From the IMG/VR virus record IMGVR_UViG_3300017963_000459, positions 1 through 38,953 of that record: a stretch of 38,953 nucleotides of DNA; one strand, 5' to 3'. Below are positions 1-38,953 of this stretch, piece after piece. The stretch's first letter is position 1, and every line of letters starts with the position of its first letter. Under the pieces are notes generated by a model. That model did no database searches and was not told the DNA's origin. It saw nothing but the letters and a program-made list of their open reading frames with translations. Position numbers and translations under genes: made by a program. Source of the DNA: a virus.

Positions 1-92
1 AGAACTGGGGAAAAAACGGGAACCCTAAGCCGGAGAAATGGTAAGGGAATCCGAGCGGAAGTCAGAAGTTAACATCTCTGACACGCGCAACG
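1..92. repeat. Left copy of 92-bp terminal direct repeat
   Basis: These 92 bases are identical to 38862-38953. Joining the copies gives a 38,861-bp circle and makes the gene order continuous from capsid to leader to fibre. The repeat lies inside the structural gene block, not at the terminase or at an origin. It is therefore best read as the overlap left when a circular or circularly permuted genome was assembled, not as a physical terminal repeat. Confidence 0.9.
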
Positions 93-320
93 CATAGAGG
101 GTGAACCTAGAAATAGAATATAACCCCTCCACGAGTCCCCGGCCCCTGAGAAGGGTGAAAAGGTATGCTGAGCTTATAAGAAATTATAAGAACCAAGAGA
201 TAAAAAGCTTTTGGGATAACAACCTGATAGAAACACGTTTGTACTGGAATACTTCAGTGTTTACTGACATGAGATGTCAGGGACGTATTATAAGTGGCAT
301 TGTAAACGCTACTTCATAGT
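1..320 (+). ncRNA. Structured non-coding leader RNA upstream of the fibre gene
   Basis: This interval has no convincing gene but is rich in RNA-like structure. At 173-190 there is a perfect 7-bp stem closed by a GAAA tetraloop. At 264-280 there is a perfect 7-bp stem with a GAG loop. GAGGGT at 97-102 can pair with the CCTC-containing stretch at 123-129. The first 90 bases are purine-rich with short GGG and CCC blocks. On the circle the element begins about 9 bases after the capsid stop and ends just before the fibre ribosome-binding site. Some stretches (ACTGGGGA near 4, ACCCTAA near 22, GAGAAGGGT near 148) remind me of group II intron domain I-III segments. I see no reverse transcriptase and no domain V, so the family is open. 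Confidence 0.5.
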
Positions 321-327
321 AACTTAA

Positions 328-358
328 GGGGGGGACACCCCCCTCTTCTCTTAGAGGG
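328..358 (+). promoter_or_regulatory. Two mutually exclusive hairpins at the fibre ribosome-binding site
   Basis: Seven G residues (328-334), ACA, then six C residues (338-343) form a very strong 6-bp hairpin. The last three C residues plus TC (341-345) can instead pair with GAGGG (354-358), which is the Shine-Dalgarno sequence of the fibre gene starting at 366. Forming the first hairpin frees the ribosome-binding site and forming the second hides it. No long U-run follows, so control of translation is likelier than termination. This is inferred from base pairing only. Confidence 0.45.
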
Positions 359-365
359 AATGAGT

Positions 366-3300
366 ATGTCAATTAGTATGACTATCAGATCAGGGACGGC
401 GAGAACTTTCCCTCAACGGGGAGATTCTGATTTATATGGTGAAGTGACTTCATGGGCGAATGATGTAACCACTGCAATCAACGCATCACCAACTACAAGT
501 CAATCAGCAACATATGACGCCATCGTTGGATCTGCTGCAAACGTTACAGCTGGTATCGCTACGCATTCAGACATTGCAACTGCGATCGCAGCAGTATCAG
601 CTAACGATAGAATATATATATTAGAAAATACATATGAGCCTGCCGCACAAATAGACATAACCAAGGCCTTAACTATAATAGGTCAAGGTGAGGGTGTTGA
701 TATTCAAGGTGATAACCTTGCAACTGGTGCGGTAATCAAAATAAGTGCGACAGGTGTTACCTTAGAAAACATCAAGATAACACAAGGGACTGGAACTCCT
801 ACCTATGCAATCGAAATTGCTGCTGCGTTAGAACGAATATATTTAAACATAAAAGCGGATGGAACATTTTCGTCAGGTCTATTTTTGAATGGATCGGATG
901 TTGGAGCGATAACAGGTTTCATTGCCTATGATACTAATTCAGTATTCTTTGGTGGTGAGTCTCAAATGGTTGAGCAGGTGAAGGTTCAAGACCAAACAAC
1001 TCCAGCGTATAACTTAGTCATTCAAGCAGACTCTGACGCATCGGTCATGTCTGCTGATCGAATAGTCACGATAGATATCAACAACGCTGCTAGAGCGATA
1101 GACATGAAAGGAGATCTAACTATCTCCGGTGATCTTATTACTGTGGGCGATGACTCGGTGACGTTGACTACTTCAGCGGCAACCGATGTAACACTTCCTA
1201 CCACTGGCACACTAGTAACACTAGATGGAGCAGAAACCTTAACTCAAAAAACAATAACTGCCCCAGATATAAATGGTGGGACAGCTGATAGTTTGACTGG
1301 ATTCAGCATTAGGTCCTCCGGTGCTGCGTTCGACCTAGAGTTTGATACTTCTGAAGTGTTAACAGGCAACAAAATAATTAGTTGGAATGTTGCAGACACT
1401 AATAGGAGTATTACACTTGAGGGCGATATTGATATAACAGGGAACTTCTCGACTGTGGGAGACGACAACGTAACGCTGACTACTTCCGCAGCGACTGACG
1501 TTACATTGCCAACCACAGGAACGTTAGCAACATTAGATGGAGTAGAGACTTTCACTCAAAAGACTTTAACTGCCCCGGACATAAACGGTGGGACAGCTGA
1601 TAGTTTGACTGGATTTTCTATCCGGTCTAGTGGAGCTGCGTTTGACTTAGAATTTGATACGGCGGAAGTGTTGACCGCTGGACATATCGTTTCATGGAAT
1701 GTTGGTGATGGAGATAGAACACTAACATTCAACGAGAACTTCACGATTGGAAATGGTTTCAACGTAACGATTACAGCAGAAGACGCAGACTCAAGCATAA
1801 CGTTAGATGAACAGACAGTTGAATTTGAGGGAGAAGGGACTGCTACTCAATTAATGAAATTTGTGAATGCCAATAATGCTGCTGCCACTTTGACATTGGA
1901 AGGGACGGCTTCGGTTATAAATCAAGACGTGACTTCCGATGCTGACGTAAATTTTACGACTGTGACTTGTGTCACGGACATTGATACCCCCCTAGTCACT
2001 AATGATAGTGCTGACGTAACAGTTAGCACTACCACTAGTGGTAATATCAACTTAAACCCTGTAGATACTATCGTTAAAGTAAATAGTGCAGCCGATACAA
2101 GCGCTACCACTCAAACAGTAAAGTTTGGAGATGACACTGGTGGTATTTCTGGAATCAGAAACCTCAATGGGGAACTTCAATACAATTCTGGTGGAGGTGG
2201 TTGGACAGCTTTCAACTCTGAAGGTGGAATTAACTATATAACTAATGGTGGCGCTGAAGTAGACACTACTGGTTGGGCAACCTATGCAGATGCTGCAGGG
2301 ACTGTTCCAGTTGACGGAACAGGTGGAGCACCAACCGTTACTTGGACTAGAGATACAACTACTCCATTAAGAGGGGCAGGAGAGTTTGTACTTACAAAGG
2401 ATGCCGCTGACAGGCAAGGTGAGGGCGCAAGCTACGATTTTAATATCGATGTAGCGGATATACATTCAGTTCTATCTATAAGCTTCGATGCAACGACTTC
2501 TGCTAACTATGCAGATGATGACATAGTTGTTTATATGTACAATACAGACTCAAGTATTGGAATTGAACCTGTTCCTATGGAGCTTAAAGCAGGTGAATAC
2601 GGGAGGTATTATGCACAGTTCCAAACGAGTCATACTGACAATTCTTATAGATTAATCTTCCATGTATCCAGCACTAATGCTTCCGCTTATACAGTTAATA
2701 TAGATAATATTAAAGTTGGTCCGAGCGCTAGGAACTTTGGTGCGCCGATTACTGATTGGACTGCTTGGACGCCTACTGGAACATGGTCAAGTAATACTAC
2801 TTATAACGGATTTTGGAGACGTGTAGGTAGTCAAATGGAATTAGATATTCATGTAGCACTTTCTGGAGCTCCTGATGCGACCACTCTTACTGTTGATATT
2901 CCTAGTGGTTATACAATAGATACAGCAAAACTTGCAGCATCCGGTGATACTAATAATTATTCTTTTGGATTATGTACTATCTCAGACGCAAACGATGTAG
3001 ATTACTATGCTTTTGTAGGATATTCAGATACAAATACTATTCAACCAAAATTATATAAAACAGATTCTACTTATTTAGGTAATCCTACTGGGATGAATAA
3101 TTCTGTTCCATTTACCTTTGCCTCCGGTGATGAAATTTATATGAAATTTTCAATACCAATCACCGGCTGGGGTTCCTCCGTTCAAATGTCTGACCAAGAT
3201 GAGACGCGGGTTGTGGCGGCAATGTATACCTCATCAGATGGGGATTCGTATGCATCAGGTGCTATCTATGACTTTGAAGATAAGTTGATCGACACTCACT

Positions 3301-4109
3301 CGGCAGTAACAATCGGAGCTACCTGGAAATTCACTGCACCTGTTAGTGGAAAATATAGAGCAAGTTGTATTGTAACTGCAAGTCATGGAGATGGTAACTT
3401 AGATGATGGTGAAGTCTGTCAATTATTTATACATAAAAATGGAAATTTTTATGCAGTCTTAGATGGTTATGAGGCAACTGCAAGTTCTGCTAATAATATA
3501 ACTATAATAAATTCTGGGTCAGTAATAATCGAATTAGATAAGAATGATTATATAGATTTTAGAAGTTTTGATAATACGGGAGTGAGTCACACATTAGAGC
3601 CAACATCCGGTTACAATACAATTTCAATTGAACGTATAACAGGACCTTCCGCAATCGCAGCAAACGAATTAGTTTCCGCAAGGTACGATACTGATGCTGG
3701 TCAGAGTATTGATAACGCTAGTATTGAAATAATCAATTTTGATTCAACCACGTTTGGTTGGGACTCGCACGGAATCGTGAGCACAGGAGTTAGCTGGCAG
3801 GCAGTTGCTCCCATTAGTGGTAAATACCTCATAACAACTTATTTACAGCTTGCATCCAGCGCTTCATGGACAGCAGGTGAACTTGTTTATGCAAGCGTAT
3901 ATAAAAACGGAGTTGAAACCGCCAGACTATTCAGGGTGGAAGTTCAAACCAGTGGAACTTATGCCCTGACCGCGCAAGGAGCAACGGTTATAAACATGGC
4001 AGTGGGTGATTATATAGATATACGACTCTATCAAAATGCTGGTGGCGCTGTAGCTTTGGCTTCATCGGAAGAGACTAACTGGATGTCAATCCACAGAATA
4101 GGATTTTAA
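366..4109 (+). CDS. Large tail fibre / receptor-binding protein
   Basis: A 1247-aa virion protein, probably the host-contacting fibre. Near residues 75-160 there is a pectate-lyase-like beta-helix stretch resembling the proteins at 19446 and 21042. A 104-residue unit follows twice in tandem (about 250-457). Then come beta-rich regions, with a jelly-roll or carbohydrate-binding-like segment around 620-800, and two consecutive C1q/TNF-like jelly rolls at the C-terminus (about 945-1085 and 1095-1247), each with a T/S-G-K-Y/R strand and ending in an S-I-x-R-I motif. ATG 366 is preferred over ATG 360 because GAGGG at 354-358 is 7 nt from it and only 1 nt from the other. The adjacent downstream gene starts at the stop codon. 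The fibre role is inferred from size, domains and place; the domain families were recognised by eye. Confidence 0.8.
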   Translation: MSISMTIRSGTARTFPQRGDSDLYGEVTSWANDVTTAINASPTTSQSATYDAIVGSAANVTAGIATHSDIATAIAAVSANDRIYILENTYEPAAQIDITKALTIIGQGEGVDIQGDNLATGAVIKISATGVTLENIKITQGTGTPTYAIEIAAALERIYLNIKADGTFSSGLFLNGSDVGAITGFIAYDTNSVFFGGESQMVEQVKVQDQTTPAYNLVIQADSDASVMSADRIVTIDINNAARAIDMKGDLTISGDLITVGDDSVTLTTSAATDVTLPTTGTLVTLDGAETLTQKTITAPDINGGTADSLTGFSIRSSGAAFDLEFDTSEVLTGNKIISWNVADTNRSITLEGDIDITGNFSTVGDDNVTLTTSAATDVTLPTTGTLATLDGVETFTQKTLTAPDINGGTADSLTGFSIRSSGAAFDLEFDTAEVLTAGHIVSWNVGDGDRTLTFNENFTIGNGFNVTITAEDADSSITLDEQTVEFEGEGTATQLMKFVNANNAAATLTLEGTASVINQDVTSDADVNFTTVTCVTDIDTPLVTNDSADVTVSTTTSGNINLNPVDTIVKVNSAADTSATTQTVKFGDDTGGISGIRNLNGELQYNSGGGGWTAFNSEGGINYITNGGAEVDTTGWATYADAAGTVPVDGTGGAPTVTWTRDTTTPLRGAGEFVLTKDAADRQGEGASYDFNIDVADIHSVLSISFDATTSANYADDDIVVYMYNTDSSIGIEPVPMELKAGEYGRYYAQFQTSHTDNSYRLIFHVSSTNASAYTVNIDNIKVGPSARNFGAPITDWTAWTPTGTWSSNTTYNGFWRRVGSQMELDIHVALSGAPDATTLTVDIPSGYTIDTAKLAASGDTNNYSFGLCTISDANDVDYYAFVGYSDTNTIQPKLYKTDSTYLGNPTGMNNSVPFTFASGDEIYMKFSIPITGWGSSVQMSDQDETRVVAAMYTSSDGDSYASGAIYDFEDKLIDTHSAVTIGATWKFTAPVSGKYRASCIVTASHGDGNLDDGEVCQLFIHKNGNFYAVLDGYEATASSANNITIINSGSVIIELDKNDYIDFRSFDNTGVSHTLEPTSGYNTISIERITGPSAIAANELVSARYDTDAGQSIDNASIEIINFDSTTFGWDSHGIVSTGVSWQAVAPISGKYLITTYLQLASSASWTAGELVYASVYKNGVETARLFRVEVQTSGTYALTAQGATVINMAVGDYIDIRLYQNAGGAVALASSEETNWMSIHRIGF
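1113..1736 (+). repeat. Two tandem 312-bp repeats inside the fibre gene
   Basis: Units 1113-1424 and 1425-1736 each encode 104 residues that match along their whole length, including VTLTTSAATDVTLPTTGTL and ADSLTGFSIRSSGAAFDLEF. A 29-base stretch is identical at 1275-1303 and 1587-1615, exactly 312 bases apart. Elsewhere the units differ mostly by synonymous or conservative changes, so the duplication is not brand new. It probably lengthens the fibre shaft. Confidence 0.9.
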
Positions 4110-4673
4110 ATGAAAAAACAAGTAATAGGTAGAAACGTAATTACAGGCTTTAAGTTTTCACCAACATTTTATGATGATAACAAAATGTATACGTGGATAG
4201 AAAAACAAAAAGCAGACGGTGAAGCTGGACAAGCTTGGGGTCGTAGAGCTAGGCATTACAAAAAAGATGAATGTCCAGAAGATAGAACTATATTGATCGT
4301 CGAAGAGTATGAAAAGCTCATTGAAGCGGAATACGAAAGACCAGTATGGGAACTAGACGGAGAGGGTGACATAGTTTTAGACGGTAATGGCAACCCTGTT
4401 CAAGCAGTTGATGGCAATGGTGACCCTATCTTTGAAACTGTCCCAGCGGAATATGAGACTTGGGTGAGGCTTGACCCTGAATGGGAATACACGATAGAGG
4501 ACTTAACAGTTGAGCATGATGCTGAATTGCAAGAGAAGGCGGAGAGAGCTACGGAAATAGCAGAGTTAAAACAAGCATATAATGTCATAAATGGATGGAC
4601 ATCAATGGGAGATATTAGCTTGCCTTTTCTGAAAAAATTTTTTATTAGAATATTAAAGGAAATGAGAGACTAA
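4110..4673 (+). CDS. Hypothetical protein after the fibre, possible fibre chaperone
   Basis: A 187-aa protein whose ATG directly follows the fibre stop codon, which suggests translational coupling. I do not recognise the family. It is hydrophilic. Around residues 92-108 it has two short repeats of the type DGNG(N/D)P, and a charged, helix-prone stretch covers about 130-155. The C-terminus is basic and hydrophobic. Many phages place a fibre-assembly chaperone directly after the fibre gene, and the position would fit that, but no diagnostic motif is visible. A small virion component is equally possible. Confidence 0.65.
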   Translation: MKKQVIGRNVITGFKFSPTFYDDNKMYTWIEKQKADGEAGQAWGRRARHYKKDECPEDRTILIVEEYEKLIEAEYERPVWELDGEGDIVLDGNGNPVQAVDGNGDPIFETVPAEYETWVRLDPEWEYTIEDLTVEHDAELQEKAERATEIAELKQAYNVINGWTSMGDISLPFLKKFFIRILKEMRD

Positions 4674-4687
4674 CAAGGAGTTTGACT

Positions 4688-5047
4688 ATGGCCTACTTAT
4701 ATGCATCTAGTACTTTTATACCAAATGAATCATCAAGAAGAGAGGTAACTTTAACAGAAGCATCAACTTGCGAAGGCGACAAGGTTGTGTGGTGTATCGA
4801 CACTGCTGAAGATCATGTAACGCTAGCTCGATATGATAAGAGTCGAGCAGGTGAATACATTGATGTAAACAACCCTTTAATAGTTGTTAAGCACGAGGTA
4901 AATTCTTCAGTAGCAAATACTTTGGTTAAGTCTGAGGATGGAACTACTATTTTTACGTTTGACACTGATGACTCAGGTGCCCCTGTATACGCAGCATTTA
5001 GATTAGTAACAGGCACTATGGAGACAGCTTCTTGGAGAGTTGCATGA
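4688..5047 (+). CDS. Small hypothetical structural-region protein
   Basis: A 119-aa protein of unknown function. ATG 4688 is chosen because AAGGAG (4675-4680) lies 7 nt upstream; an in-frame TTG at 4682 is too close to it. The sequence looks beta-rich, with alternating hydrophobic residues and many Thr, Val and Asp, as in small head or tail decoration proteins. Its stop overlaps the start of the next gene by ATGA, so the two are probably coupled. It lies between the fibre and the head-tail adaptor. Confidence 0.65.
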   Translation: MAYLYASSTFIPNESSRREVTLTEASTCEGDKVVWCIDTAEDHVTLARYDKSRAGEYIDVNNPLIVVKHEVNSSVANTLVKSEDGTTIFTFDTDDSGAPVYAAFRLVTGTMETASWRVA

Positions 5048-5316
5048 AACAAAGAGCAAGGCATATGGCATTGCAAGAGTTAGCGAACATGATGTTGCCA
5101 TCGTTGATGGAAGACATTGATACTAAGAAAGCAGTTAGCTCCATGCCAAAAGAGATCAAAAAGAAAATTGAAGATGACTACGAAGATGATGATGAAGAAG
5201 ACGAAAAGAAAAAACCAAAAGTAGCTAGTCTTTCATTAACTAGGTTAGTGTCAATGCCAGGTAGACATATGGACATTGATAAAAAACCAGCGAAGGCGAC
5301 TAGAAAAAAAAGGTAA
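5044..5316 (+). CDS. Small charged hypothetical protein
   Basis: A 90-aa protein. ATG 5044 overlaps the previous stop (ATGA at 5044-5047) and has GGAG at 5034-5037; an upstream in-frame TTG at 5032 lacks a good site. The N-terminal half looks helical. The centre (residues about 46-60) is a run of Asp and Glu, and the C-terminus is strongly Lys/Arg-rich. No family is recognised. Such split-charge small proteins often bind other virion proteins or DNA, but this is only a guess from composition. Confidence 0.65.
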   Translation: MKQRARHMALQELANMMLPSLMEDIDTKKAVSSMPKEIKKKIEDDYEDDDEEDEKKKPKVASLSLTRLVSMPGRHMDIDKKPAKATRKKR

Positions 5317-5319
5317 ACA

Positions 5320-6234
5320 ATGAAGTATAACGCATCAAATTTAATCGAAGCCATAAAGAGGAATGCATCCATTCCATCTAGTCAGGTCAGGTTTTCAAAT
5401 ACTGATTTTTTGACATTTATAAATGAAGAGCTTCAGTTAACTATAGTTGGTGAATTACTTAAGCTAAGGCAAGACTATTTTGTTACTACCATTGATACTG
5501 CGTTAGTTGCTAGTCAGAGTTCCTATAACATTCCAGTATCAGCGGTGGGATGGAAGTTGGAATCAATTGGATACGTGGATTCCGATTCTAACTATACTCG
5601 ACTACCTATTATAACTAGAGATCAAAGATCAAACTACGAAGGGATGACTAACGGTACTTATCCTTCTGCTGTTTATATGCTTGGCAATTCAGTGGTTACT
5701 ATTCCAAGTATGGGGTCAAGTGTTAGTGGGAGTTTAAGGTTTGACTTAGTTAGAATACAAAACGAATTAGTCTTGCCTACTTCATGCGGAAAGATATCAT
5801 CGACAACAGATACAGGAACAGTCTATCAAATGACAGTGGACACGGTTCCTATTTCAGATGGAGATACTTGTGATGTAATAAGTGGGACTAATCCATTTAA
5901 TATTATTGCAAGAGCGGTGACAGCGTCGATATCAGGAAGTGTGATCTCTGTTACCTATGGGTCTGACTTTTCAAGAGCACCTGTTGCCAATGATTATATT
6001 TGTATACAAGGACAGACCCCCTATCCAAATATACCAGAAGACTTTCATCCTATACTGGCGCAAGCTGCGACCGTTAGATGTTTGATAGCATCCAACGATG
6101 ACAAGGGAATACAGACTCAATCACTATCACTTGGTAATATGCTTAGTAGAATGAGAGATAGGGCATCGAAAAGAATCAATGATGCACCAAAGAAAATAGT
6201 TGGTAACAACTACGTGTTAAACATGATGAGGTAA
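5320..6234 (+). CDS. Head-tail adaptor / tail tubular protein A-like
   Basis: A 304-aa protein placed directly before the very large nozzle-like gene. This is the order found in podoviruses for the adaptor that sits between portal and tail nozzle (T7 gp11 or P22 gp4 type). The N-terminus (FTNTDFLTFINEEL-like, residues about 24-50) is helical and the C-terminus (about 240-304) contains a helical, basic tail, both typical of adaptors. The middle holds an inserted beta-rich region (about 150-230) with SISGSVISVTYGSDF, which may be an extra surface domain. AAAGG lies upstream of ATG 5320. Assignment is by context and general pattern. Confidence 0.6.
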   Translation: MKYNASNLIEAIKRNASIPSSQVRFSNTDFLTFINEELQLTIVGELLKLRQDYFVTTIDTALVASQSSYNIPVSAVGWKLESIGYVDSDSNYTRLPIITRDQRSNYEGMTNGTYPSAVYMLGNSVVTIPSMGSSVSGSLRFDLVRIQNELVLPTSCGKISSTTDTGTVYQMTVDTVPISDGDTCDVISGTNPFNIIARAVTASISGSVISVTYGSDFSRAPVANDYICIQGQTPYPNIPEDFHPILAQAATVRCLIASNDDKGIQTQSLSLGNMLSRMRDRASKRINDAPKKIVGNNYVLNMMR

Positions 6235-6236
6235 CG

Positions 6237-9200
6237 ATGCCGGAAATAAGATCGCTTAACGAGAAGACAGGAATTAGTATTCATGGGAACAACTTAACTC
6301 TTCCCTCTGGGTCTGCCTCCATTGTTGAAAACTGGAAGTGTATACGAGATAACGTTTACACAAAAGTTAGAGGGAGAGCTGCGTATGGATCAGGTCTCCC
6401 ATCTCAAAATATAGTTCAGTTGTTACAATACCAAGATAAACTAATCTGTCACATGGCGAATGATACGTTCTATTATGATAGTGACGGAGCAGGAACGTTT
6501 TCACAAATAACAGGGGCATACACTGTCCCTGAAACTAATTACAAAATTCAAGGACTAGAGTTACAGAGCAACCACTATATAACTACTGGGTCAGGCATTT
6601 ATAAGTCGGATACCTTAGGGAGTCAATATACTGCGGCCGGCGCTCCTAAGGGACTTAGCTTCGATGCTAGAATAGTTAGTTCGATCAACTGGATGACTAC
6701 TGCTTATACAGTTTCATATAGAGTGGTTTGGTCGATAGAGGACGCAAACAATAACGTCATTGATGGAGCGCCAAGCGAGCGTCAAGATATAACTAACAGC
6801 TCAGGGTCTGATAGAGCGGTTGAGTTAAGGATATATATCCCAACTTCTGTCACGACTAGCTATTATTGCAAGGTATACAGGTCTTCACAAAGTACAGGTA
6901 CACCTCCAGAAGATTACCAGTTGGTCTACCAAGCGAAACCGACTGCTGCCGAGATTGCTGCTAGAATATTAGAGTTTGATGACATACTCGCAGATGATTG
7001 GAGAGGGGCATCATTATATACCAACACTACCCAAGAGGGGATTGCCTACGCTAACGAAAAGCCACCACTGGCAAACTCAATTACAAGTTTTAAAAACTAT
7101 ACGTTTTATGGAAACATAGAGAACCTACAAAGGTTGTACACATCCCTTATTTCAACTACCAACCTAACGTCAGGGACTAGCACTATAGTATTCAACGATG
7201 GAACTAATACGATAACATTTGGATGCTATGCATTTAGCACTAATGTGGGCGGTGGTGTAATTGCTACAGCAAACAATGGTGGTGAAGTTGAAATTCAAAC
7301 TAGCTCTGCTCATGGGTTAACTTCCGGAGATTGCGTTAACGTTGCAGGGGTTGCTGGAACTTCCGAAGCTAATGGAGATTGGACTGTAGTAGTTGTTGAT
7401 GCTGATCAATTTACGTTAACAGGAAGCGTTTACGCAAACCCTTGGACTTCCGGTGGTACCATAGATCTTAGAATAAATAATCTAGGAGCGGGGATAGCGG
7501 GTGCCGCGGATAACGGGGCGACCTTAGTCAGAATTACAACTACGACTAGTCATGGGTTAACTACTGGTGACTACGTCAGAATATATGATGTTACAGGAAC
7601 GACAGAAGCAAACGGAACTTGGGAAGTCACTGCTATAGCTGCGACGACCTTTGACTTAGTTGGAAGTACGTTTGCTAATGCATACGTTTCTGGAGGAACG
7701 GTCGATCTATATGAAGACTACGGGGCTACGCCACGATTTTTATTATATAAAACCGCCAATCAGGGTACGGATGCGCAGAACATTGCGAATACTGCGCAAT
7801 CGTTGGTTAGAACTGTTAATTTATGCACTACTAATACTTATTGGGATGGGTTTTATAATTCTAGCGGCACAGATCCTGTGGGTAAAATGGAGTTTAATGG
7901 CAAGTCGCTAGGTGCGACCGCATTTTACTTAATAGCAAACTCTACTACAACTGGTGGCTGTTTCAGTCCTACTATGCCTACAAGTGGGACTACCTACGTC
8001 TCAACCAATGATGATTTCCAACATGCTGTAATGTGGTCAAAAGCTGACCAACCTGAAGCTGTACCCTTAATCAATATTAAGAAGATAGGTAGTGCAGATG
8101 ACCCTGTTTTAAAAGTAGTTGGGTTAAGAGATTCCTTATTTGCTATCAAAAAGAAGGATGGAGTTTGGAGACTCACCGGTGAGTCAGAAACATCTTGGAA
8201 CTGGGATGAATTCGACGGAACGGTTGAATGTATTCAAAAAAATTCAATCGTGAAAGGCGAGAATGCTATCTATATGATGACCAACTCAGGTTATGCAAAA
8301 ATAAGTGATGTTGGGGTTGAGATTATTGGTAGAGATAACGAAAAGAATGATCTTAAACCAGTTAAGGCATCGGGTTTTGATAACGATGGATATGGGTGGT
8401 ACTACGACGCAGAAAAATCATATAAGATTGCTACGTACCTAGATCAAAACTCTACGTCCAATGACATAGTCAAAGAACATAATGTTTTCACAGCATCATG
8501 GACTCAAAGAAAATTTGGAGTATATACGAATGATACCAACGTATCTATGGGTATAGTCGTAAATGATTCTGAATACACCGCACCTTTGACAGGTAATGGG
8601 TTGTTGAAAGAGAGGAAAGATCTAGCTACAACAGACTACACTCTGCCTGATATCGCTAATACTATTACAGCGATAGACACTACTGCTAAGTCGGTCACGC
8701 TTGGAACTAATATAACTATTCATAACGATGCAATGTTGACCCAAGGTGCCTTAACAAAGATTATAACTTCAGCTGACACTACGTCATCTATGACGCTTTC
8801 GAGTGTAACCTCCCTACACGCAAACGTAAGCTTAAGTGTCAGCACCTGTGCTGACAATGGCTCGGGACTTGTTAGGGTTACAACTTCTGCTGCGCACACT
8901 CTGTCTACTTATAATGGAGTAACGATAGCATCAATCGTCGGCACTACGGAAGCTAATGGTGATTGGATTATAACAGTAATAGATTCTACCAATTTTGACT
9001 TAATTGGAAGTACCTTCACAAATGCCTATACTTCGGGTGGAACTGTTACCAATGCTATTACTATAAAACCAGGGATATACAGCAGGTTGAAATATCAAAT
9101 CATTCACTGTGGTTACCCTGAATATGAAAAGTTTTTTGATAAGGTCTCGGTGTTCATGGATGATGACGAGACCTCCATTAGTAAATTATATATAAATACA

Positions 9201-9452
9201 ACTACGGATGCGGACAAGACTGCTGTTACCACCACAGTCGACGAGACATCAAATAGTTTATGGGAAGGAGTATGGTTAGGGTCATGGGGCGACAGAAGGA
9301 TAACAGATAAGTCTTTAATTCTAATCCCAGATGAACATTCTAGAGGTAGCGCTATATATCTAGATATCATTCACAGCATGCCTCAACAAAGAATAGACCT
9401 AAATGGATATTCCCTCATTTTTGATATTATTGATTCGAGATATCAGAATTAA
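6237..9452 (+). CDS. Tail nozzle / tail hub protein with three inserted beta-repeat domains
   Basis: A 1071-aa protein matching podovirus nozzle proteins (T7 gp12 or P22 gp10 type) in size, position after the adaptor and an opening of the type 'G...L..G.A..V.N' with many short Gly/Tyr-rich beta blades. Three similar inserts of about 70 residues occur at about 340-412, 421-492 and 870-940. Each reads A-x-NG-x2-V-x-(I/V)-x-T-x-S-x-AHGLT-like, then (T/S)EANG-(D/T)-W, then (Y/F)-(A/T)-NA-(Y/W)-x-SGGT. They resemble the small FCCH-like beta domains common in phage virion proteins. The protein should form the DNA exit channel at the tail tip. The start follows the adaptor stop by 2 nt with GAGGT upstream. 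Confidence 0.7.
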   Translation: MPEIRSLNEKTGISIHGNNLTLPSGSASIVENWKCIRDNVYTKVRGRAAYGSGLPSQNIVQLLQYQDKLICHMANDTFYYDSDGAGTFSQITGAYTVPETNYKIQGLELQSNHYITTGSGIYKSDTLGSQYTAAGAPKGLSFDARIVSSINWMTTAYTVSYRVVWSIEDANNNVIDGAPSERQDITNSSGSDRAVELRIYIPTSVTTSYYCKVYRSSQSTGTPPEDYQLVYQAKPTAAEIAARILEFDDILADDWRGASLYTNTTQEGIAYANEKPPLANSITSFKNYTFYGNIENLQRLYTSLISTTNLTSGTSTIVFNDGTNTITFGCYAFSTNVGGGVIATANNGGEVEIQTSSAHGLTSGDCVNVAGVAGTSEANGDWTVVVVDADQFTLTGSVYANPWTSGGTIDLRINNLGAGIAGAADNGATLVRITTTTSHGLTTGDYVRIYDVTGTTEANGTWEVTAIAATTFDLVGSTFANAYVSGGTVDLYEDYGATPRFLLYKTANQGTDAQNIANTAQSLVRTVNLCTTNTYWDGFYNSSGTDPVGKMEFNGKSLGATAFYLIANSTTTGGCFSPTMPTSGTTYVSTNDDFQHAVMWSKADQPEAVPLINIKKIGSADDPVLKVVGLRDSLFAIKKKDGVWRLTGESETSWNWDEFDGTVECIQKNSIVKGENAIYMMTNSGYAKISDVGVEIIGRDNEKNDLKPVKASGFDNDGYGWYYDAEKSYKIATYLDQNSTSNDIVKEHNVFTASWTQRKFGVYTNDTNVSMGIVVNDSEYTAPLTGNGLLKERKDLATTDYTLPDIANTITAIDTTAKSVTLGTNITIHNDAMLTQGALTKIITSADTTSSMTLSSVTSLHANVSLSVSTCADNGSGLVRVTTSAAHTLSTYNGVTIASIVGTTEANGDWIITVIDSTNFDLIGSTFTNAYTSGGTVTNAITIKPGIYSRLKYQIIHCGYPEYEKFFDKVSVFMDDDETSISKLYINTTTDADKTAVTTTVDETSNSLWEGVWLGSWGDRRITDKSLILIPDEHSRGSAIYLDIIHSMPQQRIDLNGYSLIFDIIDSRYQN

Positions 9453-9463
9453 AGGAGAGACTT

Positions 9464-9850
9464 ATCGCTATTATTCGTGGAGTACGTAAACTTTTAAAGT
9501 CAGATTTTAGCGAAGCACCTTCGTGGTTTGAAAAAATGCTGTCGCCATTTAATCAGTTCCTTGATTCTGTGATTGGTGCGCTAAGGAATAGGTTAACTTT
9601 CAGGGAAAACTTTTATTGCGAGGTTAAAGAATATACGTTCACTCACGCAAGTGAACTAGAGATATCACATGACTTGTTATCGTTTAATGGAATTATGATT
9701 ATTAAAACTCCAAATGAAACTCCATCAACTACTTATGGTATTTCAGAGTGGCATGTTAGGGAGATAGATAACAAAACTATTGGAGTAACTATAGAGTTCG
9801 CTGGGGCAGGTACTACCAGTGGCAATGTCAAATTTATAATATTAGGTTAG
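9464..9850 (+). CDS. Small virion-region protein with an apparent AUC start codon
   Basis: The reading frame is open from 9452. The only in-frame ATG is at 9536, which has no ribosome-binding site. Upstream, AAAGGAGAG (9451-9459) lies 5-6 nt before an in-frame ATC at 9464. The extension encodes 24 coding-like residues (IAIIRGVRKLLKSDFSEAPS, then WFEK). The most economical reading is a 128-aa protein starting at AUC, or a former ATG with a G-to-C change. No family is recognised. It is probably a small tail or head protein, with an amphipathic N-terminus and a beta-rich C-terminal half ending IILG. If only ATG is allowed, the product is 104 aa. Confidence 0.6.
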   Translation: MAIIRGVRKLLKSDFSEAPSWFEKMLSPFNQFLDSVIGALRNRLTFRENFYCEVKEYTFTHASELEISHDLLSFNGIMIIKTPNETPSTTYGISEWHVREIDNKTIGVTIEFAGAGTTSGNVKFIILG

Positions 9851-9858
9851 GAGAATAT

Positions 9859-11184
9859 ATGGCATTCTTAGCATCGGGCAATCAAGGGAACGTGGTATCA
9901 GGGGCAGGTGGCTACGCTGGACAAGGTGGTACCGTTGGAGGGAAACAAAAAACTACAGCTGGCAGTCCTGGTGGTTGGTATAACATTCAGGAATTCTTAG
10001 CAGCAAACCCTCAAACTCCAGCTGCACAAACAAGGATACAACAAAAAGGCTCACAACAATTAGGTGAAGCTAAACAACAATTTCAAGAGCAAGTAGGGGC
10101 ACTACCCAGTGCGCCAACCCCTGAGCAATATTCACAAGAGAGACTTGGTGGGATAGCTCAAGGTGGGGTATCTCAAGAGGAAGCTCAAAACTTAAGAGGT
10201 TTTTTAGATCAATCATATAAACCCACTGGAACTCCAGAGCAATTATTGCCAGGAGTCTCGTCTCCTTATCAAGGGATGCAACCGGGTAATTTTGAATCAA
10301 TCATGAATTGGTATGGGAATATTGAAAGACCTAGTGCTGCATACACTCCAGGAATGCAACGAATGGATGAAATGTTATTAAGAGGGCAGAAGGGCTTTGC
10401 AGAACAATTCCCTGGTCAAATGCAAGAGCAATTTCAAACTCAAGTTGCTCAACCAATGGAACAGAAAAGAGAAGAGGTTGGACAGCAACAAAAAGCAGCA
10501 CAACAACAATTTTCAGATGAAGGAAAACAATGGTTCGAAGGTATAGGTGGCTTTCTAGGTGGTGAAAAAGAAAAGATCTCTAATATGTACGAGCAACAAA
10601 GACAAGAGCTAGCGAAGCAATCAGCTATGACACCCGAGCAAATAATGGGACCTGAAAGATGGCAACAAGCATCGGAGTTTCCACTCTACGACACTATGGG
10701 TGGGATGACTAAACCTAGTCCTGACATGCCTGACTACCAAAGATATAATATTCCAGGGATAGATTATAGTCAATTCCTGTCACGTGGTGATGTTATGGCG
10801 CCCACTATGGGAACCGCAGCATCGTCAGCTTTCACTCCGGAACAGCTTCAAGCATATAACGCATTAGCTGGGTTGATGCCCGAACAAGGTTACGAGCAAT
10901 ATGCAGGGTCAAGTGCATATGACCCGGGGGCTTGGTCATTCGACGAAGCTGGCTTTGGACAAGAGTATAATAGAGTTCAAAGAGCATTAGAAAATCAAAG
11001 AAGACAAACTGAGCAAGCTGTAGTTCCACAAGTTTCACCTGACGTTGCGTACCAAGCAGCGTTAGCACCACAGGAAAGAAAAGAAGGATGGCAACCTATA
11101 GCTAGTGCTCCAGGGAATGTCATTATACCAAACAGGGAAATGTTAAGCGAGCAAGCTGGGTTCAATCCCTACGCTTACAAATAA
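9859..11184 (+). CDS. Gln-rich probable internal virion protein
   Basis: A 441-aa protein, first of four consecutive genes that look like podovirus internal or ejection proteins. The N-terminus (residues 1-36) is Gly/Ser-rich and disordered. The rest is very rich in Gln, Pro, Glu and Met, with helix-forming Gln stretches at about 55-80 and 190-225 and many PEQ motifs. There are no transmembrane segments or catalytic motifs. A strong AGGAG precedes ATG 9859. Proteins injected with DNA must unfold through the tail, and low-complexity helical sequence suits that. The function is inferred from context only. Confidence 0.65.
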   Translation: MAFLASGNQGNVVSGAGGYAGQGGTVGGKQKTTAGSPGGWYNIQEFLAANPQTPAAQTRIQQKGSQQLGEAKQQFQEQVGALPSAPTPEQYSQERLGGIAQGGVSQEEAQNLRGFLDQSYKPTGTPEQLLPGVSSPYQGMQPGNFESIMNWYGNIERPSAAYTPGMQRMDEMLLRGQKGFAEQFPGQMQEQFQTQVAQPMEQKREEVGQQQKAAQQQFSDEGKQWFEGIGGFLGGEKEKISNMYEQQRQELAKQSAMTPEQIMGPERWQQASEFPLYDTMGGMTKPSPDMPDYQRYNIPGIDYSQFLSRGDVMAPTMGTAASSAFTPEQLQAYNALAGLMPEQGYEQYAGSSAYDPGAWSFDEAGFGQEYNRVQRALENQRRQTEQAVVPQVSPDVAYQAALAPQERKEGWQPIASAPGNVIIPNREMLSEQAGFNPYAYK

Positions 11185-11195
11185 AAGGAGATATT

Positions 11196-12311
11196 ATGTG
11201 GGAAGTTGCAGCAGGGATGCTTGGTGGTCAATTGCTTTCAGGTTACATGGGACAGCAAGCAGCAGAAAAACAATCTGCTGCGGCAGCGGCCGAAGCTAAC
11301 GCATTAAGACAGCAAGCACTAAGTGAACTATCAGGTATGAGTCCCATTCAATTAGCAGAGCTTGGGTACGACCCAGCGATGATTGAATATATAAAAAGTC
11401 CACAGCCTTTGCTATATTCACCTGTTGAAGATGTTCAAGGTGAGTTAGTAACTACAGACCCAGCTACTAGAGCAGCACAAATGGAAGCCTTAGAGGAAAT
11501 GGGAGTTAGGGCAGAAGAAGGTTTATCAGCTCAAGACAGATACAACTTCATGAAAAACAGAAGGCAAGCGGAAACCGCAGCTCGTGGACAAGAGGAAGCT
11601 ATCATGGCAAACCTCCAACAACGGGGTATGGGCGGAACTGGGATTGAGGCAGCGTTAAGAATGATGGCGTCACAAGGTGGGTCTGAAAGACTAGCAGAAC
11701 AAGAGGCATTACAAGCGGCAGAGAATGCCAGATTAAGAATGGCAGCGACTGGTAAAGTTGCAAACATAGCAGGTGGGATCAGGCAACAAGATATTGGAGT
11801 AGCGCAAACCAACGCTGACATCTTGAATCAACTCGCTTGGAATAATAGTGAGAGAGCTCGACAGGTAGCTAACATGAACATTGATTTAAAGAATAAAGCT
11901 GCTCAAGAGGAAATTGCAAACTTGCGAGGTGTTAAAACTGCAAACGTCGAAGCACAAAACCAAGCGCAACTCATGAACAAACAACAAGCGATACAAAATC
12001 AATTGGCCCAACAAGAGAGTCAACGTCAAACTCAAATGGCAAGAGCAGGTGCATTGACCGGTGGCATTCCTGATATATACGCATCGGGGGCAGCGGCAGC
12101 GGCTTCAGCACGGAAACCATACGAAATGGCGGGCGGAGTACTAGGAACTGCTGGACAAATGTACATGACTCAGCAATCTGCAAACAAAGATAGAGATTTA
12201 ATGAGACATATCTATGGGATCAATCCATCTGTGCAAGCAAGTCAAACTAAACCAACTGGGCAGCCAGTTGCTGTAAATTACTCAAGTGCACAAAACCCAT
12301 ATTTGTCTTAA
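11196..12311 (+). CDS. Ala/Gln-rich probable DNA-ejection protein
   Basis: A 371-aa protein with a Gly-rich hydrophobic N-terminus (about residues 5-22, AGMLGGQLLSGYMG) followed by an almost continuous Ala/Gln/Glu-rich helical region (about 23-270, coiled-coil-like). A second Gly/Ala-rich patch is at about 280-320. This layout, a short membrane-active segment plus long helices, is typical of podovirus internal virion proteins that help form the ejection channel. AAGGAG lies just before ATG 11196. The neighbours on both sides are similar helical proteins. The exact role is not provable from sequence. Confidence 0.65.
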   Translation: MWEVAAGMLGGQLLSGYMGQQAAEKQSAAAAAEANALRQQALSELSGMSPIQLAELGYDPAMIEYIKSPQPLLYSPVEDVQGELVTTDPATRAAQMEALEEMGVRAEEGLSAQDRYNFMKNRRQAETAARGQEEAIMANLQQRGMGGTGIEAALRMMASQGGSERLAEQEALQAAENARLRMAATGKVANIAGGIRQQDIGVAQTNADILNQLAWNNSERARQVANMNIDLKNKAAQEEIANLRGVKTANVEAQNQAQLMNKQQAIQNQLAQQESQRQTQMARAGALTGGIPDIYASGAAAAASARKPYEMAGGVLGTAGQMYMTQQSANKDRDLMRHIYGINPSVQASQTKPTGQPVAVNYSSAQNPYLS

Positions 12312-12322
12312 CGGAGATCAAA

Positions 12323-13405
12323 ATGTCTGAATACAAAATAAACCCATACGAAGCACAAATGAAAGCGCTGACTCAAATGGCCAAAGACCAAGGACTTGCG
12401 CAACAAAGAAAAGCCGAGGCAGGAACACAAGCTCAGATGATGAGACACTTAGGAGGGTTTGCAGACATTGCCTCTGCTCCAGTGATTACTCAATCAGAGA
12501 TCATGGCGAAGCAAACCCCAAAGGCACCGGGTCTTGGACGAGGTTGGGAGCAAGCAGCACAAGGAATTGAGAAGGGTGGCGCCGATGTTTACAGTGGTCT
12601 AATTGATAAGTATAAAATGGGGAATCAATTAGCATCGACCATGGGAAAATACGAAGAGTTAAAAAGAAGAAAAGATCTTGTGGGGCTTGAAAAAAGTTTG
12701 ATGGAGGCACGAGTCAAAGAAGCGACCAGCAAACCAGAGGACACCAAGGCCTACAAAATGATGATGCTTAAACAAGGTATCACAAGTAAAAAAGATCTTA
12801 AAAAAGATAAATGGCGCATAGTCAGTAAAAGAGAAAAGGTGGATAAGGAATTCAGACCATTTGAACGTTTATATGGATCCATTCAAACATTCAGAAAAAA
12901 ATTCAAAGAGGGAAGACTTAATCCTCAAGATAGAGTTCAGTTGATAAGACTACTAGTTCCTTTGACAGAGATCAACCCTGGGGTTGTTAGAGAAGGCGAA
13001 GTCAGAATGGTTGAGGCACAGGCGCCAATACAAAACCAGATCAAGGCATTCTTTCATGGAAATGTTACTGGTGAAAAGATAACTGACGAAATTGTTGCAG
13101 ACATGTTTGACACCGCTAGCACACTAAGACCAGTTGCTGCCAACATTAAGGTAGACGCTTTGTCAAAATTGAAAGCACAAATAGACGACATTGGTTTATC
13201 TGACAAAGCAGAAGTAATCTTAGGCAAACATAATTTAAGTTTAATGAGTGATCCATCAATATTTGCGCAATTTGGAATAGATAAACCTTCTGAAAAACTA
13301 GAGGGTCCAACGCCAAGCAATATGTCAGAAGGTGATATTGACAAAGAGATAGAAAAATATCAAAAACTTATCCAATATAAAAAGCTTATCAAAGGGAGCA
13401 AGTGA
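12323..13405 (+). CDS. Helical hypothetical virion protein
   Basis: A 360-aa, strongly charged and mostly helical protein with Lys-rich stretches at about 100-180 and 335-360. No known motif is recognised. It lies between two probable ejection proteins, with a ribosome-binding site (CGGAG) 6-7 nt before ATG 12323, and its TGA shares one base with the next start. Likely an internal or tail-associated virion protein. A scaffold-like or chaperone role for the neighbouring ejection proteins is an alternative. Confidence 0.6.
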   Translation: MSEYKINPYEAQMKALTQMAKDQGLAQQRKAEAGTQAQMMRHLGGFADIASAPVITQSEIMAKQTPKAPGLGRGWEQAAQGIEKGGADVYSGLIDKYKMGNQLASTMGKYEELKRRKDLVGLEKSLMEARVKEATSKPEDTKAYKMMMLKQGITSKKDLKKDKWRIVSKREKVDKEFRPFERLYGSIQTFRKKFKEGRLNPQDRVQLIRLLVPLTEINPGVVREGEVRMVEAQAPIQNQIKAFFHGNVTGEKITDEIVADMFDTASTLRPVAANIKVDALSKLKAQIDDIGLSDKAEVILGKHNLSLMSDPSIFAQFGIDKPSEKLEGPTPSNMSEGDIDKEIEKYQKLIQYKKLIKGSK

Positions 13406-15417
13406 TGACACTCGAAGAAAAAAGAGCATTGTTGCAATCATTGAAAGAAGAATCATCCAGTCTAGACTCCCCCAAGATGACAACTGCCTATGGTACCCCC
13501 AACTTAAGAGATCAACCTATAGTCGAGGAAGAGGGTATAGGGAGCAAAATGTGGGAAGGCGCTAAAGACGTAGGTCGAAGTGCGCTTGGCAAGGTTGCGG
13601 AAGCTGGACAGTTTATAGATAAGTATACAGGCGCTCCGACAAGAGCAGCGATTGGAAGTCTACAAGAGAACATGCTTGACCCCGGCGCAGCAGCATCGGC
13701 GGCATATAAACAATTTGGAGAAGATCCGTCGCTAGCACCTACTGGGAAAGATATTGCTGCAAAAGCAGGGTTATCAAGAGAACCAATGTTTGATCTTCCT
13801 TGGGTAGGGGGTATATCCCCCGCAGGAGTAGCGGGGTTTGGAGTTGATGTTGCAGCTGACCCTCTTAATGTAATCCCATTGGGAGCGGCCGCCAAGTTAG
13901 CTGGGAAGACTGGAGGGAAAGCAGCAAAGGTAGCGGCCAAAGCAATAGCCAAATCTGTACCAATGGGTGCAAAGGCAACAGATGTTATTACTGGGACTAA
14001 GGGAGCAACTAAACTAGTCAAAACAGCAGAGGGTCTCGCGCTCGAAGCTGCTGACGCGATTAAATCTAGATTTTCCTCTAAGAGAGCAATTGATTATGAT
14101 GACATGATTGCAATTGCGGAAAAAAATGGGATTGATCCCAAAGTATTACCTGACGCAATTGAGTTTGGGAAAGAATCATTTGTTACAAGGGCAGGAAGGA
14201 AGCAAGCAGAAGGGGTATTGGGTGAACCATTATTAAGAAAACATGAAGCTGCAACCCAACAAGTGAATCAAGCGCTTGGTAAAAAAATAAATAGTATGTC
14301 TAGCACTGTAATGTCACCACCTGAAGCTGGGAAATTTATTCGTGATGCTTATGATGATGCTGTGGAAGAGGTGTTCAACCAAATAGACATAACCTATTCA
14401 ACTGCTGGGCAACAACTGCCAGGACTGAACATTAAGCAATTCAATCCTGAGGCATACAAAAATCTTGAAAACAGCTTAAGTGCTGTTAAAAAAGAAGCTC
14501 AAAAAATGATTGATTTTGGAGTTACCTCTGGAAGGAAAACCCAAGGCAAACAATTGATGAATGCAATTGATCAAATTAAAGCTTCGGGTGGTGACTATAA
14601 TGTTCTCGCTTCACAACTAAGAGAGATTGGGGAGGCAGCATTTAAATCAAAAAACGTGTTGGCAGATATTCCGCCAGACATTAAAAATCTAAGAAAAGTT
14701 TATTTTGACACCCAAGACTCATTGATTGAAACAACTCGCGCAGCAATGGGCGACGAGATAGCGGATCAGCTTATCTTGAACAATAAATACGTTCACGATT
14801 TTTTAACAGATAAATCGGTAGTATCCAAAGCAATTGGATCAAAGACATTGCCAGACGAAAGAGTATTTACTCAATTGGTATCCAATGGAGATACTAAGAA
14901 ACTTGAGGCGCTAAACAACATACTTGGTCCTGAAAGAATGAAGGAATTAAAAGGCTCTTTCGTCAATGAGTTAGTTAAACAAAACATAGAGGGAAAGGCA
15001 GGGTTTAGATCTACGTTTAATTCATTAAGAAACAAACAAAACATAGCTGATAAAATTTTGGACCCTCAAGACATAGTTGATCTACAAGAGATACTCACGT
15101 TAGGTGACAGGATGGGAATTCCAGTAATGTCTACGTCAGGAACTGGAGCATCACAGTCATTTGGATCCGTGGTAAAGGAAATTCCTGAAGCTATGATGAA
15201 CAAAAGAATTATTGAAAAATTAAAAAACCAAACTAGAGGCGTCCCAACTCCAACTCCAACTACACCCGCACCTCAAATAGGGGTGGCACGAAAATCTCCA
15301 GTAGGAATGGGGGCAAAGGCAGCGCAGGTTTATAGTGTACAAAAACAGAGTCAACGTAGAGATAAAGAGAGAGAGCTTAAAAAACTAATAGAACAATACA
15401 ATAGCTTAAGAAAATAG
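13405..15417 (+). CDS. Large probable internal virion / ejection protein
   Basis: A 670-aa protein. ATG 13405 is chosen because GGGAG at 13394-13398 is 6 nt upstream; a GTG at 13402 is in frame but worse placed. Residues about 130-200 contain Gly/Ala-rich hydrophobic stretches around DPLNVIPLGAAAKLAG, which could enter a membrane. The rest is helical with mixed charge, and the last 25 residues are Lys/Arg-rich. A central hydrophobic patch within a long helical protein is common in large podovirus ejection proteins. No lytic transglycosylase motif is visible. Confidence 0.65.
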   Translation: MTLEEKRALLQSLKEESSSLDSPKMTTAYGTPNLRDQPIVEEEGIGSKMWEGAKDVGRSALGKVAEAGQFIDKYTGAPTRAAIGSLQENMLDPGAAASAAYKQFGEDPSLAPTGKDIAAKAGLSREPMFDLPWVGGISPAGVAGFGVDVAADPLNVIPLGAAAKLAGKTGGKAAKVAAKAIAKSVPMGAKATDVITGTKGATKLVKTAEGLALEAADAIKSRFSSKRAIDYDDMIAIAEKNGIDPKVLPDAIEFGKESFVTRAGRKQAEGVLGEPLLRKHEAATQQVNQALGKKINSMSSTVMSPPEAGKFIRDAYDDAVEEVFNQIDITYSTAGQQLPGLNIKQFNPEAYKNLENSLSAVKKEAQKMIDFGVTSGRKTQGKQLMNAIDQIKASGGDYNVLASQLREIGEAAFKSKNVLADIPPDIKNLRKVYFDTQDSLIETTRAAMGDEIADQLILNNKYVHDFLTDKSVVSKAIGSKTLPDERVFTQLVSNGDTKKLEALNNILGPERMKELKGSFVNELVKQNIEGKAGFRSTFNSLRNKQNIADKILDPQDIVDLQEILTLGDRMGIPVMSTSGTGASQSFGSVVKEIPEAMMNKRIIEKLKNQTRGVPTPTPTTPAPQIGVARKSPVGMGAKAAQVYSVQKQSQRRDKERELKKLIEQYNSLRK

Positions 15418-15426
15418 GAGGCTTTT

Positions 15427-15489
15427 ATGCCATGTGGGAAAGGGAATAAAAAAGGGAAAGGGAAAGGGAAAGGGAAAGGTAAAAGGTAA
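15427..15489 (+). CDS. Lys-Gly repeat micropeptide
   Basis: A 20-residue open frame: MPCGKGNKK followed by repeated Gly-Lys and a final Arg. A perfect AGGAGG (15416-15421) sits 5 nt before the ATG, and the spacing from the previous stop matches the other genes here. The coding sequence is largely a hexanucleotide repeat (AAAGGG). The peptide is extremely basic and could bind DNA or RNA. Very short basic Gly/Lys peptides occur in other phage structural blocks. The near-ideal ribosome-binding site is the main reason to call it, and the simple repeat is the main reason for doubt. Confidence 0.5.
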   Translation: MPCGKGNKKGKGKGKGKGKR

Positions 15490-15507
15490 CCTAGCCTAAC
15501 CTTTTTT
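15481..15507. terminator. Bidirectional terminator between convergent genes
   Basis: AAAAGGT (15481-15487) and ACCTTTT (15499-15505) form a 7-bp stem with an 11-nt loop, flanked by an A-rich left side and a T-run on the right (15502-15507). It lies where the micropeptide gene and a leftward membrane-protein gene meet, so it can serve both strands. The stem is A/T-rich and moderate in strength. Confidence 0.5.
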
Positions 15508-15730
15508 GTAATTTCAATGATAATTGAAGATTGTTTAAATTGGATTCTATTTCTCTTATTTTTTTATCTAGTGTACCGGATTGTACGCTGGCTTTTTGGT
15601 TAAAATACATAAGAAACGGAAGCCCAATCATCGAAATGCATAGCGGAATTAAAAAGCATGCTGAATAAAAGGTCAGTGAAGTAAAAAGAAGTATTAAAGC
15701 CAATGGGATTAAAATAATGTGGTTTTTCAT
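15491..15730 (-). CDS. Two-helix small membrane protein on the opposite strand
   Basis: A 79-aa leftward frame inside a block of rightward virion genes. The predicted protein has two hydrophobic segments (about residues 4-21 and 24-43) separated by a very short turn, then a hydrophilic coiled-coil-like tail (about 48-76) with a basic end. Two membrane helices with a charged C-terminus fits a small holin or membrane-modifying protein. No clear Shine-Dalgarno sequence is visible before its ATG. The organised protein pattern argues that the gene is real. A moron-like acquisition is possible. Confidence 0.5.
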   Translation of the reverse strand: MKNHIILIPLALILLFTSLTFYSACFLIPLCISMIGLPFLMYFNQKASVQSGTLDKKIREIESNLNNLQLSLKLQKRLG

Positions 15731-15775
15731 ACTAAGAGTATAAAAGAAAAACGATTCAAATAAAAGAGGTGACTA

Positions 15776-16192
15776 ATGAGCTATGGTCGGAATTATAACT
15801 ATCACAGGGAAGCTGTAATAAGCGCAGCACAAGATTTCACAACTTCATGGGCAGATCTTGGCTCTGAAATTGACATGAAGGGTTTCAGTAAAATGGGTAT
15901 ATTTATAGAGCTTGATGTAAACGCAGGTCAAAATATGCGTATACGAGCTTTGGCGAAAATGGACCCAGCGGCAACTAATGAGTACTCACTTCCCATCACA
16001 TCGGTAAACGCATCTGACGTGAAAGTAGAACAAAAATATACCGAATTTAATGTAGACGAAGATGCTAACTATTTCCTTGAATTGAATACAAATGGACTTG
16101 CTCCATATGTTCAGCTGCAAGTAATGGTTGGAGTTGATGGGGGAGCTAACGCTCAAGTTGACTCTTGTGAAGTAACAAAGATTTGGATATAA
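15776..16192 (+). CDS. Small beta-rich virion protein, paralogue A
   Basis: A 138-aa protein with AGAGGTG before the ATG. It aligns by eye along its length with the protein at 16697: EIDMKGFSKMGIFIELD with PIEMWGYSKAGIWLDAF, RIRALAKMD with SIRAIAKLN, and a C-terminal VDSCEVTKIWI with IDRVEVTKVLL. So the two arose by duplication. Alternating hydrophobic residues suggest a beta-sandwich, as in decoration or tail-surface proteins. The position among other small beta proteins supports a virion role. The exact site in the particle is unknown. Confidence 0.7.
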   Translation: MSYGRNYNYHREAVISAAQDFTTSWADLGSEIDMKGFSKMGIFIELDVNAGQNMRIRALAKMDPAATNEYSLPITSVNASDVKVEQKYTEFNVDEDANYFLELNTNGLAPYVQLQVMVGVDGGANAQVDSCEVTKIWI

Positions 16193-16202
16193 GGGGGATG
16201 AT

Positions 16203-16700
16203 ATGGGACATATTGGAAGTATTCGTCCGGTCACAGGTGATTTAAAAACAATTACTACTAACCAGGACATAGATCAGGATGGAGCGACAACACTTAACTT
16301 ATTTTCGTTCACATCTGCAATGCATATAGTGAAGCTAAGTGGTGTAATTAAAACGGTTACAGATGGAACTAGTTGTACAGGGGTTTCATTTGTTTTATAC
16401 GATGGGACTAACACTGTTCAAATTACTAAGAATGATGGAGTTCTAACTAGCATGGACGTTGGATCCATCTTTTATAAAGACGCTAGCGCTGCAACTACAT
16501 TTGAACTATTACAAGCAGACCAGGTGAGACTAGACGAGACACTAGCTACTGGGATGTATGAGTTTATTGTTAACCCAAAGACTGGTGTTACTAATTATAT
16601 ACAATTTAATTATACAGGTGCTACAGGGTTTGATATCAACGTAGACTTTTATTGCGAGTATCTACCAATAGTACCAGGGACATCAATGGCGGTAGTATGA
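16203..16700 (+). CDS. Small beta-rich hypothetical virion protein
   Basis: A 165-aa protein between the two paralogues at 15776 and 16697. A GGGGG-type site lies just before ATG 16203. The sequence has many Thr, Asp, Gly and Val in strand-like alternation and no catalytic motif. No family is recognised. Its stop overlaps the next gene by ATGA. It is probably a virion surface protein, by company and composition. Confidence 0.65.
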   Translation: MGHIGSIRPVTGDLKTITTNQDIDQDGATTLNLFSFTSAMHIVKLSGVIKTVTDGTSCTGVSFVLYDGTNTVQITKNDGVLTSMDVGSIFYKDASAATTFELLQADQVRLDETLATGMYEFIVNPKTGVTNYIQFNYTGATGFDINVDFYCEYLPIVPGTSMAVV

Positions 16701-17104
16701 CTATCAATGTAATGAGAGAGGTGATTGAGTCATCTGAACAATTAGTTGACGTTCTATGGACAGACGTGGGTGACCCCATAGAGATGTGGGGTTATTCAAA
16801 AGCTGGCATTTGGTTAGATGCTTTTATAGATGATAGTTATTACATGAGTATTAGAGCGATAGCTAAACTTAACAAAGATGACGTTGGTGAATATCCTTTG
16901 TCTATAAAGTCGATAGACCAACATTTTGTTGATTCATACCAAGCTGAAATAAGACTTCACAAAACGGCGTGTGAGTGTAATAGATATTTGCTTGTTATAG
17001 AGACGGAAGGAATTATTCCATTTTTACAATTACAAATGAAAACAGATTTCGAAGGTGACCGTGGCTATATAGATAGAGTCGAAGTTACAAAGGTTTTATT
17101 ATGA
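16697..17104 (+). CDS. Small beta-rich virion protein, paralogue B
   Basis: A 135-aa protein starting at ATG 16697, which overlaps the previous stop. It is a diverged duplicate of the protein at 15776; the shared blocks are listed under that gene. Unlike paralogue A it carries two Cys residues close together (about 91-93) and is more acidic. The next gene again overlaps by ATGA, so 16203-17235 look translationally coupled. Confidence 0.7.
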   Translation: MTINVMREVIESSEQLVDVLWTDVGDPIEMWGYSKAGIWLDAFIDDSYYMSIRAIAKLNKDDVGEYPLSIKSIDQHFVDSYQAEIRLHKTACECNRYLLVIETEGIIPFLQLQMKTDFEGDRGYIDRVEVTKVLL

Positions 17105-17235
17105 ACTGGAAGAGAGATGCTCATATAGAGGACAGTGTTAAAAAACAAGAGAAGTTGACAGTTTTTCTATTACAAGAGCTATTACACGAGTTAAGAGAAT
17201 TGATTCAATATTTAAAATTAAAATTTGGAGAGTAA
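17101..17235 (+). CDS. 44-aa coiled-coil micro-protein
   Basis: ATG 17101 overlaps the previous TGA by four bases, and the frame runs to TAA at 17233-17235. The 44 residues start MNWKRDAHIEDS and continue as a Leu/Glu/Lys heptad-like helix (LLQELLHELRELIQYLK), ending KFGE. The GGAGAG near its end (17227-17232) is the ribosome-binding site of the next gene. The compact coupling makes a real gene likely. It may be a small oligomerising or linker protein; the function is unknown. Confidence 0.6.
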   Translation: MNWKRDAHIEDSVKKQEKLTVFLLQELLHELRELIQYLKLKFGE

Positions 17236-17236
17236 T

Positions 17237-17803
17237 ATGTTTGTGGAAGATGGGACAGGGAGTGGGTACCTAGCAAAGGTTACTAATAAGAATAGACTTT
17301 CAGTTGAGGCGATATCGATATCTTCTCAGCATTATGTTAGTCATACAGAAGAGAGCGCGTACCAAGCAAGTCAGGAAATAGACATTGCAGCGTCAGAGCA
17401 AACCATTTTGTTATTACAGAATGGATCCACTGACAAGGATATGATTGTTACCTATATAAGGGTTCATTCAGCTAGCGCAGCAGCAACAAATAAGAATGCT
17501 TATTTTTCTATTAAGATTGGTGGGACATACGCTTCTGGCGGAAGTGCTATCGTGCCTACCAATGTTAATGCTGGAAGTACTAACGCAGCAGTTGGAATCT
17601 TTTATGGAGATACTGGAATAGTAACCGCAGGGACATTCACGGAAATTGATAGAAACTATACAGCTAACTCAATGCAAACCTACAACAAAGAAGGCGCTCT
17701 TATTCTTAAGAGAGGTCAAGCTATTTTGATAACTCACACTGGGTCTAGTGACGAAGGTGTTGCCTACGCTAGAGTTTCATTTATGGTAGCTAAGACTATA
17801 TAG
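17237..17803 (+). CDS. Virion protein with N-terminal VEDGTGSG motif
   Basis: A 188-aa protein. ATG 17237 has GGAGAG 4 nt upstream. The N-terminus MFVEDGTGSGYLAKVTNKNR has the same pattern as the next two gene products (acidic-Asp-Gly, Gly-rich turn, basic, Asn/Asp-x-Arg/Gly), which I take as a shared particle-docking segment. The rest is beta-rich with Gly/Ser/Ala turns. The protein at 17813 has the same overall plan, including the TILLLQN / TILLLKN strand, so the pair is paralogous. Likely a head or tail decoration protein. Confidence 0.7.
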   Translation: MFVEDGTGSGYLAKVTNKNRLSVEAISISSQHYVSHTEESAYQASQEIDIAASEQTILLLQNGSTDKDMIVTYIRVHSASAAATNKNAYFSIKIGGTYASGGSAIVPTNVNAGSTNAAVGIFYGDTGIVTAGTFTEIDRNYTANSMQTYNKEGALILKRGQAILITHTGSSDEGVAYARVSFMVAKTI

Positions 17804-17812
17804 GGAGAGTAC

Positions 17813-18358
17813 ATGGGAATTCAAATAGAGGATGGAAGAGGTACCGGCAGTCGTTGTATGATTGACAGCGACAACAGAATACGAGCTTATTCTGTAGTTG
17901 AGCCTGAGTTAGCATACGCAGCTGACGAAAAGGGCGATGCATATGCATGGACATCGGTTACTTATGACTATGGGGCAGGAGACACTATCTTGTTATTAAA
18001 GAATACGTCGACTAGTAAAAAGCTTATTATAGATAGTATTATAATGACAACTGATACTGCTACTATTGCGCATATCCATATGCCAACATGTGGAACACCT
18101 ACTGGCACAGCGTTAACAGGTGTTAACTTAAACTCATCGTCAAACAATGTTGCGGAAGCAACAGCTAAGGCAGATGAAACAACTAATGCTATAGGTGTAG
18201 CTGGGATAGTTGCAACATTGGCGTTAGAAGCAGATAAAACTAATACTTTTCAAGCTAAGAGTTCGTTAGTATTAGGAACCAATAAATGTGTAGCAGTTGA
18301 CTATGTAACAGATGGCACCGCTGCGACTGTAACTATAACAGGATATTTTCACATATGA
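17813..18358 (+). CDS. Virion protein with N-terminal IEDGRGTG motif
   Basis: A 181-aa protein, paralogue of the preceding gene product. It begins MGIQIEDGRGTGSRCMIDSD and shares the TILLLKNTSTSKKL strand near residue 58. GGGAGAG precedes its ATG. The C-terminus (TVTITGYFHI) looks like the edge strand of a beta-sandwich. It overlaps the following gene by four bases. Confidence 0.7.
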   Translation: MGIQIEDGRGTGSRCMIDSDNRIRAYSVVEPELAYAADEKGDAYAWTSVTYDYGAGDTILLLKNTSTSKKLIIDSIIMTTDTATIAHIHMPTCGTPTGTALTGVNLNSSSNNVAEATAKADETTNAIGVAGIVATLALEADKTNTFQAKSSLVLGTNKCVAVDYVTDGTAATVTITGYFHI

Positions 18359-18990
18359 TGGAAGTACATATTAAAGATGGAGTGAACAACGGTCAAAATC
18401 TACAAGTAGATGAGCTTGGAAATGCATACACGATAACTAACCAATTTCCTCCTAGAATAATCAAGACACAAGGGAAGATTTTCAGAAGCTACATGAAGGA
18501 CAGCGCAGCGAGTAGTGACATGAAAGTCGTTGCAACCGCAGCCGCCCCACATGACTTTTATATTTCAGGTTCAACTATCGCTGATAGATATATTACATCG
18601 GTATCATTTGTTATAGCAGACGCCGGCGCAACGTTGACAGAGTTTGGGGCAGTCGCTGCCTTAGCGAATGGGTGTAAGATGTTTTACGAAGATGAAAGCC
18701 AGGGAGATGTTGTTATTCATGAAGGGTTAACATCCAACTGGGATTTTGTTAGGCTTAGTCAAGGCAACCCCGCTTTTGGAACTGCTGCGGATGTGTTTAG
18801 AGCGAAAAATGTTCTAGGAATATCCGATGCTTATACTCCTGTTTTAGACTTTAGAAAAATATTTGGACTAACGTATGGTATACAAATAGCGGCAGGCTCT
18901 ACCAATCGGTTGATCGTTAGAATCCAGGATACAACTAGTGGAGTGGATGCCTTTAATGCAATAGCGTATGGATTCGATAGGCTTGTATGA
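18355..18990 (+). CDS. Virion protein with N-terminal IKDG motif
   Basis: A 211-aa protein starting MMEVHIKDGVNNGQNLQVDE, the third protein with this N-terminal pattern in a row. The body differs from its two neighbours, so the shared leader may be a docking segment joined to different surface domains. Asp/Gly/Ala-rich strands dominate and no enzyme motif is seen. It starts inside the previous gene's stop and ends overlapping the holin candidate by ATGA. Confidence 0.65.
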   Translation: MMEVHIKDGVNNGQNLQVDELGNAYTITNQFPPRIIKTQGKIFRSYMKDSAASSDMKVVATAAAPHDFYISGSTIADRYITSVSFVIADAGATLTEFGAVAALANGCKMFYEDESQGDVVIHEGLTSNWDFVRLSQGNPAFGTAADVFRAKNVLGISDAYTPVLDFRKIFGLTYGIQIAAGSTNRLIVRIQDTTSGVDAFNAIAYGFDRLV

Positions 18991-19181
18991 AAGAGCACGA
19001 TTGGATTATGTCTGTTGAAAAAAAACTAACATCTATTAAAAAGGATATTGAGTTTATTAAAGACAGACTTCCAGTCTGTGAAAAGGAACGAGTTATAGGA
19101 ATGGTTAAGGTCAATAGATGGATTATATCAGTACTATTTACAACCGCGGGGGCGATCGTAGGTAGTATTTTATCAAAATGA
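18987..19181 (+). CDS. Holin candidate (XhlA-like layout)
   Basis: A 64-aa protein with a helical charged N-terminal half (residues about 5-30, coiled-coil-like), a short basic stretch and one C-terminal membrane helix (about 45-61) followed by SK. This is the layout of XhlA-type and related small phage membrane proteins that act with or as holins. Holins make the inner membrane permeable at lysis. The endolysin is far away on the other strand, so the assignment rests on topology alone. ATG overlaps the previous stop. Confidence 0.55.
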   Translation: MKEHDWIMSVEKKLTSIKKDIEFIKDRLPVCEKERVIGMVKVNRWIISVLFTTAGAIVGSILSK

Positions 19182-19190
19182 GGAGGTTTT

Positions 19191-19331
19191 ATGAATTTTG
19201 TGATAAGTAGAGAACTGTTAGAAAAGGTTGTTAGTTATGTAGCGAAAAAACCATACGCTGAAGTTTGCAATTTAATAAAGCAACTATCAGGGCTAAAGCA
19301 AGTAATGGTGGAGGACGAAGACAAAGAATAG
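19191..19331 (+). CDS. 46-aa conserved-type phage micro-protein
   Basis: ATG 19191 is preceded by a perfect AGGAGG (19181-19186, 4 nt spacing). The frame ends at TAG 19329-19331. The product begins MNFVISRELLEKVVSYVAKK, continues PYAEVCNLIKQL and ends in an acidic tail. Short proteins of the pattern 'M-N-x-x-I-x-R-(D/E)-L-(V/L)-x4-(S/N)-Y-(L/V)-x3-P-(Y/F)-x-E-V-x2-L' occur in many tailed phages, generally without known function. Helical throughout. The overlap with the end of the holin candidate's ribosomal spacing suggests one operon. Confidence 0.65.
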   Translation: MNFVISRELLEKVVSYVAKKPYAEVCNLIKQLSGLKQVMVEDEDKE

Positions 19332-19381
19332 ATTTATAACTAGGATGCAAAGGGGCCACGGTTTCGAGTATTCTACCTGTA

Positions 19382-19414
19382 GGAGAAATCTGAATTCAGG
19401 ATTCAAGACTCTCC
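19382..19414 (+). promoter_or_regulatory. Long imperfect hairpin upstream of the beta-helix gene
   Basis: GGAGA (19382-19386) pairs with TCTCC (19410-19414), and TCTGAAT (19389-19395) pairs with ATTCAaGA (19401-19408) with one bulged A. A CTGAATTCAG palindrome lies at 19390-19399. It sits in the 114-bp gap before the gene at 19446. No clear T-run follows. It could be a weak terminator, a processing site or a stabilising 5' leader hairpin for a highly translated structural mRNA. Confidence 0.4.
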
Positions 19415-19445
19415 TTCAGTTTAACATTTGGAGGAGGGATCCAAA

Positions 19446-20987
19446 ATGAGTAATGGTTACAAGCATTATGCCGGATTACAAGGCACGAAGATCAAAACGG
19501 TTGGGAGCGACGCAGACGCATACCAATACACTAATCTAGAGACAGCGATTGCAGCATCACAAGCGAATGATGTCATTATTATTGATGATGGCACGTACTC
19601 GCTAACGGCGGCCAACACTATAAATTATAATTTGACGTTGATCGGACGTGGGACAGTGAACGTAAATTGCGGGACTGCTGGATTGGCAACTCGTGGTTTT
19701 ATGCTAAACAAGCCAGCTGCTGGAACTGCAAACACTCTTATCACATTTGAAAACATTGCATTTTCTAATGCGCATGCAACAGGTGATGTTTTTGAAATAG
19801 ACACGGACGGTGGTGCTACCGGTGACATGAAGGTCGTGTTTAAGGACTGCTCTATCGATGCCGGTGCTTCTGCGGTTTCTATCGACTGTGATCACACTAC
19901 TGCTACTATCAATCTTTATTTGGAAGTTTATGGAAGAGGTGGTTTGACATTAGATAGCATGAACTTAGCTCTTGCCAAGGCAGCGTCCCATGTTTATATC
20001 GAAGGATACGACATGAGTGCGACCGCTTCAGTATTCACACTAGGTTCTGGGGATGTTGCTTCAATTTACCAGTTTAGAGACTGTATATTCGGTAGTGCTG
20101 CAATTACTTCCGGCGGAGCTGCAAGTGTACTAGTTAGTGCTATTAATTGCGTTAACGAGACTGCGAATGTTCAACGACAGTTAGTTGATGGCGATTTTGA
20201 TCACACTGGAGTTCTAACGATAGCAGATGGTAGTCAAGCAGGTAGAGTTAAGTTGATCGTTGCAGCAACTGGCATTACTGAATACTATAACACTTTCGAA
20301 TTGGCATTAGCGCAAGCAGTATCTGGAGATACTATTCTATTAAGTTCAGGTAGTCATACAGTTGCGGCCACTGCGACACTCAATTTTAATATTACTGTTA
20401 AGGGCGAGGGGCGATGTACTTTGACTGGTGCTGTAGCAGACAGATTGTTGATGTTGAATAAACCGGCAACCGGAACTGCGGCTACGTATATCAAACTAGA
20501 AAATTTAAAAATAGTCTCTCAAACCGCTTCGGCCGATTGTATAGAAATAAACAACAACGGAGGTGGAACCGGTGCCCTTTTTGTAGATCTTATCAATTGC
20601 TCAATGACATCAAATTCTGGACTTTCAATCGATTGTGACCAATCTACGGCGACCGAACATATATATCTATATGTTAAAGGAAACCTAAGTGAAGACATGG
20701 CAGTTGATGGAATGAACTTAGCAATTGCGCTTGCAGCAAGTGAAGTTTTTCTAGATAACGTTAGGTTTAATGCAGGAGTTATAGCCTTAGGGACTGCTAA
20801 TGTCGCATGGATTATGTCAATGAAAGATTGCTTGTACGAATCTGAAGCAATGATGACAGGAGGCTCTGCGTCTGTGATTGTTAACTTGTGGAACTGTATA
20901 AGAAACAACGCAGGAACTTATGAGATTCCTGAAGCAGGTGATTTTGATCAAACTAGTGCAAGTGAACAAATTCTACCAGCATCTTAG
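19446..20987 (+). CDS. Beta-helix virion protein with two module copies
   Basis: A 513-aa protein. ATG 19446 follows GGAGGAGGG (19430-19438) with 7 nt spacing, one of the strongest sites here, so high expression is likely. Residues 1-257 and 258-513 are two copies of the same module. Each has the opening rungs of a pectate-lyase-like right-handed beta-helix (TAIAAS-x-ANDVIIIDDGTY), then LNKPA-x-GT, then an acidic Gly-rich turn of the type (D/N)(T/N)(D/N)GG, then LA-x2-AS-x-(V/I). The gene at 21042 has a third copy. No catalytic cluster is visible. Likely a head or tail surface protein or tailspike-like component binding glycans. Confidence 0.7.
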   Translation: MSNGYKHYAGLQGTKIKTVGSDADAYQYTNLETAIAASQANDVIIIDDGTYSLTAANTINYNLTLIGRGTVNVNCGTAGLATRGFMLNKPAAGTANTLITFENIAFSNAHATGDVFEIDTDGGATGDMKVVFKDCSIDAGASAVSIDCDHTTATINLYLEVYGRGGLTLDSMNLALAKAASHVYIEGYDMSATASVFTLGSGDVASIYQFRDCIFGSAAITSGGAASVLVSAINCVNETANVQRQLVDGDFDHTGVLTIADGSQAGRVKLIVAATGITEYYNTFELALAQAVSGDTILLSSGSHTVAATATLNFNITVKGEGRCTLTGAVADRLLMLNKPATGTAATYIKLENLKIVSQTASADCIEINNNGGGTGALFVDLINCSMTSNSGLSIDCDQSTATEHIYLYVKGNLSEDMAVDGMNLAIALAASEVFLDNVRFNAGVIALGTANVAWIMSMKDCLYESEAMMTGGSASVIVNLWNCIRNNAGTYEIPEAGDFDQTSASEQILPAS

Positions 20988-21002
20988 TTTTTATTATATT
21001 AA

Positions 21003-21029
21003 GGGAGAGTTAAGCTCTCCCAAATTTTT
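21003..21029 (+). terminator. Intrinsic terminator between the beta-helix genes
   Basis: GGGAGAG (21003-21009), a 5-nt loop and CTCTCCC (21015-21021) form a perfect 7-bp G/C-rich stem followed by AAATTTTT. The ribosome-binding site of the next gene lies just after it, so some transcripts probably read through. This would set a lower dose for the second beta-helix gene. Confidence 0.75.
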
Positions 21030-21041
21030 CTGGAGGGAAAA

Positions 21042-21848
21042 ATGGCAACAGGATACAACCACTTTGCAGGATTAAAATCCGCAGATGTAATTACAGTAGG
21101 ACCAACAAAGGCAGCTGACGTAGTAAACTATACATCAATAGCAACAGCATTTGATAATATGGTTCCAGGTGGGACAATGTACATATACCCAGGCACGTAC
21201 AGTCTGTCAGCAACAGAAACAATCGACTATCCATGTAATATTATAGGAATTGGCGATGTAACTATAAATGGCGGAACCGATGGAATCGAAAATCGATTGA
21301 TAATGGTAAATAAACCGGCAGCGGGCACAGTAGCAACTCAAATTTATGTAGAAAATATAAAATTTGTGAATGCGTATTCTGCGGCTGACGCTGTGGAAAT
21401 AGATGATGATGGCGGCGCTACTGGAAGTCTAACTACAATTTGGAATATGTGTGGATTTTCGACAAATGCGGGGCTGGCATTTGATATAGACCAGACAACG
21501 AATACAATTGATTGCTATCATTATATCTATGGAGCAAGACATTTGGCATTAGATGATGACTGTAACTTTGCTTTGACAAAAGCGGCATCTGAAATTCACG
21601 TTAGTGGTTACAAGCTAGACGGTGGAGAGACATTTATTCTTGGATCGGCAAATGTGGCCTCATTGTACTTTTGGGATAACATTATATACTCTTCTGCCGC
21701 GCTAACTTCAGGCGGAGCTGCTAGTATAATTACAAATTTCACTAGCTGTGCATTTATTGCAGCTGGAGCTATTGCAGCGTGCGACGTTGCTCACTATGAT
21801 GCAACTAGTGCATCTGAAAACTCACAAGCAGGGACCTTGGCAGCTTAG
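21042..21848 (+). CDS. Single-module beta-helix virion protein
   Basis: A 268-aa protein with GGAGGG before its ATG. It has one copy of the module found twice in the preceding gene. The same N-terminal signature (MATGYNHFAGLK against MSNGYKHYAGLQ), the VNKPAAGT block, the acidic DDDGGATGS turn, a LTKAASEIHVSGY block and a similar end (YDATSASE against FDQTSASE) are all present. It probably occupies a related place in the virion. It is bracketed by two intrinsic terminators. No enzymatic residues can be claimed. Confidence 0.7.
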   Translation: MATGYNHFAGLKSADVITVGPTKAADVVNYTSIATAFDNMVPGGTMYIYPGTYSLSATETIDYPCNIIGIGDVTINGGTDGIENRLIMVNKPAAGTVATQIYVENIKFVNAYSAADAVEIDDDGGATGSLTTIWNMCGFSTNAGLAFDIDQTTNTIDCYHYIYGARHLALDDDCNFALTKAASEIHVSGYKLDGGETFILGSANVASLYFWDNIIYSSAALTSGGAASIITNFTSCAFIAAGAIAACDVAHYDATSASENSQAGTLAA

Positions 21849-21869
21849 TTTTTTAAAGTTTCAAACTAT

Positions 21870-21904
21870 AAAGGTGTTGTTTTCAATAAACAGCACCTTT
21901 TATT
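21870..21904 (+). terminator. Strong intrinsic terminator after the beta-helix block
   Basis: A 13-bp stem (21870-21882 with 21888-21900, one T-G wobble) around a 5-nt loop is followed by TATT. It is the most stable simple hairpin seen in the structural region and probably ends the main late transcript. The gene at 21925 would then depend on read-through or its own promoter. Confidence 0.75.
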
Positions 21905-21924
21905 AAAAACAAAAAGGGGCACAA

Positions 21925-22200
21925 ATGTCAGACTCACATATTAAGAATACAAAAGAAGTTCTATCTTTAGTTTTCTACATTATTAAGCCTATTATTAGAG
22001 AGATCAAAAAGGATGGATTCCAGTTTACAGACTTAGTTACTTTTATGGGAGACGAAGAGTTTCAACAACATCTCCAAGATGCTATCAATGATGTTGGGGG
22101 AATACCAGACGAGATAAGAAACTTCTCCTTAAAAGAAGGGTTTGAATTAAGTGCTTTTCTTGTAGACGAGGTCAAAGACTTAATCGTCTCATTATTCTAA
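21925..22200 (+). CDS. Small hypothetical protein at the end of the late region
   Basis: A 91-aa protein with GGGGC before the ATG. It is helical, acidic and amphipathic, with the pattern 'IL-x-D-GF-x-x-xD-L' (KKDGFQFTDLVTF), then FQQHLQDAI, then IPDEIRN. I have the impression that small phage proteins of this pattern occur beside decoration genes, but no function is known to me. It ends 7 bp before a leftward gene, so transcription converges here. Expression probably depends on read-through of the strong terminator upstream. Confidence 0.6.
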   Translation: MSDSHIKNTKEVLSLVFYIIKPIIREIKKDGFQFTDLVTFMGDEEFQQHLQDAINDVGGIPDEIRNFSLKEGFELSAFLVDEVKDLIVSLF

Positions 22201-22207
22201 CCTTCTC

Positions 22208-22411
22208 TTAACTAGGTATCTTAACCTTATAAGCATAAGGTCTCAAAAGCTTCACTTCTGATATATGCATCTCTTTGTCGCCAACCATTTTTTTAATATG
22301 ATCAATCGCCTCTTGTGGGTTTGCCGCTTCCGTTGTTATTTGAAAATCAATTAAATGAGTTACCTCGTCTTCTGTTACCAATACTCCTACTTTAACTTTA
22401 TATTTTTTCAT
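22208..22411 (-). CDS. Small hypothetical protein
   Basis: A 67-aa leftward protein. AAGGAG lies 6 nt before ATG on the minus strand, which supports a real gene. The sequence alternates strands and a helix (MKKYKVKVGVLVTEDE, then AANPQEAIDHIKKM), giving a small alpha/beta fold like many phage accessory proteins with a 'xA-x-x-x-x-EA-x-x-x-(I/V)' helix. It is the last gene of a three-gene leftward group, and its start overlaps the stop of the preceding frame if the TAG there is read through. Confidence 0.6.
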   Translation of the reverse strand: MKKYKVKVGVLVTEDEVTHLIDFQITTEAANPQEAIDHIKKMVGDKEMHISEVKLLRPYAYKVKIPS

Positions 22412-22644
22412 TTGATCTCCTTTTTTAACTCTTTCACGTACTCGGTCTCTTCCTCTCTCATAATATCTAGTATCAACTTAATCCACTCTTTGGCCTAAAG
22501 GGGACCAGTATATGAAATCTTGTAATTCTCAGGATTAGACAGAAACACAAAACCATCCAAATCTTGCTTTTCAAGAAACTTTTGTACTTCCTCGCATTTC
22601 CTATCAAACTCTTCCAGTTTTTTCAGCTTTCTTTCTTTTTTCAT
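22408..22644 (-). pseudogene. Small gene interrupted by an in-frame TAG
   Basis: A leftward frame begins at 22644 with GGAGG upstream and encodes 49 residues (MKKERKLKKLEEFDRKCEEV and onward, ending SYTGPL) before TAG at 22497-22495. The same frame continues for 28 more sense codons (AKEWIKLILDIMREEETEYV and a Lys-rich end) to TGA at 22410-22408, which overlaps the next gene's ATG. That perfect coupling of the extended frame argues that the full 78-codon gene is ancestral. TAG is used as a normal stop in this genome, so recoding is not general. A nonsense mutation, natural read-through or a consensus error are the options. No family is recognised. Confidence 0.55.
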
Positions 22645-22814
22645 AAATCCTCCTCAAATATAGATTCTCCAGATATTTGTATATCTAGACCATTGTGGCA
22701 AATAGAGTCAATTTCATCTAGAACACCTATACCTTCCGTTGTACTTGTTGCAATAAACACTTCTTTGTCCTGATCTTCCTTTTCTAGCAATTTAATCAAT
22801 TCTCGTACTTTCAT
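22641..22814 (-). CDS. Small acidic protein, MKVxELIxLL type
   Basis: A 57-aa leftward protein, first in its operon. It begins MKVRELIKLLEKEDQDKEVF and continues as a small alpha/beta protein with an acidic tail. Short proteins opening with 'MKV-x-E-L-I-x-L-L-x-x-x-(D/N)P/xD-x-E-V' are frequent in phages and plasmids, with no clear function. A G-rich site (AAGGGGGG) stands before ATG. Its stop overlaps the next start by ATGA. It is driven by the strong promoter at 22842-22870. Confidence 0.65.
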   Translation of the reverse strand: MKVRELIKLLEKEDQDKEVFIATSTTEGIGVLDEIDSICHNGLDIQISGESIFEEDL

Positions 22815-22841
22815 GATTTCCCCCCTTTTTAATATAATTTA

Positions 22842-22870
22842 ATTATACCATTGTTTACTATTATAGTCAA
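22842..22870 (-). promoter_or_regulatory. Sigma70 promoter with extended -10 for the small leftward group
   Basis: On the minus strand, TTGACT (22870-22865) and TATAAT (22847-22842) are 17 bp apart, with TGG directly before the -10 element (extended -10). This is near consensus and lies about 28 bp before the ATG at 22814. It should be read by the host housekeeping RNA polymerase early in infection. Confidence 0.75.
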
Positions 22871-22940
22871 CAATTAAATAGGTCAAAACGTGAAATAATT
22901 GAAAAATATGGATATTTGTATTGTTTTTAAATAAATATTG

Positions 22941-22984
22941 TTTAAAAATCTATCAAAAATAGCTATAATAGCGAGAATAGCGAG
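22941..22984 (+). promoter_or_regulatory. Candidate promoter and 9-bp tandem repeat upstream of the sigma-factor gene
   Basis: TTTAAA (22941-22946), 17 bp and TATAAT (22964-22969) point rightward toward the sigma-factor gene. AATAGCGAG then occurs twice directly in tandem (22967-22975 and 22976-22984) over the start-site region, which fits an operator. A second possible promoter begins with TTGACA at 23022-23027 and a poor -10 17 bp later. The rest of the 306-bp gap (22815-23120) is A/T-rich with no other gene seen. Confidence 0.5.
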
Positions 22985-23120
22985 ACTTTTGTTTTAAAAA
23001 ACGGATTTGAGGGGGGACAAATTGACAAAACTCTATGGTATATGTCTACTAAATGAGTCATTGCTCACCTGTTATATTAAAACTCCTTTTAAATAATAGA
23101 TATTTTGTTAGTATGTTTTT

Positions 23121-23840
23121 ATGAAAAACGTAGTCAAAACCAATCATAGAACTGCGATAACAGCAGAAAATAGAGAGAGGGTGATAATTGACCATATTCC
23201 GCTAGTTGATTATATAGTCAAATCTAAATATCGTATAAAAGACAGGGTTTGCATGGACGAATTAAGATCAGCAGGGTTGTTGGGGTTAGTTAAGGCGGCC
23301 AACAACTTTGAACCACAAGGTACTTTATTCAAAACGTACGCTGAACATAAAATAAATGGGTCTATATTGGATTACTTAAGATGTCTGGATGCTCTCCCTA
23401 TCAACATTAGACAATGTCTTAAGAAAATCGAAGAGGTAGATAACCAATCTAAGGTTAAAACAGGCAAAGGTCTCACAAATGAGGAATTATGCAAGGCGCT
23501 AGATATCAAAATAAACAGGTTGTATCATATCCATGATTGTATTGAGTTTGAATCATTTAAACATCCAACGTGTCAGGAAAATGATCCGTTTCTTTTGTTA
23601 GAAAAGAATATGTTTAATAAGAAAATACATGAGGCCATAGAGCAACTTCAAGACAGAATGAAAGCAACAATAAAACTAATGTATTTTGATGGATTAAATG
23701 GAACTGAAATATCAAGGATATTAGGGGTGTCTCCTCAACGAGTATACCAAATACGACACGAGTCCATAAGATCGTTAAAAAGGAAGTTGGGGTATTACAT
23801 TAAAGTTACCTGCAATCAACATGAATGTAGTCAGTCATGA
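23121..23840 (+). CDS. Sigma factor of the FliA/WhiG type
   Basis: A 239-aa protein with the domains of a sigma70-family factor. Region 2 covers about residues 20-90 (LVDYIV, DELRSAGLLGLVKAANNFE, FKTYAEHKINGSILDYLR). A region 3-like part covers about 95-145, and region 4 covers about 170-225 with the helix-turn-helix GLNGTEISRILGVSPQRVYQ. Lack of region 1 and the 'RINGSILDYLR'-like signature place it near the flagellar/sporulation sigma28 class. It should redirect host RNA polymerase, most likely to late genes, since the phage has no RNA polymerase of its own. A stand-alone rightward gene, its 3' end overlaps the endolysin gene by 35 bp. Confidence 0.9.
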   Translation: MKNVVKTNHRTAITAENRERVIIDHIPLVDYIVKSKYRIKDRVCMDELRSAGLLGLVKAANNFEPQGTLFKTYAEHKINGSILDYLRCLDALPINIRQCLKKIEEVDNQSKVKTGKGLTNEELCKALDIKINRLYHIHDCIEFESFKHPTCQENDPFLLLEKNMFNKKIHEAIEQLQDRMKATIKLMYFDGLNGTEISRILGVSPQRVYQIRHESIRSLKRKLGYYIKVTCNQHECSQS

Positions 23841-24198
23841 CTCTGCAATATGGGAATACAGTCATACATGTAGTTACTAAACTCTTTTCCAAAGAATAAT
23901 CTTCTGGAATATCCAAGTCGACAGCATTTCCAGTTAAATGATGTGAATATGGGTGTCCACCTATGTTTTTGTTATATGACACTGTTCTATAACCGGAAGT
24001 TATAATCATAGGTTTACCATACATTCTTCTCGCTATGTCTAAGTGGTGTAATAGTTTATAACTAATAATAACTATTTCACTCATATCACGACATGCAAAT
24101 TCTTTTAAAAGAAAATGGTCTATAACTTGTCTGTTAGGTTTTTCGTTTCTAGTTATTAGCACAAGACTTGCATTATTAGCATCTAATATGTTTTCCAT
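23806..24198 (-). CDS. Endolysin, M15-family peptidase
   Basis: A 130-aa protein with the zinc peptidase signature of the M15_3 (VanY-like) group: SGYR at 68-71, S-H-H-L-T-G-x-A-x-D at 85-94 (zinc ligands His87 and Asp94) and the final H-V-D at 126-128 (His126 as third ligand). Such phage enzymes cut peptides of peptidoglycan at lysis. It is a bare catalytic domain without a cell-wall-binding module or signal peptide, so it needs a holin. It is last in the leftward arm, separated from the holin candidate. AGGAAG precedes ATG. The last codons overlap the sigma gene on the opposite strand. Confidence 0.85.
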   Translation of the reverse strand: MENILDANNASLVLITRNEKPNRQVIDHFLLKEFACRDMSEIVIISYKLLHHLDIARRMYGKPMIITSGYRTVSYNKNIGGHPYSHHLTGNAVDLDIPEDYSLEKSLVTTCMTVFPYCRVMTDYIHVDCR

Positions 24199-24205
24199 AA
24201 CCTTC

Positions 24206-24532
24206 CTATATTGCGTTTACAGCTTCAGAAAATGGACCAAATAATCCAGTCATGACATCAAGAAGCTCTCCCTTTTCTAACATTTTGTCGTATAACCCAA
24301 AGCAATCATCCTCTTCAGAATATACGACTGCGCAATGTGGGTCTTCTGGGTCAGTGATAACCCAGAAGTCTTTTTTTTCAATATAATTAAAATCAGTGAA
24401 CAAATTTATTTTATATGGTTCAATCTTAGCAGTTTGATACCAATCTTTCATGTTGCAAACATCATTAGTTATATTATGAATATCCATCTCAATTAGCTCT
24501 TGTATTCTTTCCTTAACTCTTGAATCTTCCAT
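24206..24532 (-). CDS. Acidic protein, candidate immunity protein
   Basis: A 108-aa, strongly acidic protein starting 3 nt after the stop of the secreted toxin-like gene (24536-25729), with AAGGAT before ATG. The pattern is helix, then strands with Trp/Phe and Asp-Pro-Glu-Asp-Pro turns, then a helix (EKGELLDVMTGLFGPFSEAV). Small acidic proteins encoded directly after a polymorphic toxin are usually immunity proteins that block the toxin's active site. I cannot place it in a named immunity family. If the upstream gene is not a toxin, this may be an unrelated early protein or a lysis regulator, since the endolysin follows 7 nt later. Confidence 0.55.
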   Translation of the reverse strand: MEDSRVKERIQELIEMDIHNITNDVCNMKDWYQTAKIEPYKINLFTDFNYIEKKDFWVITDPEDPHCAVVYSEEDDCFGLYDKMLEKGELLDVMTGLFGPFSEAVNAI

Positions 24533-24535
24533 TTT

Positions 24536-25729
24536 TTATCCTTGTGGGTATACTCTATGTGTCTTAACAACACTCTTCGCATCCTTCCATTTTGAACCAT
24601 TAAATTCTTGAAAATGAGCGTGTGGTATTTCGTTACTTTGAATACTTTTTATGTCTACTCTAAACTTGCGTTTACCATCTTTTGACAAAAGGACTAAGTC
24701 ATTATGCCTATTATGTATCATTCTAGCATCTTTCCCTATCCAAGACACGATATCATCTGCGGCATTTTTGATAGTATTTACTACGCCTTTGACTTCTTTA
24801 AGTCCAGCATGTCCTGTCTCTGAGACTTGTTTCATTTCATTGAAAAATTCTTTGCCATTTATTTTCAGTTTATATAATACCTGCGAGACTCTAGATAACG
24901 AGTCACTCCCAAGTCTATAACCTGCTCTTCCAAAGTAGACGACAGTGTCTACCACACCGGTCATCATAAACTCTCTAGCTAGAACTTTCACACCTTTATA
25001 TGTTAACTTCCCCACAAGGTAGGTCATACCAGCATAGGCAAACAAGTCTTCTGGATACGTGTTCTCTAACCCTGGCTCTTGATAGATACCATGCATGCTA
25101 TTCCCACCTTGGGTCATTTTGAGTACACCTTCTTTACCTATTGATTTCAAATAATCATTAAATAAAACTAACTCTTTTTGTTTAGGAACTATTTCCTCAA
25201 GTGACTTATTAATTACTGGAATTGCTTGGGCCGCATTAGTTGGGTCCTCTAACATCTTATGAGAGTTTGCATCAAGGACTAATTCCTCGTCGCTATACTC
25301 ATCTCTAAGTGCTTCCTGTAATTTAAGATCAACACTGGCAAAGGTTTTTAAATCGCCAGCACCCATATCTCGAATAATTGCCATCCTGCTTTCATAATTG
25401 TTTCTATAGTAATCTCTAAATTCAGGAATTCTTTGATGTCCAAAGTAAACCTTACTATCCAAAGAATTATAACTAAACCACTCGTCATCATTCCCTTCGG
25501 CAATAGTGACATGTGCACCTGTTACAGTTTCAATTGGATCAATTACAACATCCTCTACAGTGTCGGATATAAGATCGCAAACTCCATCCAAAAATTTTCT
25601 AACGTTATCATACACGACTCTTTGCATGAACCCATCTCGTCCAGTAATCTTAAACTTCCAAGCATAGGTATTAGCTGACGCTAACGATAGACATAATAAA
25701 AACATAATTAAATACGGTTTTAATTTCAA
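24536..25729 (-). CDS. Secreted protein with polymorphic-toxin-like C-terminus
   Basis: A 397-aa protein starting at TTG 25729, chosen because AGGAG lies 5 nt upstream and because it opens a clean signal peptide: MKLK, then a hydrophobic core (PYLIMFLLCLSLASA, about 5-20), with a likely cleavage site near residues 22-23. The middle is a mixed helical region. A hydrophobic stretch lies at about 246-285. The last about 75 residues read like toxin modules at the end of bacterial polymorphic toxins: W-(I/L)-GK-D-A-x-x-I, then LLSKDGKRKFRVDI, then PHAH, then NGSKWKDA, then RVYP. It recalls the Ntox24-type domains, from memory. It could be exported by Sec. An acidic gene follows in the immunity position. 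A lysis-related exported protein is the alternative. Confidence 0.6.
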   Translation of the reverse strand: MKLKPYLIMFLLCLSLASANTYAWKFKITGRDGFMQRVVYDNVRKFLDGVCDLISDTVEDVVIDPIETVTGAHVTIAEGNDDEWFSYNSLDSKVYFGHQRIPEFRDYYRNNYESRMAIIRDMGAGDLKTFASVDLKLQEALRDEYSDEELVLDANSHKMLEDPTNAAQAIPVINKSLEEIVPKQKELVLFNDYLKSIGKEGVLKMTQGGNSMHGIYQEPGLENTYPEDLFAYAGMTYLVGKLTYKGVKVLAREFMMTGVVDTVVYFGRAGYRLGSDSLSRVSQVLYKLKINGKEFFNEMKQVSETGHAGLKEVKGVVNTIKNAADDIVSWIGKDARMIHNRHNDLVLLSKDGKRKFRVDIKSIQSNEIPHAHFQEFNGSKWKDAKSVVKTHRVYPQG

Positions 25730-25741
25730 GGTAACTCCTAA

Positions 25742-25872
25742 ATGTTTTATAGGGGGGGGACAGCTTTCACTGCCCCTGTAAACGAGATACAACTGATCTA
25801 TATTCGGAGGTCGTAGTTCACGAAAATGATCAGTTGATAACTCATACTCTTATACTAGATCACAACTGTCAA
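25742..25872 (-). promoter_or_regulatory. Leader region of the secreted-protein gene
   Basis: This gap between two leftward genes holds TTGACA (minus strand, 25872-25867, a possible -35 element with no good -10), a 9-bp inverted repeat (CAACTGATC at 25790-25798 and GATCAGTTG at 25828-25836, 29 nt apart) and a hairpin around a run of eight G residues on the plus strand (25752-25759; minus strand GGGGCAG with CTGTCCCC). The hairpin ends about 10 nt before the ribosome-binding site. The gene may have its own controlled promoter. Confidence 0.45.
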
Positions 25873-26078
25873 CTATTTTTTTCAAGTATATCATCTCTGA
25901 TATTATTCAAGCATTTTCTTGCTTGATCAAACAAATCTTCATTAGGACATTGTAATATTAAGTTGCTGAAAGATTCCAGCCACATCATGTCACGACCATG
26001 ATTTAATACTGTAGACATTTGTTCATCGCTTAGTTCATTGAGAATTCTGTTAACCTTTTCTTCACGTGTTTCTTTCAT
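25869..26078 (-). CDS. Small hypothetical protein
   Basis: A 69-aa leftward, helical and acidic protein with AAGGAG before ATG. No family is recognised. It starts MKETREEKVNRILNELSDEQ, so a leading coiled-coil is possible, and it continues with two Cys residues. It belongs to the early leftward operon next to 26089-26289. Confidence 0.6.
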   Translation of the reverse strand: MKETREEKVNRILNELSDEQMSTVLNHGRDMMWLESFSNLILQCPNEDLFDQARKCLNNIRDDILEKNS

Positions 26079-26088
26079 GATGCACTCC

Positions 26089-26289
26089 TTATAAAAGTCC
26101 TAAGTATATTGAATTGTTTTCAAATTGTTCTCTAACAAAAGATGTTTCAAGAGGAGGGAGGTCTTCGGAAATCTCCGCTTCCACTTCTGTAATATGACCC
26201 TGTTCAGTAGTTGTCAGTGAAAGAATAATTATTGTATCTAGTGAAAAGCAATAAAAAACACCGTCTTTTGCCTTTTCTGTAACTTCCAT
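26089..26289 (-). CDS. Small hypothetical protein
   Basis: A 66-aa leftward protein with GGAG 7 nt before ATG. The sequence is strand-rich with an acidic C-terminal half (EVEAEISEDLPPLE). No motif is recognised. Small acidic early proteins of this type sometimes mimic DNA or block host factors, but nothing here proves it. It is tightly packed between its neighbours. Confidence 0.6.
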   Translation of the reverse strand: MEVTEKAKDGVFYCFSLDTIIILSLTTTEQGHITEVEAEISEDLPPLETSFVREQFENNSIYLGLL

Positions 26290-26291
26290 AC

Positions 26292-26450
26292 TTAATCTCC
26301 AAATCTAAATGCTAATATATCTAATGCATAATCAAGCTCTTCCTTGGTCGTCGTGACAAGACTACACTTATTGCAAACTAACCCATCAAACCTTGATGAA
26401 CAGATTTCACACGTATCCCACATCTCGTCAGAATGGTACATCGATGTCAT
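26292..26450 (-). CDS. Small Cys-rich zinc-binding-like protein
   Basis: A roughly 52-aa leftward protein with two Cys pairs (CEICSSRFDGLVCNKC) that look like a zinc ribbon, followed by an acidic helix (KEELDYALDIL). The start is uncertain: ATG 26450, 26441 or 26423 are all in frame, and none has an ideal ribosome-binding site. The first two overlap the end of the SSB gene, which suggests coupling to it. A longer frame to 26558 is an overlap with SSB and is not used. Likely a DNA- or protein-binding accessory protein. Confidence 0.55.
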   Translation of the reverse strand: MTSMYHSDEMWDTCEICSSRFDGLVCNKCSLVTTTKEELDYALDILAFRFGD

Positions 26451-26847
26451 CCCATTCAGACTTGACTCGTTTTTCAAGTTTTCCATAGTTTCCCTCTTTA
26501 CTAGGTTCGGTGTCTTGCGCTGTATTCGAAGATGGCACAAATTGGACTCTTTCACCAATTATGTCCATGGAGTAAATTTTGACACCTTCCTTGTTGGTAT
26601 AATTATTTGTTGCCAACTTCCCTTCGACGGAAGCGATTCTCCCTTTGTCCAAATATTTACCACAGTTTTCAGCATTTTTTCCGAATACTTTTACAGTAAC
26701 CCAGTCAGTCTGATCGACGTACTCATCACCTTGTTTACGTTTAGAGTTTAATGCTAGGCGTAGTTCACCACACGCTGTACCATTTGTTGAATGTCTTATT
26801 TCAGGTTTTTTACCTAGTCTTCCTAGTAGTATAACTTTATTGATCAT
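26428..26847 (-). CDS. ssb: Single-stranded DNA-binding protein
   Basis: A 139-aa SSB. It opens MINKVILLGRLGKKPEIRHS, the standard OB-fold start, has aromatic strands such as DWVTVKVFGKNAENCGKYLDKG, then a disordered linker and the acidic tail ending DDIDVPF, which recruits replication and repair proteins. ATG 26847 is chosen on homology pattern and AAGGA upstream; longer in-frame starts are not needed. It works with the ERF annealing protein nearby in phage replication and recombination. The acidic tail is intact. Confidence 0.95.
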   Translation of the reverse strand: MINKVILLGRLGKKPEIRHSTNGTACGELRLALNSKRKQGDEYVDQTDWVTVKVFGKNAENCGKYLDKGRIASVEGKLATNNYTNKEGVKIYSMDIIGERVQFVPSSNTAQDTEPSKEGNYGKLEKRVKSEWDDIDVPF

Positions 26848-27094
26848 TGTTTTTTTCCTTATTATTTTCAGAACTATTACAGTATCCCTCAACATATATT
26901 TCCTCGTCAAGGTGACCATTTTTCGTTTTCAACTCTGTGCTACAACAACCATCGGTATCGAAAGGAATCTTTGTTCCATCTTCTTTGACTAAGAAAAGTT
27001 GTGTATCGTTTTCATCGTCAAAGCTATTAAAATTCGAAGCTGTGATTATAAAACGACTATGTGTTGGCATTACAAATTTATTGGATTTAGTCAT
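26837..27094 (-). CDS. Hypothetical protein upstream of SSB
   Basis: An 85-aa leftward protein overlapping the SSB start by 11 bp. It is beta-prone in the first half (HSRFIITASNFNSFDDENDT) and acidic and Asn-rich at the end, with three Cys residues. AGGA lies before ATG. No family is recognised. The overlap suggests translational coupling to SSB. Confidence 0.6.
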   Translation of the reverse strand: MTKSNKFVMPTHSRFIITASNFNSFDDENDTQLFLVKEDGTKIPFDTDGCCSTELKTKNGHLDEEIYVEGYCNSSENNKEKNNDQ

Positions 27095-27135
27095 TATCGT
27101 TTAATCCTATTTTTATTAAGTTGCCGCTCCCATTA

Positions 27136-27726
27136 TTAAACTAAGGTCAGGCTGTTTTCGTTTGTTGTTTCCTCTGGACAAAATGTTGGAACTTCTTTTT
27201 TTGTAATTGTTAATTCAGCACGTGGATCATCGTAAAGTCTCAAACGGCTACCAGAGGTTGTCATCAACCGTATACTTAAAGAAAACCCTAAGCACTTAAG
27301 TATTTTGATAACATCTAGATCCATACTTATACTTACTCCTGTGGAGTTTTTTGTCATTTCAAAGTATTCACGAGGGTCACCAATTATATCGTTGCCACTA
27401 AAGAAACCCCCAATCAAGGGAGAGTTGTCCATTGTTTCGCCTCGAAGAGAGAGCTTTGCATTTAAGTGAAACAGCACGTGCGAAGGCAGCGCAATATACG
27501 GTCTAAACCTCTTCTCTACTCTTTCTGCACCAACCCCCCCAGGCTTCATTATTCGATCAAAGTCTACAATGCACCAACGATAGTTCACTAAAGGTTTATG
27601 TCTGGTACTACGTATATATGTTTTTTCTGAGACACTTCCCCAGCCAAAGGGATCATCGCCTTGCTTGTCCTTTTCGTATTCCCACCCGAAATGATTGTTG
27701 TCTTCTTTTGTTTCATTTTTATACAT
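27136..27726 (-). CDS. Hypothetical early protein
   Basis: A 196-aa leftward protein with AAGGAG before ATG. Three Trp-containing acidic motifs (HFGWEYEKD, DPFGWGSVS) stand in the N-terminal 35 residues, followed by a beta-rich body. I do not recognise it. It lies between the ERF gene and the SSB group, so a role in replication or recombination is the first guess. Confidence 0.6.
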   Translation of the reverse strand: MYKNETKEDNNHFGWEYEKDKQGDDPFGWGSVSEKTYIRSTRHKPLVNYRWCIVDFDRIMKPGGVGAERVEKRFRPYIALPSHVLFHLNAKLSLRGETMDNSPLIGGFFSGNDIIGDPREYFEMTKNSTGVSISMDLDVIKILKCLGFSLSIRLMTTSGSRLRLYDDPRAELTITKKEVPTFCPEETTNENSLTLV

Positions 27727-27738
27727 CGAATACTCCTT

Positions 27739-28341
27739 TTAAATAACCCCAAAGTCATGGTTACTCAAAAAAGCAATCATCTCTTCCAGGTCTTCGTCGC
27801 TTCTGTCTTTTAAATCTTGCAAACTATCAATACCCATTGCCTTGCAGATTTCAGATATCTTGTCTTTGTCTTTGTACCCATTAGTCCTGTGACCAATTTC
27901 GTCTCTTAGTTTGTCTTTGGGTGTAGTTTTTACTGGTCTTGGTGGCAAGGCATCGGCGTCTTTGTTATCATCTATAAGTAACAACCCATTCAATGCATAC
28001 TTCCGAGCGTAGCTAGATGTTGACCCGGTGAGTTGACTCTCGTCCATACCTTTTTTACTTAATGGTTCTCGTGCATAAGCAGACACACTTGTATATTCCC
28101 ATTCACTGAGAGATTTTGAATTAAGTGAAGGCTTTTTACTTTTAAAAGTGGCCGTTGCTTTTATGTAGTAACGATCACCTATGTGAACAAGCTCGTCGCT
28201 TATGAGTATGATAGAGTCTCCCAGCAATGGTTTAACTGCCTCAAGGATGTCTTCGCAGTTTCTGTAATGATATTTTCCAAAGGCATTGAATTGGCCTTTT
28301 GGTGCTTTAAGTGCTTTTTGTATCTCGCTTAATGAAGTCAT
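27739..28341 (-). CDS. erf: ERF-family single-strand annealing protein
   Basis: A 200-aa protein with the ERF superfamily pattern: a helical N-terminus (residues about 1-40, FGKYHYRNCEDILEAVKP), central strands, the hallmark GSTSSYARKYALNGLLLI followed by an acidic DDNKDAD at about 106-130, and a helical C-terminal part. ERF proteins anneal complementary single strands and promote recombination-dependent replication and circularisation. It works with the nearby SSB and RusA. AGGAGG lies before ATG. The family usually has about 200 residues, so it seems complete. Confidence 0.9.
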   Translation of the reverse strand: MTSLSEIQKALKAPKGQFNAFGKYHYRNCEDILEAVKPLLGDSIILISDELVHIGDRYYIKATATFKSKKPSLNSKSLSEWEYTSVSAYAREPLSKKGMDESQLTGSTSSYARKYALNGLLLIDDNKDADALPPRPVKTTPKDKLRDEIGHRTNGYKDKDKISEICKAMGIDSLQDLKDRSDEDLEEMIAFLSNHDFGVI

Positions 28342-28353
28342 TTAGTTTGCCTC

Positions 28354-28578
28354 CTACTTTTCTTCTTTAATTTTTCCCTTTTTATATGCTTTGTAGTTTA
28401 TGCTCAACTCTTTGCATATTTTCTCTTCACAGCCATCCTTAAGCTTGACCCATCCATTGATGTATTGGTTAAGTGTAGCAAAATTAATCTTTAGTTTTTT
28501 TGCCAATTCTTTTTGAGAGATATCTCTTTTAATTAAAAGTATTTTTAACTCCACTTTTCTTTTGTCTAAGTCTTCCAT
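28354..28578 (-). CDS. Cro/CI-type HTH regulator
   Basis: A 74-aa protein with an XRE-type helix-turn-helix at about residues 20-43 (SQKELAKKLKINFATLNQYI), a Lys-rich C-terminus and nothing else, like a small Cro. It is the first gene of the leftward early operon, next to the divergent control region with a perfect palindrome. It probably regulates its own and the rightward replication promoter. No integrase is present, so a lysogeny switch is not implied. AAGG precedes ATG. Confidence 0.8.
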   Translation of the reverse strand: MEDLDKRKVELKILLIKRDISQKELAKKLKINFATLNQYINGWVKLKDGCEEKICKELSINYKAYKKGKIKEEK

Positions 28579-28820
28579 TTAACAACCTTTGTTTATGATA
28601 TAGTAATAGATACATATATATTATAACAAGAAAACATAGTATTAGATGTAATTTAATAAATAATTATTTAAGAATGACACTAAGTGTCAATGAGATAGAA
28701 AACTTAACAAAAAGTATTAGATTTTATTTATAATTAGGGTAGAATATTTTTGAATAATTATAACTTTTAAAAATTAAGAGGAGTGAACTTCAACTAACTC
28801 CTCTTAATATAAGGAACTTC
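28579..28820. promoter_or_regulatory. Divergent early control region with operators
   Basis: The 242-bp, very A/T-rich gap between leftward and rightward early genes. A perfect palindrome TGACACT-A-AGTGTCA spans 28675-28689. The leftward promoter TTGACA (28690-28685) with AATAAT (28668-28663), 16 bp apart, overlaps it. AGTATTAGAT occurs at 28638-28647 and 28713-28722, with a near match (AGTAATAGAT) at about 28603. A rightward TATAAT candidate is at 28729-28734. A perfect 11-bp stem (28774-28784 with 28797-28807, 12-nt loop) lies before the rightward AAGGA (28811-28815). Confidence 0.7.
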
Positions 28821-29765
28821 ATGAATAAGACGATATCAGGCCTACCTACTAAAGTCAAGCAAGAAAACAAACTACCAAGCAATATAATTAGAGAGGACAG
28901 CAAAATAGTCATTTCACTAAGTGATCACTGGGAACTTGGATATTCCAGAATTATGAATTCTCTTTTTATTGACAAAACTCTGACATCAAACGAAATAAGG
29001 TTACTTGGAATAATGCTAACCTTTGGAAACTATCCAGGAAATAAGCCCAAGGCGATCTCTGTTTCATATATGCGCAAACTGTCAGGTCTCAGTAAAAACA
29101 CTGTAATGAACGCAATAAAAAAATTAAAAGAATTAGGACATATAAAGGAAGAGGTTCCCCCTGGACCCGAGCAATGTAGGTGTGTCACTATAACTTCACC
29201 TTATTTGTTTAGTGAAAATGCACGGGGGGTGGTTCAAAAAATGAACCAGGGGGTGGTTCAAAAAACAAACCCTAAAGAACTAACTATAAAAACAACTAAT
29301 CTCTGTGCGCACGCAAGACAGGCTTTGAACGAATTTCATTTAAAACATAGCGTATTAAGAAGAGAGATAACAGAATTAAATAAACTAATCAAAGAAGGGT
29401 ACAAAGAAGCCGAGCTAGTCGAAGCAATAAATGATCTAGCAAAGCATGGAACTCTTAATAACAAGCGCTGTGATAGGCCTATCGCCTATTTGGCGGCGGT
29501 TCCAATAAAAAAGATACTAGATAGAGCAAGGAAGAAAAAAGAGCCAGGTGAAGGAAATATGAGAGAAAAGAAGTTACTAGAAACAATTAGGGCAGCGGGG
29601 TCATGTGAAAGGAATTTTGTTGAGGCTTTTGACGAGCTAAATAATAACGAAAAGGATTTTGTTGAAAACCGATCCAATGCGCGCAGATTGGGATCTGCGC
29701 AAATTTGCGCAACAATAAAAGATATAAAACAATTTGCGTTTAGTAGAGGAGTTGATTTTATTTAG
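28821..29765 (+). CDS. Replication initiator with winged helix (lambda O-like)
   Basis: A 314-aa protein. Residues about 45-110 form a winged-helix DNA-binding domain (LTSNEIRLLGIML, then SVSYMRKLSGLSKNTVMNAI, then KLKELGHIKEE). The central repeat GVVQKMNQGVVQKTNP (about 136-151) is encoded by iteron-like DNA, as in lambda O-type genes where the origin lies inside the gene. The C-terminal half is helical and basic and may bind a helicase loader. With no phage polymerase, it should load host replisome proteins at this origin. AAGGA lies 5 nt before ATG. The lambda O comparison is by plan rather than sequence identity. Confidence 0.75.
   Translation: MNKTISGLPTKVKQENKLPSNIIREDSKIVISLSDHWELGYSRIMNSLFIDKTLTSNEIRLLGIMLTFGNYPGNKPKAISVSYMRKLSGLSKNTVMNAIKKLKELGHIKEEVPPGPEQCRCVTITSPYLFSENARGVVQKMNQGVVQKTNPKELTIKTTNLCAHARQALNEFHLKHSVLRREITELNKLIKEGYKEAELVEAINDLAKHGTLNNKRCDRPIAYLAAVPIKKILDRARKKKEPGEGNMREKKLLETIRAAGSCERNFVEAFDELNNNEKDFVENRSNARRLGSAQICATIKDIKQFAFSRGVDFI
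29225..29265 (+). repeat. Two 17-bp iterons inside the initiator gene, candidate origin
   Basis: GGGGGTGGTTCAAAAAA occurs at 29225-29241 and 29249-29265, exactly 24 bp apart, with GAACC in the spacer able to pair with GGTTC (29231-29235). They encode the 8-residue repeat in the initiator. A very A/T-rich stretch follows (about 29266-29300). Iterons plus A/T-rich DNA inside an initiator gene are typical of lambdoid-type origins. Confidence 0.6.
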
Positions 29766-29773
29766 GAGGTCGA

Positions 29774-29980
29774 TTGGATTGTAGATACTGTCAAGATACG
29801 GGTCAAATATCAGCTTGCTTAATAAGCGATCCAATTCAATGGTATTGTTTCAGATGTTTTTGTGACAAAGGAGAACAATATAATCCTGAACACTTTATAA
29901 AATGGGGCTCAAGATTCGAGTACAAATATATTCCAGAATATAGGGAACGATTAGGCGGGAAAAAACTTGCAGGTGTTTAA
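29774..29980 (+). CDS. Small zinc-ribbon-like protein
   Basis: A 68-aa protein starting at TTG 29774, 4 nt after AGGAGG (29764-29769). Cys pairs (MDCRYC, WYCFRCFC) indicate a zinc ribbon. The C-terminus is basic with KYIPEYRERLGGKK. Such small proteins directly after an initiator gene may help replication (loader-like) or bind nucleic acid. No family is recognised. The frame ends directly before a strong hairpin. Confidence 0.6.
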   Translation: MDCRYCQDTGQISACLISDPIQWYCFRCFCDKGEQYNPEHFIKWGSRFEYKYIPEYRERLGGKKLAGV

Positions 29981-29984
29981 AAAA

Positions 29985-30013
29985 GAACCAGGGCAAAGCG
30001 ATTACCCTGGTTC
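29985..30013 (+). terminator. Strong hairpin after the initiator operon
   Basis: GAACCAGGG (29985-29993) and CCCTGGTTC (30005-30013) make a perfect 9-bp stem with an 11-nt loop. A T-run (30023-30028) lies 9-10 nt further on, so it is a probable but not textbook terminator. It separates the initiator transcript from the RusA operon, which has its own promoter candidate. Confidence 0.55.
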
Positions 30014-30102
30014 CACCATCACTTTTTTCGTAACTATAGTTTAACAGTATTCTTGGGAACTTTGCAAGGGCCGACTTTTCAAAAATATATAAACCAAAGA
30101 CC

Positions 30103-30131
30103 TTTACAGAACAAAACTTGTCGAATAGTAT
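30103..30131 (+). promoter_or_regulatory. Candidate promoter for the RusA-methyltransferase operon
   Basis: TTTACA (30103-30108), 17 bp and TAGTAT (30126-30131) give a moderate sigma70-type promoter 26 bp before the RusA start. The rest of the 177-bp gap (29981-30157) contains the hairpin described separately and no other gene. Confidence 0.4.
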
Positions 30132-30157
30132 GTTTCTGAGTTTAAGAGAGGGTTTTT

Positions 30158-30526
30158 ATGAAAAGAGTCATTAGCTTAGACAGCATAAAGATGGAAAGTA
30201 TAAATCGGAAATACATTATCAGTAAATCTACTGGTAGGTTAGTACTCGATTCCAAATATCGCAATTTCAAAAAAAAACTAATTGATGCTTGTGAACCATA
30301 TGAAGACTTAGGTCCATATTCACTAATCATCCATATGGAGACATATCTTGACATAGATAACGTATTAAAGTGCATCTTAGATGCTGTAAATGAAAAGATA
30401 GGGAACGACAAAGACATCTTTGAGCTAAGAGTTTATAAAAAACCAATTAAACGAGGGCTGCCTGGCAGGCTGGACGTTTACATAGACTCTTTGGTTTCAA
30501 GGTGTAATCAAGTCAAAACTATTTAG
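30158..30526 (+). CDS. rusA: RusA-family Holliday junction resolvase
   Basis: A 122-aa endonuclease with the RusA signature D-x-D-N-x-x-K-x-x-L-D (YLDIDNVLKCILDAVNEKIG), giving candidate metal ligands Asp65, Asp67 and Asp84 or Asp86, and the usual following strand (DIFELRVYKKP). It resolves four-way junctions made during recombination or replication, making linear packaging substrates. Length fits RusA (about 120 residues). GAGAGGG precedes ATG. Confidence 0.9.
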   Translation: MKRVISLDSIKMESINRKYIISKSTGRLVLDSKYRNFKKKLIDACEPYEDLGPYSLIIHMETYLDIDNVLKCILDAVNEKIGNDKDIFELRVYKKPIKRGLPGRLDVYIDSLVSRCNQVKTI

Positions 30527-30539
30527 GAATAATAGAATT

Positions 30540-30773
30540 ATGGAGAGAGACAAGTTAGATATTTTGACCGAAATATTAGTCAATATTACTACATGGTCAC
30601 TAGAAGCAGATTCCGTGTTGGCACAACTAGCAAGCAAAGGACATATCAACATTAGCAACAAGAAGCGTATGGATTTTTTAAAACAAGCTCTTGAACAATT
30701 TAAGGAGTTGCGTGACAAACTTGTCGAAGAAAAAAGTGGTAGTAAAAAAAGAGAAAAGAAGAAAGAAGGTTAG
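30540..30773 (+). CDS. Small helical hypothetical protein
   Basis: A 77-aa helical protein with AGGAA 10 nt before ATG and a Lys-rich tail. Not recognised. Its last 62 bp overlap the start of the next frame (30712), a long overlap that suggests either translational coupling or that one of the two starts is wrong. Confidence 0.55.
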   Translation: MERDKLDILTEILVNITTWSLEADSVLAQLASKGHINISNKKRMDFLKQALEQFKELRDKLVEEKSGSKKREKKKEG

Positions 30774-30927
30774 TTCTACTAATTTTTTTCTTAACAGAGT
30801 CAGGCAAGCAATAAAAAAAGGTGTTGATGTAACAACCACCCATGCGTATTTGTTTGCGAACCCAAAAGAAAAGTTGGCAATAAAAAACATTATAAAGGAG
30901 CATGAAAGTAAAGCAAATGAATATTAA
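30712..30927 (+). CDS. Small basic hypothetical protein
   Basis: A 71-aa, very basic protein starting at GTG 30712, with AAGGAG 4 nt upstream (30702-30707). Earlier in-frame starts have no such site. It opens MTNLSKKKVVVKKEKRRKK and then has a helical body with Asn-Arg-Val-Arg. It overlaps the preceding gene by 62 bp and the ParB gene by 26 bp. The basic character suggests nucleic-acid binding. No family is recognised. Confidence 0.5.
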   Translation: MTNLSKKKVVVKKEKRRKKVSSTNFFLNRVRQAIKKGVDVTTTHAYLFANPKEKLAIKNIIKEHESKANEY

Positions 30928-31483
30928 ATGCGCACACACACAACTACTTAAAACAAAGAATATACAACCACATCCAAAAAACAGAAACAAGCATTCAGAA
31001 AAACAAATAAAAGTTTTATCAAAGATTATAAAAAAAAATGGTCAACGTTCACCAATAGTTATTAGTAAACGAAGTGGATATATAACCAAAGGGCATGGAC
31101 GATTAGAGGCGATTAAGCTTTTGGGTTGGGAAGAATGTGCTGTTGACTTGCAGGATTATGCAAGCGAAGAAGCGGAACTAAGAGATAGGATTGCTGATAA
31201 CGAAATAGCTAGGTATGCTGAGTTTGATAACATAGGGTTCATCGAAGACTTGGGTGAATTAGATTTAAATGTTGATGATATTGATTTCAAAGATTTTGGT
31301 ATTATTAAAATTGAATTAGCAACACCTTTAAATCTAAACGAGTCTAGTCCGCAACCACAAACCATGCAGGAATATTTAAGTAATTGTAATCAAACAGAAA
31401 ATGGAGAACCAATAAAAGAAAAGGAAGTAGACGAAAATATTAAAACAAATGAAGAGTGTCCAAATTGTGGGTATAAATGGTGA
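30902..31483 (+). CDS. ParB-like nuclease-domain protein with C-terminal zinc ribbon
   Basis: A 193-aa protein with AAGGAG before ATG 30902. Residues about 15-105 follow the ParB/Srx domain pattern (NIQPHPKNRNKHSEKQIKVL, then PIVISKRSGYITKGHGRLEA, then ARYAEFDN). The GHGR motif binds a phosphate. The last residues contain CPNCGYKW, half of a zinc ribbon. In many phages such a domain is fused to or next to a DNA methyltransferase, and here the methyltransferase overlaps by 7 bp. It may recognise DNA or control the methylase. A partition role is unlikely because there is no ParA. Confidence 0.8.
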   Translation: MKVKQMNIKCAHTQLLKTKNIQPHPKNRNKHSEKQIKVLSKIIKKNGQRSPIVISKRSGYITKGHGRLEAIKLLGWEECAVDLQDYASEEAELRDRIADNEIARYAEFDNIGFIEDLGELDLNVDDIDFKDFGIIKIELATPLNLNESSPQPQTMQEYLSNCNQTENGEPIKEKEVDENIKTNEECPNCGYKW

Positions 31484-32487
31484 AACCTACAGTTATCAGT
31501 ACATTTTGTGGAACAGGCGGTAGTTCATTAGGATATAAACTTGCAGGATATAAAGAGTTATTGGCAATCGATTTTGATCCAAACGCTGTGAAGTGTTTTA
31601 GGGAAAACTTTCTGGATGTCCATTGTTGGGAGAGATCAGTTGTTGATGTTACAGGACAAGAGATATTAGATTTTTGTAACTTAAAAAAAGGAGAGTTGGA
31701 TGTTTTAGATGGATCCCCTCCTTGCCAAGGGTTTAGCGCTGCAAACGCAAAAAACGCAAACAACATTAATGATCCAAGGAATAGTTTATACAGGCACTAT
31801 CGGCGACTGATAGAAGAGCTTTGCCCTAAAGTTTTTGTTATGGAAAATGTCCCTGGGATGATTAAAGGAAAAATGAAAGGTAAGTTTATTGAGATAATGA
31901 ACTCATTAAAAGAGCTAGATTACAAAGTAAAATGTAAGTCTATGAATGCTAAATACTACAACGTTCCACAATCAAGGTAAAGACTAATCTTTATAGGAGT
32001 TAGAAAAGACCTAGAAGTAGAGCCAGTGTACCCAGTGCCAAATAACAAAATTGTAACTATTAAAGAGGCCTTGGAAGGTGTAACTGCAAAAACGTTTGCA
32101 AACATAAAATATCCAATTGAACTAATGAAGCAAATACCACAAGGAAAAAATATAACAAGTGCTAGTAAAGAGTTAGTTGACAAGTATTTCCCCAAGCTTC
32201 TTTCAAAAAAGTTTATGAAAGACATTATGAGGCGAGATAGTTGGGATAAACCTACGTGTACAGTAATTAAAATGTTTATTCCCTTTGCAATGGAACCTAA
32301 AATACACCCAGCAGAGCATAGGTATTATTCTATCGAGGAATTGTGTGCTCTTTGTTCATTCCCAACAGATTGGAAGTTTGCAAATTTAAATTACGTACAA
32401 CGACATGCAAGACTAGGGAACGCTGTTATGCCTAACTTCATGAAGGCAATAGCCGAAACAATTAAAAAAGAGATATTAAAAACGTAA
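31477..32487 (+). pseudogene. Cytosine-5 DNA methyltransferase broken by in-frame TAA
   Basis: A 336-codon frame encoding a C5-methyltransferase. Motif I FCGTGGSSLG is near residue 9, motif IV GSPPCQGFS (catalytic Cys) near residue 78, motif VI ENVPG near residue 125, and motif VIII QSR is followed by what should be ER-L-I-F-I-G-V. Codon 168 is TAA (31978-31980) where related enzymes have Glu (GAA), so a single G-to-T change explains it. The frame then continues without other errors through the target-recognition part to motif X GNAVMP near the end. No restart site is seen after the stop. Truncated protein lacks motifs IX-X. All other genes use TAA normally. Confidence 0.85.
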
Positions 32488-32503
32488 AGCGGGTAAAAAA
32501 CCT

Positions 32504-32929
32504 ATGGCAAAGAAACCTACAGTAGAAACCCCTGCAATGAAGAGTGCACACCACGATCCCATTACGGGCAAGTTTATTAAAGGTAACAGCGCAGCAACAG
32601 GTGACAAGCGATTAAGAGGCATGAAGTCTGCTATAAGATCAGAACTAATTGAGTGTGCTTATAGTTTGCTGAAACCATATAAAACTCTAGCTGAAGAAAC
32701 CAAAAAGGGTGTTTCAAGATATCAATACATTCTTAATAAAGCAGTCGCAGAAGGTAATACTAAATTGATAACTTGGGTTACCGAAATGGCAGTGGGCAGA
32801 CCTAAGATAGTTGACGAGACAGCTAACGAAGATACTTTATATATCGCAGCGACCAAGGAACAACAAACAGAGTTAGTGAAAATGGCAATGAAAGCTCGTG
32901 ATGCGAAAGAAAAAGAAGAGAATAGGTGA
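32504..32929 (+). CDS. terS: Probable small terminase subunit
   Basis: A 141-aa protein directly before the large terminase (4 nt gap). It starts with a disordered Lys/Pro segment and has the GKFIKGNSAATGDKRLRGM opening (about 22-40) seen in small terminase-like phage proteins of the 'DUF5681 / GKF-x-KGNP' type, then a helical core. The small subunit recognises viral DNA and regulates the packaging motor. Call is mainly by position. No canonical ribosome-binding site is visible. Confidence 0.65.
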   Translation: MAKKPTVETPAMKSAHHDPITGKFIKGNSAATGDKRLRGMKSAIRSELIECAYSLLKPYKTLAEETKKGVSRYQYILNKAVAEGNTKLITWVTEMAVGRPKIVDETANEDTLYIAATKEQQTELVKMAMKARDAKEKEENR

Positions 32930-32933
32930 ATGA

Positions 32934-34328
32934 TTGAACTATTCCAATCTCTACCATAACGGCATCATAGCAAGTTGGTATCTCAAAAAATCACAAATAA
33001 AATTCTACGAGATGTTACTAAGAGAGAAGTTAGTAGTAGCTAAATGCCATCGACGCTTCGGAAAGGGCACCACAACACTGACCTATGTAGCAGAGAGATG
33101 TCTTAAAGAAAACATTATAGTTAGGTATGGAGCAGAAACTCAAGGGCAAGCGTACCAAATCTTTGACTTTTTAATGAGCAAGATATTTTACAAATGCCCT
33201 GAAATGAAACCCAAACCTAGAAACGGACGCTACGAATTTAAGTCTGGCTCAAGAGTATATATATTCGGAGTCAAAGACTCTGGTGAGATCGACAAGGCAC
33301 GAGGCACCGAGGCAGACATAATCATTCTAGACGAATATGGATTTTGGCGGTTTAAAGCTGAATACATTCTTAAATCAATTCTACTTCCGCAGCTCATGAA
33401 CACCAAAGGTCAAGCAATAATTACATCAACACCACCAGAGAACATGGTTCATGACTATGTTAACCAAGTTATAAAGGCGGAAAGTAATGGGTACTTATTC
33501 AACTGGACTCTCCAAGATTCAGTTGACATAGGTGAGAAGACAAGAGAAGAGCAATTAGACATTATAGAGGACTGTGGCGGAGAAGATTCGGTTCACTATC
33601 AACGTGAGTATATGTGTAACCTTATTCCAACCAAAGAGAGATTGGTTGTACCTGAAGCACAAGACACGGAACTATATGTAGGCAAAATAGAGCGTCCTTC
33701 ACATGTAGAGTTTTATGTGTGTATGGACTTAGGTTTAATAGATCACACCGCTGTATTGTTTGGATACTTAGATTTCAAAAATGCACGACTTGTAATAGAG
33801 GATGAACACTGGGCGAACTACAACTCGACTGCTGAAATAGTGGAAGCGTGCAGAATCAAAGAAAAAGAACTTAAAATGCACGAAGTATATAGGCGTATTG
33901 GTGACTGTGAAATGCAACAGCTGTGGGACATGTCCAATGATCACGACTACAAGATATCTCCAATAACAAAGAGAACCAAACAGTCAGGAAAGGGTTTCAG
34001 AGATTCCGTTATAAATCAACTAAGAGTAGGGATCAAGGAAGGCAAGCTACTAATCGACCCCGATAGATGTCCTCACCTTGTCAGACAACTTAGGTATGGT
34101 ATTTGGAACGAGAGAAGGAATGACTTTGAAAGAGCAGAGACCATGGGACACTTGGACGCATTGATGGCGGTGTGTTATATGTTTGATAACATTTCGTGGG
34201 ATAGAAACCCATTCCCACACAAATACCACAGCATGAAACAATCAGACTCATACATAAACATAGAGGAACTCAGACAAAGAGATAAGCAAAGAGATAAGTT
34301 CAAAGGTTTGACAGGGAGGTTAGTATAA
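32934..34328 (+). CDS. terL: Terminase large subunit
   Basis: A 464-aa packaging ATPase-nuclease. Walker A-like KCHRRFGKGTT at about 38-47, Walker B DIIILDE at 128-134, coupling motif ITSTPP at 163-168. The C-terminal RNase-H-like nuclease has Asp265 (CMDLGLIDHTAV), Asp324 (RIGDCE) and Asp408 (MGHLDAL). TTG 32934 is used because it lies 4 nt after an AGGTGA site and gives the complete N-terminus; the next in-frame ATG would cut into the ATPase. The order terS-terL-portal-scaffold-capsid is normal for podoviruses. Confidence 0.95.
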   Translation: MNYSNLYHNGIIASWYLKKSQIKFYEMLLREKLVVAKCHRRFGKGTTTLTYVAERCLKENIIVRYGAETQGQAYQIFDFLMSKIFYKCPEMKPKPRNGRYEFKSGSRVYIFGVKDSGEIDKARGTEADIIILDEYGFWRFKAEYILKSILLPQLMNTKGQAIITSTPPENMVHDYVNQVIKAESNGYLFNWTLQDSVDIGEKTREEQLDIIEDCGGEDSVHYQREYMCNLIPTKERLVVPEAQDTELYVGKIERPSHVEFYVCMDLGLIDHTAVLFGYLDFKNARLVIEDEHWANYNSTAEIVEACRIKEKELKMHEVYRRIGDCEMQQLWDMSNDHDYKISPITKRTKQSGKGFRDSVINQLRVGIKEGKLLIDPDRCPHLVRQLRYGIWNERRNDFERAETMGHLDALMAVCYMFDNISWDRNPFPHKYHSMKQSDSYINIEELRQRDKQRDKFKGLTGRLV

Positions 34329-34546
34329 TGATGGACGTAGAAAAACATAAACCACCATTCACTTTTAATTTTATAAGAAAAACTCCAATAAAAAAACGAG
34401 CTATCATCATTGGTTCAAAGATTTACGAAAGCTCAAAGGAAGCCGGTAGAGCATACGGGGTTTCACCTACAACAATCGTTAACCGGATAAAACGCAAGCT
34501 TCCTGTAGATGGAAAAATGTACGCATATTACAAAAAAGAAAACTAA
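34328..34546 (+). CDS. Small orphan HTH protein (NUMOD1/IENR1-like)
   Basis: A 72-aa protein starting one base before the terminase stop ends (TAATG), with GGGAGG upstream. Its main feature is IIGSKIYESSKEAGRAYGVSPTTIVNRIKRK at about 27-58, the 'x-S-x-x-E-A-A-x-x-L-G-V-S-x-x-T-I' pattern of the modular DNA-binding repeat found with homing endonucleases (NUMOD1 or IENR1). There is no nuclease motif. It may be the remains of a homing endonuclease between terL and portal, a place where such elements often insert, or a small DNA-binding protein in its own right. Confidence 0.6.
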   Translation: MMDVEKHKPPFTFNFIRKTPIKKRAIIIGSKIYESSKEAGRAYGVSPTTIVNRIKRKLPVDGKMYAYYKKEN

Positions 34547-34614
34547 GGTGTTTACAAAGATTAGTTTTTAGACCAAATTAGACTGACTGCCAATACAGAG
34601 GAGGGGTTTTTTGT

Positions 34615-36570
34615 ATGGCGTCTTACAATCAAAAGAAGGACTATGTTTTTCTTAAGAAGGGCGATGATTTAGCGTCTGAATTAAGTAAAAAAATAGTCGA
34701 GTTTCAAGAGCATATAATTAGAACTGGGATTTATTCTCAATGGAGGAAAAATCAAAAGTTCTACGAAAATGATTTTTATAATGTATCAAAAACTAATGAC
34801 ATAGCAGACGCCGGCGCAGTTGGCGAGCTGAAAGCTGCGTCGTTCAATCATTTCAGAAACATTCTAAGGCACATGCTTAACCAGTTAACTGCTATAACAC
34901 CGGCATTCGATGTTAGCGCAGCAAATACTGACGTGGCGTCGAGAAGAGCTGCGAAGATTGGCAAAGACATAGTTAACTATTATTTTAAAGTTAAAAGGGT
35001 GTCTAAGTATACCAAAAGAGGGGCGGAGTTTGCGCTTGTTTATGGTGACGGTTATCCAATATGTGAATGGAACCCATCCATTGGTAAAAAGGTAGCAAGG
35101 GGTGAAGATGGAAGACTTGTACGTGAAGGTGATTTCGATTTCACTTGTGCTTCTCCTTATGATGTTTTCTTTGACAGTACGCTAGACGACAAAGACAATC
35201 TTGAGTGGTTCCAATTCAGAAGAAAACGCAACAAATACGATTTAGCTAAGATATTCCCAAAACAAGCAAAGAAAATAATAGGACTCTCTCCATACTATGA
35301 CACCGATCTTTATAAAAAAACTCAAGAGGACGGAGCTGACAGGAACGTTGATTCTGACTATGTTTATGTTTATAGCATGTATCATGTTTCAAATAATTGC
35401 CTCCCAAATGGTAAATACTGCTTGTACGCTGGAGGTGAGTCAGAGTCATTTATGTTATACGAGGGAGATAACCTTTATGGAGAAAAACTTCCTGTATTCA
35501 ACTTGTCTCCCGCTAAATATCTAGACTCTCCGTTTGGGTTCACAGAAGCAAACTTGTTGAGAGGACCACAGGAAGTAATCAACTTAATGATTTCCGCAAT
35601 GGTCAGTAATGCCAATGCGTTAAGTGTTAACAACATTTGGGCACCAACTGGTGCAAACCTGAACATCCAAGAGATAACAGACGGACTTAATTACATTACT
35701 ACTGACTCCGATAAAAAACCTGAAGTTCTATCTTTGTATCAAGACGCACCTGGGTTAAGAGATTTACTCCAACTATGTAACGCAACTATGGAGACACTTA
35801 GCGCCCAAAATGCAGTCGTGAGAGGGAACGTGCAAGACGCTCCTAATTTAAAGTCTGGAATAGCAATAAGTACTGTCATGAATATGGCGCAACAGTACTC
35901 TCAATCGTTAGAAAAAGCATACATAGAGATGTTTGAGGACCTAGCAACATTCTTAATTGAAACATTACAAAAAGTTGCTAACACCGAACGAATGATTGAT
36001 GTTACTGGCAAAATGCAAGCAACCTCTGTTAACTCGTTTACTAGGGATGATCTCGATGGGATCAGTCGGGTTATTGTTGACCAAACTAATCCAATAACCA
36101 AGCAGCCAGCAGGAAAGATTGAAATAGCTATGGAGCTATTAAAGCTTGGTCATATAACACCAGAGAGATTTTTCGACGTAGTAAACACCGGAAATCTCGA
36201 CGTGGCAGTTGAGTCCGACGAGAGGATGTTGGACTTTGTGTCGAGTGTAAAAGAAAAGCTAATCGAAGGAGAAGAGATTCCTCCAATACCTGGAATCAAT
36301 CATCAACTATATATCAAAGAGATTCACTCGTTACTGTATGACACCGAGATATTAAGTAATCAGGAAAACCAAATGATCATGCAGAACATAGTCAAAACAA
36401 TACAACAACAACTAGACATTATGAGGAATGGAGACGAGATAGCTAATTTAATATATGGTGGCAAGTCTCCGACACCTACCGCTATCAGCAGAGAGGAAAT
36501 GCAACCTGAGGGTGGTGGTGAAGTGCAAATGCCACCCAGTTTAAGTGCCGAAGGGCAAGTTCCTGTGTAA
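34615..36570 (+). CDS. Portal protein, P22-like family
   Basis: A 651-aa protein with a GAGGAGGGG site before ATG. The N-terminal pattern (helix with QEHIIRTGIYSQWRKNQKFYENDF, then RNILRHMLNQLTAI, then FDVSAANTDVASRRAAKIGK and YGDGYPICEWNP) fits the P22-type portal rather than the HK97 type. A long helical C-terminus (about 440-600) ends in a low-complexity tail. Twelve copies should form the DNA gate at one vertex. It is followed by the scaffold gene. Confidence 0.85.
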   Translation: MASYNQKKDYVFLKKGDDLASELSKKIVEFQEHIIRTGIYSQWRKNQKFYENDFYNVSKTNDIADAGAVGELKAASFNHFRNILRHMLNQLTAITPAFDVSAANTDVASRRAAKIGKDIVNYYFKVKRVSKYTKRGAEFALVYGDGYPICEWNPSIGKKVARGEDGRLVREGDFDFTCASPYDVFFDSTLDDKDNLEWFQFRRKRNKYDLAKIFPKQAKKIIGLSPYYDTDLYKKTQEDGADRNVDSDYVYVYSMYHVSNNCLPNGKYCLYAGGESESFMLYEGDNLYGEKLPVFNLSPAKYLDSPFGFTEANLLRGPQEVINLMISAMVSNANALSVNNIWAPTGANLNIQEITDGLNYITTDSDKKPEVLSLYQDAPGLRDLLQLCNATMETLSAQNAVVRGNVQDAPNLKSGIAISTVMNMAQQYSQSLEKAYIEMFEDLATFLIETLQKVANTERMIDVTGKMQATSVNSFTRDDLDGISRVIVDQTNPITKQPAGKIEIAMELLKLGHITPERFFDVVNTGNLDVAVESDERMLDFVSSVKEKLIEGEEIPPIPGINHQLYIKEIHSLLYDTEILSNQENQMIMQNIVKTIQQQLDIMRNGDEIANLIYGGKSPTPTAISREEMQPEGGGEVQMPPSLSAEGQVPV

Positions 36571-36598
36571 CCCCCTGCGGTAACTGTTAAGGAGATCT

Positions 36599-37642
36599 AT
36601 GTCAGAAGGTGAGGGAGCTGTACCTGAAATGGTAGAGCAGGAAATTGGTGAGGAGTACATTGAACCAACCGAAGTTGTTCAAGATGTTCCAGAAGAGCAA
36701 ACTCAAGAGGCGCAACCGGAGCAAGAGGCACCGAAAGATGAGTCTGCTGTTGAAAGAAAAAAGAGAACGAAAGAAGAGCTCATCGATCTTGCAGAAGAGT
36801 TCTATGGAGTAAAAAAGGATGAGGTTGTCATTGATAAGAATGGTGATCTCAAGTTGGTTGTTAAGATCAACGGGAAGAAAAGGTTAGTTAGTCCTCAACG
36901 TGATATTTTAAAAGGTTTTAATTTAAACCAAGCGGGATACGAAAAGTTAACCGAGGGAAAACAACTAATCAAACAAGTACAGGGTTTCTTTGATGAAGCG
37001 AAAAGTAGCCCTAGAAAACTATGGGAGATGGCAGACAACTTAGGGATTGATAAGTATGAGCTAGCTCGTGAATTGTTAGAGGACAAAGTTAGTGAGATGT
37101 CCATGACTGACGAAGAAAAAAGATTTAAAGACCTCGAGAGACGTGAGGCAGAGTTTAAGAAAAGAGAAGAGGAAGATAAAAAGAAACAAGAGACCGAGCA
37201 GCAAGAGCAAGCAAAAAAAGTTGAAATGCAACGATACGATCAAGAGTTAACGTCTGCTATGACTGAAATGGGTTTTCAAAAAGCAAGTAAAGGACAGAAA
37301 AGTCATATTTTAATGGGAGCTATCGGTGAGCTAATGGTGGCAAACCGAGCTGGACGAGAGATGACTTGCAAAGATGCCGTGAAACGGGCAGTTAACAAAT
37401 GGCAAGACTATGTTCATGGTGTATTCGATGACATTGATGACAACCATATCATCAAGATCATACCTGAGAGGATAGTCAAAGCTATTAGAAAAGCTGATCT
37501 TGGGAAGCTAAGTGTTGGCGCACCTACCAGTAACGCTAAACCTGGCGCTTACGATCATCAAATCGAAATGCCTGACGCGGAACCTAAGAAACGACGCAAG
37601 AAGCAAGTCTCGTTGAGCGATTATTTTTCAAACTTAGAATGA
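36599..37642 (+). CDS. Scaffold protein
   Basis: A 347-aa protein between portal and major capsid. It has a Glu/Gln/Pro-rich acidic disordered N-terminus (about 1-60), a helical middle with a long charged coiled-coil (about 170-215, RREAEFKKREEEDKKKQETE), and a basic C-terminus ending RKKQVSLSDYFSNLE. This layout and place are those of scaffolding proteins, which guide capsid assembly. No protease is seen nearby, as expected for P22-like heads. AAGGAG lies 4 nt before ATG. Confidence 0.8.
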   Translation: MSEGEGAVPEMVEQEIGEEYIEPTEVVQDVPEEQTQEAQPEQEAPKDESAVERKKRTKEELIDLAEEFYGVKKDEVVIDKNGDLKLVVKINGKKRLVSPQRDILKGFNLNQAGYEKLTEGKQLIKQVQGFFDEAKSSPRKLWEMADNLGIDKYELARELLEDKVSEMSMTDEEKRFKDLERREAEFKKREEEDKKKQETEQQEQAKKVEMQRYDQELTSAMTEMGFQKASKGQKSHILMGAIGELMVANRAGREMTCKDAVKRAVNKWQDYVHGVFDDIDDNHIIKIIPERIVKAIRKADLGKLSVGAPTSNAKPGAYDHQIEMPDAEPKKRRKKQVSLSDYFSNLE

Positions 37643-37655
37643 CAAGGAGTAACTT

Positions 37656-38852
37656 ATGTCTACTAACTCAATGTCAACTCTGACAGGATATTTTAAAACA
37701 GCTTATGCTGATAGAGTTGAGGACCTAACACCTGATAACGTGTACTACGCTAAAGAGATCCCTGACGTGGCGTCTGAAATGCAGCCGGGAGGAACGTATA
37801 CCCAGCCAGTAGTTTTAACCAGCGAACAAGGAATCACAAAAGCAAGCGCAAGCGCGGGGGCGTTCGCCTTGAATTCGCCAATTGCGATGGCAACTGGTAA
37901 CGCTACTATAAATGGATCTCAATTCCTACTTAGATCAGGACTTGACTACGAAACTATTTTCAGATCACAGAATAAGAATAGTTTCATTAGAGCAACCAAA
38001 GGCGTCGTAAAGAATATGCTTAAGTCTGCGTATTTTTATATGGAGTCAGATATTATGTGGGGCACACAGGGCGTTGGTACCGTGTCCAGTGTTTCAACTA
38101 ACACTATCACACTAACTACAGCTGAATTTGCAGCAGGCATTTGGCTAGGCTCTGAAAACAGAAGACTAAGAATTGAATCTTCTGCTGGAGTCCTTAGAGG
38201 AACTTGTGCTATCGCTTCGTATGATATCGCAGGGAGAACTGTAACAGTGGACGCAGCACCTGCTGGCCTAACAAGTACAGATATAATTTATTTCGAAGCT
38301 GACGGAGCTGCTGGCGCTAACTGTATGACTGGTATCTACGATATCTTAACTCCTGCTTCAGGTGCTTTCATGGGTATCAACGACAGTACATATAGCCTTT
38401 GGGCACCACTGACTGCGTTTGGTGCTGGAAGTGCGCCACTTTCATTTAATAAAATTCTGCTTGCTATCGCTGGATCAGTTAACAAAGGTCTAGGCGATGA
38501 CATCAAGGAAATTGATGTTGTAGTAAACCCACTATCTTGGCAAAACTTAGGCAACGACCTTGCTTCACTTAGAACTATCGATAGTTCATGGAAGTCGGAG
38601 GAAGCTGCAAATGGTTCCGAGATGATTACATTTTTCTGCCAAGCAGGGAAAGTTAAGATCATTCCACACAAGATGATGAAAGAAGGATATGCATTTGTAC
38701 ATCCTAAGGCATCACGATTCTTTGAAAGAGTAGGATGTCAATCAACTCCAACTTTCAAATTACCTGGAATGGTAAACGCAGGTGAGGAACAATATCTTCG
38801 CCCAATGGAAAACAATGCGGGTATACGTGCGTTATGCCCGGTGGTTGCGTAA
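37656..38852 (+). CDS. Major capsid protein
   Basis: A 398-aa HK97-fold capsid protein, by place (after scaffold), size and sequence plan. N-terminal part with E-loop-like Gly/Ala-rich region (about 45-90), a spine helix region (about 110-130, KGVVKNMLKSAYFYMESDIM), an inserted beta-rich region (about 135-215) that may be the P22-type insertion domain, and a C-terminal A-domain and tail with KVKIIPHKMM. P22 coat has about 430 residues. AAGGAG lies 6 nt before ATG. The structured leader RNA begins just after its stop. Confidence 0.9.
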   Translation: MSTNSMSTLTGYFKTAYADRVEDLTPDNVYYAKEIPDVASEMQPGGTYTQPVVLTSEQGITKASASAGAFALNSPIAMATGNATINGSQFLLRSGLDYETIFRSQNKNSFIRATKGVVKNMLKSAYFYMESDIMWGTQGVGTVSSVSTNTITLTTAEFAAGIWLGSENRRLRIESSAGVLRGTCAIASYDIAGRTVTVDAAPAGLTSTDIIYFEADGAAGANCMTGIYDILTPASGAFMGINDSTYSLWAPLTAFGAGSAPLSFNKILLAIAGSVNKGLGDDIKEIDVVVNPLSWQNLGNDLASLRTIDSSWKSEEAANGSEMITFFCQAGKVKIIPHKMMKEGYAFVHPKASRFFERVGCQSTPTFKLPGMVNAGEEQYLRPMENNAGIRALCPVVA

Positions 38853-38861
38853 GTAATCACG

Positions 38862-38953
38862 AGAACTGGGGAAAAAACGGGAACCCTAAGCCGGAGAAAT
38901 GGTAAGGGAATCCGAGCGGAAGTCAGAAGTTAACATCTCTGACACGCGCAACG
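38862..38953. repeat. Right copy of 92-bp terminal direct repeat
   Basis: Identical to bases 1-92; see the left copy. It holds the start of the structured leader RNA that lies downstream of the capsid gene. Confidence 0.9.

What the first reader, a model, noticed from the sequence alone, without database searches (positions are those of the whole stretch)
24206..25729. Phage-encoded secreted toxin-like protein with a possible immunity partner
A 397-aa protein with a clean signal peptide ends in about 75 residues that read like a polymorphic-toxin domain (LLSKDGKRKFRVDI, PHAH, NGSKWK, RVYP). Only 3 nt later a 108-aa acidic protein follows, the usual immunity position. A lytic-looking phage carrying an exported toxin plus immunity would be unusual. 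It could exclude rival phages or cells, protect the host, or act at lysis with the neighbouring endolysin.
Basis: partly seen in the sequence, partly recalled or inferred. Interest (0 to 1): 0.82.

Follow-up and report, generated by a model that had tools for sequence, protein, structure and literature searches.

The report
Phage-carried exported toxin and likely immunity
A phage probably infecting Bdellovibrio-like bacteria carries an exported protein ending in a small toxin domain that many bacteria put on the tips of their anti-rival weapons, followed by a likely antidote gene; no toxicity, protection or role has been shown.

Summary
In detail: on the minus strand, a 397-aa protein with a Sec-type signal peptide (24536-25729) is followed after 3 nt by an acidic 108-aa protein (24206-24532) and then by an M15-peptidase endolysin.

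The toxin guess for the tail is supported by homology. An HMM built from relatives only, without the window, picks this one ORF of 560 at E=6.5e-20. The relatives are C-terminal tips of RHS and Sec-exported proteins in Chlamydiota, Bacillota, Verrucomicrobiota and Bdellovibrionota. Nearly all are followed at once by a small gene, from at least four unrelated families. That is the pattern of a polymorphic toxin with swappable immunity. No Pfam or NCBIfam model covers the domain.

The closest relative found is from Bacteriovoracaceae (33% over 156 aa).

The 108-aa partner is supported only by position, charge and analogy. It has no homologue, and its predicted structure was poor. The toxin model is a helix plus a strand meander with no significant structural match, so the enzyme class is unknown.

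The nearest phage relative has an unrelated lipoprotein in the same slot, so this looks like an accessory cargo ("moron") site. Phage-borne toxin-immunity pairs are known. New here are the toxin family, the Sec export and the endolysin operon.

The parts
24536..25729 (-). Exported toxin-like protein, 397 aa, TTG start with AGGAG Shine-Dalgarno
   Evidence: ORF and translation; no whole-protein homologue in 50,697 phage genomes or IMG/VR
25661..25729 (-). Sec-type signal peptide, residues 1-23 (LKLKPYLIMFLLCLSLASANTYA)
   Evidence: sequence; strongest hydropathy peak of the protein
24791..25009 (-). Pre-toxin helical region, residues 241-313, shared with a Bacteriovoracaceae toxin ORF
   Evidence: BLASTP 33% over residues 241-396, E=1e-22 for the single comparison
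24539..24790 (-). C-terminal toxin domain, residues 314-397; conserved WxG, R-x-D, P-H-x-H and Y-P retained
   Evidence: tblastn E=5e-6 to an RHS-array tip; window-free HMM E=6.5e-20; AF2 pLDDT 82.6
24206..24532 (-). Putative immunity protein, 108 aa, net charge -14, starts 3 nt after the toxin stop
   Evidence: position, charge; no homologue
23806..24198 (-). M15-family peptidase endolysin, same operon
   Evidence: Peptidase_M15_3 E=1.6e-15; phrog_894 endolysin E=1.1e-23
25730..25868 (-). 139-nt leader of the toxin operon with a 9-bp inverted repeat (25790-25798 / 25828-25836) that could be an operator
   Evidence: no sigma-70 promoter above chance found; role inferred

Best explanation
This is a phage-borne polymorphic toxin-immunity cassette. 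The infected cell makes the 397-aa protein and exports it through Sec to the periplasm, and its basic C-terminal ~80 residues are the toxic enzyme. The acidic 108-aa protein made from the next gene binds that domain in the cytoplasm and protects the producing cell, so the phage can finish its cycle. Because the endolysin follows in the same operon, lysis would release the stored toxin, which then acts on neighbouring cells or competitors that lack the antidote. Shown here: the homology of the domain to toxin tips, the operon layout and the accessory character of the slot. Inferred: export, toxicity, neutralisation, release and target. The enzyme is most likely a nucleic-acid-cleaving one (predicted helix plus strand meander, conserved R-x-D and H-x-H), but this is a guess from topology.
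For: The domain is found at the C-termini of RHS-array proteins and Sec-exported proteins across four phyla. In 12 of 12 pattern-found loci, and in 26 of 27 parsed Chlamydiota loci where the sequence continues (my count, including L055), a small same-strand ORF starts within about -20 to +23 nt. Those partners fall into at least four unrelated families, as expected of swappable immunity. The window-free HMM gives E=6.5e-20. The residues conserved across the family (R50, D52, H63, H65 of A6) are intact in the window. The protein shares 156 aa with a Bacteriovoracaceae toxin ORF. A Chlamydiota genome shows the same layout of signal peptide, toxin domain and immunity gene, plus an orphan tip and its own small gene (L039). 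In the nearest phage (TerL 87% identical) an unrelated 227-aa lipoprotein sits between the same endolysin and the same upstream genes.
Against: The 108-aa partner matches no database family and no known partner family (hhalign probability 0.4% to the main one; the others were compared only by eye). The structure search gave no significant toxin-fold match. The fused toxin-partner model was poor (pLDDT 66, partner blocks 30-71) and supports no interface. The first PH of the PxPHxNPHxH motif and the DVPH tail are missing in the window copy. No known trafficking domain is recognised in the N-terminal part, so how the toxin would enter another cell is unknown. A phage gains no obvious benefit from poisoning future hosts.
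Confidence: 0.55

Rival explanations
1. Superinfection exclusion or envelope factor: the phage has taken a toxin-derived protein and uses it in the periplasm to block a second phage's DNA or receptor; cell killing is not its job.
For: The nearest phage carries a lipoprotein in the same slot; lipoproteins and periplasmic proteins are common exclusion factors (general knowledge). Orphan secreted proteins with the same R-x-D and PHxHLE core exist in Bdellovibrio-type genomes, mostly without an adjacent partner, so a non-antagonistic extracytoplasmic use of the fold exists.
Against: An acidic gene sits in the immunity position, and the family-invariant residues are intact; a domesticated domain would need neither.
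Confidence: 0.2
2. The toxin homology is real but the 108-aa protein is not its immunity; it is an unrelated early or lysis gene, and the phage tolerates the toxin because it is exported and the cell is doomed.
For: No homologue of the 108-aa protein was found anywhere. The phage operon is tightly packed, so 3-nt spacing alone is weak evidence.
Against: Family-wide adjacency of small partner genes; opposite charges of the two proteins; the nearest phage lacks both the toxin and this gene at the same site.
Confidence: 0.15
3. Intracellular toxin-antitoxin or abortive-infection device: the toxin acts inside the infected or lysogenic cell, with export as a way of keeping it harmless until triggered.
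For: A prophage-like contig carries the same domain without a signal peptide, with two immunity-like genes, between an HNH endonuclease and a terminase gene (L030).
Against: The window copy has a clear signal peptide and a long N-terminal part, unlike toxin-antitoxin toxins.
Confidence: 0.1

Closest known systems
RHS / secreted polymorphic toxin systems (Zhang et al. 2012, PMC3482391)
   Same: C-terminal toxin domain swapped among different N-terminal carriers, small immunity-like gene directly downstream, unrelated partner families for one toxin domain; relatives of this very domain sit at RHS tips.
   Different: Carrier here is a phage protein with a signal peptide and no recognised trafficking domain; the toxin domain is not covered by Pfam or NCBIfam.
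MuF polymorphic toxins of temperate phages (Jamet et al. 2017, PMC5576092)
   Same: Phage-encoded polymorphic toxins.
   Different: MuF toxins are fused to a capsid/packaging protein and thought to be injected with DNA; here there is no MuF domain match, the gene is outside the packaging module and the protein is exported.
Toxin-immunity cassettes of Mycobacterium prophages (MabR/McProf, PMC9434293)
   Same: Phage-borne exported-type toxin plus downstream immunity gene.
   Different: Those carry WXG100 domains for type VII secretion and lie in integrated prophages; here Sec export, no integrase, next to an endolysin.
BECR-fold RNase toxins (Ntox50, colicin E5/D clades; PMC3482391, PMC12700104)
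   Same: Predicted order helix, four strands, short fifth strand fits the described BECR topology; an Ntox50 domain occurs in Clostridium phage phiC2 (PMC3482391).
   Different: No significant structural match to any solved BECR toxin and no sequence match.

Membership tests
Polymorphic toxin system | C-terminal toxin domain shared with otherwise different carrier proteins | tested here: met
   Same domain on RHS arrays, a Sec-exported TPR protein and the phage protein
Polymorphic toxin system | Secretion signal or trafficking domain at the N-terminus | tested here: met
   Sec-type signal peptide by sequence and hydropathy; no predictor available; no other trafficking domain
Polymorphic toxin system | Small cognate gene directly downstream | tested here: met
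   108-aa ORF 3 nt downstream; same arrangement in nearly all relatives
Polymorphic toxin system | Downstream protein neutralises the toxin | not testable with these tools
   needs co-expression; partner has no homologue and a poor model
Polymorphic toxin system | C-terminal domain is toxic | not testable with these tools
   homology only
MuF phage toxins | Fusion to a MuF capsid/packaging domain | tested here: not met
   no such match in Pfam, NCBIfam or PHROGs
BECR-fold RNases | Helix followed by a four-stranded meander with significant structural similarity to a known member | tested here: inconclusive
   topology fits; no PDB match at E<=0.001, a CDI toxin-immunity entry only at rank 23, E=2.4
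DUF4160 / LPD3 | Match to the family profile | tested here: not met
   best E 0.046 and 0.028, not significant; DUF4160 profile comparison aligns only the PHxH motif, probability 13%
Type II toxin-antitoxin | Small cytoplasmic toxin without export signal | tested here: not met
   397-aa protein with signal peptide

The most novel reading that the evidence does not exclude
A phage without an integrase stockpiles a Sec-exported, bacteriocin-like toxin in the periplasm of its host and releases it with its own endolysin at lysis, with a phage-encoded antidote keeping the factory alive until then; the toxin enzyme is a new family used across several bacterial phyla.
Probability: 0.22. Interest if true: 0.78.

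Novelty: new variant of a known kind. Interest (0 to 1): 0.5.

Why it matters
If the pair is real, phages that lack an integrase can carry exported weapons against other cells, not only temperate phages through capsid-borne or type VII routes. It also points to a widespread, uncatalogued toxin domain with a two-gene test that any laboratory could run, and to Bdellovibrionota as a likely host group in which phage cargo and bacterial weapons are exchanged.

Tried and rejected
Whole-protein and domain searches of IMG/VR and phage genomes with the window sequence found nothing. The first genome scan with a two-row alignment failed; a hand-made DNA pattern for W-x3-G-x-[IVM]-Y-P-x-D-[VIM]-P-H then found 12 loci, so the family sample leans towards that tail motif, which the window copy lacks. 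Hits H2, H3, H4, H5 and the weak Bdellovibrionota hits L023-L026 were set aside as chance-level. Membership in DUF4160 and LPD3 was considered and not supported. The fused toxin-partner model (stop TAA read as Q) was tried as a proxy for a complex; its low confidence supports nothing. In alignment A5 the N-terminal ends of two rows (L048, L054) were typed inexactly; A5 was used for the family and PDB scans and the DUF4160 comparison only. The load-bearing results rest on A3 and on A6, which is made from exact DNA references. The idea of an RNase fold was not confirmed by structure search. A promoter before the toxin gene was looked for; promoter matches were at chance level.

Full report
What is there. 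The window is an IMG/VR virus record with 92-bp identical ends, so it looks like a complete, terminally redundant genome. On the minus strand, three genes follow closely: a 397-aa protein (24536-25729), a 108-aa protein (24206-24532, 3 nt gap) and an M15-peptidase endolysin (23806-24198, 7 nt gap). The 397-aa protein begins with a Sec-type signal peptide without lipobox. The last 84 residues carry net charge +7 and the 108-aa protein -14.

Is the tail a toxin domain? Pfam, NCBIfam and PHROGs give no family for either protein, and the whole protein has no match in 50,697 phage genomes. The last 78 residues, however, match a protein in the plasmid of Protochlamydia naegleriophila, 33% identity, E=5e-6. 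That match lies in a run of RHS-repeat and RHS-associated genes and is followed by an 80-aa ORF. A DNA pattern taken from that relative found 12 more loci, in Chlamydiota, Bacillota, Verrucomicrobiota, Bdellovibrionota and one unclassified MAG. In 11 of them the domain closes a longer open frame; in L013 only a fragment remains. Each is followed by a small gene. Profile searches added 23 of 151 Chlamydiota genomes (some are the same loci), further Bacillota and Bdellovibrionota. An HMM of 12 relatives without the window picks only this ORF among 560 six-frame ORFs, E=6.5e-20. This answers the chance question.

Partners. The small genes downstream fall into at least four unrelated groups: a 79-82-aa group (MRILD..SDKKL), a 57-67-aa group (EECTDSY...IKIPKRFESLW), a 67-70-aa group (L063, L070) and an 83-aa one (L067). 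The window partner fits none by eye, and a profile comparison with the first group gives 0.4% probability. Unrelated partners for one toxin domain are normal for polymorphic toxins, so this does not count against immunity; but it leaves that role resting on position, charge and analogy.

Carriers. One Chlamydiota genome shows a signal-peptide protein ending in this domain, its small gene, then an orphan tip with its own small gene (L039). A prophage-like contig carries the domain without a signal peptide and with two small genes (L030). Bdellovibrio-type genomes carry short secreted proteins with the R-x-D and PHxHLE core and mostly no partner. The window protein shares residues 241-396, not just the toxin domain, with a Bacteriovoracaceae ORF at 33%.

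Host and setting. Relatives of the phage terminase include a Silvanigrella phage (27%; the rest of the phage hits are Pelagibacter phages) and two Bdellovibrionota genomes. In one of these, virion genes stand next to bacterial genes. With the toxin's nearest relative in the same phylum, Bdellovibrionota is the likeliest host group (inference). The closest phage record, L031 (TerL 87%), has the same endolysin (38%) and upstream genes. In place of the toxin pair it has an unrelated 227-aa lipoprotein. The site therefore behaves as a cargo slot. There is no integrase, but an XRE-type repressor-like gene is present, so the lifestyle is open.

Mechanism. Across the 13 sequences of A6 the invariant residues include R50, D52 and H63, with H65 nearly so; the window keeps all of them. 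AlphaFold gives a helix followed by a strand meander (pLDDT 82.6). This fits the described BECR layout of an N-terminal helix plus a four-stranded meander (PMC3482391). Foldseek against the PDB and BFVD found nothing significant, so an RNase activity is a guess. The most likely working model is export of the toxin, protection of the producing cell by the 108-aa protein, and release at lysis; only the homology and layout are shown.

Comparison with what is known. Phage-borne polymorphic toxins are described as MuF fusions in temperate phages (PMC5576092) and as WXG100 cassettes in mycobacterial prophages (PMC9434293). This case differs in its carrier (Sec-exported, no MuF or WXG100 match), in its place beside the endolysin, in the lack of an integrase, and in a toxin domain that no Pfam or NCBIfam model covers.

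Verdict. The finding is real and its toxin reading is right in kind. It is a new variant of phage-borne toxin-immunity cassettes, with a toxin family not yet in the curated libraries searched. The ecological story remains untested.

Noticed in passing
window 1-240 and 38853-38953: Non-coding element between the capsid gene and the tail-protein gene: its first 113 bp are 100% identical to the end of L031 although the genomes are about 79% identical, and parts of window 1-360 occur at about 70% or more identity in 15 unrelated phages, once under a homing-endonuclease annotation. No Rfam family matches. Possibly an intron or structured RNA.
   Followed up: partly
L088 / L091-L092 (G214): A terminase relative in a Bdellovibrionota genome has five in-frame TAG codons, which may mean TAG is read as an amino acid there.
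   Followed up: no
L018-L022, L067: Short secreted proteins of Bdellovibrio-type genomes share the R-x-D and PHxHLE core of the toxin domain, mostly without an adjacent partner gene; they might be domesticated, secreted enzymes. L067 is a similar domain on a long Chlamydiota ORF with an 83-aa partner.
   Followed up: partly
L030:5866-6883: Prophage-like contig with the same toxin domain without signal peptide plus two tandem immunity-like genes, between an HNH endonuclease and a terminase gene.
   Followed up: partly
window 31477-31980 and 32026-32487: A cytosine-C5 DNA methyltransferase appears split into two ORFs (sequence reading only).
   Followed up: no
L031:2629-3312 (-): 227-aa lipoprotein of unknown function occupying the cargo slot next to the endolysin in the sister phage.
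   Followed up: partly
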